Source of the DNA: Candidatus Dojkabacteria bacterium
Lineage (GTDB): Bacteria > Patescibacteriota > Dojkabacteria > SC72 > WJKH01
Assembly: GCA_014729235.1 (NCBI GenBank)
Contig: WJKH01000018.1
Span: forward strand, 1-52,922
DNA length: 52,922 nucleotides
Direction of reading: 5' to 3'
Shown here: positions 1-52,922 of the stretch, piece after piece
Position numbering within the stretch: the stretch's first letter is position 1
How the letters are laid out: every line of letters begins with the position of its first letter
Notes under the pieces: generated by a model
Seen by the model: only the letters and a program-made list of their open reading frames with translations
Databases searched by the model: none
Told to the model about the DNA's origin: nothing
Program-made: the position numbers and the translations under genes

Positions 1-2
1 CA

Positions 3-1580
3 GATAGCATTGAATTGGATGCTTCTGAACCAGGAAGTGGAACAGTCACCATAAACTCTGGTGATTCACATACTCAAGATTCCAATGTTAACTTAACAAT
101 TGCAATTGATGACCCGGGATCGGGGATATCAGACATGAGAATTGGAGATGCGTCTGATTTGAGTTCTGTAGCATGGGAAACATTTGATGCAAACCCAACT
201 TTTACGTTTACTCCGGATAATGGTGAAAAAACGGTGTACGTACAGGTGCGCGATACAGCCGGAAATGAATCATCTGTATTTAGCGATGCTATAACGTTGG
301 ATAATGCTTCACCTACAGGTACAATCGCAATAGAGAATGGCGATACTTATGCAGTAGTCCGTACGGTAACTCTAAATCTTTCAGTTACAGATGCTACGTC
401 AGCTTTAGCTTTTTACAGAATTTCAGAAGATAATACTTTTTCTGGAGGTACTCAGGATTGGGAAGCTTACGCCGGCGATCCAACATTTGAAATGAGTGAT
501 GGAGATGGCACCAAGACTGTTTATATTGAGTTAATGGATGAAGCGGGAAACTCGGCTGTATTTAGTGATGATGCTATTTTAGACTCAACAGCACCTACAG
601 GTGGACTGGTGGTTGAAGAAGGAAATCTTTACACTGGGGATCAAGAAGTTAGTATTGAAATCACGGGTTCAGATAGTCTATCCGGAATGTCTGGTATGCG
701 TCTATCCGAGGATAATGGGTTTGATAGCGGCAATCAGCCCTGGGAGACGTTTGCAACTTCTGCGGTATTCACTCTAAGCAGTGGGGATGAGGAAAAGACA
801 ATTTATATGCAGCTAATTGATGTGGCGGGGAATTTATCGTCAATCTATTTCTCACGGATAACTTTAGATACCGGGGGGCCGGTTGATGGATCTTTGGTTA
901 TTAATGACGGAGATATGTATACTCGGAATCAATTAGTATCTCTGGATATCTCAGCTACTGATGGTGGAGCACCAATTTCAGAAATGATGATTAGCGAGGA
1001 TGTGAATTTCTCAAGTAATACCTGGCAGCCTTACTCTACGAGTGTAGACTTTCTGCTTACAAGCGAGAATGGTATTAAGACGGTGTTTGGGAAAGTTCGC
1101 GATGAGGTCGGTAATGAATCTGCGATTTTTCATGATTCAATAATATTCGATAATGTCGGGCCTACTGGAGGGATGGTTCGAAATTCATATGATTACAACG
1201 GGACGGACTCTACATTAGGAATAAGCATCAATGCTACTGATTTAATTTCTCCTGTGACAGGCTATCGCATGTCGGAATCCATCTCTTTCAGTTCGGACTG
1301 GGATGACTATGAGCCAAATAAAACATTCGACTATCTTTACGAGGGAGATTTTGAAGGACAGTCCCTGTACATTCAGTTTATTGATGCCGCCGGGAATCCT
1401 TCCGAGATTTACTCAATGAATTTAGAGAGTGGTAGTTCAACAAGCACCAATGATGATGATGAGGTTTTGTCAGAGACAGGTTTTAGATATCCTCTGTATG
1501 TTTTTGCCGCGACTTTATTGTTATTGGTGATTTTCTTGACAAGGATCTGGGATTATAGGATAGTGGAGTATTATGATTGA
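3..1580 (+). CDS. Ig-like repeat surface protein with LSETG sorting signal (5' end missing)
   Basis: The reading frame is open to the left edge of the window, so only the C-terminal part is present; the first start-like codon (TTG at 15) is internal. The protein is about five repeats of 90-100 residues. Each carries a variant of a pattern with a Gly/Asp turn, an 'SED/GD' strand, a Trp, 'KTVY' or similar, and 'D-x-AGN-S' near its end, which resembles bacterial Ig-like or cadherin-like cell-surface repeats. After the last repeat come a Ser/Asp-rich linker, LSETG, a hydrophobic segment (YVFAATLLLLVIFL) and a short tail containing Arg. That order matches a sortase cell-wall sorting signal with LSxTG in place of LPxTG. 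The likely role is a wall-linked adhesin or stalk. The sortase at 30768-31577 is the candidate anchoring enzyme. Repeats and anchor are visible; function is inferred. Confidence 0.75.
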   Translation, partial: DSIELDASEPGSGTVTINSGDSHTQDSNVNLTIAIDDPGSGISDMRIGDASDLSSVAWETFDANPTFTFTPDNGEKTVYVQVRDTAGNESSVFSDAITLDNASPTGTIAIENGDTYAVVRTVTLNLSVTDATSALAFYRISEDNTFSGGTQDWEAYAGDPTFEMSDGDGTKTVYIELMDEAGNSAVFSDDAILDSTAPTGGLVVEEGNLYTGDQEVSIEITGSDSLSGMSGMRLSEDNGFDSGNQPWETFATSAVFTLSSGDEEKTIYMQLIDVAGNLSSIYFSRITLDTGGPVDGSLVINDGDMYTRNQLVSLDISATDGGAPISEMMISEDVNFSSNTWQPYSTSVDFLLTSENGIKTVFGKVRDEVGNESAIFHDSIIFDNVGPTGGMVRNSYDYNGTDSTLGISINATDLISPVTGYRMSESISFSSDWDDYEPNKTFDYLYEGDFEGQSLYIQFIDAAGNPSEIYSMNLESGSSTSTNDDDEVLSETGFRYPLYVFAATLLLLVIFLTRIWDYRIVEYYD

Positions 1581-1656
1581 ATCTGCTCAACGAGATGGCT
1601 TTCCTTTGGATTTGAGCGGGTGCAGTTAATATTTAACATTTTATTATCAATTTCTT

Positions 1657-4236
1657 ATGTCAGAGAATTTATCTAAAGGAAGGTTTTCTACAGCGAAGGC
1701 TTCAAAGATTGTTAAGACAGGGGGATTTGTCCTTCTTGGCTTGATTTGCATGTTAATGGTAGGTGTTTTAATCTGGAAGGCTCAGAGTCCAAAACCTGAG
1801 AATATCCGGGTGACTAATATCACGGATAAGTCATTTACAGTTAGTTGGACAACAGATGATCCAAGTGCAGGAAGTGTTTTGTATACCGATGAGAAAGGGA
1901 TATTTGCGTGGGCCAAGGCAAAAAGCAGCAAGCTTATGGCTTATGACGATAGAGATGTCAGTAAAGCTGAACTTGAAGCGGCAGAGGAAGATTGGGAGTC
2001 TGCCCTAAATGGAGAGTACTCAGTAAAGTCACAGAAATATTATACCCATCATGTTACTGTTAAAGAGCTTGACGCTGAGACGCCATATAAATTTAAAGTC
2101 GGGAATGGAGTATTTTACTACGGGCCGAAAAATTTGATTGCTGCGAATTTTAGTGCGGCAAATTCTGATGAGGTAATGACGCTTCCGGCCTTAGATACTA
2201 TGAGTATGACTCCGGTTCCTGCTTATGGAAATGTTCGTGCTCAGACTCCTGATTCAAACGAAAATAGTAGAATTGTTGTAAACGATGGACTTTTTTATGC
2301 CCAGGTTTTTGCAAATGACACTACATATTATGCCTCAGCTTTAATTAATCAGGAGGGCAGATGGTATCTTGATTTTTCAAATTTGCGTGATAACGAAGGC
2401 GAGGCTGTAAAACCGGAGGATACTGTTGATACATACCAGGCTTATATTGAAGGGGGAGCCTTTGGAGCTTCTGAAATTACTGAATTGTCTTTCGAAAACG
2501 ATGCCCCTGCTGATGATATCGTGATAAGTTCTGGAGAAATCAAAATAGGAGCGAATTTGGGTGTGTACCAAGGTTTAGTTAAGCCTGTCTATGCAAACAG
2601 GTTTTGTCCCGAAGGCGTAAATGAAATCGAGGACAGTTCAAAGTGCGGATGTGTCGAAGGAGAAAATAAGAAAGTCAGGTGTCGTACAAATGATGGAAGC
2701 AGCGACTGGTGTGTTGATACTGGTGAGGCTTGTGTTGAGACTGAGCCTGTGCCGCGGCTCGATGTTGGAGGAGGCTCGGATGGTGGTTCGGATGGGGGTG
2801 AGTCAGGTGCTAACGATTCAGGATTGGATCCAGATGATCTCGAGTATCTGTATGATGAAGAGATTTGTATAGAGGATGTTGATGGTGCCTGTGATTATAG
2901 GATTAGTGAGTGGGGGTGGCATAGTGAAGGGTGTGGGATTTGCTGCAAGACAAAGTGGCAGCATGTTTACAGGCGCGAGAGTGATGGAGCTATTGTTACG
3001 TCTGATGCGGGGAGAGAGAGTGAATATCATGCAAATGACAGTGAGTGTGGACGGGCTGAACCAAAGGAGGAGAGTCTGAAAATCCGAAGAAAGCCTGGAC
3101 GAACGTTGACCTACTCATGTTGCGTAAAAGATAACAATTTTTTTGTCGCTCAGGAAACAAGGGGCAATGATGGAAGTCCATACTGTTTTGGTTGGATTCC
3201 GCCTGGTACATACGAGTATGGTGATTACGTAGGATCAGGAAATCACGAAAGCTGTCAAGAGATTCAGTGCAAATATACAGGAAGCAATGGGATTGTAAAA
3301 TGTCATAGTCAACGGCGAGGCAACTGTAAAGGTGAAGAAGTTGCGAGCTGCCATGGACTTTCGGCGAATCCCTCTATGCAGGAATACAATTCATTATTTA
3401 CTTATCGGGCAGCTGCAGCTGAAAAAGTGCAAATTGTTGGCAGTGATACGGTGCTGGAAGCTCAGCAAGACGGCGTTTACACATTAACAATCCCCGGAGA
3501 TGAGAAGCAGTATGAAGTAGTACTTGAAAAAGGAAAGACGTATGTCTTCTTTAAAGATACAAATGAGAATGGAGTTCAGGATGAAGGAGAAGAGGTCATT
3601 AATCTTCAGAACGATGCTGTGGAACTTTATTACAATGATGAAGAACAGGTCAAGAAAATTCAATTGGAGGCGGGCTTAAATTTTGTCTCTTTTAACGTTA
3701 TTCCCAAGAGTATCGATTCATGTAAGTTTTTGGAGGAAATAAACGTCGATAAGAGCGATGATCAGTTGATTACTCAGATTTCACGATTTGAAGGAGGAAA
3801 GTTTGAAGTTACATCATATAGAAAAGACACTCAGCAGCCGGTAGGAGGGACTTGTTTTCCTGTTGTTGCCGGCCAGGGATATATAATTAAGACCTTTGGG
3901 GAGTCAACTATTTCATACGGCGGATATGCATTAACAAAGCCTGTAGAATTACTTTTTCCAACATCGGGTTGGCATCTGGTTGGAGTCAATGGAACTAAAA
4001 AACAGTACACTGCTGATAGCTTAATCCTGTCAATTAATGAGGTTGAAGGTCTGACAGTGAACAATATTTCAACGTGGCGGTCTGACGCTTCAAGATATGA
4101 TGGGCTTCAGAAGGATCTAAATGAAGATAATACTTATAAATCCTACGGTTTTGATTTCCCAGTAGATCCTGAGAAATCATATTTCTTACGAGTAGTCTCA
4201 GGAAGTGGCCGATGGTTGCCTGAAGCAGGCGAATAA
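1657..4236 (+). CDS. Membrane-anchored fibronectin-III/Cys-rich exported protein
   Basis: 859 residues. A basic N-terminus is followed by one transmembrane helix at about residues 23-42, so most of the chain is probably outside the cell. Residues about 48-175 resemble the fibronectin-III/purple-acid-phosphatase N-domain fold (IRVTNITDKSFTVSWTT, then 'HHVTVKELDAETPYKFKVG'). The middle (about 320-580) is Cys-rich with Gly/Ser/Asp spacers, suggesting disulfide-stabilised small domains. A stretch near residue 628 (DTNENGVQDEGEE) looks like a dockerin or EF-hand-type Ca-binding loop, and the C-terminal ~200 residues form an unrecognised beta-rich domain. No phosphatase active site and no sorting signal are seen. 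It shares its architecture with the protein at 49936-51654. It starts 76 bp after the preceding surface gene and may be co-transcribed with it. Confidence 0.75.
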   Translation: MSENLSKGRFSTAKASKIVKTGGFVLLGLICMLMVGVLIWKAQSPKPENIRVTNITDKSFTVSWTTDDPSAGSVLYTDEKGIFAWAKAKSSKLMAYDDRDVSKAELEAAEEDWESALNGEYSVKSQKYYTHHVTVKELDAETPYKFKVGNGVFYYGPKNLIAANFSAANSDEVMTLPALDTMSMTPVPAYGNVRAQTPDSNENSRIVVNDGLFYAQVFANDTTYYASALINQEGRWYLDFSNLRDNEGEAVKPEDTVDTYQAYIEGGAFGASEITELSFENDAPADDIVISSGEIKIGANLGVYQGLVKPVYANRFCPEGVNEIEDSSKCGCVEGENKKVRCRTNDGSSDWCVDTGEACVETEPVPRLDVGGGSDGGSDGGESGANDSGLDPDDLEYLYDEEICIEDVDGACDYRISEWGWHSEGCGICCKTKWQHVYRRESDGAIVTSDAGRESEYHANDSECGRAEPKEESLKIRRKPGRTLTYSCCVKDNNFFVAQETRGNDGSPYCFGWIPPGTYEYGDYVGSGNHESCQEIQCKYTGSNGIVKCHSQRRGNCKGEEVASCHGLSANPSMQEYNSLFTYRAAAAEKVQIVGSDTVLEAQQDGVYTLTIPGDEKQYEVVLEKGKTYVFFKDTNENGVQDEGEEVINLQNDAVELYYNDEEQVKKIQLEAGLNFVSFNVIPKSIDSCKFLEEINVDKSDDQLITQISRFEGGKFEVTSYRKDTQQPVGGTCFPVVAGQGYIIKTFGESTISYGGYALTKPVELLFPTSGWHLVGVNGTKKQYTADSLILSINEVEGLTVNNISTWRSDASRYDGLQKDLNEDNTYKSYGFDFPVDPEKSYFLRVVSGSGRWLPEAGE

Positions 4237-4359
4237 ACAGGTAGGACGAATAGATATGCAAGAGCGTGCGCGACATAGATTGACTGAGAAAAGAGACCAA
4301 AGGGCCTGGCATACCTTTGCTTGAAACTAGAATGGGGGTAATAGAGAGAAGACTAAATT

Positions 4360-4477
4360 AATATGAGTTACGAAATTCAAAAATCAAGAGAGTAGAGGGC
4401 GAGGACGAGTGATCCGAAGCTATTGCAGAAAGTCCTAGTCGCGCTTTCTTCCAGGAATGTTTCGAATATCATATATT
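4360..4477 (+). repeat. Short/degenerate copy of the dispersed structured repeat (copy R0)
   Basis: A 118-bp relative of the full repeats at 4487, 45458 and 49459. The left arm AATATGAGTTACGAAA can pair with the right arm at 4460-4477 if a two-base bulge is allowed. Its 3' half (GTCCTAGTCGCGCTTTC, then CCAGGA) aligns with the conserved 3' block of the full copies. The 5' block GAAGACTGCAGTT is absent and replaced by TTCAAAAATCAA, which recurs at 49402. The change AATTT to AATAT in the left arm is matched by ATATT in the right arm, so pairing is kept. Confidence 0.6.
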
Positions 4478-4486
4478 AACAGAATA

Positions 4487-4633
4487 AACTTGAATCACGA
4501 AAGAAGACTGCAGTTGAAAAGCGCGCTCAGCCGGTAGGTTTAAGATATGACGAGGGGCAGAAACGAATGACCAAATCCTATTGCAAAAAGTCCTAGTCGC
4601 CTTTTCTTGCAGGATTATTTCGTAATCTACCTT
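4487..4633 (+). repeat. Dispersed structured repeat, full copy R1
   Basis: A 147-bp element. It shares with R2 (45458) and R3 (49459) the 5' block GAAGACTGCAGTT, then AAAAGCGCG and CAGCCG, a variable centre of about 45 nt, and the 3' block GTCCTAGTCGCCTTTTC. Imperfect terminal inverted repeats (AACTTGAATCACGAAA against its complement near 4618-4633) form the ends; the inner six pairs ACGAAA/TTTCGT are perfect. It lies about 10 bp after R0. Another left-arm-like sequence (AATTTGAATTTAGAAA, 4648-4663) follows directly and runs into the UDG reading frame. The element could be a non-autonomous mobile element or a structured RNA. Confidence 0.8.
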
Positions 4634-4667
4634 ATATTAAAAACATTAATTTGAATTTAGAAATCGT

Positions 4668-5486
4668 CTGGAAAAATACAAAACACTTACTAAGTTACAT
4701 GAAGACTGTTTAAAATGCGAAAAATGTCCTCTTCGCAGAGAAGCGAAGCAAGTAGTTCCCGGAGAAGGCAATCCGCACGCGGATATCATGTTTATAGGAG
4801 AGGGACCGGGAGCAAACGAAGATAAGCTCGGGCGGCCGTTTGTTGGGGCGGCCGGCAAGTTTCTTGATGAGCTATTGGCAAGTATAGAGCTGGATCGCAG
4901 TGAAGTGTTTATTGCCAATATGGTAAAATGCCGGCCGCCCAAAAACCGGGATCCATCAGATCAAGAAAAGAAAGCTTGCAGGCCCTGGCTTGATGAGCAG
5001 ATTAGGTTAATAAGGCCAAGAGTTTTTGTGCCGCTTGGCAGGCACGCTTTACACAAATTCGTTCCTGATATTCGGATTTCTAAAGCTCATGGTCGGTTTT
5101 TTCGTGCGCAAGAAGGCGACTTTAGGGGCAAGGTTGTTTTCGCTATGTATCATCCTGCTGCGGCTTTGTACAATGGTAGTATGAGACCGACTTTGCTTTC
5201 TGATATGCAAAATCTGAAGAAGTTTCTGGTAGGAATAAATGAGGGAAATATTGATTTGGATAAGGTTGATTTAGATTCAAATGAGTTTCTTGCGGCTGGA
5301 GTGAAATTAGAAGAGAAGTCAGGAGCAAAACCAAGAGTGAAACCAGAAGTAGGATCAGGAGAAAAATCAAAGAATAATCCTGATGTCAGTGAAAAAGTGA
5401 AAGAAGTGCGACAAATTTTAGCCGAAAAAGAAAAAAAGTCTAAACTGGCAGAAGAGTCAGACTCGCAGGTCTCGATGTTTTCGTGA
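4668..5486 (+). CDS. Uracil-DNA glycosylase, Fe-S family 4/5 type (non-canonical start)
   Basis: Removes uracil from DNA in base-excision repair. Seen: [20 protein letters not shown] (uracil pocket), a MYHPAA motif, and four candidate 4Fe-4S cysteines: two in the N-terminal [10 protein letters not shown], one in VKCRPP, one in KKACRPW. The two N-terminal cysteines are coded upstream of the first ATG (4788), so the true start must be upstream. The frame is open back to a TAA at 4647 but contains no ATG, GTG or TTG; CTG at 4668 is the best candidate. The upstream edge abuts a repeat arm, so the original start may have been displaced. The C-terminal ~80 residues are a Lys/Glu-rich disordered tail ending QVSMFS, which resembles a beta-clamp-binding pentapeptide. 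Family assignment is firm; the start is uncertain. Confidence 0.85.
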
Positions 5487-5488
5487 GG

Positions 5489-5797
5489 TTAGTCAGGAGT
5501 AAATGGATTCGCAACCTGAAGAGCTTCGGTAATTTGAGGATCCCGTCTGGGTTGATTGAAATCCTTAGTATTTCCATTGGTGTTGGAGTCTTTTCCAAGC
5601 TGGCCTGCTTGAACGGTTGTTTTTCTGGCTTTCTCAACATCTTTATCAAACTTTTTCAGGAGTTCCAGATCTCTAGCTTTTTGATCTGCGGAAATTTTAT
5701 CTGGATCTTTTTGAGAGGTCACTAAACGGCTAGTTACGTCATCGTTCTGGGATTTAGAGGTAACAGTGTCATCCTTTGGAAGGGTAGGTTTGTTCAT
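5489..5797 (-). CDS. Small charged hypothetical protein, last gene of the VirB4 operon
   Basis: 102 residues, highly polar, rich in Asp, Lys, Gln and Thr, with no transmembrane segment and no recognised domain. A Lys/Glu/Leu-rich stretch (about residues 32-60) may be helical or coiled coil. It begins 21 bp after the VirB4-like stop codon on the same strand, so it is probably co-transcribed with that cluster. Its end lies 2 bp from the convergent UDG gene. No function can be assigned from sequence. The call as a gene rests on operon position and the absence of a better frame. Confidence 0.55.
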   Translation of the reverse strand: MNKPTLPKDDTVTSKSQNDDVTSRLVTSQKDPDKISADQKARDLELLKKFDKDVEKARKTTVQAGQLGKDSNTNGNTKDFNQPRRDPQITEALQVANPFTPD

Positions 5798-5818
5798 AGG
5801 GGTTTGTATCTAATTTCA

Positions 5819-8194
5819 TTAATCTTCATCAACTATTCCCTGTGGCGTCAAGTGAGAAGAGCCTTTGCCTAATTCATTGCGATTGTTAACTACCTCCTGT
5901 GATATAGATTCAGGAAGTTCGTTGTATTTATCTGACATTTGATTTACTACATTATTCCCAGCTGAATCAGCCTGTTTTCCCTGTGCTGCGGCGTCTAATT
6001 CCTTCTTCTTTTCCTCATAGGCCCGGCGGTCTTCTTCAAGATCAGCAACTGTGCTTTTGCGTTTTTTTATTGCCTCTTTTACTTCCGTAGCAGAATCTTC
6101 TCTGTCATCAATAGCATTTAGCATTACCGGGGGTTCATACATTTCTGCCAATTCTGAAAGCGGCTTTTCTCTAACGCCTGTTGCTTGTTCTTCTTTAATT
6201 CTTTCAAGGTCTTCGGGAGCTGTGGTGATTAGGTCGTGTTCGGCTTTGCTTGAAATTACCTGGATTGCGACATGGTTGCGACCGGCAAAAAAGAGTCCTT
6301 GTCCTCTGTCACAAGACAGTAAAAATGATTTTTCTCCTTCAGACAAATTAAACACATCTCCAACTTTGTCGATTGCATTAGGGCTTTGTTTCATTAAGAA
6401 TGATAGTGATGAGTTATTGATAATTGCCCGGCCCAATTCATTTTGGAGGAAGTCTTCAACATCCTGGGTTATTGTAGTTACTCCCAGATAGTATTTTCGA
6501 GCTCGTTTTACCATAGAGTAGAGAAATTTTGCACTATCAGGAGCCTGCATCATATACCATGCCTCATCTACCAGCAGAATTCGCTTTTTCTTGTCTTTTC
6601 GGATTCTTGTCCAGATAAAATCAAGTATTAAATACATCCCCATCGGGCGCAGTTCTTCCTGGAGATCTCGCACACTAAATACTATAAAAGGATTTGTAAT
6701 TTCAACTGTGCTGGGCTCATTAAATATTCCGGCTGCGCTTCCTATGATATAGCGTTCCAGTTTTCCGGCCATGTTTCTAGCTTCCGGTTCTGCCATGCCT
6801 TTTAACACCTTGTATAAGTCTTCCAGCAATGGCGGCTTTTTATTTCGCTGAGTAGCCGGATCGAGTGTTATTCCTTTCTCACGATAAGTTAGAATGAGTG
6901 CTCTGTCCAGGATTGCAAGTTCTATGCTTGTGAGCTTTCCACCCATTAATAATCGCAAAAATCCCTCAAGTGATAATATCTTTTCTCTAAGTTCGTCATC
7001 ATTTGGGTCTCCGAGTCCGGATAGCTCAAATGGGTTAATTTTATGCCCTTTGTCCTGCGAGAATGATATATAAGCTCCATTTACGGCATCACTTAAGCGT
7101 TCGTACTCGTGCTCCGGATCGATAATTATAATGTTTGTTCCAAACATGTGGCTTCTAATCGCCTCGAGCTTAACAAAGTAGCTTTTACCTGCACCGGATT
7201 TAGCAAATACCACTGTATTAAAGTTTTCCAGATCAAATCTGTCAAAGATTACGAGACTTCGGTTATGTTGGTTGATTCCATACATAATCCCGTGGTCCAT
7301 AGTAAGTTCGGATGTGACGAAGGGAAAAGTGGTGGCAAGTGATGTAGTGTCCATGTTTCGAGTGATGTAGATTGGATCGATTCCGAGTGGTTGGCAGGCT
7401 ACAAAGCCTTCTTCTTGTTGAAGTGTAGCTGTTTTAGCTGTTACATTGATTGCCGCGAGCGAAGAGATAATGTTTTTTGATACCTTCTCTAGCTCTTTTT
7501 TGCTGTTTGCTGCAACGGATATATACATCGCATAGTGGAAAAACTTTTCTGAGCCTTCTGCTATGGAATCTTGTAGTTTTTGAGCGTCTGAAAGTGCAAC
7601 TTTAGTTGATGGATCAATTACCTGCCTTTTTTCCATCTGTGTGTAAAGCGTGGCTTCGAGTTCTCCAATTTTTCTTTTTAATTTTTGCAGGATATTCTTT
7701 GTGTCCACCGGGTAGTAAAAAGTGCTGATATTGATGGAGTATTCGAAATTAATAATTGGAGACAGCCAATTCGGGCCTACAAATCTGGGATACTCGCTTA
7801 CAAAGAAAGATCTATGATAACGATCTCCGATTTTGATATCGTTGAAGTCTATTTCCATATCAATTGGGGCAATTATATCCTGTAGTGTCATTCCGTCGAA
7901 TCTATCAACTCTTACATCAATATCTTCGCCTTGTTCTTCCTCTTTCTTTTTCGGGGAGCGGAAGATGTCAAAAAGCATGTCAAAAAATCCTCTTTTTTTG
8001 ATTTTTGTATCCTCATAGCGGTCTTTATCAATTTGATCCAGCTTTATCTGCGTATCAATTTCCTCTTTCATCCGGTTAAATTTCTGTCCGGGTGATATCT
8101 TATCCTGACGATCTTGCAGTTTCTTTTGTACATTGCTTTGAAGATCTCGTTGAAATTTTTTATTTTGATTTTGCGAGGTATTATGTTTAGGCAT
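5819..8194 (-). CDS. VirB4/TraC-type conjugation ATPase
   Basis: 791 residues. A cytoplasmic ATPase of the VirB4/TraC (TrbE/CagE) family that energises type IV secretion or conjugation-like machines. An N-terminal ~80-residue charged region precedes the family N-domain. Walker A is AKSGAGKS at about 331-338 and Walker B is RILLVDEAW at about 538-546. Between and after these are other family segments: IIIIDPEHEYERL, 'IINNSSLSFLMKQSPNA' and 'FLLSCDRGQGLF'. The C-terminal ~100 residues are charged and low in complexity. The upstream genes (TraC-N-like protein and PrgI) are the usual partners in Gram-positive and CPR clusters. No VirB6-like, VirD4-like or relaxase gene lies in this window, so a full conjugation system cannot be claimed. 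Confidence 0.92.
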   Translation of the reverse strand: MPKHNTSQNQNKKFQRDLQSNVQKKLQDRQDKISPGQKFNRMKEEIDTQIKLDQIDKDRYEDTKIKKRGFFDMLFDIFRSPKKKEEEQGEDIDVRVDRFDGMTLQDIIAPIDMEIDFNDIKIGDRYHRSFFVSEYPRFVGPNWLSPIINFEYSINISTFYYPVDTKNILQKLKRKIGELEATLYTQMEKRQVIDPSTKVALSDAQKLQDSIAEGSEKFFHYAMYISVAANSKKELEKVSKNIISSLAAINVTAKTATLQQEEGFVACQPLGIDPIYITRNMDTTSLATTFPFVTSELTMDHGIMYGINQHNRSLVIFDRFDLENFNTVVFAKSGAGKSYFVKLEAIRSHMFGTNIIIIDPEHEYERLSDAVNGAYISFSQDKGHKINPFELSGLGDPNDDELREKILSLEGFLRLLMGGKLTSIELAILDRALILTYREKGITLDPATQRNKKPPLLEDLYKVLKGMAEPEARNMAGKLERYIIGSAAGIFNEPSTVEITNPFIVFSVRDLQEELRPMGMYLILDFIWTRIRKDKKKRILLVDEAWYMMQAPDSAKFLYSMVKRARKYYLGVTTITQDVEDFLQNELGRAIINNSSLSFLMKQSPNAIDKVGDVFNLSEGEKSFLLSCDRGQGLFFAGRNHVAIQVISSKAEHDLITTAPEDLERIKEEQATGVREKPLSELAEMYEPPVMLNAIDDREDSATEVKEAIKKRKSTVADLEEDRRAYEEKKKELDAAAQGKQADSAGNNVVNQMSDKYNELPESISQEVVNNRNELGKGSSHLTPQGIVDED

Positions 8195-8196
8195 TT

Positions 8197-8826
8197 TTAG
8201 TCTTCTGAATTATATATTTCATAAAATAAATCTATCAGTTCTTCGTTTACAAGTTGGTGTCCCACTAGTCCCATTCTTCCAAGCTGCTTGAGGAGGTGGT
8301 CTCGTTTAGGGTATAGGTAAATCTTTCCTTGCTCCAGGCTTCGCTTGGTCCCCAGCGAGAGAGCTTCTTTCTGTGTTCGCTTTTTACTTTTAGGTATCGG
8401 AATTGGGCTGCTTGAGACCGTAACCGGGGTAAAGGGGATTACCAGATAAAACTTTTTATCTAGAACGTCGTTTTGCACTATTAGATTTTGGATAAATTCA
8501 GAATAGATTTCCAATTGTTTTCTCAATCCAGGGCTCATTTCTCTTGAAAGTTGATTTTTAAGATAATCCACGTAGTTTGAGATATCAATTCGCTTTGTGC
8601 GGATGAGGATTTGGATATGGAAATTTAGAGAGTTGAGTAGTCCGGCAAATGCATAAATTTTGTTGTCCTGTTCGTATTCGGAAAGCAGGTCAAAGTTTAC
8701 GGCATCAGTTTGGATTACTAATACAACCTTTCCTGACTTGGTAATAATCAAATCATCAACTATTTCCTGCACTTCAAGGTGTGCTTGAGTTGTTGCAGAT
8801 ATTTTGGCTCTTGTCTCAGGTTTCAC
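8197..8826 (-). CDS. TraC N-domain-like protein of the type IV secretion cluster
   Basis: 209 residues, without a Walker A motif. It resembles the small protein encoded between PrgI and VirB4 in CPR and Firmicutes clusters, related to the N-terminal domain of F-type TraC. Seen are 'LEVQEIVDDLIITKSGKVV' followed by 'LLSEYEQDNKIYAFAGLLNS' and a helix-rich half with 'YLKNQLSREMSPGL'. It starts 36 bp after the PrgI-like stop, and its own stop is 2 bp from the VirB4 start codon, implying translational coupling. It probably contributes to assembly of the inner-membrane ATPase complex. The family call is from recall of gene order and pattern, not from a search. Confidence 0.7.
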   Translation of the reverse strand: MKPETRAKISATTQAHLEVQEIVDDLIITKSGKVVLVIQTDAVNFDLLSEYEQDNKIYAFAGLLNSLNFHIQILIRTKRIDISNYVDYLKNQLSREMSPGLRKQLEIYSEFIQNLIVQNDVLDKKFYLVIPFTPVTVSSSPIPIPKSKKRTQKEALSLGTKRSLEQGKIYLYPKRDHLLKQLGRMGLVGHQLVNEELIDLFYEIYNSED

Positions 8827-8862
8827 GGTTGTTTCACGAGTTATAGCTTATTTTATTTAACT

Positions 8863-9906
8863 TCAAGTATCTTCGACACCAGTTGATTTTACCGTCATAA
8901 CAGGGTTAGGACCGTCTTTAACAATATAATCAACTTTAGGAAATGAATAAGTTCCATGTTCAATTTTCGTAGAATAGACTCCGGCAGGTACAGTCTTGTT
9001 AGATGATACTATACCATTTTCGTTGCTGATGCCAGTGAGTATTGTGTTGCCATTTGGATCCTTAATTATGGCAACAGCCTTTGGCAGGGGATTGCCATTG
9101 GAGTCGAGCAGTTTGAGTGTGATTGTGTTCGGAGTTGTGCCGGTTGGAGTGGATTTTGCAGGTTGATTTTGCTGTGCTTGTGCCGGGGGTATTGACTTGG
9201 CATTTATTGTGTCTGAAGGAGTGGGTTCAGGTTGTGATTGTAGGTGTGGGGCTGGTTGACGATGAACTTGGCTTTGAGGTGTTGGAGGTGCTGTTTGTGT
9301 AGAATTTTGTACGGAAGGTTGAGCTGTTTGAGGTTGTGGGTCCTGTTGTGGTTCGGTAATTTTATCGGCAGCAGGGTCTCCGGTTGATTGAGCGATTTCT
9401 TTAATTTGAGCAAGTTTCTTTTGTTCCTGGATATCTGCCTGAGTTTGCGGCTGGTTCGACTTTGTAGTTTTCTTATCAGAAGCACCTATAATCTTGGATT
9501 TGGGGGGTGTAACTGGAGCTCGGTTTACTGAACCTCTTGTAGTCTGTTGAGATACTGATTGAGGTTTATTTCCTGTAGGGCGTCGATTTCCGGGAGGAGC
9601 TTCGTAATATTTGCTTTTCCAGATTCTGAGTGTTGGCTGGGTTATGGCTTTAATAAAGTTCTTTACGTATACGTCGGCTTTTTGGTCATTGATAGGCACT
9701 AGTCCCATGAAGAGTCCTACTCCGGAGAAAAATATAAATAATGGGATTCCGATCATTCCCGGTAGACTTCCGTCGGCAAACAGATACAGAAAAATGCCTC
9801 CAACACCGATTCCGGCTGCTATGTAGACAAATTCTCTTACTGTAAACTTTGAGAAGAGTTTAAATTCAATATCCAGAATATTTTGTGGGATTGGATGCTG
9901 CTTTAT
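8863..9906 (-). CDS. PrgI-family membrane protein with C-terminal Ig/SpaA-like domain (start codon unclear)
   Basis: PrgI-like proteins are small two-helix membrane components of Gram-positive type IV secretion systems. The characteristic N-terminus (KQHPIPQNILDIEFKLF, then FTVREFVYIAAG) is coded upstream of the first ATG (9756). Two transmembrane helices follow (about residues 27-45 and 52-68 counting from 9906). Next come ~130 residues of Pro/Gln/Thr-rich linker and a C-terminal beta domain of carboxypeptidase-regulatory or SpaA type ('LLDSNGNPLPKAVAIIKD'). No ATG, GTG or TTG lies between the upstream TAA (9925-9927) and 9756, so I place the start at ATA 9906, directly before Lys-Gln-His-Pro. 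If initiation really is at 9756, the first helix would be lost. It heads the PrgI, TraC-N, VirB4 operon. Confidence 0.8.
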   Translation of the reverse strand: MKQHPIPQNILDIEFKLFSKFTVREFVYIAAGIGVGGIFLYLFADGSLPGMIGIPLFIFFSGVGLFMGLVPINDQKADVYVKNFIKAITQPTLRIWKSKYYEAPPGNRRPTGNKPQSVSQQTTRGSVNRAPVTPPKSKIIGASDKKTTKSNQPQTQADIQEQKKLAQIKEIAQSTGDPAADKITEPQQDPQPQTAQPSVQNSTQTAPPTPQSQVHRQPAPHLQSQPEPTPSDTINAKSIPPAQAQQNQPAKSTPTGTTPNTITLKLLDSNGNPLPKAVAIIKDPNGNTILTGISNENGIVSSNKTVPAGVYSTKIEHGTYSFPKVDYIVKDGPNPVMTVKSTGVEDT

Positions 9907-9927
9907 TTTTGATTGGTAATAATTTTA

Positions 9928-9956
9928 TTGCTGCAATGATGGCAGATTTGTATAAT
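9928..9956 (+). promoter_or_regulatory. Sigma70-type promoter for the nucleotidyltransferase gene
   Basis: TTGCTG (9928-9933), a 17-bp spacer and a perfect TATAAT (9951-9956) lie upstream of the gene at 9999. They predict an mRNA start near 9963 and a leader of about 36 nt. The site sits in the divergent gap with the PrgI operon. Confidence 0.55.
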
Positions 9957-9998
9957 ATTATAGTACTACTTATTTGATTTAAAATAAAGTCCATATTG

Positions 9999-10769
9999 AT
10001 GGAGGATGTCTTTAACAGGATTGTGGAGTTGCGAAAAAAAATAGGAATGGAGATTTCAGCGGATATTGTTAGGAGATTTTGGGGGCAAGATTATACAAAA
10101 AGGGATTATGTAAGCAGTAGATTGAGAAATGTCAATATTGGAGCTTACAAACTCAGGCTCTTACAGGATAATTTGGAGATGTTTAAATCAAAGTACCTGA
10201 GGTTTATAGGAGTAAGCGGTTCAATTGCAGCGGGTACTGTCAATGAAAGTGATGATATAGATATCTTTGTTGTCGTAAAAAATTACACTTCATGGATTTA
10301 CAGGCTGATTGTTACTTGGCGGCTAAAAAAAAGAGAACTAGTAATGGATCATTCTCTTGTTGCGAAAAAAAGGTCGCAAAAAGATAAGTTCTGTCTGAAT
10401 TTTATCGTTGAAGAGAGAGCTCTTAAATTTGAACCAACAGTGCTCAATTTGCACGAACTTATTCATTTGCTTCCGGTATACAGCGTAACTAGCTCTAAAT
10501 CTGATTATTTTGATGGGATTTTGATGCATAATAGTTGGATAATGGATAAATTTGGATTAAAATTACCTGACAACTCCGAAGACAGAATACCAAACAGTCG
10601 TTCTCATCTGGAGTCAATAATACTTTGGCCTTTCAATTTCATCTCGTTCCTTGTGCAGGCTGTAATTATGATTTTGCACGGGGGAGATCTAAGGAAAATT
10701 TTGCAATGGTGGTCTTCCGGGAAAATTGCAATCTATGAAACCAGTCCCAATTACAGATCAGACGTATAG
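9999..10769 (+). CDS. Nucleotidyltransferase-fold protein
   Basis: 256 residues when started at ATG 9999; a TTG lies directly before it. The core at about residues 70-90 (GVSGSIAAGTVNESDDIDIF) matches the pol-beta/MNT nucleotidyltransferase signature GS-x-AxG-x(4)-SDxD with both metal-binding acidic positions present. A hydrophobic stretch near residues 204-225 (FNFISFLVQAVIMIL) suggests membrane association. The substrate is unknown; candidates include small molecules or toxin-antitoxin type targets, but no partner toxin gene is adjacent. Its last 19 bp overlap the convergent recF gene. Confidence 0.7.
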   Translation: MEDVFNRIVELRKKIGMEISADIVRRFWGQDYTKRDYVSSRLRNVNIGAYKLRLLQDNLEMFKSKYLRFIGVSGSIAAGTVNESDDIDIFVVVKNYTSWIYRLIVTWRLKKRELVMDHSLVAKKRSQKDKFCLNFIVEERALKFEPTVLNLHELIHLLPVYSVTSSKSDYFDGILMHNSWIMDKFGLKLPDNSEDRIPNSRSHLESIILWPFNFISFLVQAVIMILHGGDLRKILQWWSSGKIAIYETSPNYRSDV

Positions 10770-11875
10770 ATGAGCTTTTTGTCTTTGGGAAGCTTCTCAA
10801 ACCAGCCGTTTTTACTGATTGCAGTTATAAAGGATTGTTGCTTTTCCAGGATTTGGGGTTGAATTAATTGATCCTGCTTATTATTATCTAATTCTGATGA
10901 TATGTCGTCCAAGAGCAAAATAGGGTATTGTCCTGTCAGTTTATAAATAAGTTCTTGTGTATCAAAAATCAGTTTTCCTACTGCGAACCGCTTTTCCCCT
11001 CGAGACCCAAATTTTCGAACATTTTTGAGCGAGCTTACTTTATTGAGTTTATCAAAGACATCCCAATCATCTCGATGGGCGCCAATGTTTGTGTAGCCTC
11101 TCGCAATGTCTTTGCGGATCGTTTCAATAAGCTGTTTTAGATGGATTTTTTCAAGAGTCTCGGCCGATGTCATGTCTTCAAAAAGGTTTAGTTTTAACGA
11201 ACAATTATATTTGTATTCCTGGCTTTCTGCGTAGTCGTTAAGAGTCTGAACTATATCCGTGCGTGCTGCCATTAATTTAGCGCTGAAGTTTGCTAATTCT
11301 TTTGTCCAGAATTCAAGCTGATTATCAATTGGAGGGATTTCGCCTGTTGAATAGAATTTTTTTGACAGTTTTTTAAGATGAGCGTTTCTTTGTCGGAGAA
11401 CTTTTCGAAATTTTGTCAGGTATTCAGAGTAATCCGGATTTACCTTGCTTGCTAATGAATTCAGGAAATCACGTCTTTTAGAAGGGGACAGCATGAGGAT
11501 ATCAATTTGCTCCGGGCTAAAGATATTGGATGTCCCGAGTGAAGTGAAGTTCTTTTGGCTCTTAGCTTTTTGGTTGACCTTCATCTCTTTTCTGCCGTCT
11601 TCTGAATACACTGACACCTGTATGTCCTCATCGTTTTCGGAATCATGAAATATGCCCTCAATTCGATAGTAAGTTTCTTCTGAATGAAAGTTAACCAGCT
11701 CTTCACTCAAGCTTGTCCAAGGGGAAGTTGCATCAGTTAATAAGTGAATTGCTTCAAGAATTGTGCTTTTGCCCTGCGCATTATCACCTATCAGTACTGT
11801 AAGTTTCGGATGAAGCTCGATTTCAAGAGTTTCAAATTGCCGAAAGTTCTTAAGTTTTATTTTTTTGATCTGCAT
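10751..11875 (-). CDS. recF: RecF recombination/repair ATPase
   Basis: 374 residues, near the usual RecF length. RecF is an SMC/ABC-like ATPase that helps load RecA at gapped DNA with RecO and RecR. Seen are the N-terminal LKNFRQFETLEIEL, Walker A IGDNAQGKST at about 29-38, a GAHRDDW segment, and the signature plus Walker B region (SRGEKR, then LLLDDISSELD). It follows lepA on the same strand (65-bp gap) and is not next to dnaN or gyrB as in many bacteria. The start ATG at 11875 is preceded by a TATATC box about 10 nt away and no Shine-Dalgarno. Confidence 0.93.
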   Translation of the reverse strand: MQIKKIKLKNFRQFETLEIELHPKLTVLIGDNAQGKSTILEAIHLLTDATSPWTSLSEELVNFHSEETYYRIEGIFHDSENDEDIQVSVYSEDGRKEMKVNQKAKSQKNFTSLGTSNIFSPEQIDILMLSPSKRRDFLNSLASKVNPDYSEYLTKFRKVLRQRNAHLKKLSKKFYSTGEIPPIDNQLEFWTKELANFSAKLMAARTDIVQTLNDYAESQEYKYNCSLKLNLFEDMTSAETLEKIHLKQLIETIRKDIARGYTNIGAHRDDWDVFDKLNKVSSLKNVRKFGSRGEKRFAVGKLIFDTQELIYKLTGQYPILLLDDISSELDNNKQDQLIQPQILEKQQSFITAISKNGWFEKLPKDKKLIYTSDL

Positions 11876-11940
11876 AAATCTGATGATATATTTTTTGTTT
11901 ACAGTCCGGCGATCTTAATTCCCTAATTCAGATTAGGTGA

Positions 11941-13764
11941 CTAAGTTTTTAAAATAGCAAGAAACGCCTCCTGCGGAATATTAACACTTCCCACTTCTTT
12001 AAGCCGCTTTTTACCTTCTTTCTGTTTTTCCAGCAGTTTCTTTTTTCTTGAATAATCTCCGCCATAGAGTTTCGCGGTAACATCTTTTCTGAGTGCTTTA
12101 ACATTTTCCCTTGCGATGACTTTTCCTCCGATTGCTGCCTGTAGGGGTACCTGAAATTGATGACGAGGTATTTTTTCTTTCATAACCTCCAGGATTTTAA
12201 TGGCACGTGGCCTGGCGGACTCTTTAGTTTCAAGGAAACTGAGCACCGGGATTTCTTTATGATTCACCAGGATATCCACTTTTGCGACATCCACCGGTAA
12301 AAAGTCGATGAATTCATACTCCATTGAAGCGTATCCATGGGAGAGACTTTTCATTTGATCAAAAAAATTTGAGATAAGGGAAGCGAGTGGAATGTCATAC
12401 TCAATGATTATGTATTGGTCTGCTAAAAGATTGTCTTCTGAACTATTATCAATGAATTTTGTATTTACGTACGAACCTCTTTTAACTGTACAAAGCTCCA
12501 TAATCGGACCCATATGTTCTTGTGGCGTCATAATCTCAACTCTTACCCACGGTTCCAATATTTCTTCAATCTCTGTAGGATCCGGTAATTCCTGAGCTGT
12601 CTGAATTGTAATCGTCTCTCCTGTAGTTTTCTTGACTTGATACTCTACGTTTGGGGCTGTAATTAAAAGGCTTACATCGAATTCCCTTTCAAGTCTTTCT
12701 TGAACAATTTCCATATGCAGTAGTCCCAAAAATCCGCATCGCAATCCGGAACCGAGGATATCGGACTTTTGGATACTATATTGAAGGGCCGCATCATTCA
12801 GGCACAATTTATCAATTGCGGTCTTGAGGGCTTCATAGTCTTCCGTTTCTGTTGGGAAAAATGTTGCAAATACATTCGACTTTGGAGTTTTATATCCCGG
12901 GAGAGGTTGTGTTGATGCGGCATCAGAGATAGTATCTCCAACAGTGAAATTGCGGATATCTTTAAGCCCGGTAGCGATATAACCCACTTCTCCGGTATAT
13001 AACGCTTCAGTTTCTGTTAGATCAGGAGAGAAAAATCCTATTTCAGTGGGCTCAAAGACTTGCTGCTTCCGTAGAATGTGAAGTTTGGGCAGTTCTCCTG
13101 CGTACTGACTGCTTTTTGATAGCTTTCCATCAAAAAGTCGTATTGATATCATTACTCCCCGATGTTCATCATAGAAAGAATCAAAGATTAATGCCTTAAG
13201 AGGTTTATTTAGATCTCCTTTCGGTGGCGGGGTTCTTTTAATAATTTCATCGAGCAGTATATCGACGTTTTCTCCCGTTTTAGCTGATACTTTAATTATA
13301 TCTTCGGGTTTAAAGCTCAAAGTTGAAGTAATTTCTTTAATTCTGCGGTCAATGTTTAGGTTTGGCAGGTCTATTTTGTTAATAACAGGTATTAAAGTAA
13401 GCCCTTGTTCGAGGGCTTTTCTGGTATTTGAAATTGTCTGTGCTTGAATACCTTGTTGAGCGTCTATTAGCAAAATCGCAGATTCACACGCAGCGAGAGA
13501 TCTCGATACCTCATATGAAAAGTCAACATGACCGGGTGTATCAATCAGGTTTAATTGAAAATCATTCCATTTTAGGCGCGCTGCTTGTAGTTTAATAGTA
13601 ATGCCTTTTTCCTGCTCGAGTTCCAGAGTGTCAAGTACCCGTTTTTGGTGTTTTTCACGTTTCAGATCTCTGCCGGTTATTTCAAGCAATCTATCAGCCA
13701 GAGTGGATTTCCCGTGATCAATGTGAGCTATTATTGAAAAGTTGCGCATTTTATGTTTCTCCAT
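11941..13764 (-). CDS. lepA: Elongation factor 4 (LepA), ribosome back-translocase GTPase
   Basis: 607 residues, full length for LepA. The GTPase acts on the 70S ribosome or on 30S biogenesis. Motifs in order: G1 AHIDHGKS, a G2 region with 'EQEKGITIKLQ', G3 DTPGHVDF, G4 NKIDLPN. The LepA-specific C-terminus is present ('REIPRH/KIPRHQFQVPLQAAIGGK', 'LYGGDYSRKKKLLEKQKEGKKRLK'). An extended -10 box (TGCTATAAT) ends 8 nt before the ATG, consistent with a leaderless message. It sits between the glycosyltransferase genes and recF on the same strand. Confidence 0.97.
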   Translation of the reverse strand: MEKHKMRNFSIIAHIDHGKSTLADRLLEITGRDLKREKHQKRVLDTLELEQEKGITIKLQAARLKWNDFQLNLIDTPGHVDFSYEVSRSLAACESAILLIDAQQGIQAQTISNTRKALEQGLTLIPVINKIDLPNLNIDRRIKEITSTLSFKPEDIIKVSAKTGENVDILLDEIIKRTPPPKGDLNKPLKALIFDSFYDEHRGVMISIRLFDGKLSKSSQYAGELPKLHILRKQQVFEPTEIGFFSPDLTETEALYTGEVGYIATGLKDIRNFTVGDTISDAASTQPLPGYKTPKSNVFATFFPTETEDYEALKTAIDKLCLNDAALQYSIQKSDILGSGLRCGFLGLLHMEIVQERLEREFDVSLLITAPNVEYQVKKTTGETITIQTAQELPDPTEIEEILEPWVRVEIMTPQEHMGPIMELCTVKRGSYVNTKFIDNSSEDNLLADQYIIIEYDIPLASLISNFFDQMKSLSHGYASMEYEFIDFLPVDVAKVDILVNHKEIPVLSFLETKESARPRAIKILEVMKEKIPRHQFQVPLQAAIGGKVIARENVKALRKDVTAKLYGGDYSRKKKLLEKQKEGKKRLKEVGSVNIPQEAFLAILKT

Positions 13765-13772
13765 AGGATGTA

Positions 13773-13781
13773 ATTATAGCA
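13773..13781 (-). promoter_or_regulatory. Extended -10 promoter of lepA (leaderless type)
   Basis: Reading the minus strand, TGCTATAAT matches the extended -10 consensus TGnTATAAT. Its 3' end at 13773 is 8 nt from the A of the lepA ATG (13764), so transcription should begin at or next to the start codon. The -35 region is weak. Confidence 0.55.
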
Positions 13782-13804
13782 TTTACTATTTGGAAGGCGA
13801 AATC

Positions 13805-15190
13805 TCAGTTATCTTCCTTTTTCTTGTTGAATATGGCTAGAATTCGTGATGCCAGCCAAATTACAGAGGAAGCAATTACTCCTAAAGCTGCAAGCCAGAA
13901 AGCCCGTCTTTGTACAGGTTTTTGAGATTTGGGATTTTTATTAAGATTGTCTGAAATATTCTTTCGAAGCTTTTCTGAGGGGACGATCTTCAGAAGCTCA
14001 TTAATGTTGCTTGTATAAGATTCTGATGCTTGCTGTTGTTCGTGATTTTGGCGGATTGCGGTGTGGTAAGCTGATATTGTCTTTTCCATGACATTTTCCC
14101 AACTGTGATTTTGGACAGATTTTCTGGCATTTTCGCATTTTTTAAAATAGCTCTCGGGAGATTGTTCCATAAAATGTTTTATTTCCGAGGCAAACTCCTT
14201 CGGGGTTGCATCTTTGTCTAGTACTTTGCCGTTTAGATCATTTATTAGTTCACTGGTTGTCTCATTTGAGAGCCCAATAACAGGAGTTCTAGATGCAAGG
14301 GCCTCAATTATGACGAGACTCTGGACTTCTTTTAATGAGGCTGATACAAATAAATGAGTTTCAGCAAGAATATCAGGGATTTTATCGTGGTCAATGTATC
14401 CATGGAGGTGAACGTTTTCTAAATCAGCTTTCTTCAGGAGTTTCTCAAAAATCTCCTTGTAGCCCTTGCTTAAGTATTTCCCATATAAGTTTAGATTGTA
14501 GTTTTTCGGCAGGTACTTTAATACCTCCAGCAGGTATTCCTGATTTTTTCTTTTGGAAATCCAGCCAATAAAGGTCAGATTGATAACTTTTTCTAGCTTA
14601 GTGGGGCTTTTGTCAAATTTATTTAAATCTCTTCCATTAGGAATAGTTTTTATTTTTCCTTCATATCCAATTTTCTTAATTTCATACTTTGCAACATCAT
14701 TTAAGGCAAATATCAAATCATTTTCTTTAAGGACAATTCCCAGATACTGCCTTGTGGGAATCATAGCGAGTGACATTAGAGGGTTTTGCGAGCTCTGATA
14801 ATCCGTAAATTGATCAATCTGAGAAGGCAGAGAATGTAACGTCATGACTTTTGGGACGTCATTTTTTATGCACCAGAACTGAGCGATCAGCATAGTTGGT
14901 GTTGGGTCATGAAAATGTATTATGTCTGGATTAAAATCTTCAAACATGTTAAATAATCTTGAGAGCATCTGCGGAGTGAAATATGATGGATTAAAGTTGA
15001 GATTTGTTTCGCCGGTTTTGTATGAATAATGAAAAAAATGGTTATTGATTTGTTTTTTCTCAAAGGAATCACCCGGATAGAACAGAGCACTCTCTCCGTA
15101 TTCAGAAAACTGTTTTGCCATATCGCGAGCTACTTGGGCTTCGCCACCAGGATCTGTACTGCTGTAAATCATGTATGCAACTCTTAGCAT
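13805..15190 (-). CDS. GT4-family glycosyltransferase with C-terminal membrane anchor
   Basis: 461 residues. A GT-B-fold, GT4-type sugar transferase, probably acting on envelope polysaccharide at the inner face of the membrane. The N-domain starts with VAYMIYSSTDPGGEAQVA (family 'GGae' motif) and includes 'DFNPDIIHFHDPTP'. The C-domain has LTFIGWISKRKN, LHGYIDHDKIPDIL and the nucleotide-sugar site 'SLVIIEALASRTPVIG' (E-x7-E type). After the catalytic part an unusual ~60-residue region ends in a transmembrane helix (FWLAALGVIASSVIWLASRI) and a KKK tail. It starts 11 bp after the GT2 gene stop, so the two are co-transcribed; the acceptor is unknown. Confidence 0.88.
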   Translation of the reverse strand: MLRVAYMIYSSTDPGGEAQVARDMAKQFSEYGESALFYPGDSFEKKQINNHFFHYSYKTGETNLNFNPSYFTPQMLSRLFNMFEDFNPDIIHFHDPTPTMLIAQFWCIKNDVPKVMTLHSLPSQIDQFTDYQSSQNPLMSLAMIPTRQYLGIVLKENDLIFALNDVAKYEIKKIGYEGKIKTIPNGRDLNKFDKSPTKLEKVINLTFIGWISKRKNQEYLLEVLKYLPKNYNLNLYGKYLSKGYKEIFEKLLKKADLENVHLHGYIDHDKIPDILAETHLFVSASLKEVQSLVIIEALASRTPVIGLSNETTSELINDLNGKVLDKDATPKEFASEIKHFMEQSPESYFKKCENARKSVQNHSWENVMEKTISAYHTAIRQNHEQQQASESYTSNINELLKIVPSEKLRKNISDNLNKNPKSQKPVQRRAFWLAALGVIASSVIWLASRILAIFNKKKEDN

Positions 15191-15201
15191 AGTCTTTGGC
15201 T

Positions 15202-16179
15202 TTAGTTATTTTTCGGGAGTTTATTGGAGCCGGTTTTTTTATCTTTCTTTTTCATTTTGGTTGCGATTATCAGGCCTGTGCCGATAAGTGATGCTGTTCC
15301 AATTATTCCGGCTGTTATGGCCAGTTTTAGTGTATTGTTCTTGCCAAGAAAAAATGCCGGCCGATTCTGAGTAAGGTCCTCATTTTCTTTTTCGTTTGCA
15401 TTGTCTTTGTTTGTTTCTCCCCCTAATTTCCCATACAGAGTCGTCGTAGCGGCCAGGAGCTTGTCGTTTTGGAGAAGATTTCTTTTGACAGTAATTCCGC
15501 CGATTAGTGTTCCAATTATTGATCGTATTGACTGGCCAACATTTTTATAGCGTCGGCCGGAAGTATGTATCTTACAAGGTATTACTCTGTACTTCAGCCC
15601 GGCTCTTATTGCTCGAAGCATTAAGTCAAGATCTTCAGGTACTCCCGGGGGCATATCGCGAAATCCTCCTACGCTCTCAAAGGCATCTTTACTAGCAATC
15701 TGAAAGAACCCTGATTCCAGGAAAGGTCTGCGCAGATTTGCGCTGATGATTTTTAATAAGAAGTAGAAACTAAAGACTATTGATGCGGAAACGGATGTTC
15801 GAGATTCCTGGTCAAGTGAAAAGAGAGTGGACCCTACGTCTGCCTTTGATTCCGTCCATAAATCATAAGCACGTTTCAAAAACATATCATCAGGGAGGAC
15901 AGTATCTGCATCCAGAAAAAAAAGCACATCTCCTGATGCGGCTTTTGCTCCATTATTTCTCCCAACGGTCAGTATCCCGCCTTCTACAATTTTTGCTCCA
16001 AGCGATTGTGCGTTTTCTCTTGTTTTATCTTTTGATTGTGCGTCTGCAACAATTACTTCTAAGGGCCCATAACGCTGATTATTTATACTTTTTAAAAGTC
16101 TTGGTAAAAAATCTTCTTCATTTAACGTCGGGATTATTATCGATATCGGTAGTTGTCGGGATTTATCAATTTCTGGCAT
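15202..16179 (-). CDS. GT2-family glycosyltransferase with C-terminal membrane anchor
   Basis: 325 residues. A GT-A fold starts with PISIIIPTLNEEDFLPRLL; the metal-binding DXD is in FFLDADTVLP, and 'GFRDMPPGVPEDLDLMLRA' (ED motif) follows. A C-terminal helix (LAITAGIIGTASLIGTGLIIA) with a lysine-rich tail anchors it in the membrane, similar to its downstream GT4 neighbour. It may initiate or extend a surface glycan, or modify lipid carriers; the substrate cannot be told from sequence. It precedes the GT4 gene by 11 bp and follows a small membrane-protein gene by 23 bp in one minus-strand operon. Confidence 0.88.
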   Translation of the reverse strand: MPEIDKSRQLPISIIIPTLNEEDFLPRLLKSINNQRYGPLEVIVADAQSKDKTRENAQSLGAKIVEGGILTVGRNNGAKAASGDVLFFLDADTVLPDDMFLKRAYDLWTESKADVGSTLFSLDQESRTSVSASIVFSFYFLLKIISANLRRPFLESGFFQIASKDAFESVGGFRDMPPGVPEDLDLMLRAIRAGLKYRVIPCKIHTSGRRYKNVGQSIRSIIGTLIGGITVKRNLLQNDKLLAATTTLYGKLGGETNKDNANEKENEDLTQNRPAFFLGKNNTLKLAITAGIIGTASLIGTGLIIATKMKKKDKKTGSNKLPKNN

Positions 16180-16202
16180 TTCGATATTTCAGCAAAACTT
16201 AT

Positions 16203-16778
16203 TTATTGAGTTTGATCAGAAACTTCTAAGAAATCAATAGATATCGACTCATCATATGATATGTGGAATGAGTTTTCAATTCTCAAATAGACTTCAACTG
16301 ATGATGATGGTTTAACTGAAATCATATGGTATGGGGTATTTTCCTCTCCGCTTAATAAAATATAGTTTGTTTCATTTACAATAACGCCTAACTTTGATGT
16401 TGTACTTTTTAGGGTTCCTGTTGTGAAAACTTTGTATTTTTTCGTGGTATTAGAATCATTGGCTAAGGTCACAATGGGCTTGGAATAAGTCCCTGAATTT
16501 CGGGCTGTTATGACAGCGGAGTAAATTGCCAGATTTGAGTCTTTAATGTCTAGCTTTTCGTTTCTGATATATTCATGCTGTCCGTCAACCAAAGAAACAT
16601 TCTGAGCTTGAACTCCTAAAACATGAGGACGAAATTCCTGACGTGTCTCGGGGGTCAAGTTTATGATCGTCAAAAATGGCATGACAGCGATAAACGCAAT
16701 AATCAGTATAGTGACAGAGTTTAGAGTTGCTTTTATCGGAGGTTGATTCATAATCTTGTGTAAAAATTCATGTTTCAT
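16203..16778 (-). CDS. Single-pass exported hypothetical protein
   Basis: 191 residues. An N-terminal hydrophobic helix (about residues 20-40, VTILIIAFIAVMPFLTIINL) is followed by ~150 residues of predicted beta-rich extracellular chain with no recognised motif. A start at the internal Met 10 is also possible. The gene overlaps the upstream 182-residue membrane protein by 11 bp and precedes the glycosyltransferases, so it may form an envelope-assembly unit with them. I do not recognise the family. Confidence 0.65.
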   Translation of the reverse strand: MKHEFLHKIMNQPPIKATLNSVTILIIAFIAVMPFLTIINLTPETRQEFRPHVLGVQAQNVSLVDGQHEYIRNEKLDIKDSNLAIYSAVITARNSGTYSKPIVTLANDSNTTKKYKVFTTGTLKSTTSKLGVIVNETNYILLSGEENTPYHMISVKPSSSVEVYLRIENSFHISYDESISIDFLEVSDQTQ

Positions 16779-17316
16779 TTAAATCTCTTGGATAAACCTG
16801 GTTTATTTTCCGCTCGAAAGTGTTAACAGTGAAGCCGAGAGTTACGATAGTAATTCCCAGCGTTGCAAAAGCAGCCCAGTCGTAATTAACGTTTATTAAC
16901 GAGTCTCTGAGTGTAGTGACGCCTGTACCCATTAGGAAAAATATCCAAATGCCAAGGTTAAGCAGGAAGTTGTCTTTTTCTGTAATCCAGTCTAGAAGAT
17001 TTAGTTTAACTATTTTAACAAGTGTCTCAGAATTTGAATTTGCGGAAATTCTTAAATTTGCTCTAATGAGAAAGATTAATGTTCCAATTAAAAGGATCAG
17101 AAACATAAATGAATTTGATATTGAATTTGCCAAAAGGGTGTCCGCTGTAGAGGTAAAGTAGAACTGTGTTGTAAATATGCCGTGGATATCATTATCAACC
17201 AGTAGGTTGAGATCAAAAATTTTGATAGCAAAGTAAAGCCCGGCGGCTTTGCCGACGATGACTAGAGCTGCAGGAAGTAGGGCTCTTTTTAATATGGACA
17301 GTAGTAATTTTGACAT
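16768..17316 (-). CDS. Small polytopic membrane protein
   Basis: 182 residues with about four hydrophobic helices (near residues 13-32, 68-86, 120-135 and 147-165). A short basic N-terminus and a charged C-terminal end (RKINQVYPRDLNET) are visible. There is no recognised family, though the layout (small four-helix protein ahead of glycosyltransferases) recalls a subunit of an envelope assembly complex. It starts 14 bp after rpsT and overlaps the next gene by 11 bp, so it is probably read from the rpsT promoter. Confidence 0.65.
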   Translation of the reverse strand: MSKLLLSILKRALLPAALVIVGKAAGLYFAIKIFDLNLLVDNDIHGIFTTQFYFTSTADTLLANSISNSFMFLILLIGTLIFLIRANLRISANSNSETLVKIVKLNLLDWITEKDNFLLNLGIWIFFLMGTGVTTLRDSLINVNYDWAAFATLGITIVTLGFTVNTFERKINQVYPRDLNET

Positions 17317-17330
17317 TGTGGGGCACTTAC

Positions 17331-17597
17331 TTAAGCAACTAATTTGTTGAGACTTGCAGCCATTCTTGATTTCTTTCGTGAAGCTGTGTTCTTTTTTATT
17401 ACGCCTTTCTTAGCGGCTTTATCAACAACTTTCTGAACCTGATCAAATGCCGTTTTAGCCTTTTCGCTATCTTTAGCCTCGATTGCTTCGACAAAAGACT
17501 TTTCTGCGCGTCGGATCCTTCCCCTCAGCCTATTGTTGTAGGTAGTTCGCCTTTTTGTCCGGCGGATATCCTTTTTTGAAGATTTAAGGTTTGCCAT
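17331..17597 (-). CDS. rpsT: 30S ribosomal protein S20
   Basis: 88 residues, the normal S20 size: a basic helical protein that binds the 5' domain and helix 44 of 16S rRNA during 30S assembly. Seen are MANLKSSKKDIRRTKRR at the N-terminus, the central 'AFDQVQKVVDKAAKKGVIKKNTASRKKSR' region in part, and the C-terminal AASLNKLVA. The promoter TTTACA-17-TATAAT (17661-17633) gives a leader of about 28 nt. No extended S20 autoregulatory leader is apparent. It heads the minus-strand block with two membrane proteins and two glycosyltransferases. Confidence 0.96.
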   Translation of the reverse strand: MANLKSSKKDIRRTKRRTTYNNRLRGRIRRAEKSFVEAIEAKDSEKAKTAFDQVQKVVDKAAKKGVIKKNTASRKKSRMAASLNKLVA

Positions 17598-17632
17598 TCA
17601 AATCTTTGTGAATTTATATCTCTCTAGCGGCA

Positions 17633-17661
17633 ATTATATCGGTTTATCTGGTCTTTGTAAA
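17633..17661 (-). promoter_or_regulatory. rpsT promoter
   Basis: On the minus strand: TTTACA (17661-17656), a 17-bp spacer and TATAAT (17638-17633). It lies between the RNA-like element at 17687-17823 and rpsT, so that element is not part of this rpsT transcript. Confidence 0.7.
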
Positions 17662-17686
17662 CAGCGGAGCTGAAGTCTTCCGGGAT

Positions 17687-17823
17687 ATCAACCGGGTTTA
17701 ACACCTCAGGGTAAATGCTGCCCCCTTTTTCTGCCATAAATGGCGAGGCTTTTACCCGTTCGTTATCCGCTCTTGCTCGGTATTACAAAGCCTCACGGGT
17801 CTGTGTATGCTCGCTCGTTTGAT
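17687..17823 (-). ncRNA. Candidate structured RNA element, copy S1 (homologue of 49747-49913)
   Basis: 137 nt on the minus strand, clearly related to S2 at 49747-49913. Shared blocks in order: TTATCAAACGAGCGAGC, TACACA-ACCCGTG, ATACCG, GATAACGAACGG, GTAAAA, CGCCATTTATGG, TTTACCCTG-GG. The ends pair (ATCAAACG with CGGTTGAT, one mismatch). Inside are a GCCA-TTTA-TGGC hairpin and GGGTAAA/TTTACCC pairing. ACCCGT/ACGGGT plus GAGGCTTT/AAAGCCTC interleave as a possible pseudoknot. A TATAAT box (17854-17849) lies about 25 nt upstream. No known RNA class was recognised. A DNA repeat rather than an RNA is possible. Confidence 0.5.
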
Positions 17824-17870
17824 AATCAAACTTGACCACTGGATGAAGATTATATCCGGCGATTTAGCGT

Positions 17871-17899
17871 TTGAGTTATTAAGATTATCCTGTTAATAT
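17871..17899 (+). promoter_or_regulatory. Promoter of the gene at 17906 (leaderless type)
   Basis: TTGAGT (17871-17876), a 17-bp spacer and TAATAT (17894-17899) preceded by TGT (extended -10). The -10 ends 6 nt before the ATG at 17906. Confidence 0.55.
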
Positions 17900-17905
17900 G
17901 TAGGT

Positions 17906-18376
17906 ATGGAGCGTACTAAAAGGGGAAAATTTAGTAAAAATAGATTTGTCCTCTTTATATTGCTGTTTATGCTTTTGAGTGGAGCGTTGATTGCTGTTGC
18001 AGTGTATACGCGATTTGCTAATTTAGACAACCGATCTGAAGCCAGTTCAGATCAAGGTCTTGAGTTTGCCGGAGACCAGGAATCAGAGTCAAATCCTCCA
18101 GAATTACTGAATATTCCGGCTAAGTCTGTTGTTGAAGGGGAGAAGTACACATTCCCCGCAAAAATTGTAGACTCAGATACTGAACCTGCGAATCTGGAGT
18201 TGAGGCTCAGCGAAGGTCCGGCATGGCTTTATATGACTGATGATAATATTTTGTACGGATACCCCAGGCAGGAACATGTTGGGGTTCATAAAATTGTTTT
18301 AACTGTTACAGATGGCAAAAATGTCGAAAGAAATGAATTTTACATCGAAGTCAAAGAGAGTTCTTCCGCCAAGTAA
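17906..18376 (+). CDS. Membrane-anchored protein with one Ig-like (He_PIG/cadherin-like) domain
   Basis: 156 residues. A basic N-terminus and one transmembrane helix (about 14-34, LFILLFMLLSGALIAVAVYT) are followed by a short acidic linker and a single ~90-residue domain. That domain carries the putative-Ig pattern 'PPELLNIPAKSVVEGEKYTF', 'DSDTEPANLELRLSEGPAWL', 'GYPRQEHVGVHKIVLTVTDG'. The same domain type occurs in the large protein at 26953-29406. The gene overlaps the next one by about 65 bp in another frame, suggesting coupled expression of two small exported proteins. The exact role is unknown. Confidence 0.75.
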   Translation: MERTKRGKFSKNRFVLFILLFMLLSGALIAVAVYTRFANLDNRSEASSDQGLEFAGDQESESNPPELLNIPAKSVVEGEKYTFPAKIVDSDTEPANLELRLSEGPAWLYMTDDNILYGYPRQEHVGVHKIVLTVTDGKNVERNEFYIEVKESSSAK

Positions 18377-18770
18377 GCTGCTGGCTTATATTTGGGGGGT
18401 TGTGGTAATTACTGTTATTACTCTCGGGTATTTTTTTTATCGTGATTTAGTAAAACCCAGACTCAATAGGTCTTCAGGCGTTGCCGGCTGCACTCCGTAT
18501 AATGTAGATGTTGTTGAGATAACTGAAAACTCAGTGAATTTCACCTGGGAGACAGACGATGAGTGCTATGGTCTTGTCCGTTATGGTACCGATAAAGAAA
18601 ATTTGGCAATGATAGCTCTGGGGGATAATGTGCAGCGAGCTTCAAATAGTCATAATGTTGAAGTTAAGATGCTTTCGCCTCGAACTACATACTATTTCGT
18701 TGTTGTATCTGAAAATGAAGAGTATGGATTTGAAGGTATTCCAATTTCTATCACGACTAAGCTTCGGTAG
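18312..18770 (+). CDS. Membrane-anchored fibronectin-III-like protein
   Basis: 152 residues from the first ATG; ATGs at 18321 and 18333 are equally possible starts and reduce the overlap with the previous gene. A transmembrane helix (AYIWGVVVITVITLGYFFY) near residues 25-43 is followed by one domain of the purple-acid-phosphatase N-terminal/fibronectin-III kind ('VVEITENSVNFTWETDDECYG', 'VKMLSPRTTYYFVVVSENE'). The same domain is seen in the proteins at 1657 and 49936. A terminator hairpin follows the stop codon. It is probably an accessory of the preceding Ig-domain protein. Confidence 0.75.
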   Translation: MAKMSKEMNFTSKSKRVLPPSKLLAYIWGVVVITVITLGYFFYRDLVKPRLNRSSGVAGCTPYNVDVVEITENSVNFTWETDDECYGLVRYGTDKENLAMIALGDNVQRASNSHNVEVKMLSPRTTYYFVVVSENEEYGFEGIPISITTKLR

Positions 18771-18796
18771 GATTTTGTATCTCGACTTTGTGTTGT

Positions 18797-18824
18797 ATTC
18801 AGGGTTTGGCCCTGAATAGTTTTT
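18797..18824 (+). terminator. Rho-independent terminator after the 17906-18770 gene pair
   Basis: Perfect 8-bp stem ATTCAGGG/CCCTGAAT with loop TTTGG, followed by AG and TTTTT. It lies 27 bp after the stop at 18770, and its T-run touches the stop codon of convergent holA. Confidence 0.8.
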
Positions 18825-19770
18825 ACAAGATCGTTAACAGTAGTGTAAGTCCAAGTTTAGGATCAATTCTCCCGGTTTTCATCTCGTAATCCAGATTGTT
18901 AGTTTTTTCATAGATTAAAGCTAATCGTTCCCAATTAAAGTGTGCAGCTTTTCTTTTCAAGGCGGGTAGAGTAAATGGGGGAATTCTGAGAATTGAGCAT
19001 ATTTCGGAATTTCCAAGTTGTTTTTCGCTTAAGCTCTTGGTTTGTACAATTTGTCGTAAATTCCGTGCAATCATTGCAAAGATGTAGTAAGGATCAACAT
19101 TTTGTTCAAAGAGTTTATTGATAGAGGTTGTGGATAACTTTGGCTGGCTTTTATTTAATCCATCAATGAGTTTCCAAATATCAATCTGATAAGTATCACT
19201 TGTATAAGTCTCGAGATCTTCTTTTGTAAAGGATGTTTTTTCTGTGAGCTCTAACTTTTCGACTTCATTTGCAAATCTTTGGGTATCAAAATCAGCTCTC
19301 TGTGCCAGTTCGTAAATTACAGCTGATGCCATTTTAAGTTTTTTCCCCTTTATGTGCTTTTTTGCCCAGGTGATAAAAGTTCTTTTATTGAGGTTTGGAG
19401 ATTCATAGATTTCTCCTTTTGCTTTAAAAAGTTTATAAAATCGAGTATTAGATCGAACTTTCGATGGCTCCCAGACAAGCAAATTCATTTTCTGAGTATC
19501 AATATCACTATTTTTATCTGAAAATTCGATCAGGTTTTTGGAAATTTCTTTGCTGTCCTGATGTTCCAAGATTCGTTTCAGCAGGATAATCTTTCCATTT
19601 GAGAACATGTCGAACGATTGATAAGTTTGTATTATCTTGTCTTTTTCCTCGCTCGAGCAGTCAATTTGGACATGGCTGAATTGAGGGTATTTTTTCTTCA
19701 GGGTTTGTGCATAGCCCTTTGCTTGATCTAGAGACAAAAAACTATCTTTTCCATGAAAAAGTTTCAACAT
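18823..19770 (-). CDS. holA: DNA polymerase III delta subunit
   Basis: 315 residues, typical for HolA, the clamp-loader subunit that opens the beta clamp. N-terminal LKLFHGKDSFLS is followed by a Rossmann-like domain with 'MNLLVWEPSKVRSNTRFYKLF', a lid region ('FITWAKKHIKGKKLKM', 'ELAQRADFDTQRFANEVEKL'), and the C-terminal collar domain with 'DPYYIFAMIARNLRQIVQ'. It follows the LCP gene by 34 bp; a TATAAT box lies 11 nt before its start codon, so it may have its own promoter. Confidence 0.92.
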   Translation of the reverse strand: MLKLFHGKDSFLSLDQAKGYAQTLKKKYPQFSHVQIDCSSEEKDKIIQTYQSFDMFSNGKIILLKRILEHQDSKEISKNLIEFSDKNSDIDTQKMNLLVWEPSKVRSNTRFYKLFKAKGEIYESPNLNKRTFITWAKKHIKGKKLKMASAVIYELAQRADFDTQRFANEVEKLELTEKTSFTKEDLETYTSDTYQIDIWKLIDGLNKSQPKLSTTSINKLFEQNVDPYYIFAMIARNLRQIVQTKSLSEKQLGNSEICSILRIPPFTLPALKRKAAHFNWERLALIYEKTNNLDYEMKTGRIDPKLGLTLLLTIL

Positions 19771-19804
19771 AGCAGCCTTTGATTATAGAACAAGCAAATT
19801 AATA

Positions 19805-21403
19805 TTATTCTTCGCCAAATGTTTCAGCACTTTGATCCGGGTTTTCTTGAGTTATCGGTTTCCCGACGAAGATCACAATGTCTCCTTCAATTCCTTCAGG
19901 AAGATTTGCCGGCTTCTCAGTCTTTTCGAGTCCCGTTGCAGCAGTTATATATTCGATTGCTTTGTCTGTATCCAAATCTGAATTTGAAAAGATTATCGAG
20001 CTGTCGGATTCATAATTTGCTGTTCCTGAATAAAAGAAATTTGTGTAGGGAAAGTTGGAATTGATACCAGTAATAATTTCTTGCCGAGCGGCATAGTCTC
20101 CACCGGCATCATAGACTGTAATTGATAAATCCTGGCCGTATAGCTCCGGTTTATCAAGCAGTAAATCGATATATGTGTGAAGTTGTGAATAATTTCCCTG
20201 GCCAAGCTTTGGAGTAACTATAAATAACCCAGTCTCCGATGTTTCGTAAAGTATTTGGAAATTTCCAATAGCGGGGCTTGTTACGGAGCTGAAAAGCTTC
20301 ACTTCGTTCATCTTGTCTTTTAGCGCCAGAGCTGCTTCCAGATCAGTTATGTTCCAGCCTGAGAGTTTAACGTTATCTCCTAGGACATCGATAATATCGA
20401 GAATCTTTTGAGGATTTGTATAGGTTTCTGAAGACAGCATTTTATTCATCAGAGCCTCAACAACTTTTTGCTGTCGCTTGGCACGTGCATAATCAGAACC
20501 CTCAAGTATATTCGGAGATCGGCGTGAGCGTGCAAATTTTAGAGCTGTATCTGAATCCATCTTCTGACATCCGGCTTCAAAATGCACAGTTTCATAGACT
20601 TTGTAAGTGTCAAGCGATGGGTACATGTAGTCGGTAAACGTGTTTTCAACGCAAATATCTATCCCATCGACAATATTAATTAATTCTCGTACAGCAACAA
20701 AATTGCCCATTGCGTAATATTGGATTTCCAATCCTAATGTTTTTTCAACAGTCTCTTTGAGAAGCGGCAGCCCATTTCCTTCTTCAATATTTTCCCCCAC
20801 CAGGTATATCCCATTAATTTTGGAATAACCTGAATAATTGGGAACTTGCACATAAACATCGCGAGGAATTGATATTATGGTCGCTCGATTTTCTTGATGG
20901 TCATATGAGAGTACCAGTATCGTGTCAGTATTTTTTAGATCTTCATTGTATGGGTTTTCTCCTTCGGGTCTTGAGTCAATTCCAACCCCCAAAATATTGG
21001 TATATCGTCCGGACGAATCTTTTTTTAATTGCGGAACAGGGCCGGTATCCTCATCTCCATTATTATCATCGGAAGTATTGTCGGTATATTCCCTTAATCC
21101 CTTAACAGCAAAAGTAACAACTTCTAATGGGTTAGCATCTATACCAATTTCCTTGAGCTGCTTGCTTGCTCTTATGTAAAGAATCGAAAATACTGTGATT
21201 GCTGTGATCAAAAAGCTGACCAGGCAAAGTAGAATGACTTTTTTAGTTATAGTCTTGGAGGAAGATTTACCAGGTTTCTTGGGTTTAAGCTCTAGAGGGG
21301 GCTTTTTTTTAGAAGAAGGAGATGAGTTGTCTTTAGGTTTGGAAATTTTCTTTAGCAAGCCAGATTCCTTCGTATCAGATTGTTTAACATTTAGTTCGTC
21401 CAT
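19805..21403 (-). CDS. LytR-CpsA-Psr (LCP) cell-wall glycopolymer transferase
   Basis: 532 residues. LCP enzymes attach secondary wall polymers to peptidoglycan outside the membrane. Seen: a Ser/Lys-rich cytoplasmic N-terminus, a transmembrane helix at about 53-73 (VILLCLVSFLITAITVFSIL), and the LCP core with ILGVGIDSRP, NTDTILVLSYD, 'IISIPRDVYVQVP' and the 'ARSRR...YARAKRQQKV' catalytic/pyrophosphate-binding arginines. A LytR_C domain follows ('LSITVYDAGGDYAARQEII'). It lies 12 bp after mltG in a cell-wall operon. The glycosyltransferases at 13805-16179 could make its substrate, but that is inference. Confidence 0.93.
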   Translation of the reverse strand: MDELNVKQSDTKESGLLKKISKPKDNSSPSSKKKPPLELKPKKPGKSSSKTITKKVILLCLVSFLITAITVFSILYIRASKQLKEIGIDANPLEVVTFAVKGLREYTDNTSDDNNGDEDTGPVPQLKKDSSGRYTNILGVGIDSRPEGENPYNEDLKNTDTILVLSYDHQENRATIISIPRDVYVQVPNYSGYSKINGIYLVGENIEEGNGLPLLKETVEKTLGLEIQYYAMGNFVAVRELINIVDGIDICVENTFTDYMYPSLDTYKVYETVHFEAGCQKMDSDTALKFARSRRSPNILEGSDYARAKRQQKVVEALMNKMLSSETYTNPQKILDIIDVLGDNVKLSGWNITDLEAALALKDKMNEVKLFSSVTSPAIGNFQILYETSETGLFIVTPKLGQGNYSQLHTYIDLLLDKPELYGQDLSITVYDAGGDYAARQEIITGINSNFPYTNFFYSGTANYESDSSIIFSNSDLDTDKAIEYITAATGLEKTEKPANLPEGIEGDIVIFVGKPITQENPDQSAETFGEE

Positions 21404-21415
21404 GGGCAGATTTAA

Positions 21416-22504
21416 TTATTTTAAATATTTTTGGATATTCTGATTATGTTCCTCTAAAGTCTCTGCATAGTGTGCTTGTCGATCCTTGCCATGAATATAG
21501 AAATAGTAGTTGTTTGGTGTGGGGTTGAGTGCTGCGTCAATTGCTACCAGACCAGGATTGCAGATTGGTGTCGGTGTTAACCCCGCTAACCTATAAGTAT
21601 TGTATGGATGATTAATTTCTTTGTCAGCATTTGTTATAAAATGTTTCCAGTCTTTATGATAGTAAAGTAGGGTAGCGTCAACGTTTAGAGCCCATCCTTC
21701 TTCAAGCCGCCTTTGCAAAATATCAGAAATCATCTTTCTATCAGTTTCTGTATATCCTTCTCGTTCAAGCATACTTGCAATTATTAAATCTTTATAGGTT
21801 AGATCTAGATTTTCTGTACGCGCTTTGAAATTATTTACTAAGATCTCAATTACATCTTTTGGGGTTGAATCAGTTGGGATCAAGTACTTGTCCGGGAATA
21901 AAAATCCCTCCAGATCATCTGTCTCTATACCGAGTTCCAATGTGCTGATAAAATCCTTGTCAGTAGTCAGGTCCAAAAACTCTGCAGTGTCAAAAGATAT
22001 TCCATTGAGTTCAAAATCGTAGGCTATTATTTCGGCAATTTCATCTTTTCTCAGGCCTTCAGGTATCGTTGTCCAGGCTTCATCCAGGCCGCCATGCTGT
22101 AGAGTCTGTACTAATTCCTCCAGAGTAAGGTTTTTGGGGATTTCAAATGTGCCCGCCTGAATTTTGGGAGCGAGGTTGTTTACTCGAACATATACCAGGA
22201 ACGGAATTTTGAAGTTTATATCCAGCAAGTCGCTTTCGATAAGCCGATCAGTAATTGAAGTTACGCTTTCTCCCTGGCTCACTATAAACTCAACTTTTTG
22301 TGACGAATCGGAGTTCTCACTGGTAAGGGCCTTCTTGTAGTATATACCTCCGGATACAGTGATTCCTGCCCCAAAAAGCAATATAAAAATAAGTAAGATG
22401 ATAAGCTTTGACAATATCTTTCCGCAGCCGGATTTTTTGTTGGCTCTAGTCGTAGCGGAATTTTGATGACTTGGGACTTTAGTTGTCGTGTTGAGATTCA
22501 CCAC
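21416..22504 (-). CDS. mltG: Endolytic murein transglycosylase MltG
   Basis: 362 residues, GTG start overlapping ruvX by 26 bp. A membrane-anchored lytic transglycosylase (YceG-like) that cuts nascent glycan strands. Seen: a polar N-terminus, a transmembrane helix at about 32-53, a LysM-like or YceG N-lobe, and the catalytic segment SMLEREGYTETDR with the conserved Glu. The C-lobe has 'WALNVDATLLYYHKDW', 'NTYRLAGLTPTPICNPG' and 'ALNPTPNNYYFYIHGKD'. The order ruvX-mltG is common in bacteria, often after alaS as here. Confidence 0.95.
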   Translation of the reverse strand: MVNLNTTTKVPSHQNSATTRANKKSGCGKILSKLIILLIFILLFGAGITVSGGIYYKKALTSENSDSSQKVEFIVSQGESVTSITDRLIESDLLDINFKIPFLVYVRVNNLAPKIQAGTFEIPKNLTLEELVQTLQHGGLDEAWTTIPEGLRKDEIAEIIAYDFELNGISFDTAEFLDLTTDKDFISTLELGIETDDLEGFLFPDKYLIPTDSTPKDVIEILVNNFKARTENLDLTYKDLIIASMLEREGYTETDRKMISDILQRRLEEGWALNVDATLLYYHKDWKHFITNADKEINHPYNTYRLAGLTPTPICNPGLVAIDAALNPTPNNYYFYIHGKDRQAHYAETLEEHNQNIQKYLK

Positions 22505-22958
22505 TTTTCCGAGTTTGCAAATTTAAAAATTCCTGTAGAAAAACAGCACTTGCTACACTGTCAATTTTGTGACGTGTGCTTCGTGAGGTTTTACCTTGTA
22601 ATCGTAACATATCTTGGGCACGAATTGTAGAATAACTTTCATCATATTTAATAATTGGCTTATCGATCGTACTTTTGAGTTGCTCTTCAAATGATATAAT
22701 TTTACTCTGTGTCTTTTTCTGTGATTTTGTAAATGCCTGTGGGAGACCGAGAAGTATTGTCTCAGCCTGCCATTTTTCTACTAAATTGGCAATTTTATTT
22801 AAGGCAGGGGCGAGTTTCTTCTGACTCTTGATATTGATGGTATCGATAGGTTTAGCGACTTTTCCTGTGTTGTCAGATACCGCTACTCCTATGTGTTTTT
22901 CACCAAAGTCTATGGCCAGAACAGGATAATCTATTTGATTGTTACTATTTCTAGACAT
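22479..22958 (-). CDS. ruvX: Putative pre-16S rRNA nuclease / Holliday junction resolvase RuvX (YqgF)
   Basis: 159 residues, close to the usual YqgF length. An RNase H-like fold: VLAIDFGEKHIGVAVSD holds the first catalytic Asp, 'ETILLGLPQAF' carries the conserved GLP loop, and 'IIKYDESYSTIRAQ' holds the catalytic D-E-x-x-(S/T)-T. A C-terminal Asp is in 'RHKIDSVASAVFLQEFL'. It processes 5' ends of 16S rRNA in E. coli. It starts 40 bp after alaS and overlaps mltG by 26 bp, so all three are probably translated from one mRNA. Confidence 0.94.
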   Translation of the reverse strand: MSRNSNNQIDYPVLAIDFGEKHIGVAVSDNTGKVAKPIDTINIKSQKKLAPALNKIANLVEKWQAETILLGLPQAFTKSQKKTQSKIISFEEQLKSTIDKPIIKYDESYSTIRAQDMLRLQGKTSRSTRHKIDSVASAVFLQEFLNLQTRKSGESQHDN

Positions 22959-22998
22959 TTTTCAGTTTCAAATAATTTAGCAGGAAGTCCCTTTTAGC

Positions 22999-24924
22999 TT
23001 AATCTTGTAAGCGGCATTTTATTCTGCGTACACCTGCCCCGATGTTTTCTTGTTTATAAATCTCGAACTTAGCAGAGCCTTTCCCAATTATACCAGTCCT
23101 TTCAACATGTGGTCCTCCGCAAAATTCTGCTGAAAAATAGTCGTCCGGAGTCGCATTTTCGGGTTCTACACCATCCTTCAGACCAACAATGTAAACTGAT
23201 ACAGTATCGGGGTATTTTTGTCCGAACTCCATCTCAGCCCCTATCTTTTCTGCTTTTTCTTTGGGTAAATCAATCCTCAAAACTTCCAGATCTTTCTCAA
23301 TTTGATTATTAACTATTTTCTCAACAGATTTTACCTCTTCTGGAGTTAACTTGCGGTTAAAATTGAAATCCAATCTCAGCCGCTCAGCTGTAATATTGCT
23401 TCCTTTTTGCTTAATATCACTCCCCAATACGATTTGCAAAGCTTTTAGTAACAGGTGTTGAGACGTATGGAGTTTGATGGTTGCTTCAGATTTGTCGGCC
23501 AGGCCACCTTTGAACTTTTTAAGGTCTGCTCGTGATTTTTGCCGGTGTTTTTCCTGTGCTTTATAAAAATCTTTTTCGATCTCCTCTGCGGCTTCTTCGC
23601 TGACTTCAAATTCATCTAAAGTCATCTCAAGCGGAAAACCGTAAGTTTCATATACGTAAAAAGCCTTTTCCCCATCTATTTTTACTCCGGCTTCAATAAG
23701 CTTTTCAATTTCTTTTAATCCTTTGGTCAACATTTTTTTAAACTTAGTCTCCTCCTTATCAATCTCATCGAGAATACGGTCTCGATTCTTTTCAAGATTA
23801 GGGTAGGGCTCTTTCATTTTTTCAATTACAGCCTCTGCCAGCTCTTTGGTAAAGTTGCCGTCGATTTCAAGCTTTAATCCAAATCTAACAAGTCGTCTGA
23901 TAAACTTTCTCAAGATGTATCCTTGATCTTTGTTTGATGGAATGACTCCATCTCCAAGTATAAAAGCTGCGGCTCTTGAGTGGTCCGCCAAAATTCGAAA
24001 GTACCTGGTGTCCTCTGTGACCTTGCCATTGGTTTTGTATGATTTCCCTGATAGCTCTGAAATCTTTTCAGTAATTGGCTGATATAAGTCAGTTTCAAAA
24101 ATATCATCTTTGTTTTGAACGCACATTGTCAGCCGTTCAAATCCTCCCCCGAAATCAATATTCTTCTGATCAAGTGGATGCCACTGATCGTCGTCTCCAT
24201 ATTTATACTCCATGAAAACGCTATTGCCAATTTCAATAAACCTCCCTGAGTCATCATTTATATCGTAGTTGTCTTGCTCTCTTTCAACTGTTCCGGTGTC
24301 ATAGAAGATCTCACTGGTTGGTCCTCCCAATTCTCCAGGGGTACTTTCTGCTCGCTGCCACCAATTAGTCTTTTTGCCATAGGAAAAGATTCGATATCCC
24401 CAGTCTTGTCCGGCTTCAAGATTCTCCGGCAAGTTATGAATATCGTTGCTGAATTCAGCGTTTACGTTATATTTCGCAAAAGCCTGTTTCCAGGTATCAA
24501 CAGCTTCCTGGTCAAATGGGATTTCATCATCTCCTTCCCAGACAGTTACATAAATTCGGTTTGGGTCTAGACCTGCGTGTTCGACGTAAAATTCTAAAAG
24601 CCATGGAATTTGTTTTGTTTTGGTAAAGTCTCCCAGTGACCAGTTGCCCATCATTTCAAACATGAGTGTGTGTCTATTATCTCCAATCTCAATCATGTCT
24701 TCATATTTTGTTCTAAGACATCGTTGGAAATTGAAAAGTCTTGTACCCAGTGGATGCGGTTGTCCCGACAGGTATGGGTTAATCGGAAACATCCCGGAGT
24801 TTACGTAGAGTAGTGTAGGATCATTGTTCGGGACAAGAGATACATTTGGAATTTCTTTTGCGTTTCTTGGGCTGCTTTCCCAAAAGGTTTTAAATTCCTC
24901 TCTTAGTTGCTCTGATGTTTTCAT
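22999..24924 (-). CDS. alaS: Alanyl-tRNA synthetase lacking the C-Ala domain
   Basis: 641 residues from ATG 24924; an upstream frame extension to 24978 lies inside the T-box leader and is unlikely to be translated. Charges tRNA-Ala. The class II core is clear: SGMFPINPYLSG, FNFQRCLRTKYEDMIEIGDN, 'FEMMGNWSLGDFTKTKQIPW', 'GGGFERLTM'. The editing domain is present with HTSQHLLL and CGGPHVERTG (zinc/editing His and Cys). The chain ends right after this, so the ~200-residue C-Ala region found in most bacterial AlaRS is missing. Loss of C-Ala is in keeping with reduced CPR proteins. It is preceded by a T-box leader. Confidence 0.95.
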   Translation of the reverse strand: MKTSEQLREEFKTFWESSPRNAKEIPNVSLVPNNDPTLLYVNSGMFPINPYLSGQPHPLGTRLFNFQRCLRTKYEDMIEIGDNRHTLMFEMMGNWSLGDFTKTKQIPWLLEFYVEHAGLDPNRIYVTVWEGDDEIPFDQEAVDTWKQAFAKYNVNAEFSNDIHNLPENLEAGQDWGYRIFSYGKKTNWWQRAESTPGELGGPTSEIFYDTGTVEREQDNYDINDDSGRFIEIGNSVFMEYKYGDDDQWHPLDQKNIDFGGGFERLTMCVQNKDDIFETDLYQPITEKISELSGKSYKTNGKVTEDTRYFRILADHSRAAAFILGDGVIPSNKDQGYILRKFIRRLVRFGLKLEIDGNFTKELAEAVIEKMKEPYPNLEKNRDRILDEIDKEETKFKKMLTKGLKEIEKLIEAGVKIDGEKAFYVYETYGFPLEMTLDEFEVSEEAAEEIEKDFYKAQEKHRQKSRADLKKFKGGLADKSEATIKLHTSQHLLLKALQIVLGSDIKQKGSNITAERLRLDFNFNRKLTPEEVKSVEKIVNNQIEKDLEVLRIDLPKEKAEKIGAEMEFGQKYPDTVSVYIVGLKDGVEPENATPDDYFSAEFCGGPHVERTGIIGKGSAKFEIYKQENIGAGVRRIKCRLQD

Positions 24925-24982
24925 AATTATTGTATTAAAAATTACCCCCGCTAACCTATAGTGCGTAGGCTGCAGCACAATA

Positions 24983-25223
24983 AATCAACGGACCAAGGAC
25001 GATTTGGAAATAATCGTGTTACCACCTTGCTTCACTCAGGCATTACTGCTCTGAGCCTTAGAGACTTTATTGAAAATAAAGCCTATTCTCGATTTTGTCT
25101 GCCGAGAAATCAGAAAGTTAGGTTGCTGCAGAGTAATCCAGTCTATAACTTTGCAGCAGCGGTCCTTTTCACTTACGAAATGGCATTTAACTTCGTTTTG
25201 TGTGAACAATTTTTAATGCTAAC
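24983..25223 (-). promoter_or_regulatory. T-box riboswitch leader of alaS
   Basis: Minus-strand leader. The T-box sequence GAAGCAAGGTGGTAACACG (25033-25015), complementary to the tRNA acceptor end, is followed by CGTCCTTGG (25001-24993), which closes the antiterminator-type stem (CAAGG/CCTTG). Upstream are a stem-III-like hairpin (CTCAG-CTGAG; another is CTTTATT-TTC-AATAAAG) and a long stem-I region with GCTGCTGCA/TGCAGCAAC pairing and base GAAGTTA/TAACTTTC. T-boxes sense uncharged tRNA, so alaS should rise when Ala-tRNA is uncharged. No strong poly-T terminator is seen before the ATG, and a GGGGGT lies ~20 nt before it, so translational control is possible. I could not fix the Ala specifier codon with certainty. 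Confidence 0.85.
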
Positions 25224-25229
25224 GTCCTC

Positions 25230-25258
25230 ATTATATCCTGTTTTTTTTGAAAGGTCCA
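25230..25258 (-). promoter_or_regulatory. alaS promoter
   Basis: TGGACC (25258-25253), a 17-bp spacer and TATAAT (25235-25230) on the minus strand, placing the mRNA start near 25223 at the head of the T-box. Confidence 0.55.
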
Positions 25259-25318
25259 GAGCACTATGGGTTGACAGAGGGCTATAGGTGATCCTGTTTA
25301 ATTCCATTAAATTTACAA

Positions 25319-26704
25319 TTAGAATCCAACTCTCCCGGACCTCAACAGCCGGCTATTTGCCCTGACAAAAGGCATATTTTCTTGGGCTGAGTTAAGCAAT
25401 TCAATTAGATCTGATTTTGCAAGCTTTTTTACTTCATCACTACCTCTCATCTGTAGCGCGAAATTTTTGCTATTGACCTCTTTTTTCCCAATTACGATGT
25501 TTGCCGGAATCCACTCTTTGTGCCAATCTCGGACTTTTCTATTTACACTTTCATCACGGTCATCAACAAGAGCACGAAAACCCTCTTTGTCGAGATATTT
25601 TGCGAGGTTAATGGCTTTTGCATTGTATGCCTGTGAAACCGGGAGTACTGCAACTTGGACAGGAGCGAGCCAAAAAGGTAGAGCATTATCAAGAGCACTT
25701 TTTTCCAGTAGTCCATAAAGAATTCTTTCAATGGAGCCTAGAGAAGAGTGAACGATAACGCAACCCTGCTTTTTCCCTTTCTCATCGATATAGTTTATGC
25801 CATAACGCTGGGCATCTTCTATATCCAGCTGTACCGTACTTATTTGGCCCTCATTCAGTCCCTGATCAACATAATGAAAATCGCCCTTAATTACCCAGTA
25901 GTGTTTCATGCCGGGCAGTACTTCAAGAAGTACAGATCTATCGAGCCACTTAACAAGGTTTTGGATTTTACTGAGATTGTTTTCCAGAAAATCTGATACT
26001 ACAGGAAATTCAATAGCAAGCTTCAGTCCCATATCTTTATTTAGTTTCTCGTATGAACGAAAGAGTTCAATAAATTCGCTCCACGCCTCATCCAGGTCTT
26101 TGCAAAAACTATGAATATCAGGCATATGGAAGGCTCGAGGCCTTTTTAATCCGGAAACTTCCCCATGTTTTTCATAACGGAATGATTTTGAAAACTCAAA
26201 AACTCTAATTGGGAGTTGCCAGTGCGAAAACTGTGCTTGTTTCATAATGCGAAATAGTCCAAAGTCTCCTGCAAATCTTAATATTAACTTTTTCCCTTTT
26301 GCTACATTAATTTTATAGTGACGTCCGTGGAAAGACTGCCCCTGAGCTTTGATGTCGGGGTATGACCAGTCATACATAATGGGTGAATCGATTTCATAAG
26401 CCTTAAGTACGTCAAGTGCTATATGCTTACACCACTTTTTAACTGCGTTAAAAACTACCACTCCGTTTGGGAGCCATCTGAGATTTCCGACATCACTTGC
26501 TTCTTCCGGTTCGCATATTCTTAATTTTTGAGCAAGTCGGGACGATTCCAGTTCTTTGCCCTTCCTGCCTTTTATGAATTTTGATCGGAGGTAGTTCTTT
26601 AGGTTTTCATCTATTTCAAGTGATTTAATGAGTTTTTCATTAATTTTATTAGGATTTAGTTGGATTTCTGAGTTGTCTGGATTTAAAATTCTATATTTAA
26701 TCAT
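25319..26704 (-). CDS. thrS: Threonyl-tRNA synthetase, short catalytic type without editing domain
   Basis: 461 residues, far shorter than the ~640 of usual bacterial ThrRS. The N-terminal TGS and editing (N2) domains are missing. It starts with a ~60-residue segment, then EPEEASDVGNLRWLPNG, a sequence typical of archaeal-type ThrRS. Class II motif 2 is FEFSKSFRYEKHGEVSGLKR followed by RAFHMPDIHSF, and motif 3 is in 'SSLGSIERILYG'. A HGTP anticodon-binding domain follows (VQVAVLPVSQAYN). Such editing-less enzymes are known from archaea (ThrRS-cat) with a separate editing protein; none is seen here. The untranslated leader holds a candidate leader peptide. Confidence 0.88.
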   Translation of the reverse strand: MIKYRILNPDNSEIQLNPNKINEKLIKSLEIDENLKNYLRSKFIKGRKGKELESSRLAQKLRICEPEEASDVGNLRWLPNGVVVFNAVKKWCKHIALDVLKAYEIDSPIMYDWSYPDIKAQGQSFHGRHYKINVAKGKKLILRFAGDFGLFRIMKQAQFSHWQLPIRVFEFSKSFRYEKHGEVSGLKRPRAFHMPDIHSFCKDLDEAWSEFIELFRSYEKLNKDMGLKLAIEFPVVSDFLENNLSKIQNLVKWLDRSVLLEVLPGMKHYWVIKGDFHYVDQGLNEGQISTVQLDIEDAQRYGINYIDEKGKKQGCVIVHSSLGSIERILYGLLEKSALDNALPFWLAPVQVAVLPVSQAYNAKAINLAKYLDKEGFRALVDDRDESVNRKVRDWHKEWIPANIVIGKKEVNSKNFALQMRGSDEVKKLAKSDLIELLNSAQENMPFVRANSRLLRSGRVGF

Positions 26705-26815
26705 TTTAATATTTATGAAAGTTGAATAATCTTGTATATAAGTTTAGCATTAACAATATGTGCAGCAAAATAAGGTATTTACTGCGCAATAATAGTTTGG
26801 AATATATGGAAATTT

Positions 26816-26831
26816 ACCCGCCTTAGCGGGT
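26816..26831 (-). promoter_or_regulatory. Hairpin at the stop codon of the thrS leader ORF
   Basis: Minus strand ACCCGC-TAAG-GCGGGT: a perfect 6-bp stem whose loop contains the leader ORF stop codon TAA. It is followed by AAATTTCC, not a clear T-run, so by itself it is a weak terminator. Another hairpin, GCAGTAAA/TTTTGCTGC, lies further toward thrS. Confidence 0.5.
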
Positions 26832-26876
26832 GGTCATTAAGTCAAGCCTGTTGTTTTCGAATTTTATGACCTTCAT
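26823..26876 (-). CDS. Putative thrS leader peptide (17 aa, two Thr codons)
   Basis: An ATG 7 nt after an extended -10 box (TGGTATAAT, 26892-26884) opens a 17-codon frame, MKVIKFENNRLDLMTTR. The consecutive codons ACC-ACC for threonine come just before the last sense codon, and a 6-bp hairpin overlaps its stop. thrS starts ~120 nt downstream. The layout is that of a ribosome-mediated attenuator responding to Thr-tRNA supply. Only two Thr codons are present and the downstream terminator is not obvious, so this remains a hypothesis. It could also simply be a spurious short frame. Confidence 0.4.
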   Translation of the reverse strand: MKVIKFENNRLDLMTTR

Positions 26877-26883
26877 AACCCCA

Positions 26884-26892
26884 ATTATACCA
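26884..26892 (-). promoter_or_regulatory. Extended -10 promoter upstream of thrS
   Basis: TGGTATAAT on the minus strand matches the extended -10 consensus. Its end is 7 nt from the ATG of the leader ORF and the -35 region is poor. Confidence 0.5.
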
Positions 26893-26952
26893 TTTAATCG
26901 GTCAAATAACCAGATATAAGCATTTACTGAAGTTAGAGCATGGGGCAATGTG

Positions 26953-29406
26953 CTAGTCATTACTCAGCACAGTTGGAGGCGGTGCGGTGTAAGGACCGGA
27001 AGAATCAGAATCGTCTTGTCCCTCTGCGGAGCCTGATGCTGACTCAGCTGATGTGTCGTCGCTGTACTCTTTTTTCAACTGTTCTGCCAATTTCTTAATG
27101 GATTCAACCTGCTCATCACTCGGCTGATCATTGAGATTATCGTTTTGCGGAGGTGTTGTTGGTTGCGAGGGCGATGCGGATTGGGAATTCGGATCAGAAT
27201 TTGATCCATAGCTTACTTCTGGTGTGCTTTCTTCTACATCAGGAGCAGAAGTGTAGCTTGGGACATTATCAGTGGATTGTTGAAAATCTTCTGATGTGGA
27301 TGTCTGCTGATTATCTGTATAAGTGCTAGACTCATCGTATTCGTTTGTTGAGGCACTTGGAGTAGAAGAGTAATCTGGAGAGGAATTTTGTGGATTGTAA
27401 GTATCTGTGTATCCTTCTGATGCACCTGTCGATTGCTGGCTTACTGAGTCGTTACTGTCGTAAGCTGGAGTAGGGGTTGATGATGTATAACTGGAGGACG
27501 TGTCGTATGAAGTTCCGTTTGTGGCGGATGATGATTGGGAGGGGTTGTAAGTCGGGGAAGTAGTTTGTGGTGTTGAATTTGTAGAGTCTGATTCATAATA
27601 ATCATTAGAGCTTGAAGTAAAAGGAGTGTCTACTCCGGTTGGCGTACTTGGTGGCGTGTAATTGGGATAGTAGCTGTAATCATCGCCTCTGTCTTTTGGC
27701 CCGCGTACTAATATGTAGATAAGCCATGGAATACCGATGGCGAGGAGAATTAGTCCAATCAAGATAATTATAGCAATGATTCCTCTCTGTGCTGTGATTT
27801 CGTATCCAAATATATTCCAAATTTTTCCGTTCGTCTCGGGCTGAAGTTCAATCTTGAAAGTCCATTCACGCTCTCCGAGATTATCTGCACTATCTTCAAA
27901 AGTAACTTTTACTTTATTTTCAGAAAGATCCGGCAATTCAGCCTCAGGTTTATAAGAAATAGTCACCTGTGCTTCAGAGTGAGGTTCTATTTCTATTTTC
28001 GATGAAAGATCTTCGTTATTCAGATAAAATTTAATGCTGTTTTCAACAACTGATTGACCTTCTGAGGCTATCAGAGTAGCTTTTATCAATGGTTGAGTTG
28101 TATTAACAGTGCTTTTATCAGCCGGGGAGATACTCACTATGCCTGCACCTGGTTTTTGTGGACCGTCATCAGGGCCCGGAGTGTCATCACTGCCTGTTGT
28201 ACCAGCTACTGTAAATTTTTCTGAAGAACCTGTTCCTGTGGCAGGAGGGGATTGATTATCTGTGGCTTTTACAATGGCATAATAATCTCCTGCTGATAAA
28301 GCAGAAGTATTCAAAATATAGTTAGTTGTGTTGAATCCGAGATTCTCATTTAATGGTTTCCAAGTACTTTCGTCCGAGGGGTTTTTCGCAACATAGAGTT
28401 GGAATTTATTGATATGATTTAAGTCTTCGACCTGCCACGAAATTTCAATTTCTTCCCCCTGGTTTACTGTGGTACCTTTAACGGGTTTTGTGAAAGTTAC
28501 TTTGGGGATATCATTTTCTTTTTGATCAACATTGATTACCCAGGATTGTGAACTGGTATGACCGTTCCATCCATCCCAAATAAGTACGCTCGCAAGGTAG
28601 CTGCCGGGGGTATCCGCTGTTCCATTAAATTTAATTTCAACATCATTTGGAGTTGGCTGTGTGTTGGAAATTTTGAGCCAATTGGCATCGGGTGTAAAGG
28701 CGGCATCAAACTGGATATCATTATCGCTATCTTTAGCTTTAAGAGTATGTTCATAAGAATCTCCGACTTTTATAATATTTTTGTTTTGTGCCGGTAGTTC
28801 TGTAGTAAATTGGGGAGCTGTATTTTCTTCTACTACTTGGGCAAGCGTGGCTCTTTGTCCGAAATTGCTTGTTGAGGCGGCATCCAAAATGTTCTGATTG
28901 TAGCTCCGGTCAAGCAGGCACAGGTGAGTGCCTTCAATGCCTTGTTCGTTTACTGTAGTAATTTCACCTGAAAGTGAGTAGCCGCCGATGTTTTGTGGTT
29001 GATATAAAAATTGTTCAGACGCTTGCGAAATTTTATTAGAAGTGTCAAATTCACGATTGTATACTTCTCTAAACTCGTCAGTTCCAAATTCTTTGCTCTC
29101 AATTGCTGTGATACTGATCTTTTTAATCCATTCGTCACCGAAATTTTCTGATGCATCATTGTCTCTTACATCTGCAAGAATCTCGACAGTTGCTCTTTTT
29201 CCTACTTCGAGGGAATTTGGATCAACGTATGGAAAATAGATCTTACATTTAAGATCTGTTTCAAAACCAACTCCTGCACTGCTTCTGGTGTCTGCGGATT
29301 CAAGTCCAACTAAACCGGCTAATACCAAGGGAACTGCCAGTATTACAAGGGCAGATGCAATTACGGTAAATCTCTGTTTTTTTCTTTTCGGTGGTCTGCG
29401 TCCCAT
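26953..29406 (-). CDS. Large Ig-like surface protein with internal membrane helix and Ser/Thr-rich tail
   Basis: 817 residues. An N-terminal helix (VIASALVILAVPLVLAGLVG, about 15-34) is followed by ~500 residues of extracellular Ig-like modules. These include a He_PIG-like domain near 200-290 ('TAPQFTTELPAQNKNIIKVG', then VINVDQ) and a segment with 'VTFTKPVKGTTVNQGEEIEI'. A second helix (GIIAIIILIGLILLAIGIPW, about 548-575) is followed by R and K residues and ~220 residues rich in Ser, Thr, Tyr, Pro and Gln. By the positive-inside rule the tail should be cytoplasmic. It is the last gene of the sortase/solute-binding operon, starting 16 bp after the latter. No sorting signal is seen. Confidence 0.75.
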   Translation of the reverse strand: MGRRPPKRKKQRFTVIASALVILAVPLVLAGLVGLESADTRSSAGVGFETDLKCKIYFPYVDPNSLEVGKRATVEILADVRDNDASENFGDEWIKKISITAIESKEFGTDEFREVYNREFDTSNKISQASEQFLYQPQNIGGYSLSGEITTVNEQGIEGTHLCLLDRSYNQNILDAASTSNFGQRATLAQVVEENTAPQFTTELPAQNKNIIKVGDSYEHTLKAKDSDNDIQFDAAFTPDANWLKISNTQPTPNDVEIKFNGTADTPGSYLASVLIWDGWNGHTSSQSWVINVDQKENDIPKVTFTKPVKGTTVNQGEEIEISWQVEDLNHINKFQLYVAKNPSDESTWKPLNENLGFNTTNYILNTSALSAGDYYAIVKATDNQSPPATGTGSSEKFTVAGTTGSDDTPGPDDGPQKPGAGIVSISPADKSTVNTTQPLIKATLIASEGQSVVENSIKFYLNNEDLSSKIEIEPHSEAQVTISYKPEAELPDLSENKVKVTFEDSADNLGEREWTFKIELQPETNGKIWNIFGYEITAQRGIIAIIILIGLILLAIGIPWLIYILVRGPKDRGDDYSYYPNYTPPSTPTGVDTPFTSSSNDYYESDSTNSTPQTTSPTYNPSQSSSATNGTSYDTSSSYTSSTPTPAYDSNDSVSQQSTGASEGYTDTYNPQNSSPDYSSTPSASTNEYDESSTYTDNQQTSTSEDFQQSTDNVPSYTSAPDVEESTPEVSYGSNSDPNSQSASPSQPTTPPQNDNLNDQPSDEQVESIKKLAEQLKKEYSDDTSAESASGSAEGQDDSDSSGPYTAPPPTVLSND

Positions 29407-29422
29407 GAATGTTAATATACAA

Positions 29423-30775
29423 TTATTGGGTTAGTTCCGCAAGCTTGGAATTTATTCTATCTTCAGCGTCGCTCAGTGCTTGAGAAGCGTTTTTATTGTT
29501 AACAGCTACATCATTAATTGCTGTACGCAAGGAGTCTTCTACATAGGTCTGATCCCCCATGACCCAGGCGTCCATGGATGGGGCCATTTCAACAATTGGA
29601 GCCGCATAGGGATTATCTGATAGCTCGCCAGCCAGATCTTTTCTGGAATAAGGCTCTCCAAATGCTCTAATCTTAGATTCGTTCGAAAATTTTTGCTTCA
29701 TTTGTTCTTTCTCGCTTAAAAACTTGATAAACTTCCATGCTTCTACTGAGTTTTCGCTTGTTTCCGGGACAGCGTGCCCCCAGTACATTGCGTAGTAAAC
29801 CGGAGGATTATTTGGTAATTGGGGAGTAGGCGCTATGCCGAATTCAAGTTGGGGAGCAGCCTGCATTATGTCGAAAGCTCTCCAACTTGGCCCAAACATC
29901 ATAGCTAGATTTCCAGAGTAAAAGAGATCCAAATCCCAAAGCAAGTCAGAAGACCAGGTGTTGTGTTCTTTGATAAAATCAGTATAAAAATTCATAGCTG
30001 ATTGAGCTTTTATGCCGGTTAGTGTTGCATTTAGACCATCACCTGTCTCAGATATTACCTCAACATTATTTTGCAAAAGCAAAAGATTGAAAATATCGGC
30101 TGAGTGCTTAACATTGTTTGAAGTCCCCATTGCCACCCCGGACTGTGTGATTTCACCGGCTTCGTTTGTCACTGTCATTTTTTTTGCGGCCTCAATAAAT
30201 GTATTCCAATCCTGTGGAGGCTCAGAATATCCTGCTTCCTGCAATAAATTCTTGTTGTAAAATACGGCAAGGCCATCTATGCTGAGCGGAATTGCATAAA
30301 TTTGATTATCACTTCCTGTAAAGTCGTCTGTGCAAGTCTGATAAAATGTGCCAGTGTATTCTGCAGCGGGCATGATATCAGTTGGAAGGGCGGATAGGTA
30401 TGGCTGAAATTTCGGAAGCCAGGTGTTATTTATCATTAAGATATCGGGAGCAGGGTCACCGGTAGTTGACCCTTGCACAATTCGTGCATAGCTGGTTTCT
30501 TCATATTGAGTAAAAGATCGGTTTATATACTCAATTTTTATATTTGGATTTTGGCTTTCATACTCATCAATTAGAGGCTGCATAACAGATTCCGGTTCCC
30601 ATAATCCCCAGTATAAAAGAGTGGTTTGAGAGCCTGTTGTTTGACCCGGGGGGCCGCCTCCTGAAGGTTGGCTTCCCTCTCCACGGCGGCTGGATATAAA
30701 GTAGAAGAGTCCTGCTGAGATTGCTATAACCACGACAATGATCGCAATCAATAACGGAAGTTTCTTGTTATTCAT
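29423..30775 (-). CDS. Extracellular solute-binding protein, family 1 (sugar ABC type)
   Basis: 450 residues. An N-terminal helix (PLLIAIIVVVIAISAGLFYF) acts as anchor; no lipobox Cys is present. A Gly/Pro/Gln linker is followed by the substrate-binding fold: LLYWGLWEPESVMQPLIDEY, 'DPAPDILMINNTWLPKF', 'IYAIPLSIDGLAVFYNKNLL', 'MMFGPSWRAFDI' and 'YYAMYWGHAVPETS' are recognisable family 1 segments. No permease or ATPase gene is nearby, so it is an orphan binding protein here. It overlaps the upstream sortase gene by 8 bp, which points to tight coupling. The ligand is probably a carbohydrate; that is inferred from the family. Confidence 0.88.
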   Translation of the reverse strand: MNNKKLPLLIAIIVVVIAISAGLFYFISSRRGEGSQPSGGGPPGQTTGSQTTLLYWGLWEPESVMQPLIDEYESQNPNIKIEYINRSFTQYEETSYARIVQGSTTGDPAPDILMINNTWLPKFQPYLSALPTDIMPAAEYTGTFYQTCTDDFTGSDNQIYAIPLSIDGLAVFYNKNLLQEAGYSEPPQDWNTFIEAAKKMTVTNEAGEITQSGVAMGTSNNVKHSADIFNLLLLQNNVEVISETGDGLNATLTGIKAQSAMNFYTDFIKEHNTWSSDLLWDLDLFYSGNLAMMFGPSWRAFDIMQAAPQLEFGIAPTPQLPNNPPVYYAMYWGHAVPETSENSVEAWKFIKFLSEKEQMKQKFSNESKIRAFGEPYSRKDLAGELSDNPYAAPIVEMAPSMDAWVMGDQTYVEDSLRTAINDVAVNNKNASQALSDAEDRINSKLAELTQ

Positions 30776-31577
30776 ATCGTTCGCCTATTACAATTAATCT
30801 CTTGGTCCCGATTCCCAGCGGCCAGCATGTCATTAAAGTGATTGTCTCTTGATCGCCCTGCGGCTGGAGGATAGAAAAGTCATCCGGGGCAACTCGTTTA
30901 ATTTTCCTTACTACATATTTTAAAGTATTTTCATCTTTTTTAACAATGACTTCATCTCCAATTGACATATTTTCCAATCTTGAAAATGCGATTTCCGGAT
31001 TGCTTTTATAAGCTTCAAACCAGGTGGGCACTGAACTATGACCATATATAAAGGTGTTTCCCCCGTCGCCGGGGAGAGGTGTGCCCCTAAAATGTGCGAC
31101 TCCGCTTTTTAGACTCAAGTTATAGACATCTTCATCGTAACTGTTGACATTTGGAGTAATCTTTAAGTCATCAAGATCTATTGAGTCAACCGTAAGATAC
31201 ATTGGTTCGCTGTAGTCTCGATCAATCTTAATCTTCTTAAGCTCTCCCGTGCTTAAGTCATAACTGTAGCTGCCCTGCTGGCTGGTAAGGCCTGCCTCTT
31301 TAAGTAGATTTTGGAAGTAGCTTTGACCAGGGTCATAAATTGCTTTTGCCTCGAGACTTTCCTGGTGACTTTTTGGGATAGGCTTTACTCGAATATGATC
31401 AAGAAATTCAGGAAGCTTCCCATTTATATATGAGAATGAGAGAGGAATAATTTGACTGAATAGGAGTGTGATTCCACCTGCGGCAAAAATTGCCGAGAGA
31501 AAATATCGGATTCTACGGATTGCTTTTTCTTGTTTTAGTTGAGGATTTGTTATATCCCAATTTCTCATTTCAGTCAT
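30768..31577 (-). CDS. Sortase (LPXTG-type transpeptidase)
   Basis: 269 residues with one N-terminal transmembrane helix (about 29-48). Sortases cut sorting signals and link proteins to the wall or to each other. The catalytic triad is visible: His in FIYGHSSVP, Cys in TLMTCWP, Arg in GTKRLIVIG, in the usual order and spacing. The chain between helix and core is ~100 residues. Substrate candidates in this window end with LSETG (15-1580 gene) and LSKTG (38821-40383 gene). It starts only 36 bp from divergent dnaJ and heads the solute-binding/surface-protein operon. Confidence 0.92.
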
Positions 31578-31606
31578 TTGTCAAGTTTAGAATTTGTTCA
31601 TATAAT
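31578..31606 (+). promoter_or_regulatory. dnaJ promoter (leaderless type)
   Basis: TTGTCA (31578-31583), a 17-bp spacer and perfect TATAAT (31601-31606). The -10 ends 7 nt before the dnaJ ATG (31614), so +1 should fall on or beside the start codon. Confidence 0.75.
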
Positions 31607-31613
31607 ACCAGAC

Positions 31614-32741
31614 ATGGCAAAAAAAGATTACTACGAAATTCTTGGGGTATCAAAAGATGCTTCAGAGAAAGAAATTAAAAAGGCTTATCGCAAATTAGCC
31701 AAAGAATATCACCCTGATCATAATAAAAGTCCGGAGGCGGAAGCCAAGTTTAAAGAAGTGGGTGAAGCTTACGAAGTTCTGTCCGATCCTTCCAAGAGGA
31801 AGGCTTACGATCAATTTGGGCATGCGGGTGTTGATGGTTTCGGAGCAGGCTCTGCAAATGGCTATCCTGGTGGTGGATTTTCCGGGGTTTATGATATGGG
31901 GGATGTTTTCAGCCAGTTCTTCCAGGGTTTTAGCGGGTTTGATGGAGAATCTGAAGGCTTTGGGGGATTTAGTGATATATTTGGAGGCTTTGGCGGTCGC
32001 CGAGCTCAATCCCGTAAGCCCAAGGGACAGGATCTGAAATATGAAGTGAACCTCGAATTTCTGGAAGCTATGGATGGATCTGAGAGAGTTGTGAAGGTTA
32101 CGAGAGATATTAAGTGTGAGACCTGCGATGGGACCGGAGCGGAAGATGGTGAAATGGAGACATGTAAGACCTGTGGGGGGCAGGGAAAGGTTCGAAAAGT
32201 TCAGAACAGCTTGCTTGGCAGTATCTCTGTTGTTGCTCCATGCCCGGATTGTAATGGGACCGGTCAGTCTGCAAAAGAAGATTGCCCTGAGTGTTCGGGT
32301 TCCGGGATTGAACGGCAAAAGAAGGATTTAAAGATAAAAATTCCTGCGGGAGCTTATGATGGGATGATTCTGAGATTTAATAATGGGGGAAGCTTTGTTA
32401 AAGGAGCTGATTCTCCCGGTGATTTATACGTACAAGTAAACGTTCAGCCTGATGAACGATTTGAAAGAAGGGGAGATGATATTTACTCAACAATTGAAGT
32501 CCCAACTTATGTTGCAGCACTTGGAGACACTGCAGAAATCGAGACTGTGCACGGTGATGTCAATTTAAAGATCCCTTCAGGAACTCAACCGGGGACTGTT
32601 TTCCGCATTCGTGACAAGGGTGCTCCGGTTATTGGCAAAGACAGGAATGGTGACCATTATGTGAGGGTTGAGGTTGTAATTCCTAAGAGGTTGTCCAGGA
32701 AAGAGAGGGAGGTCTGGGAAAGTCTTAAGTCTGTGTCCTGA
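31614..32741 (+). CDS. dnaJ: Chaperone DnaJ (Hsp40)
   Basis: 375 residues from ATG 31614; a longer frame to 31539 runs back through the promoter and sortase start, so it is rejected. DnaJ stimulates DnaK ATPase and binds unfolded clients. The J domain ([19 protein letters not shown], with HPD in YHPDHN) is followed by a Gly/Phe-rich region. Four zinc-finger repeats come next: [32 protein letters not shown]. The C-terminal client domain includes '[19 protein letters not shown]'. No dnaK or grpE is in the window. A heat-shock CIRCE-type operator was not seen. Confidence 0.97.
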
Positions 32742-32793
32742 TGATGTTGAATTTTTATGTTTCAGTATTGTTTGCTGTTAGACAAGACTGCAT

Positions 32794-32822
32794 TTTGCAA
32801 TTAAGTGCCTCTGTGATATAAT
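32794..32822 (+). promoter_or_regulatory. nusA operon promoter
   Basis: TTTGCA/TTGCAA (32794-32800), a 16-17-bp spacer and TATAAT (32817-32822) preceded by TGA (extended -10). The predicted start is near 32829, leaving a ~97-nt leader with a terminator hairpin inside it. Confidence 0.65.
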
Positions 32823-32873
32823 ATTTGTTGGAAGTTTTATTGTCGAAGATTAAGTGATAATCCAAGGCAATGT

Positions 32874-32905
32874 AGAGAGGTGGGTGGGTAACTCACCTTT
32901 TTTTT
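32874..32905 (+). terminator. Attenuator-like terminator inside the nusA leader
   Basis: Stem GGTGGG (32879-32884) pairs with CTCACC (32892-32897), with one G-U pair and a 7-nt loop. It can be extended by A-U and G-U pairs into the following run of eight T (32898-32905). It lies after the nusA promoter and 20 nt before the nusA ATG, so it can end transcription before the operon. Because no gene lies between promoter and hairpin, regulation (for example by NusA itself) is more likely than simple 3'-end formation. Confidence 0.7.
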
Positions 32906-32925
32906 AAATTTTTAATCGTTTAGAT

Positions 32926-34440
32926 ATGGCAGTAACATCAGAATTCTCGGCGGCAATTAACCAAATTTGTGCCGAAAGAGGGATTGATCAGGAAAAAGTT
33001 TTTGAGGCTCTTGAGAGCGCAATTGCTTCAGCTTATAAGAAAGAAATTGGAGATACCGAGCTTGAAAATGTAACTGTGGAATTTGACAGGGGTGATGGAA
33101 GTTACAAGATTCTGGCTGAAAAAGAAGTTGTAAAAAAAGTTGAGGACGAAAACGCACAAATTTCGATTTCAAAGGCTCAAAAGATTAATGATACACTGGA
33201 ATTGGGAGATATTATTCAGCTGGAAATTCCACTTGGGGAATTTGGCAGAATTGCTGCCCAGACAGCCAAGCAGGTAATACTGCAGCAAATCAGAATATCC
33301 GAGAAAGAAGCTGTAATGGCAGAGTTTAGCGATAAAGTTGGGCAGGTATTCACTGCAATGATGCAGCGGATGCAGGGAGGCCGGGCTGTTTTTGAGATCG
33401 GGAAAGCTACAGCGTTCATGCCTCAGCAGGAACAAATTGCCAGTGAATTCTATAGAGTTGGACAAAAATATAAAGTTCTCCTCAAGGAAATTGAGGATGA
33501 TGAAAATGGTAAGACACTTATTGTGTCCAGATCAGATCCTGAGTTCCTAATAGAATTGTTCAGACTTGAGGTTCCAGAAATTGAGTCCGGAGCTATTGAA
33601 GTAAAAGCCTGTGCACGAGAAGCAGGCTCTAGAAGCAAGCTTGCAGTTATTTCGCACCAGGATGGAGTAGATCCGATTGGCTCATGCGTTGGACAGCGCG
33701 GGGTTCGGATCGCTAATGTTATGAATGAGCTTGGGGAAGAGAAGATTGACATAATTGAATGGGCGAAGGATCCGGAAGAATTTGTAGCTAATGCTCTCAG
33801 TCCAGCCAAGGTCTTGTCAGTTGAGATCAAAGAGATGGAGGTTGAAGAATTTGTAGAGACAAGTGACGACGGTGATGATGAAGAAGATTCAGATGATAAG
33901 CCAAGGGAAACTGAAATGGTTATGAGAGAAGTTGCCATTGTGAAGGTTGAAGAAGATCAGCTATCTTTGGCAATCGGTAAAGACGGCCAAAATGTGAGGC
34001 TTGCTCATAAACTGACTGGATACAAAATTGATATCCAAGGTCCGGACGGGACAAAACCTTCGTCACCAAAGGCTGATGACAAAAAGTCTGATGATGACGA
34101 TGATGATGACAAAGATAAGGACAATGCAGATGATTCTCCAAAAAAGGATTCGGCGGAACCTTCTGATGATTCTGAGTCCTCAGAAAAAGATGGCGACAAG
34201 GAAGAGGGAGACAAAAAAGACGAGAAGAAAGACGACGATGCAAAGGATGATGAGAAAGACACCGAAAAAGACGAGGAGAATGGAGACAAAGAAGCGGATG
34301 CACAGGATGATGAGAAGGCCGATAAGAAAGGCAAGAAAGATAAAAAAGACAAGAAAGTTAAGAAAAAGTCGAAATCAACAAAGAAAAAGAAAGCCGGACA
34401 GGATGAAAAACTTGGTAATGACAGCGAAAAAGAAGAGTAA
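32926..34440 (+). CDS. nusA: Transcription termination/antitermination factor NusA with charged C-terminal tail
   Basis: 504 residues. NusA binds RNA polymerase and RNA through S1 and KH domains. N-domain 'QICAERGIDQEKVFEALESA', the S1 region around 130-200, KH1 ('VDPIGSCVGQRGVRIANVM') and KH2 ('LSLAIGKDGQNVRLAHKL') are present. From about residue 370 to the end the chain is an extreme low-complexity tail: Asp/Lys/Glu/Ser-rich, then a Lys-rich block. It heads nusA-ylxR-infB, the normal bacterial order without rimP. ATG 32926 has no Shine-Dalgarno. KH motifs look intact, so the core should be functional. Confidence 0.95.
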   Translation: MAVTSEFSAAINQICAERGIDQEKVFEALESAIASAYKKEIGDTELENVTVEFDRGDGSYKILAEKEVVKKVEDENAQISISKAQKINDTLELGDIIQLEIPLGEFGRIAAQTAKQVILQQIRISEKEAVMAEFSDKVGQVFTAMMQRMQGGRAVFEIGKATAFMPQQEQIASEFYRVGQKYKVLLKEIEDDENGKTLIVSRSDPEFLIELFRLEVPEIESGAIEVKACAREAGSRSKLAVISHQDGVDPIGSCVGQRGVRIANVMNELGEEKIDIIEWAKDPEEFVANALSPAKVLSVEIKEMEVEEFVETSDDGDDEEDSDDKPRETEMVMREVAIVKVEEDQLSLAIGKDGQNVRLAHKLTGYKIDIQGPDGTKPSSPKADDKKSDDDDDDDKDKDNADDSPKKDSAEPSDDSESSEKDGDKEEGDKKDEKKDDDAKDDEKDTEKDEENGDKEADAQDDEKADKKGKKDKKDKKVKKKSKSTKKKKAGQDEKLGNDSEKEE

Positions 34441-34460
34441 TCAAAATTAACACGCATTCT

Positions 34461-34769
34461 ATGGCTATTAGAACATGTATAGTGACGAGAGACAAAAAAC
34501 CGAAGTCCGAGCTTTGGCGTTTTGTGTTTGATAAAGAGTGTGCTACAATAGAGCTCGATTTGAAAGGGAAAAAACAGGGAAGAGGTGTTTATCTTACTCC
34601 TGATATTGAGATTTATGATCTGGCGGTGACTCGAAATGCTTTCAAGCGTGCTTTCAAAACGGGGAAAATCACAAGAGAAAATTTAGATAACATTAGATTA
34701 CAAATTGTTCAAGAATTAGAACCAAATGGCAGAAAAAGCAAAAACGAAGACAAAAAACGGGGAAGGTAA
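34461..34769 (+). CDS. ylxR: YlxR/RnpM-family RNA-binding protein
   Basis: 102 residues. Seen are RTCIVTRDKKPKSELWRFVF and the family GRGVYLTPD segment, as in DUF448 (YlxR/RnpM) proteins, encoded between nusA and infB in many bacteria. In Bacillus RnpM is reported to bind RNase P RNA, so a role in RNA metabolism is likely; that is knowledge of the family, not of this protein. It lies 20 bp after nusA, and its last 44 bp overlap the start of infB in another frame, suggesting coupled translation. Confidence 0.9.
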   Translation: MAIRTCIVTRDKKPKSELWRFVFDKECATIELDLKGKKQGRGVYLTPDIEIYDLAVTRNAFKRAFKTGKITRENLDNIRLQIVQELEPNGRKSKNEDKKRGR

Positions 34770-36312
34770 GCGTGCACCTATTGTTGCTATTTTAGGTCAC
34801 GTTGATCATGGAAAGACTACGATTCTGGACAAGATTCGAGAGACAAATGTTCAGGAATGCGAAGTAGGCGGAATTACTCAAAAAATATCAGTTTTTACTG
34901 TGGATCCTGACTGTACCGGTACTCAGCATATTACTTTTATTGATACCCCGGGGCACGAGGCATTTGATCTCATGAGAATGCGCGGAGGATCTATTGCTGA
35001 TATTGTTCTGTTAGTCGTTGCAGCTGATGACGGTGTGAAGCCGCAGACGGAAGAGTCAATTGAAATAATTAAAGAGTCCGGAGCTCATCCAATTATTGTT
35101 CTAAACAAGATTGACTTGCCTAACGCAGATATTGAAAAAGTAAAGCGTGAGGTAAGTGTGAAGGGCTTAATCCCTGAAGATATGGGTGGTACAGTTCCGA
35201 CAGTTGGAGTATCAGGTAAGACTGGTGAGGGGGTAAAGGAACTTTTAGATATGATTAACCTTGTAGTTGATGTTGAGGGGATTCGCAGGAAGGATTCTCT
35301 CACAAAAGATGTCTTGGGAAGGGCATTTATTTTAGAGTCAGTCAAGGATCAGTCACAGGGATTTGTTTCATCACTCGTGGTTGTGCAAGGCGAATTTTCA
35401 AAAGGTGATTATGTTGTGTATTCAAAGGATGGCGAAATTAGAGCTGACAGAGCAAAAGGATTTGTTTCGGAAGAGAATGTGAATATTGAAAAATTAGAGG
35501 ATGGCTATGGAGGGAAACTGATTGGCTTATCGAAGTTGTTGGAGCTGGGATCTTCAATAATTGCAATTGATGAAAAGGATCGGAAGAAAGCTGAGGAGAT
35601 TTACAAATTATCCGAAAAGTGCGACGAAAAGCCGGATGATCAGTGTCCTGATGAGGATGAGCAGGATTTCTGGGGGGAGTTTTTTGGAGATTCTGAAGAA
35701 GATGAAGATGTGAAGAATCTTAATGTGATAATTAAGAGCTCGTCTGAGGGTTCGCTTCAGGCCATTGAGAAATCAATAAAAGGACTAGGATCAGATAAAG
35801 TAAATCTTACCGTTTTAGACAGCAAGGTTGGCGATATTTCTCAAAGTGACATAGAGAAGGCTGAAATTTCACGTGCGATAATCCTAGGTTTTGAGGTAGA
35901 TAAGGAACCAGGAGTTGAGGCCCTGGCAAAAAACAAAAGGGTGTTGATCCGTGAGTATGACATTATTTACAAAATGGTTGATGAACTAAAAGAGACTTTG
36001 GAGATGCTTGAGGAGGGCGGCCCACAAGAGGAGGAGATAGGTGAGGCTGAAATTAGAGAAATTTTTATCCTGTCTGATGGAAGTAAAGTCATTGGTGGAC
36101 GTGTAACCAAGGGCGTAGTTAAGCGTGATAGAAAGTGCTACATAGTGAGAGATGATGATATCCTCGCCGAGGGAAAGATCAAATCACTTAAACATCTTAA
36201 AGATGAAATTACTCAAGCAAATACTGGTGCTGACTTTGGATTAATTATTGATCCGGAGCCGGAAAGTGTTGAGAAAGGAGATCAACTTTTCTGTGTCGAA
36301 ACAGTAAAATAG
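34726..36312 (+). CDS. infB: Translation initiation factor IF-2 (short form)
   Basis: 528 residues, with only ~17 residues before the G domain, so the long N-terminal region of many IF-2 proteins is absent. IF-2 places fMet-tRNA on the 30S subunit. G motifs: [29 protein letters not shown], then '[15 protein letters not shown]'. Domains 2, 3 and C2 follow: '[14 protein letters not shown]', '[17 protein letters not shown]', and near the end '[20 protein letters not shown]'. An acidic insert (near residues 305-325) lies between domains 2 and 3. It overlaps ylxR by 44 bp. Confidence 0.97.
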
Positions 36313-36336
36313 CCCCATTATCTTCTGGTTCAGCCG

Positions 36337-36365
36337 TTGTGCTACCCCATAGTAAATGATATAAT
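36337..36365 (+). promoter_or_regulatory. Promoter of the DHH-like gene (leaderless type)
   Basis: TTGTGC (36337-36342), a 17-bp spacer and TATAAT (36360-36365). The -10 ends 6 nt before ATG 36372, so the message likely starts at the ATG. Confidence 0.65.
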
Positions 36366-36371
36366 CAAAGT

Positions 36372-37541
36372 ATGGGGCTGTTATCATTTTCACAATTTAT
36401 TGATGAGTCCGAGAATCTTGCTATTGCAGTGTCTGAAGTTTCAGATTTCGATAAAGCTTGTAGTATTGCTGCCTTTGTGCAATTTTTTGAATCGCATGAC
36501 AAGCAGGTATTTTTAATAGTGAAAACGAAGCCTGAAGGGGAGATTGCTGAGATCTTTTCTGAGAGTAACGTTCAGGTTAAGACAAAGCTCCAAGTTAGAA
36601 GCTATGTTGTCAGTATCGACTACACAAAAACTCCGATTGAAAAAGTAAGTTATGACGTTGATGAAGAGAACGGCAGAATCAATTTTTTCATTTTTCCGAA
36701 AGGCAGGAATTTTGATTTTAAGGATATTGAGTATGACCAGGGCGGGGGAGATTTTGATCACATAATTGCCTATGATATAGGTTCATTTGATCAGTTAGGA
36801 GAAGTTTACAAGAATAATCGTAAGATGTTCAAATCTGAAAATACCTTTGTTTTTGCTAAAAATTTCAGGATGGATGGTGTAGATGACAGTCAGATCAACC
36901 TTATCAGCGTTAATTTCCCTCAGACATACTCAAAGAGTTTGCTGGATGTTATTCGGCGGGAGTTTCCGAAGTACAAATTTGCAAAATGTCCTGCACAGCT
37001 GCTTTTGAATGGGATGGTTAGTAAAAAAGGGTATATAGAAGCTGGTAAAATTCTTGATGAATCCATAGACTTAATTAATTATCTAGTGTCTTGCGGGGCC
37101 AGTCTGGCGAAAGCATTAAAGTCCAATTACTACAGCCAATCGGTTGATGATGTCTTAATTGAAAGTTTGCTTTTGGATAATTTCGAAATTGATTATGAAA
37201 GTGGAGTCGCCTGGGCAAAAGTCTCTAGAAAAGAGATTGCTGAAGTTGTGGAAGATGCGGATTCATATAAATTTGAGCAGAAAGGGCGACTGCCTTTTAA
37301 TAAAGTTCAGACAGTTAATTTAGCATTTGCCGCAATAGAAGAGGCTGATGGTCGGATTCGTGTGAGGATAGAATCAAACGAACCTGATAGTTACCCTGCA
37401 AAGGACATTGCTCAGGTTTTTGATGGAGGGGGTACCGGGGAGTTTGCTGAGTTTGTATTGAGTGATGTCAAGCTGGAGGATATTGAAAAGGTGATTTTTC
37501 CTGTGATTGGGGAATTTTTTGGGCTTGAGGTTAAGGATTAA
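36372..37541 (+). CDS. Degenerate DHH-superfamily protein (NrnA-like, probably inactive)
   Basis: 389 residues. Position after infB is where many bacteria keep an NrnA/RecJ-like DHH phosphoesterase. The two-lobe plan is visible: 'VSDFDKACSIAAFVQFF' in place of the usual DxDAxGS motif, 'HIIAYDIGSFDQLG' like the strand with the second Asp, and a DHHA1-like end with 'FDGGGTGEFAEF' in place of GGGHxxAAG. The diagnostic DHH triplet is missing: the segment where it is expected reads FVFAKNFRMDG. Key metal ligands are therefore lost, so it is probably not a nuclease. It may be a structural or regulatory relative. Confidence 0.6.
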   Translation: MGLLSFSQFIDESENLAIAVSEVSDFDKACSIAAFVQFFESHDKQVFLIVKTKPEGEIAEIFSESNVQVKTKLQVRSYVVSIDYTKTPIEKVSYDVDEENGRINFFIFPKGRNFDFKDIEYDQGGGDFDHIIAYDIGSFDQLGEVYKNNRKMFKSENTFVFAKNFRMDGVDDSQINLISVNFPQTYSKSLLDVIRREFPKYKFAKCPAQLLLNGMVSKKGYIEAGKILDESIDLINYLVSCGASLAKALKSNYYSQSVDDVLIESLLLDNFEIDYESGVAWAKVSRKEIAEVVEDADSYKFEQKGRLPFNKVQTVNLAFAAIEEADGRIRVRIESNEPDSYPAKDIAQVFDGGGTGEFAEFVLSDVKLEDIEKVIFPVIGEFFGLEVKD

Positions 37542-37632
37542 CCATGCCGTGCTTCCTTTCTTTTGTAGCGATGCTGGAGGGAATTTGTTATAGTATTGAT
37601 ATTAGCTAAACTTTACCAGAATTCGCTGAGTG

Positions 37633-38787
37633 ATGAATTCCAACTTTCAATGTGGGCGAAGACTGTTTTTTAAGTTTATTACGGGAATTATATTTGCCGC
37701 AATATTCATAACAGTTTCCGATAAAAGTGCTTATGCATACCATTGGACAAAACTGGCATCCGGTGGTTTTAATGACAAAAGCGAATATTCTATTGAACAT
37801 TATACAGAATATGAGAATAAGATCTTTTTCTCTAGTGTTATCCAGAACAACAGCTCATCAAAGTTTAGAATAATGTCATTCGATGGTACCAATTTTGCCA
37901 ATGAAAGTGATGAGAATTTTGGGATTGCCGGATCATTCTGGGTTTCGGGAATGGGAGTTTACGAGGACAAGCTGTATGTTGGTATATATTTTCAAAATGG
38001 TTATAGATTATGGGTTAAGGATGGCTCGAACCCTTGGGCTCTTATTCGCAATGGCGGTACTAATTATATGGCTAATGGTTTTTGCGAAGTTGGCGGGAAT
38101 CTGTACATTGGAACCAATAATCCTGCCGGGGCACAGGTCTGGGAATTTGATGGGGTTGACTGGACTCAAGTAGATGATGGTGTTTTTGCTTCGAATGATA
38201 GATCTGCACTAAATTGCACAGTTATGGATTCCAAGCTCTATTTTGCAACCGAGAATTTTACTGATGGGACAGCAATTTGGGAGCTCGATCCATCCCAGCC
38301 GTCTGGCGCTAGATGGAATCAGCTTGCTGCTGGAGGATTCGGTAATTCCAATAATCAAAAGTCAAACTTAGTAGTATATGACGGTAAAATTTATGCTGGG
38401 ACTTACAATGTGGCGACTGGGGGAGAGATATGGGTATACTCTCAAGATTCAGGCTCCTGGGATTGGAGTAATTTGGTGGATAAAGGTAACGGAAATCAAG
38501 AAAACTATTATCTTGGTGTAAGCATGGTTGAACGGAATTCAAAATTGTATTTTAGTACAGGAAATTTGCGTAAAGGGACTCAGATCTGGGAGTATGATGG
38601 GTCGGATTTAGTACAGATAAATCTAGCTGGATTTGGAGACGTTCTGAATAATTCAGCATTGGTTGTCAATTATGCTTCGGAACCGGATCAACTTTTTGCC
38701 TTTACCAGAAATACAGTGTATGGAGTGGAGGTTTGGGAGACCGGATTATCAGGACAGACAAATGGTCCCCAAGATGATAGATATTAA
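37633..38787 (+). CDS. Secreted beta-propeller-like protein (5' half of a possibly interrupted gene)
   Basis: 384 residues from ATG 37633 (a GTG lies just before). A classical signal peptide with a helix (FFKFITGIIFAAIFITV) ends at about residue 36 with SAYA-YHW. The mature part is made of ~50-residue repeats with 'KLYFATENFTDGTAIWELD' and similar strands (K-x-Y-x-G-T, Q-x-W-E-x-D/G), typical of a propeller. It ends at TAA 38785. The same reading frame continues without other stops through 11 codons to ATG 38821 and the next gene, which lacks its own signal peptide. The two may be one protein cut by a nonsense mutation, or an adjacent pair. Confidence 0.7.
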   Translation: MNSNFQCGRRLFFKFITGIIFAAIFITVSDKSAYAYHWTKLASGGFNDKSEYSIEHYTEYENKIFFSSVIQNNSSSKFRIMSFDGTNFANESDENFGIAGSFWVSGMGVYEDKLYVGIYFQNGYRLWVKDGSNPWALIRNGGTNYMANGFCEVGGNLYIGTNNPAGAQVWEFDGVDWTQVDDGVFASNDRSALNCTVMDSKLYFATENFTDGTAIWELDPSQPSGARWNQLAAGGFGNSNNQKSNLVVYDGKIYAGTYNVATGGEIWVYSQDSGSWDWSNLVDKGNGNQENYYLGVSMVERNSKLYFSTGNLRKGTQIWEYDGSDLVQINLAGFGDVLNNSALVVNYASEPDQLFAFTRNTVYGVEVWETGLSGQTNGPQDDRY

Positions 38788-38820
38788 TGTCTCCCTACGT
38801 GTCAGGAGAACGATGCTAAA

Positions 38821-40383
38821 ATGTTTATAGTATCGGCATCCGATATGAATTCATTTTCAAATCAAAAATACAGCATACAGATAGCGGTATCTGACGAAGA
38901 AAGTGAGTTTACGCTGGGAATTTTTGATGGAGACTCTGGAAAAGATCAGTTCGGTGCAGTAAACATATGGGGTGGTGCCTGGGATGGATCGGATTATCCG
39001 CTCAGATATAGGTTATACAGAGATCCGTATGGAGCAGGAAACAATAATTCCAGAGATTTAATAGCTGAGTGGTATGGGAATGCTTCAAATGTTCCTGATG
39101 CTGAGGATATTTGGTCAGCGGATGCTGAATTTATGCCTGACAATGATTGGTGGAACGTGGTAATACAAACCGAAGTAGGTGCTTTATCGCCAAGTAGAAA
39201 TTATATATATAATTTAGAAATTGAGTTCGATCCTGCAACTGGAGTACCCTCAAGTAATGGCGTAATGTTCAAGGTCCGGGGAGATAATATATTGTCCATT
39301 GAGCCTGGAATCTTTCTTCTGATTCCAAGTCTGGAGACTTTTATCGATGCTCAATATTCATTTCCTGAGTGGAGGTTGAATTTGTTTGATGGGGTCCATG
39401 TTGGGCCGACAGTACATAACGGTATCTGGGATATATATGTTGATAGTCTTGTATCAAAAAATAAAATCGTAATATGGGATGGAGACTCCGATTTTGGATC
39501 TAGTCTCAATGGGACATTTGATACAGATGATCCGGATACTCCTCCGACGCCTCCAAGTTGGATTAATAGTGGGGGGGTATTAGATGAAGGTGCTCAGGGT
39601 GAGGGCGGCGACGATACTTCAAACGCTTTGTATAGGGTCTATCCAAGTGTGTACTACAAAGTATTAGATGTTTTGGGCAATGAGTATGTCAATGAAAATC
39701 CATCTGGAAATAGAGAGTGGGAACAGTTTCTTATCACGCACGATGATACTCTGACAAGTAGTGAGTATGATTATCTTGTGGATAGCCCATTGGAACCAGG
39801 AGTAATGAAGATCGAGTTGATGGGGTTAGACTTTCATAACTTAATGGGGTTTCGATTTCAGAATTCGGTTTTAGGAGTGGACGGAAATGGTCAGCCTGTG
39901 GCTCCCGTTAGACCTTTTATTGTTGGCGACAACGTATGGGAAGATAAAAATAAAAACATGATTTTTGATCCTAATGAAGTAGGGATTTCCGGAGTGGATG
40001 TTAATTTATATGATAGTCTCGGCAATTTTTTACAGACAGCGACAACTAATCCTATGGGATATTATGAGTTTCAGGTTGAAGCGAGGACTTACGATGATGA
40101 CCTGGGAGAATTTATTTATGATGGCGTATATCAAATAAGTGTTGATGAGGGAAACTTTTTAGAGGGTGGGGCGTTAGAGAATATGGAGTTAACTACTGTA
40201 TACGGTGAGTTGGAGTATACCGTGATTGACGACAATATTTTGGCATATGACTTTGGATACAGAGAGAAAGAGCTTAGTAAGACTGGTTCACCGTTATTTC
40301 CACAACTTTTAGTGTTTGGCTTGCTTTCATATATTATCAAACGTGCGAGCTTACAAAAATCTGCTTTTGAGAATCCTTCTTGA
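38821..40383 (+). CDS. SdrD-B domain protein with LSKTG sorting signal (3' half of a possibly interrupted gene)
   Basis: 520 residues in the same frame as the previous gene. No signal peptide is seen at its start. Middle regions are Asp/Trp-rich beta structure without a recognised name. Residues about 365-455 form an SdrD B-like collagen-binding-type domain ('VGDNVWEDKNKNMIFDPNE', 'GISGVDVNLYDSLGNFLQT', 'MGYYEFQ'). The chain ends with LSKTG, a hydrophobic segment (LFPQLLVFGLLSYII), then K/R: a sortase signal like the LSETG of the first gene. A possible Shine-Dalgarno AGGAG (38804-38808) is 12 nt before the ATG, somewhat far. An exported wall-anchored protein must have a signal peptide, so the upstream gene may supply it. 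Confidence 0.7.
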   Translation: MFIVSASDMNSFSNQKYSIQIAVSDEESEFTLGIFDGDSGKDQFGAVNIWGGAWDGSDYPLRYRLYRDPYGAGNNNSRDLIAEWYGNASNVPDAEDIWSADAEFMPDNDWWNVVIQTEVGALSPSRNYIYNLEIEFDPATGVPSSNGVMFKVRGDNILSIEPGIFLLIPSLETFIDAQYSFPEWRLNLFDGVHVGPTVHNGIWDIYVDSLVSKNKIVIWDGDSDFGSSLNGTFDTDDPDTPPTPPSWINSGGVLDEGAQGEGGDDTSNALYRVYPSVYYKVLDVLGNEYVNENPSGNREWEQFLITHDDTLTSSEYDYLVDSPLEPGVMKIELMGLDFHNLMGFRFQNSVLGVDGNGQPVAPVRPFIVGDNVWEDKNKNMIFDPNEVGISGVDVNLYDSLGNFLQTATTNPMGYYEFQVEARTYDDDLGEFIYDGVYQISVDEGNFLEGGALENMELTTVYGELEYTVIDDNILAYDFGYREKELSKTGSPLFPQLLVFGLLSYIIKRASLQKSAFENPS

Positions 40384-40462
40384 CGGATCATAATATTATG
40401 CTGCACGTTTGTAAAAATGCACAAAATGTATTGACACCCTACCGAGGATGACTGAATTCTTA

Positions 40463-40491
40463 TTGACAAAAAACTATTATTATAATATGAT
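40463..40491 (+). promoter_or_regulatory. rpsO promoter
   Basis: TTGACA (40463-40468), a 17-bp spacer and TATGAT (40486-40491); a perfect TATAAT also overlaps at 40481. The predicted start near 40498 gives a ~44-nt leader to ATG 40542. Confidence 0.65.
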
Positions 40492-40541
40492 TTATCCTAC
40501 ATGGTTCTAAGTAGACCTGTATAATTTATTTTTTGGGCTAG

Positions 40542-40805
40542 ATGGGGATTAGCAAAGAGGAAAAAAAGAAAATAATCGAAAAGTATGCCCTTCATGAGGG
40601 TGATACTGGCTCTCCTGAGGTACAAATAGCTGTTCTCACAGAGAAAATTAGAAGACTTAGTGAGCATCTTAAGGAACACCGCAAAGATAATCACTCTCGC
40701 AGAGGACTTCTGAAAATGGTGGGTAAACGGCGAAGAATTATTGAGTACCTAAAGTCGACTGACGAGGATAGATTTAAAAAAATCTCCAAGGCATTGGATT
40801 TATAG
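40542..40805 (+). CDS. rpsO: 30S ribosomal protein S15
   Basis: 87 residues, the normal S15 size. It binds the 16S central domain. [20 protein letters not shown], '[15 protein letters not shown]', '[20 protein letters not shown]' and the terminal L-D-L are all typical. pnp follows on the same strand, the classic rpsO-pnp pair, but an intrinsic terminator and a second promoter separate them here. Confidence 0.97.
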
Positions 40806-40828
40806 AGGGCTTCACGCCTTTTATTTTT
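40806..40828 (+). terminator. Terminator between rpsO and pnp
   Basis: AGGGC-TTCAC-GCCTT stem (5 bp with one G-U) followed directly by TTATTTTT. It starts right after the rpsO stop and would reduce read-through into pnp. Confidence 0.55.
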
Positions 40829-40879
40829 CACTTGACTTCTTAATAAAACTTCCGAAACATTGCATTTTGCATACTGTCA

Positions 40880-40908
40880 TTGTGCATATTAATTATGCCT
40901 GATAGAAT
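40880..40908 (+). promoter_or_regulatory. pnp promoter
   Basis: TTGTGC (40880-40885), a 17-bp spacer and TAGAAT (40903-40908) preceded by TGA (extended -10). The predicted start near 40915 gives a ~30-nt leader. Confidence 0.55.
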
Positions 40909-40944
40909 GCATATGTAGATATAAATTTTTTATTAAAAAGTTAA

Positions 40945-43056
40945 ATGTTATTTAAAGAAAAGAAGCATGAGTTTGAAATTGAAGGAAAGAAATGTTCCTT
41001 TGAGATAGGAAAACTCGCTAGAAAATCAGAGGTCGGTATATTGGCTCGGATGGGCGATACTGCGATTCTGGTTACAATTAATCATGGGGAAGCCAACGAA
41101 GATGCGGGTTATTTCCCTCTCAGTGTTGAATATATTGAGAAAATGTATGCATCAGGAATGATTTCTTCATCCAGATTTGTGAAGCGTGAAAGATATCCGA
41201 ATGACGATGCAATATTAAAAGCTCGCATAATTGACAGATCGATTCGTCCTATGTTCCCGGCAAACTATAGGAACGAAGTTCAGGTAATTGTTAAAATTCT
41301 TTCATATGATGAGGAGTGCGATCCTATGATTTTGGCTATCAATGCTGTCTCGGCAGGATTTATGATGTCAAGTGTCCCTTTCCAGGGCCCTATTTCCGGT
41401 GTAAGGGTAGGCATGGTTGATGATAAATTTACAGCTTTAAACTCCAATGTTGAAAGAATGACTCCGGAAGAAGTCACAAAAGCCAATATGGTTCTGGCCG
41501 GAGACGGAGAGAAGCTCACAAACATAGATGCTGATATGTACGAGTTACCTGAGAGTACGGCTCTTGAAGGTATGAAATTTGGATTGGAGCTGATGCAGCC
41601 ATGGATTGAAGCCCAGAATGCTTTTGTTAAGCTTGCGACTGAGGGGGACGAGGTTAAAAAACATGATTATGTCAAATTTGAAGTCGATAAAGATCTCTAT
41701 AAAGAGATTAAGGAGAATTATGCTGATGAAATAGTCTCTGATATGAAAGCTTCGAGGAAGCCGGAAGAATCAGAAGCTCTTGAAAAGATATATTCGGATT
41801 ACGAAGGGAAATTTACAAAGCTTGAACTAAAAGAAGCTTATGAAAAGGCGAGCAAATACCACTTAAGGTCAATTGTCTGGGAAGAAGGCAAAAGGGTTGA
41901 CGGTCGTGCTTTTGATGAAGTACGTGAGCTCGATTCTGAGGTTGGTTTACTTCCAAACGCTCATGGCTCCGGTTTGTTTACTCGAGGTATGACTCAAATT
42001 TTGACAATTACAACAATTGCTACTATTAGAAAGCAGCAGATGGTTGAGGATATGACAGGAGAAGATACACGGAGGTATATGCACTATTATGAAGAATCTC
42101 CATCAAGTTACGGAGAAGTTGGCAGGTATCGATTTATTCCGGGCCGTCGTGCAGTAGGGCATGGAGCCTTGGCAGAAAAAGCATTATATCCGGTATTACC
42201 TAGTGAAGAAGATTTTCCTTATACAATTATTGCTGTCAGCGAGATTATGTCGGAATTTGGATCGAGCTCAATGGGCTCAATATCAGGTTCTTCACTTTCG
42301 TTGATGGATGCTGGTGTTCCAATTAGTAAACCTGTTGCAGGTATTGCTCTTGGAGTAATCATAGCTGAAGATGACGATGGGAATCTGGATTATGGAGATT
42401 ATCAAATTTTGACTGACATGGCAGCCCTTGAAGACTTTTATGGATTTATGGACTTTAAAGTTGCCGGTACCAAGGATGGCGTTACGGCTATTCAAATGGA
42501 TACCAAAGCTAAAGGTCTTCCGATTGAAGTTTTTGAGAAGGGATTCGAGATGGCTAATAAAGCAAGGTTGCAGATTCTCGAAGTTATGAACAAAGCGATT
42601 TCATCTCCACGTGAAAATCTACCGACAGATGCTCCAAAGGTTGAGCGAGCAAAGATTCCTACATCCAAGATTGGCGAGTTGATTGGTCCAGGCGGGAAAA
42701 ATATCAAAGAACTAAACGAGAGAACCAATACTGAAATTGATGTTGAGGACGATGGCACTGTTCTAATTTTCGGAACTGATCAGGAGGGAATTGAGGAGGC
42801 ACTCAAATATGTTGATGCTCTCGGTTTTGAACCTGAAAAGGGTGGTGTATATGAGGGTGAAGTTGTAGGTATTGAAAATTTTGGTGCCTTTGTTGAAATC
42901 GCTCCCGGTGTGAGCGGATTGCTTCATATTTCAGAATTCGGAGAGGGTTTTATCAAGGATATTCACAAAGTTGTCAGTATGGGAGAAAAGTTCAGAGTGA
43001 AAGTTTTGGATGTCTCTGACGACGGAAAGATGAAGTTGAGAAAAGTCTCGGATTAA
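40945..43056 (+). CDS. pnp: Polyribonucleotide nucleotidyltransferase (PNPase)
   Basis: 703 residues, normal for PNPase, a trimeric 3'-5' exoribonuclease of the RNA degradosome. Two RNase PH domains: the first begins with 'KKHEFEIEGKKCSFEIGK' and includes 'FVKRERYPNDDAILKARIID'. The second has 'RGMTQILTITTIATIRKQQ', 'SSSMGSISGSSLSLMDAG' and 'TDMAALEDFYGFMDFKVAGT'. A helical linker lies between them. KH (IGPGGKNIKELNERT) and S1 ('GVYEGEVVGIENFGAFVEI', 'GLLHISE') domains close the chain. Catalytic and RNA-binding motifs look intact. Confidence 0.97.
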   Translation: MLFKEKKHEFEIEGKKCSFEIGKLARKSEVGILARMGDTAILVTINHGEANEDAGYFPLSVEYIEKMYASGMISSSRFVKRERYPNDDAILKARIIDRSIRPMFPANYRNEVQVIVKILSYDEECDPMILAINAVSAGFMMSSVPFQGPISGVRVGMVDDKFTALNSNVERMTPEEVTKANMVLAGDGEKLTNIDADMYELPESTALEGMKFGLELMQPWIEAQNAFVKLATEGDEVKKHDYVKFEVDKDLYKEIKENYADEIVSDMKASRKPEESEALEKIYSDYEGKFTKLELKEAYEKASKYHLRSIVWEEGKRVDGRAFDEVRELDSEVGLLPNAHGSGLFTRGMTQILTITTIATIRKQQMVEDMTGEDTRRYMHYYEESPSSYGEVGRYRFIPGRRAVGHGALAEKALYPVLPSEEDFPYTIIAVSEIMSEFGSSSMGSISGSSLSLMDAGVPISKPVAGIALGVIIAEDDDGNLDYGDYQILTDMAALEDFYGFMDFKVAGTKDGVTAIQMDTKAKGLPIEVFEKGFEMANKARLQILEVMNKAISSPRENLPTDAPKVERAKIPTSKIGELIGPGGKNIKELNERTNTEIDVEDDGTVLIFGTDQEGIEEALKYVDALGFEPEKGGVYEGEVVGIENFGAFVEIAPGVSGLLHISEFGEGFIKDIHKVVSMGEKFRVKVLDVSDDGKMKLRKVSD

Positions 43057-43126
43057 TGATTGGCCGTTAAAATACTTAGGCGTGTCAGTGCTTAAGTATT
43101 CGAGGTAAGTTTCGGATTTTATAAAT

Positions 43127-43158
43127 AACAGGCTGGGGTGTATTCCCCGCCCTGTTTT
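43127..43158 (+). terminator. Terminator-like hairpin after pnp
   Basis: AACAGG/CCTGTT and GGGG/CCCC stacked with a small internal mismatch, then TTTT. The surrounding convergent gap (43057-43326) also holds AATACTTA/TAAGTATT (43077-43100), which on the minus strand ends in TTTT and could terminate the rsmB-like gene. Confidence 0.5.
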
Positions 43159-43326
43159 GTCGTGTACACGGGATTTGTTAGCCCGAAAGTGAGTGTATAC
43201 ATGGTCGCTTGGATTTGGGTATCGAGTGTGCGAAAATTTGACTATCATGCGAATAATTTCTCATCCCATTTGTGACGGAATATGGATTTGGACCTTTCCC
43301 TGAAGTTGTAAACCAATTTGATGCAA

Positions 43327-44448
43327 TTAGCCCTTATAAATTTTGGCTACAAAGAAGCCCATGAACTCGGCACTTGGAACGAGTCGGATACACTTTTTAA
43401 CTTCGGGAGAGAAAGAATACTGATTCCATTCAGTGATTCCCGGTTTTACAAATTTTCTGAAATCTTTAAATTCTTCCGAATTTACAAGATCGAGCTTCTT
43501 TACTTGAGCATTGGAATGCTTTTTAATGAGAAAGTCAATGATAGCCTCATTTTCCCCGGGCTCAAGAGTGCAAGTTGAGTATACCAGGGTGCCTCCGGTT
43601 TTTAGTGCAAGCCAGGCAGATTCAATCAATTTTCTTTGGATCTTAGACATAGCCTTAACCTTACGAATACTCCAAAAGCGCAGACTTCCTGAGTGGGTCA
43701 AGTAAATCATTCCTTCACCGCTGCAAGGTGCGTCAAGCAGAACAAAATCAAACTTTTCGCGATTTTCTGATTTAATTCCGACTTTGGAGCCGTCCTGTAC
43801 TGTGACTTTCGTGTTTTTTACATGAAATTGATCTAAAACTTCTTTTAATTTTTGTGCACGGTGCGGATCTACATCATTTGCGATTATTTTCCCTTGATTA
43901 TCCATTAGGGCTGCGAGCTGAGAAGTTTTGCTCCCGGGTGAGGCTGTCAGGTCCAGGACTTTAACTTTCTGCATTGATTTATCAGAGATTCGTTCCAGTC
44001 GAAATTCAAGAGCAGGAATAAGACTCGATAAATTTTGAATATAGAAGAGGCCTTTTTCATATGCATGCATCTCTCCAAGTTCTGATTTATCTTTATTTTC
44101 AACAATATATGTATTTGGACTCCATGGAATTTCTTTTAACTTTAATCTTTTTTTGAGAAGCAGTTTCTTTATTGATTCGGGGTCGCCGGCCAAATTATTA
44201 ATTCGTATAGCAGTAACGGCCCTTTCAGTGAAAGCCTGTTTCACGCGCCCGGTCGGGAGTTTTAGTATACTTGCCAGCCTTGAGAGGAAAATATCTTCCT
44301 TAGTGTAAAATTTTTCTCCTTTGCTTTTTTTAATTTTTTTCAGTTTCTTAATGTTAAAGTTTTTCCCCTGATAGCCGGACTGGTCTGAATTATCGGAAGT
44401 GCTTTTGAATTGCCGCCTGGATACCGGCCGTCCTCTTTTCTTTCTCAT
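43327..44448 (-). CDS. NOL1/NOP2/Sun-family RNA cytosine-C5 methyltransferase (RsmB-like)
   Basis: 373 residues. SAM-dependent m5C methyltransferase of rRNA or tRNA. A basic N-terminal ~40 residues are followed by an N1-type region and the catalytic Rossmann domain: KVLDLTASPGSKTSQLAALM (SAM motif I), 'DPHRAQKLKEVL', and the two catalytic Cys in LLDAPCSGEGM and YSTCTLEPGENE. The target cannot be chosen between 16S m5C967 (RsmB), m5C1407 (RsmF) or tRNA. It follows rsmE directly, with a GGAG-type Shine-Dalgarno overlapping the rsmE 3' end, so they form a two-gene rRNA modification operon. Confidence 0.9.
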   Translation of the reverse strand: MRKKRGRPVSRRQFKSTSDNSDQSGYQGKNFNIKKLKKIKKSKGEKFYTKEDIFLSRLASILKLPTGRVKQAFTERAVTAIRINNLAGDPESIKKLLLKKRLKLKEIPWSPNTYIVENKDKSELGEMHAYEKGLFYIQNLSSLIPALEFRLERISDKSMQKVKVLDLTASPGSKTSQLAALMDNQGKIIANDVDPHRAQKLKEVLDQFHVKNTKVTVQDGSKVGIKSENREKFDFVLLDAPCSGEGMIYLTHSGSLRFWSIRKVKAMSKIQRKLIESAWLALKTGGTLVYSTCTLEPGENEAIIDFLIKKHSNAQVKKLDLVNSEEFKDFRKFVKPGITEWNQYSFSPEVKKCIRLVPSAEFMGFFVAKIYKG

Positions 44449-45192
44449 TTATATCTCTCCATTCATGAATTTAATAATGCTTGCGACAACAATCGCTGCT
44501 GTTTCTGTTCGCAGTATATTGCCTTTCATGCTGACTTTTCGAAAGTTTAGGTCTTCGAAAATTTCGTGGTCTTTTGAGTGCCAGCCTTTCTCAGGCCCAA
44601 TTGCAATTATATATGAATTGTTCTTTTGGATTAACTCTTTCAGACTCTTTGTCTCAACGGCCTCTGTTGTCAGACAAATTCTTTCCCCCGGAATTGTAGA
44701 AATTTCATCGCTGAACCTTTGGCTTGAGATCTTAAAAGGTTTGTATAAATAGGGTAGGGTTGGATTGCGCGATTGTTCAGCTGCGTCTTTGATAATTTTT
44801 CTCCACAGTCCAAATTTTTTAATGGCTGCAGATCTTTTCAATAATGAGTACTTTGATTCAATTGGAATTACATTGCTTACTCCAATTTCCGTTATCTTCT
44901 CAAGAAAATAATTGAACTTGGAATCATTAGATATTGATTGAACAATTGTGATTTGCGGCTTGGAACTTTCAGGAGCTGGGAAGCCACTTCCAACTTGCTC
45001 TAGAATTTTTATCTCGACACTGCTTTTATTGATGAAAGTTACCTGTGCTCTATAGATTTGAGTTAAAGCTTGTATCTCGATGATATCTTCAGGTTGAATT
45101 TCTCCCTTTTTAATTATGATGTCGCTGTCGGAATCCGACAGATTTAAAATATCGCCCGGCTTAACTTTGTGTGGAATATAACAATAATTCAT
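44449..45192 (-). CDS. rsmE: 16S rRNA m3U1498 methyltransferase RsmE
   Basis: 247 residues, normal for RsmE, a SPOUT-class knotted methyltransferase that methylates N3 of U1498 in 16S rRNA. Seen are an N-terminal PUA-like domain with 'YCYIPHKVKPGDILNLSD', 'KFNYFLEKITEIGVSNVIP', 'IIKDAAEQSRN', and the SAM knot IAIGPEKGWHSKDHEIFE with 'ILRTETAAIVVASII'. A promoter (TTGCTA-17-CATAAT, 45228-45200) has its -10 end 7 nt from the ATG, suggesting a leaderless message. It overlaps nothing and is followed immediately by the RsmB-like gene. Confidence 0.94.
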   Translation of the reverse strand: MNYCYIPHKVKPGDILNLSDSDSDIIIKKGEIQPEDIIEIQALTQIYRAQVTFINKSSVEIKILEQVGSGFPAPESSKPQITIVQSISNDSKFNYFLEKITEIGVSNVIPIESKYSLLKRSAAIKKFGLWRKIIKDAAEQSRNPTLPYLYKPFKISSQRFSDEISTIPGERICLTTEAVETKSLKELIQKNNSYIIAIGPEKGWHSKDHEIFEDLNFRKVSMKGNILRTETAAIVVASIIKFMNGEI

Positions 45193-45199
45193 GGTTATA

Positions 45200-45228
45200 A
45201 TTATGTGTTATTTCAGGTTTTTTAGCAA
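45200..45228 (-). promoter_or_regulatory. rsmE promoter (leaderless type)
   Basis: Minus strand: TTGCTA (45228-45223), a 17-bp spacer and CATAAT (45205-45200), ending 7 nt before the rsmE ATG at 45192. Confidence 0.55.
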
Positions 45229-45431
45229 GTATGCTCATGAAATACCTAGATGACCAGATCCGGGCAAATTATCATGTGTAACTTAATCGAGTCATCCAAA
45301 AGATTAACTTCTAATGAGATCTTAATACATAGCCCTAGTCTGACGGGGTTTCTGAAAACCCTCTTTATTGTCTGCGAAGTAGTATTTCTGTTACCACTTA
45401 TTAACTTCTCCGTATATATAATTACGCTACA
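45229..45431. other. Intergenic gap before repeat R2
   Basis: No supportable gene. It holds only a 6-bp hairpin GGGTTT-CTGA-AAACCC (45346-45361) followed by TCTTTATTG, a weak terminator-like structure on the plus strand. A short plus-strand frame here has no family features and runs into R2. Confidence 0.4.
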
Positions 45432-45460
45432 TTGCCATAAGATTACTGTTCTAATATAAT
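45432..45460 (+). promoter_or_regulatory. Promoter overlapping the edge of repeat R2
   Basis: TTGCCA (45432-45437), a 17-bp spacer and TATAAT (45455-45460). The last three bases of the -10 are the first of R2, so a transcript would begin inside the element and carry it ahead of the gene at 45622. Confidence 0.6.
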
Positions 45461-45603
45461 TTGAATTAAGAAAGAAGACTGCAGTTGAAAAGCGCGGGCA
45501 GCCGTCAAGTTTAAACTATGCCGGGTGTTGGAAAGAAAGGCGCAATGCTATGATAAAAAGTCCTAGTCGCCTTTTCATGTAGAATTCTTTCGTAATTCAA
45601 ATT
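45458..45603 (+). repeat. Dispersed structured repeat, full copy R2
   Basis: 146 bp. The arms AATTTGAATTAAGAAA and TTTCGTAATTCAAATT pair with one mismatch. The 5' block GAAGACTGCAGTTGAAAAGC is identical to R1 over this length, the 3' block GTCCTAGTCGCCTTTTC is identical to R1 and R3, and the centre is variable. It ends 18 bp before the DUF4153-like gene, so it may act as its leader. Confidence 0.85.
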
Positions 45604-45621
45604 AAATTAAGAATAATTACA

Positions 45622-47808
45622 ATGAATAGCAAGGAACAAAAACCTACAATTCTAAATTACTATGCGCTTGCCGCGTTCTTTTCCTCAATAGTATTAGGAA
45701 TCGCATATATAACCCTATTTCTCTGGAAAGAAATTGGAATATCACACCTGATATACTATGCGATACTATTTACACTTGCAGTGATCCCCGTGTTTGTAAC
45801 CGAGAAAGCACAAGCCAAAACAAAGTTTTCAAACTGGCTGATATTGCTTCCTGCATCACTTGCCGCATCATTCTTATTCGTTTACAGGCTAAATCCGGGA
45901 TGGGTAACATTTGCATTTTTATCACTTCCGGTTTTATACGGATTTCTTTTAAGGGCAGTGTTTATCTCTAGTACGGCTAAAAGCTTTAACATATTATCTT
46001 TCTTGGTTTTACCGATTTTGTTTGTAGCGTCCTGGTTTGCTGATATTGGTAAGTTCGTAAGAAACCTGAGATTCAAGGTAATAAAAACAAATGGAGTAGG
46101 GACCGTTGTAAAAAGAGTTGTTACCGGGATTTTGGTTGCGGCACCGTTTTTGTTGTTTTTTGGTGTTTTGCTGTCTTCGGCAGATGCCAAGTTTGGAAAG
46201 GAACTCGGCATTTTCTTTGAGAAAATCTTTGGGGATTGGTTTACTGATGACTTAATCTCAAATCTGGGAAAGCTATTTGTTGGATTTTTGGTCTCGATAT
46301 ATTCAATGATTTACTACTTTTCACTCTGGAATCCTGAGTCGAATCTTGCCAAAATGATGAATAAAAATAATAATCGTGAGCTAAAAGAGGCCAAGAGGAA
46401 ATGGAACGCTATCTCTGTATCTGTGTTTCTATTCGCACTTAACCTGCTCTTCCTTGCTTTTGTAGCATTTCAATTTAAATACCTGTTTGGTGGTGACGAT
46501 AATATTTTTAAAGAGGAGGGATTCACTTATTCGCAGTACGCCAGAAAGGGCTTTGGTGAGCTATCAGTTGTTGCTCTATCTGCGTATTTGGTAATGTTAG
46601 TGATTAATTCCAAGGCGTTGATCCAGAAAGAGGCTGAAAATATTATTTATAGAGCTAATTACATCATATTGGCAGTCTGCATACTGATAGTTACATATTC
46701 AGCGTTTGCAAGGCTGGCTTTGTATCAGCAAATGTATGGTTATACAGAGCTTCGCCTTTTTGCCAGCACGGGAATTGTTTCGATCGCAATTCTGTACGTT
46801 ATGCTAATTTTATCAACTTTTATGAAACGTCCTCTTAAATTTACAAACACTATTATCTGCGTGTTGGCTGTAGCTTTTTATCTGTTTTGGATTATGCTGC
46901 CTCAAGATTATGCCGTAGCCAAGCTTAATTATCTGAGGTATAAGAATACTGAGAAAATTGATGTACCATATCTTTTGGGCCTTTCAGATGAGGCAATTCC
47001 TGTATTGATTGAAATGGGCGAAGATCCTGAAGTTTCACAGTCAATCCAAATACTGATTTACTCTGAGCTGGAAGATCGGTGGGAGGATGTAAAAGACTCT
47101 CGTAAAAATTGGCAATCCTGGAATTTGATTTATGAATATAATCGCAAGCGGCTTGCAGAGATTAATGAGTCTGCATGGAGTGATAAGGCCAGAGAGCAGC
47201 TTCAGACCTTTTTAGACGGGTATGAAGAGGCTGTCTTGACCGGACAGTTTGAGTATGCTTATGAAAATTATTGGACTAAACACTCAGTTCCACTTGATCT
47301 TAGTGAGTTGGAACAATTTACAATTACAAAATATGAGTTCGAAGGGGTTCCTGAGTTTGATGACTGGGCTATTCTAGGTGATTCAGGCACTGAATACTGG
47401 ATGGGCATGGAGATTGCAGCTGACATTGAATACAACTACTTGGATGATGGGTCAATGTGTGATAACCGGGGGTATACGTCGAGAGAAATGTGTGATGAGT
47501 ATAAGCTACGCTGTGGTGAAGATACAGAAGCTGTTTCAGATAATTCAAGCGGTGTCTTTTTCACTTACGATTCGGATACCGGTTCATTTACAGCAATGAA
47601 TGATCCGGATAGCTCTGAAAGCTGCCAGATTCGTGTTTCTGCAAAAGAGAGAGATTACGTTCGTGTTGTACTTGAAAACGGTGAATGGCGAATAAAAGAT
47701 TCGTCTCTGATGACATTGGGAAATTTTCGAGATGGTAATAGCGGGAGGGTTCTTGACGAAAATAAATATTTCGAGCAAAATGTCGACTTTTCACCTATGA
47801 GACATTAG
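45622..47808 (+). CDS. DUF4153/DUF4173-like polytopic membrane protein with soluble C-terminal region
   Basis: 728 residues. Residues ~1-440 contain about 11-12 hydrophobic helices, with the segment 'LLFFGVLLSSADAKFGKEL' that recalls the DUF4153/DUF4173 family (LLxSAD-x-F). Later parts include a long acidic/aromatic soluble region ('VPYLLGLSDEAIPVLIEMG', many Trp and Glu). The last ~170 residues look like a small beta domain with two Cys pairs ('CDNRGYTSREMC'). Function of the family is unknown. The start ATG at 45622 lies 18 bp after repeat R2. The soluble C-terminal part may be outside the cell; this is not certain. Confidence 0.75.
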   Translation: MNSKEQKPTILNYYALAAFFSSIVLGIAYITLFLWKEIGISHLIYYAILFTLAVIPVFVTEKAQAKTKFSNWLILLPASLAASFLFVYRLNPGWVTFAFLSLPVLYGFLLRAVFISSTAKSFNILSFLVLPILFVASWFADIGKFVRNLRFKVIKTNGVGTVVKRVVTGILVAAPFLLFFGVLLSSADAKFGKELGIFFEKIFGDWFTDDLISNLGKLFVGFLVSIYSMIYYFSLWNPESNLAKMMNKNNNRELKEAKRKWNAISVSVFLFALNLLFLAFVAFQFKYLFGGDDNIFKEEGFTYSQYARKGFGELSVVALSAYLVMLVINSKALIQKEAENIIYRANYIILAVCILIVTYSAFARLALYQQMYGYTELRLFASTGIVSIAILYVMLILSTFMKRPLKFTNTIICVLAVAFYLFWIMLPQDYAVAKLNYLRYKNTEKIDVPYLLGLSDEAIPVLIEMGEDPEVSQSIQILIYSELEDRWEDVKDSRKNWQSWNLIYEYNRKRLAEINESAWSDKAREQLQTFLDGYEEAVLTGQFEYAYENYWTKHSVPLDLSELEQFTITKYEFEGVPEFDDWAILGDSGTEYWMGMEIAADIEYNYLDDGSMCDNRGYTSREMCDEYKLRCGEDTEAVSDNSSGVFFTYDSDTGSFTAMNDPDSSESCQIRVSAKERDYVRVVLENGEWRIKDSSLMTLGNFRDGNSGRVLDENKYFEQNVDFSPMRH

Positions 47809-47822
47809 TCCGGGATTTCTCT

Positions 47823-47910
47823 TGTCAGTAAATGAGTAAATGACAGAAAGGCCTGGCTGATGGGAGTGATTTGCTAAAGACACGTTTGAGTTTGTGTCGA
47901 TAGCCGGGCC
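47823..47910 (+). other. Possible structured RNA between the DUF4153-like gene and the gene at 48025
   Basis: A perfect 9-bp helix with one G-U (GGCCTGGCT 47850-47858 with AGCCGGGCC 47902-47910) encloses an inner hairpin GACAC/GTGTC (47879-47898). It is preceded by TGTCA/TGACA (47823-47845). No T-run follows, so it is not a plain terminator. No known riboswitch motif was recognised. Confidence 0.35.
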
Positions 47911-48024
47911 GTCAAGTACATAGGTTGTATTTCATCTGGTGCGATTTTCGTAAAACATTGATTTGCTAAACAAGCCTCGAGTGTGGTAAATTGAAGACAG
48001 GATAAATTTATCAAATCAAAACAA

Positions 48025-48348
48025 ATGAGCGAGATTCCTCCAATATTTTGGATGTTTGTAATCGGCGGACTAGCCGCGATGCTGGGCTTAATTTTCTACT
48101 ACGTGGCAATGGTTTTTAAGGAGACAGCTGCAACATTGAAAGAAACCCAGGAAGTTGTAAAGAATTCAAACGAAATTCTGGCCGAGGCCAAAGAATCTGT
48201 TTCAATAGTCAATGACTCGGTAAAAAGTATAAAGACAAAGATTATTGACCCAATTCTCCAGATTGGAAATGCAATTTCTTCTGTGAATCAGTTTGTAAGC
48301 GGTATAAAATCCAAGTACACTCACGAGGATCCTGAAGTCATTATTTAG
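48025..48348 (+). CDS. Single-pass membrane protein with coiled-coil tail (DUF948-like)
   Basis: 107 residues. An N-terminal transmembrane helix (about 8-28, FWMFVIGGLAAMLGLIFYYV) is followed by a heptad-like helix of ~60 residues ('KETAATLKETQEVVKNSNEI', 'VSIVNDSVKSI'), like small DUF948/phage-holin-like proteins. It probably spans the membrane with a cytoplasmic or periplasmic coiled coil. It has no operon partner on its strand. Function unknown. Confidence 0.65.
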   Translation: MSEIPPIFWMFVIGGLAAMLGLIFYYVAMVFKETAATLKETQEVVKNSNEILAEAKESVSIVNDSVKSIKTKIIDPILQIGNAISSVNQFVSGIKSKYTHEDPEVII

Positions 48349-48488
48349 CAGAAGATTCATTTGCGTTATGACTATGCGGACTAGTTGTAAAAACGCCTGT
48401 TATGTTGCATGAAATTTAGAGTCGATGTTTATACTCACACAAGGCCCAATAAAAGCTCAAAGCATTTTTCACTAGAGTGAGATTCTGA

Positions 48489-49355
48489 TTACTGAATCCC
48501 TTGAGCGTTCCCAGCAGTGTTTTCAAAGATGAAATCATGCATTTTGAAGTATGCATCATCTCCACCTTGTACACGTGCACATTCAGCTATCTGTGCCTCC
48601 TTTGAAGCAACAGGCTCATGAAAACTCAAAGGCAAATCTCTGAAAACCCAGATAACTTTATCTGTTTCAATATAATTTTCTTCAATTTTCTTACCTGTCC
48701 CGGTAGCATGGCGTTTACAGAAAGGGCACTCGTAATCGCTGAATTCTACAACAGCAACTTTTGCTTGATCACTGCCTTTCTTTGGATCATCATCAATTGA
48801 TACCTCTACCCCGTGCTCAAGTCCTTCCAGATCCGGATCATTCTCTTGAAATGAGCCGTCGTTCAGATATTTTTCTATAACCTTGGAAAAAGTCTCATAT
48901 GGATATGCTCCTGGAATTCGAGTTCCCTTAACGATTCCGTCTTCATTTAGTTTGCCTACCACAAATCCAGGGGTACCTGTTATCCCAATTAGAGCACCAT
49001 CATCTAGATCTTTGTTTCTTTCTTCAGAAAAATCCTCGTTTTCAACGCAATTTACTAGTTTTTTTCGATTTAATCCGATTTCCTTAGCGTAATCGTAGGC
49101 TTTTTCGTAATTTGGGACTTTGGGTTGCTCCGGTTGTTCTGCAATATTATCACCTGAATCAGCCCTTTCCCCAAGCACACTTGCTGTGGGCAAATTTTTG
49201 AGGCTGAAAATTAAAGCAAGAGATATAATAACCGACCCAATAATAATCGAAACTGGCGTTAGATAAGCGGTCAGGTTCTCAGGAAGCAAAATTTCAATAG
49301 TATCGCTCTGTTTTTTACTTGTTTTCTTCCTTGAGCTCTTCTTTTTTCTAGGCAT
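48489..49355 (-). CDS. DsbA-like thioredoxin with circularly permuted order
   Basis: 288 residues. Basic N-terminus, transmembrane helix at about 35-52, acidic linker. Residues ~84-164 resemble the C-terminal half of DsbA-like (Thioredoxin_4) proteins: 'YDYAKEIGLNRKKLVNC', the cis-Pro loop GITGTPGF (Pro129), and 'GAYPYETFSKVIEKYL'. Residues ~185-280 resemble the N-terminal half: 'DDPKKGSDQAKVAVVEFSD', active site CPFC (210-213), 'WVFRDLPLSFHEPVA', 'IAECARVQGGDDAYFKMHDF'. In the family CPFC comes first and cis-Pro ~100 residues later; here the order is reversed. All key residues are kept, so it may be a working oxidoreductase for exported disulfide proteins. Confidence 0.8.
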   Translation of the reverse strand: MPRKKKSSRKKTSKKQSDTIEILLPENLTAYLTPVSIIIGSVIISLALIFSLKNLPTASVLGERADSGDNIAEQPEQPKVPNYEKAYDYAKEIGLNRKKLVNCVENEDFSEERNKDLDDGALIGITGTPGFVVGKLNEDGIVKGTRIPGAYPYETFSKVIEKYLNDGSFQENDPDLEGLEHGVEVSIDDDPKKGSDQAKVAVVEFSDYECPFCKRHATGTGKKIEENYIETDKVIWVFRDLPLSFHEPVASKEAQIAECARVQGGDDAYFKMHDFIFENTAGNAQGIQ

Positions 49356-49385
49356 AATCTTAATAACCTTAATAAATTTATAATA

Positions 49386-49413
49386 TAATTTGAGTTGAGA
49401 AATTCAAAAATCA
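49386..49413 (+). repeat. 5' fragment of the R0-type repeat
   Basis: AATTTGAGTTGAGAAATTCA followed by AAAATCAA matches the 5' end of R0 (4360-4387) with few differences. It is not followed by the R0 3' block. It lies ~45 bp before R3, in the same relative position that R0 holds before R1. Confidence 0.5.
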
Positions 49414-49458
49414 ATAATGTAATAACTTTTGAATTCCCAATACCTTGCATTAATAATA

Positions 49459-49608
49459 TTAATTTGAGTTATGAAAGAAGACTGCAGTTAAAAAGCGCGC
49501 CCAGCCGGCAGGTTTAAGCCATGATGAGGGTGGGGAAGAATGACCCAGTACTAGTGCAATACGTCCTAGTCGCCTTTTCATGCAGGATTATTTCATAACT
49601 CAAATTAA
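49459..49608 (+). repeat. Dispersed structured repeat, full copy R3
   Basis: The clearest copy. A perfect 18-bp terminal inverted repeat (TTAATTTGAGTTATGAAA and its complement at 49591-49608) encloses GAAGACTGCAGTT, AAAAGCGCGC, CAGCCGGCAGG, a variable centre, and GTCCTAGTCGCCTTTTC. It contains no reading frame of note. It lies between the DsbA-like gene (-) and the S2 element (+). Confidence 0.88.
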
Positions 49609-49746
49609 CTTAGATATGATTATAACACATTCAACGTCTCATAGTAATGAAAATTTGCGATTTGCGTTGAGGCAAGCAATTAGTTGTGACAACGTTGTTA
49701 GTAGATTGCTCTTGGCTCAATATATCCGAGATTTAAGAAACTTTGC

Positions 49747-49913
49747 TTATCAAACGAGCGAGCGTACACAAACCCGTGTGTTTGTGATACCGGTGAGAGC
49801 AGATAACGAACGGTTCACTAGTTTGCTTATCAAAAGAGTAAAACCCCCGCCATTTATGGGGTAAAAAAAAGGTCCAGGGTTTACCCTGTGGTGGTGCCCA
49901 ATCCGTTTGATAA
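49747..49913 (+). ncRNA. Candidate structured RNA element, copy S2 (homologue of 17687-17823)
   Basis: 167 nt. Perfect 10-bp terminal stem TTATCAAACG/CGTTTGATAA. It shares all conserved blocks with S1 in the same order, and has an extra ~22 nt (TTCACTAGTTTGCTTATCAA region, 49814-49836) that partly duplicates its own 5' arm. Changed pairs keep pairing: ACAAAC/GTTTGT here against ACAGA/TTTGT in S1; ACCCC/GGGGT around the CGCCATTTAT loop here against GCCA/TGGC in S1. It ends 10 bp before the -10 box of the next gene. A 94-codon plus-strand frame across R3 and S2 is probably spurious. Confidence 0.5.
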
Positions 49914-49919
49914 ACATTA

Positions 49920-49928
49920 TGATATAAT
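49920..49928 (+). promoter_or_regulatory. Extended -10 promoter of the gene at 49936 (leaderless type)
   Basis: TGATATAAT (49920-49928), with TATAAT ending 7 nt before ATG 49936. There is no good -35; its place is taken by the 3' arm of element S2. Confidence 0.6.
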
Positions 49929-49935
49929 TCTGCTT

Positions 49936-51654
49936 ATGAGAGTGACTAAAGCACAGCAGAAAAAAGTAGTACTTGGGGCTGTAATTATGGCTGTTGCTAT
50001 TCCGCTGACAGTTCTTGCATTTTATACAATTTCAAACGTTGTTTTGCGAGCAAGTCAGGAAGCCGAGCCCAAGGAAGTTGTAATTAGTAATTTGACAGAG
50101 ACTTCATTGACTATCAGCTGGGTTACGGAAGTTGATGCTGAAGGATCTCTCCAACACAACCGTGCAGGCAAGGAAGACAGTCAGGTTGTTACAGATGTCC
50201 GTGGAAGTGGAGCACGTAAGACTCATTTTGTAGAAGTCGTCGGCTTAGCTCCTGAGTCAGAATATGAATTCGCGATAAATTCAAACGGGGAGACATACAC
50301 TTCAGAAGACGGTCAGCCATTTACTTTTTCAACTCCTCCAGTTTCAGACCAGACACCGATTCCAAATCCTGTATACGGGAAGTTATCAGGGGTTGAAGGT
50401 GATGACGCACTGGTTTTATTGGTTGTTAAAGATGGTGGGAGCACTTCCTGGCCTGTTGTTTCATCCATTCGCAGCGGCGGCAATTGGAATATCGATCTGG
50501 CAGTTTTACTAAATTCTGATAAATCAGACTATATAACACCAACTGCAGATACTGAAATTACTTTGCTTGGTCAAAGCTCTGGCCGAGGCGCAATAGCCAA
50601 AGGTTTGTTTTCTGAAATGTTTAACGATAGTGGGAAGTTATCAGATTCTGAAAATTTTTCTTTGGAAGAAGGTACGGACATTATGGCGGAGATCCCTGAT
50701 TTTGCAGCAGTCTCGAGTCTGTATGCATCTAGTCCGGGTGAATCCGAAGAACCTGAGGAACCGGAGGAGCCCGACGAACCGGAGCCGGTTTACGAACCAG
50801 AACCTGTTTATGAACCTGAACCGGAGCCAGAGCCGCAAGACATTTTTACACGCCAGTTCAGGTATATTTTGGATCTACCGCTTGGAAATATCGATGTTGG
50901 AAATATTTTGGCGAATGTTACTCCAAATGTAACGACCGGTGCAGCAAGCGTAGAAATCACAAATCTTACTGATACGGGGTTTTCGGTGGTGTGGATTTCA
51001 AATGAGGCAGAAGAGGGCTATGTGGAGTATGGGACTTCCGCTGACGGATTAGATAATCAGGCTCATGATTCTCGTGACAGTGTACTGGAGAAGAGCGATT
51101 ATTATGCTCATCATGTGGATGTTACGGGAGTGCAGCCGGAGACTAAATACTATTTTGAGATTATTTCCGGCGGGGATACTATTGATAATAATGGAGCACC
51201 TTTTGAGGCTACTACTTTTGCAACCCTTAGCTCTCCGCCCCCTTATAAAACTGTTGCGGGTGTGGTAGAGGGGTTGGATGATCTGGAAGACAGTGTTGTG
51301 TTATTGCAGATCGTTGATAAAGATGGAGCAGGGTCTTCGGGAAACTCATATTTTTTTTCGACTGTGCCTGGTGAAAACGGTAGTTGGATCGCAAGTATGG
51401 GAGATGTCCGTACCGAAACCGGGAATGAATATTATGCTGCTTCCAACGATGATGTTGTAGATGCACAGCTTTTGGCTTACGCTGAAAGTGAAGGGACTCA
51501 AGCTTCAGCAGATGGGATCGAGGATAGTTCTTTGATTTTGTCAGTGAGTGCATCTGATTCCGGATCTTCTGAGATTGTTGTAAAAATACCTCCTTTGAGT
51601 GATTATGGCGTTTATTCATCAACTGCTGATTTGATTGAATCTTTGTCAAATTGA
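49936..51654 (+). CDS. Membrane-anchored protein with two fibronectin-III/PAP-N-like domains
   Basis: 572 residues from ATG 49936; a frame to 49888 crosses the promoter and is not used. An N-terminal helix (about 12-32, LGAVIMAVAIPLTVLAFYTI) anchors it. Two copies of one unit follow: residues ~45-125 ('KEVVISNLTETSLTISWVT', 'HFVEVVGLAPESEYEFAINS') and ~335-420 ('VEITNLTDTGFSVVWISNE', 'HHVDVTGVQPETKYYFEI'). Each is followed by a ~110-residue beta region beginning GKLSGVEGDDALVLL or AGVVEGLDDLEDSVVLL. They are separated by an acidic Pro-Glu repeat (residues ~270-300). No sorting signal. Related to the protein at 1657. It overlaps the convergent last gene by 9 bp. Confidence 0.78.
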   Translation: MRVTKAQQKKVVLGAVIMAVAIPLTVLAFYTISNVVLRASQEAEPKEVVISNLTETSLTISWVTEVDAEGSLQHNRAGKEDSQVVTDVRGSGARKTHFVEVVGLAPESEYEFAINSNGETYTSEDGQPFTFSTPPVSDQTPIPNPVYGKLSGVEGDDALVLLVVKDGGSTSWPVVSSIRSGGNWNIDLAVLLNSDKSDYITPTADTEITLLGQSSGRGAIAKGLFSEMFNDSGKLSDSENFSLEEGTDIMAEIPDFAAVSSLYASSPGESEEPEEPEEPDEPEPVYEPEPVYEPEPEPEPQDIFTRQFRYILDLPLGNIDVGNILANVTPNVTTGAASVEITNLTDTGFSVVWISNEAEEGYVEYGTSADGLDNQAHDSRDSVLEKSDYYAHHVDVTGVQPETKYYFEIISGGDTIDNNGAPFEATTFATLSSPPPYKTVAGVVEGLDDLEDSVVLLQIVDKDGAGSSGNSYFFSTVPGENGSWIASMGDVRTETGNEYYAASNDDVVDAQLLAYAESEGTQASADGIEDSSLILSVSASDSGSSEIVVKIPPLSDYGVYSSTADLIESLSN

Positions 51655-52922
51655 GTGTCTTGCTTTCTTTGTGGTAATAAGCTTCTTAACTGTGAGATTC
51701 AGTCCTATCAAAATTGTCTCATCTGATTTTTTCTCTACAATTAGATCATTTGCGAGGAGCTCGTACTTTGGTGAGTGAATTTTGAGCTTATATCTATTGC
51801 CCGGAAGGATAAAAATATACCTGCCTTTTGTATCTGTTTGGCCTGAGGTTACGAGCGTATCAAATTCGGCCTCGTAAACGCCGATTTCGATATTTTTTAC
51901 TGGTTTGCCACTTTGATCAGTTACTAGACCATACTTCCCTCTTTCTTTTTTGCGAAGAAGCTGTCTGTAAATGAAAAGGCCGAGGAATATTGAGAAAGTC
52001 AGTGCTGAAAAAATCTGCAATCCCCATAAAATTACCGGCATCACTGCCCCTAGAATCAGAAACACTGGACTTGTGAAAGATAGTGTTACATGCACATGGC
52101 TCTTCACTTTTTCAATTATTGAGTAATCCAAAGCTATTGAAGTACACTTTTTTATAGGATCCATTGGAATATTGATCCCAAGAGGTTTCTTGTCCTCTTG
52201 TTCAATGAATTCGCCGTAATATAAACTTGTCCTGTCACCATCTATCTTTATTGGATTGAGCTTGCTGGGAAATGTGTATCCAGTTTTCGTTGCTGAGATT
52301 TTGTACTTCCCTTTTGGAGGATTGAAAGAGAATGTTCCGTTAGTATCCGAAACTTGAGTTTCAATCAATTTATTGTTGGCCGAAAAAAGTCGTAAAATTA
52401 CGTTTGGGATTGATTCCTTTGATTTTGAGTTATAAACTTCACTCCATCTTTTACGGGAAATTATTGGAGAAAATATTGCATACCACCAAAGGAAGATAGC
52501 AAGCAGGTATGATGGAATAGTATTAAAAAAACACCAGGCTGAGGTGCATACTGCGGTGAAGATCGTTTTATTTGTACAATTCCCGCTGCAATCGCACACC
52601 TCTGCATTGAAGAAGTAAGACCACCCATAGATAAAGTCCTCCGAAGGCTTGTAGGTTATCGTGTGATAACTATCCGATGAAACTTTCGTCAAGTTTGGGT
52701 CATCAATTACTCTCGAGATTTTGTAAGGCTTAATCGTTAAATATGAAGATTTCCAGTCTGTATCGGGATAAAGCTTAAAGCTCGTCCAGTCAATTGGACT
52801 TTCATCTTGTATTTTGAGAATTATTTGTGTTTGTGCTCCTAACCCAGTCCATTTGGGGATATTTTCAAAGTACAATTCTGGAGGCTCATTGTCTTTATCT
52901 GGTTTCTTAGTAGTGTCCGGAG
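51646..52922 (-). CDS. Membrane protein with carboxypeptidase-regulatory-like domains (5' end missing)
   Basis: The minus-strand frame is open to the right edge, so only the C-terminal ~425 residues are present. The TTG at 52875 is an internal codon, not a proven start. Seen in order: a beta-rich region with Cys pairs ('CDCSGNC'), a hydrophobic pair (SYLLAIFLWWYAIFSPIIS), a carboxypeptidase-regulatory/SpaA-type domain ('NVILRLFSANNKLIETQVSD', 'GTFSFNPPKGKYKISA'), then two helices (VFLILGAVMPVILWGLQIF and FSIFLGLFIYRQLL). A second regulatory-like domain follows ('KYGLVTDQSGKPVKNIEIGV', 'DTKGRYIFILPGNRYKL'). The domain around a double membrane hairpin is like proteins linked to pili or secretion in CPR; the role is unknown. 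Confidence 0.7.
   Translation of the reverse strand, partial: PDTTKKPDKDNEPPELYFENIPKWTGLGAQTQIILKIQDESPIDWTSFKLYPDTDWKSSYLTIKPYKISRVIDDPNLTKVSSDSYHTITYKPSEDFIYGWSYFFNAEVCDCSGNCTNKTIFTAVCTSAWCFFNTIPSYLLAIFLWWYAIFSPIISRKRWSEVYNSKSKESIPNVILRLFSANNKLIETQVSDTNGTFSFNPPKGKYKISATKTGYTFPSKLNPIKIDGDRTSLYYGEFIEQEDKKPLGINIPMDPIKKCTSIALDYSIIEKVKSHVHVTLSFTSPVFLILGAVMPVILWGLQIFSALTFSIFLGLFIYRQLLRKKERGKYGLVTDQSGKPVKNIEIGVYEAEFDTLVTSGQTDTKGRYIFILPGNRYKLKIHSPKYELLANDLIVEKKSDETILIGLNLTVKKLITTKKARHSI

Follow-up and report, generated by a model that had tools for sequence, protein, structure and literature searches.

The gene on the minus strand at positions 48489–49355 of the window (the whole stretch of 52,922 nucleotides analyzed here, contig WJKH01000018.1 of a Candidatus Dojkabacteria bacterium) very probably encodes a natural circular permutant of the DsbA/Thioredoxin_4 thiol:disulfide oxidoreductases, one that would be pinned by a disulfide, would oxidize exported proteins, and would have arisen by recurrent duplication and loss. 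DsbA introduces disulfide bonds into proteins that are exported. As read from the sequence, the two halves of its domain are swapped in order, the cut falls in a loop that connects two helices within the helical insertion, and both the catalytic residues and a second pair of cysteines are kept.

The open reading frame runs from an ATG to a TAA stop and encodes 288 residues. A Pfam search with the protein aligned positions 127–190 of the PF01323 profile, its C-terminal part, with residues 88–160, and positions 8–89 of PF13462, its N-terminal part, with residues 193–279. The whole-protein E-values, 1.8e-18 for PF13462 and 1.1e-8 for PF01323, both pass the curated cut-offs, and the match of the two halves is therefore not due to chance. 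DsbA proteins of solved structure likewise align with the protein in two blocks of reversed order. Thus, both halves of a DsbA/Thioredoxin_4 domain are significantly matched, the canonical order (N-half before C-half) is absent, and the chain reads membrane helix, DsbA C-half, linker, DsbA N-half, stop. Because the window protein shares this reversed order with 53 other homologues, it is classed as a circularly permuted variant and not as an ordinary member of the family. The swapped order, the coordinates, and the named residues put forward in the preliminary description of this DNA are all borne out; the strand, which it left unstated, is minus.

A Lys/Arg-rich start is followed by a membrane helix at residues 28–52 (49200–49274, minus strand, as are all features below), predicted as a helix by AlphaFold2 (AF2) and with a hydropathy maximum of 2.44 over 19 residues. 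This N-terminal helix predicts that the soluble domain lies outside the membrane. The DsbA C-half occupies residues 84–166 (48858–49106), as delimited by the PF01323 match, our own HMM, and AF2 pLDDT, and comprises helices, the cis-Pro loop, the last two strands, and the terminal helix. Within it are Cys103 of the motif LVNC (49047–49049), a conserved residue and the putative partner in a structural disulfide, and the Gly-Thr-cisPro loop at residues 127–129 (48969–48977), which directly precedes strand 130–136 of the AF2 model. Thr-Pro, of putative cis geometry, is present in 127/127 homologues, and the Gly is invariant in A1, a profile of permuted proteins, and in A2, a second profile. The linker, residues 167–184 (48804–48857), leads from the former C terminus to the former N terminus; as an HMM gap, its length is 10–71 residues across the 54 permuted homologues. 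The N-half, residues 185–280 (48516–48803; PF13462 match and AF2 pLDDT), carries the conserved active-site CPFC at residues 210–213 (48717–48728), placed where the first helix of the thioredoxin half begins (strand 200–206 and then helix 211–218 in the AF2 model), and Cys259 of the motif AECA (48579–48581), the putative partner of Cys103 across the cut. The helical insertion is present, its helices 84–92, 97–105, and 110–122, together with 248–279, now lying at opposite ends of the domain. The new C terminus, the NAQGIQ region (48492–48515), falls within the cut loop of the helical domain, which is also the loop opened at T99/Q100 in the engineered permutant of E. coli DsbA.

When the two halves were scored separately in the fetched loci, the majority of homologues had the N-half first (NC order) and a minority the reverse (CN order). 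Reading of the ORFs confirmed 54 permuted proteins, the window protein counted among them, out of 171 single-domain homologues, the other 117 being canonical. These 54 come from more than 10 family groups, all of the same phylum, and the existence of homologues in the same order, as the preliminary description had proposed to seek, means that the arrangement does not rest on one contig; it is also seen in the single-contig genomes G527 and G540. An N-terminal hydrophobic helix is found in 53 of the 54, the exception (L002) being cut by a contig end. Full-length collinear matches to profile A1 were found in 7 of 86 genomes of the window's class (E ≤ 1e-20) and, at a strict cut-off (E ≤ 1e-52 to 1e-54), full-length matches in 8 of 380 sampled genomes of the phylum. 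At the same strict cut-off, full-length matches to A2 number at least 45 in 374 genomes of the class of G252 and at least 5 in 45 of the class of G086, lower bounds for these samples. No NCBIfam model scored above its cut-off for the four permuted proteins searched. Among the 80 loci kept from a scan of genome contigs with the window protein, none from outside the phylum gave a permuted DsbA. The order in the loci sampled outside the phylum is canonical only, which makes a change from canonical to permuted the likely direction. Two genomes of one genus each carry two different permuted DsbA genes (L003 and L113 in G061, L002 and L114 in G072), which sit in separate parts of the tree, and no canonical DsbA was among the matches in these genomes at E ≤ 1e-20. 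A separate architecture is seen at L116:1992-3659 (G052), where S-layer homology repeats and a canonical DsbA domain are joined in one ORF of 556 residues.

Each of two families has a chromosomal site at which, among the same neighbors, dsbA is canonical in some genomes and permuted in others. At the first site, the permuted gene of G068 lies in the order ftsA, ftsZ, a gene X, dsbA (minus strand), two further genes, and an amidase gene. G075 and the genomes of family f9 that were read have a canonical dsbA at that position and in that orientation, flanked by ftsA, ftsZ, and X and, on the opposite side, by the amidase gene (the short L177 contig covers only part of this locus). At the second, in family f18, dsbA is permuted in G086, G184, and G774 and canonical in G413, with genes for YgjP-like and VanW proteins downstream in each. 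Two weaker cases share a single neighbor: hsp20 follows both the permuted gene of L003 and the canonical genes of L016 and L021, and pfkB follows both the permuted gene of L031 and a canonical gene of L043. The window's own gene has no neighbors in common with the compared loci, and G001, the only other genome covered from the family of the window's genome, gave no DsbA match. A further recurrent arrangement concerns the canonical gene, which repeatedly follows a pair encoding a BlaI-like repressor (PF03965) and an M56 peptidase (PF05569), as at L062:2476-4561 and in L038, L162, L163, and L165.

A phylogenetic tree of 101 rows was built after the halves of every row had been put into canonical order and joined. 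On it, the label "permuted" needs 10 changes, and a single clade of the 15 permuted rows is rejected by the AU test (p = 3.5e-5), as it is for the N-half alone (p = 0.0026) and the C-half alone (p = 0.033). A larger tree of 49 permuted and 73 canonical rows needs 9 changes, at least 5 of them forced by well-supported branches, and a single permuted clade is again rejected by the AU test. The window's gene adjoins the canonical gene of G080, although with weak support (96/28), and lies apart from the large permuted clade, which is mostly from the class of G252. From these trees, permuted DsbA seems to have arisen several times in the phylum, and we claim no exact number of events because some joins are not rejected and the changes may include reversions. 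The strongest alternative, which we regard as unlikely, is that the permutation took place once, long ago, and that the genes later reverted to the canonical order several times or underwent conversion between copies. It would account for the finding that 37 of the 49 permuted rows fall in one part of the tree, mostly in that one large clade, and individual joins between some pairs of permuted groups are tolerated by the data (p values of 0.05–0.39). Nevertheless, one clade of all permuted rows is rejected by the full data and by each half, each reversion would need a second exact permutation, and the permuted gene of G068 is nested among canonical genes of the ftsZ/amidase locus.

Recurrent permutation is thus preferred. 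By the proposed route, the region that encodes the exported domain would first have been duplicated in tandem, and the first N-half and the last C-half would then have been lost. This series of events would have happened more than once in the phylum, and at least twice at a site where relatives keep the ordinary gene. Tandem duplication and loss of the outer halves is the standard genetic route to circular permutants; the preliminary description had offered it as an alternative to permutation, but it is not truly a rival. Duplication intermediates of the order NCN or CNC were not found at patescibacterial loci. Tandems of the order NCNC, which is canonical, occur only in Myxococcota and one archaeon among the loci scored; the Myxococcota ORFs L103, L107, and L109 have three to four tandem canonical DsbA domains per chain (L103 being cut by the end of the locus). 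Two complete domains disrupted by a frameshift or joined by readthrough were considered for the window's gene and rejected, the frame ending in TAA with no second half or remnant upstream or downstream; orthologues with two full domains and a frameshift, which the preliminary description had named as the observation that would count against it, were seen at no patescibacterial locus. Overall, it is probable that the dsbA gene of this phylum has been permuted in place repeatedly, at least several times, with the same loop cut each time and the ends held by a structural disulfide that was already there, and that selection favored this permutant, for example because it shifts the membrane anchor away from the thioredoxin domain and onto the helical domain.

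The predictions show high-confidence halves for the window protein and a match over the full chain to an engineered permuted DsbA. The AF2 model has a pTM of 0.69 and a pLDDT of mostly 91–97 in blocks of 10 residues over both halves: about 91–97 over most of the C-half, falling to about 83 near residue 165, and about 93–97 over most of the N-half, with one block of 73 near residues 241–250. Confidence is low in the anchor region. For a distant permuted protein, L019, pLDDT is mostly 93–98 over both halves and pTM is 0.71. The alignments given to AF2 were shallow (11–14 rows), and the network may have seen PDB entry 1un2 in training. Compared with the PDB by Foldseek, both models align over 198–200 columns with 1un2, the only DsbA entry matched end to end; most canonical DsbA structures align over only about 50–140 columns. 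For the window protein 1un2 ranks fifth (TM-score by target 0.57, RMSD 7.2 Å), and for L019 it ranks first (0.61, 6.0 Å). With an RMSD of 6–7 Å over 198–200 columns, this match speaks to topology and not to atomic detail. A chain of 7jve, aligned over 201 columns, was discarded as an end-to-end match, its RMSD of 15.6 Å and TM-score of 0.31 amounting to no real superposition. The permuted order of 1un2 itself is confirmed by alignment, because the first 99 residues of E. coli DsbA correspond to its positions 96–194, and the natural ends share a loop with the E. coli T99/Q100 cut, from which they are offset by no more than −10 to +6 alignment columns. The earlier proposal of a permutation cut inside the helical insertion is accordingly supported from three sides, by the homologues of the same order, by the confident models of both halves (the structure prediction it had called for), and by the end-to-end match to 1un2.

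On this basis, the two halves would come together as a single DsbA domain at the outer face of the cell membrane, with the linker bridging the former C and N termini. The halves might instead complement each other between chains as a domain-swapped dimer, a notion prompted by the linkers of only 10–12 residues in some homologues and by a prediction run as a monomer only. We consider this improbable, as the monomer models of both the window protein and L019 are confident over the two halves and their topology is matched end to end by the engineered permutant.

Residues were tallied in 15 permuted and 112 canonical homologues. Both cysteines of the CxxC motif and the Thr-Pro of the cis-Pro loop (Thr128-Pro129 here) are universal (15/15 and 112/112), and Cys103 and Cys259 are both kept in 15/15 permuted proteins. 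At the corresponding positions of the 112 canonical proteins, both cysteines are present in 108, both are absent in 4, and one alone is never found. When a canonical relative is aligned with Wolbachia α-DsbA1 (3f4r), each position meets a cysteine, and the two lie 49 residues apart, which is the spacing of C97-C146, the pair mutated in 3f4t according to the title of that PDB entry. We infer that Cys103 and Cys259 form a structural disulfide equivalent to the second disulfide of α-DsbA1, which would staple the new N- and C-terminal helices together and so pin the two new ends and close the helical domain. The disulfide of the CPFC motif, aided by the Thr-cisPro, would then oxidize the cysteines of exported proteins as in an ordinary DsbA.

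The permuted arrangement is shown by sequence comparison to be conserved and under purifying selection in relatives, with dN/dS of about 0.09 in one permuted pair (dN 0.13, dS 1.43) and about 0.21 in a second (dN 0.27, dS 1.28). That the gene is a functionless, degenerate remnant of a tandem duplicate is very improbable: the canonical order has been lost, and a duplication with lost outer halves had been raised at the outset, but the catalytic residues are all invariant, related permuted pairs show a dN far smaller than dS, the protein is the sole DsbA match in its own genome, and no remnants adjoin the gene. An artefact of assembly or binning, conceivable in a draft of 88 contigs, has a negligible probability given the same order in 54 homologues from many assemblies, including the single-contig G527 and G540.

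The genome in which the permuted enzyme is the only DsbA match is 94.7% complete, and it has no Pfam match for VKOR (PF07884) or DsbB (PF02600), an absence that is not certain at this level of completeness. VKOR is found in 33 of the 86 genomes of the class, with and without permuted DsbA and in no clear pattern, and neither protein was therefore retained as a co-occurring partner. With neither partner recognized in its genome, the enzyme may act as a reductase or isomerase instead of an oxidase. Elsewhere in the window, positions 45622–47808 encode a 728-residue membrane protein with a DUF4153 match and a long C-terminal part free of Pfam matches.

The closest known counterpart is 1un2, the engineered circular permutant Q100T99 of E. 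coli DsbA (Hennecke, Sebbel and Glockshuber 1999, as cited in PMC3281007 and PMC12667903). It shares with the window protein the order of the halves, the loop that is cut, and the full-length fold, but it is man-made, soluble, and from E. coli, whereas the window protein is natural and membrane-anchored, has a second cysteine pair across the cut, and belongs to a family of variable linker length. The statement in the preliminary description that no described permuted DsbA is known is thus contradicted by an engineered protein; for natural ones, no report was found in the literature searched, a body that covers few subscription journals. Ordinary members of the DsbA/Thioredoxin_4 family (PF13462, PF01323), such as BdbD, α-DsbA1, and P. 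aeruginosa DsbA2, are homologous in both halves and have the CxxC, the Thr-cisPro, the helical insertion, and in some cases the second cysteine pair; in the solved members, however, the halves are unswapped, and these align with the window model mostly over one half. For the membrane proteins that partner DsbA, VKOR and DsbB, a relationship by circular permutation has likewise been put forward, with duplication and deletion as the mechanism (PMC4555120); these, however, are four-helix proteins for which one ancient event is proposed, whereas here the thioredoxin-fold partner would be affected, and repeatedly. PDZ domains provide another small domain that is naturally permuted, with four natural forms reported in PMC12667903; they differ in fold and in having several permuted forms where one cut recurs here.

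The difference in architecture is a real one, and profile-based domain annotation hides it in many genomes of the phylum. The anchor of canonical relatives precedes the thioredoxin half, and that of the window protein precedes the helices of the helical domain, so that in the permuted enzymes it enters the domain at a different place. The active site may as a result be held differently toward the membrane, and this change is a possible selective reason for the permutation. The natural cut reproduces that of the classic engineered permutant. Natural circular permutations are, to our knowledge, for the most part documented as one-time ancient events that set distant relatives apart. Here, the ordinary and the permuted enzyme are found in relatives at the same chromosomal site, which opens to direct study how a permutation comes about, why it is selected, and what it costs in folding.
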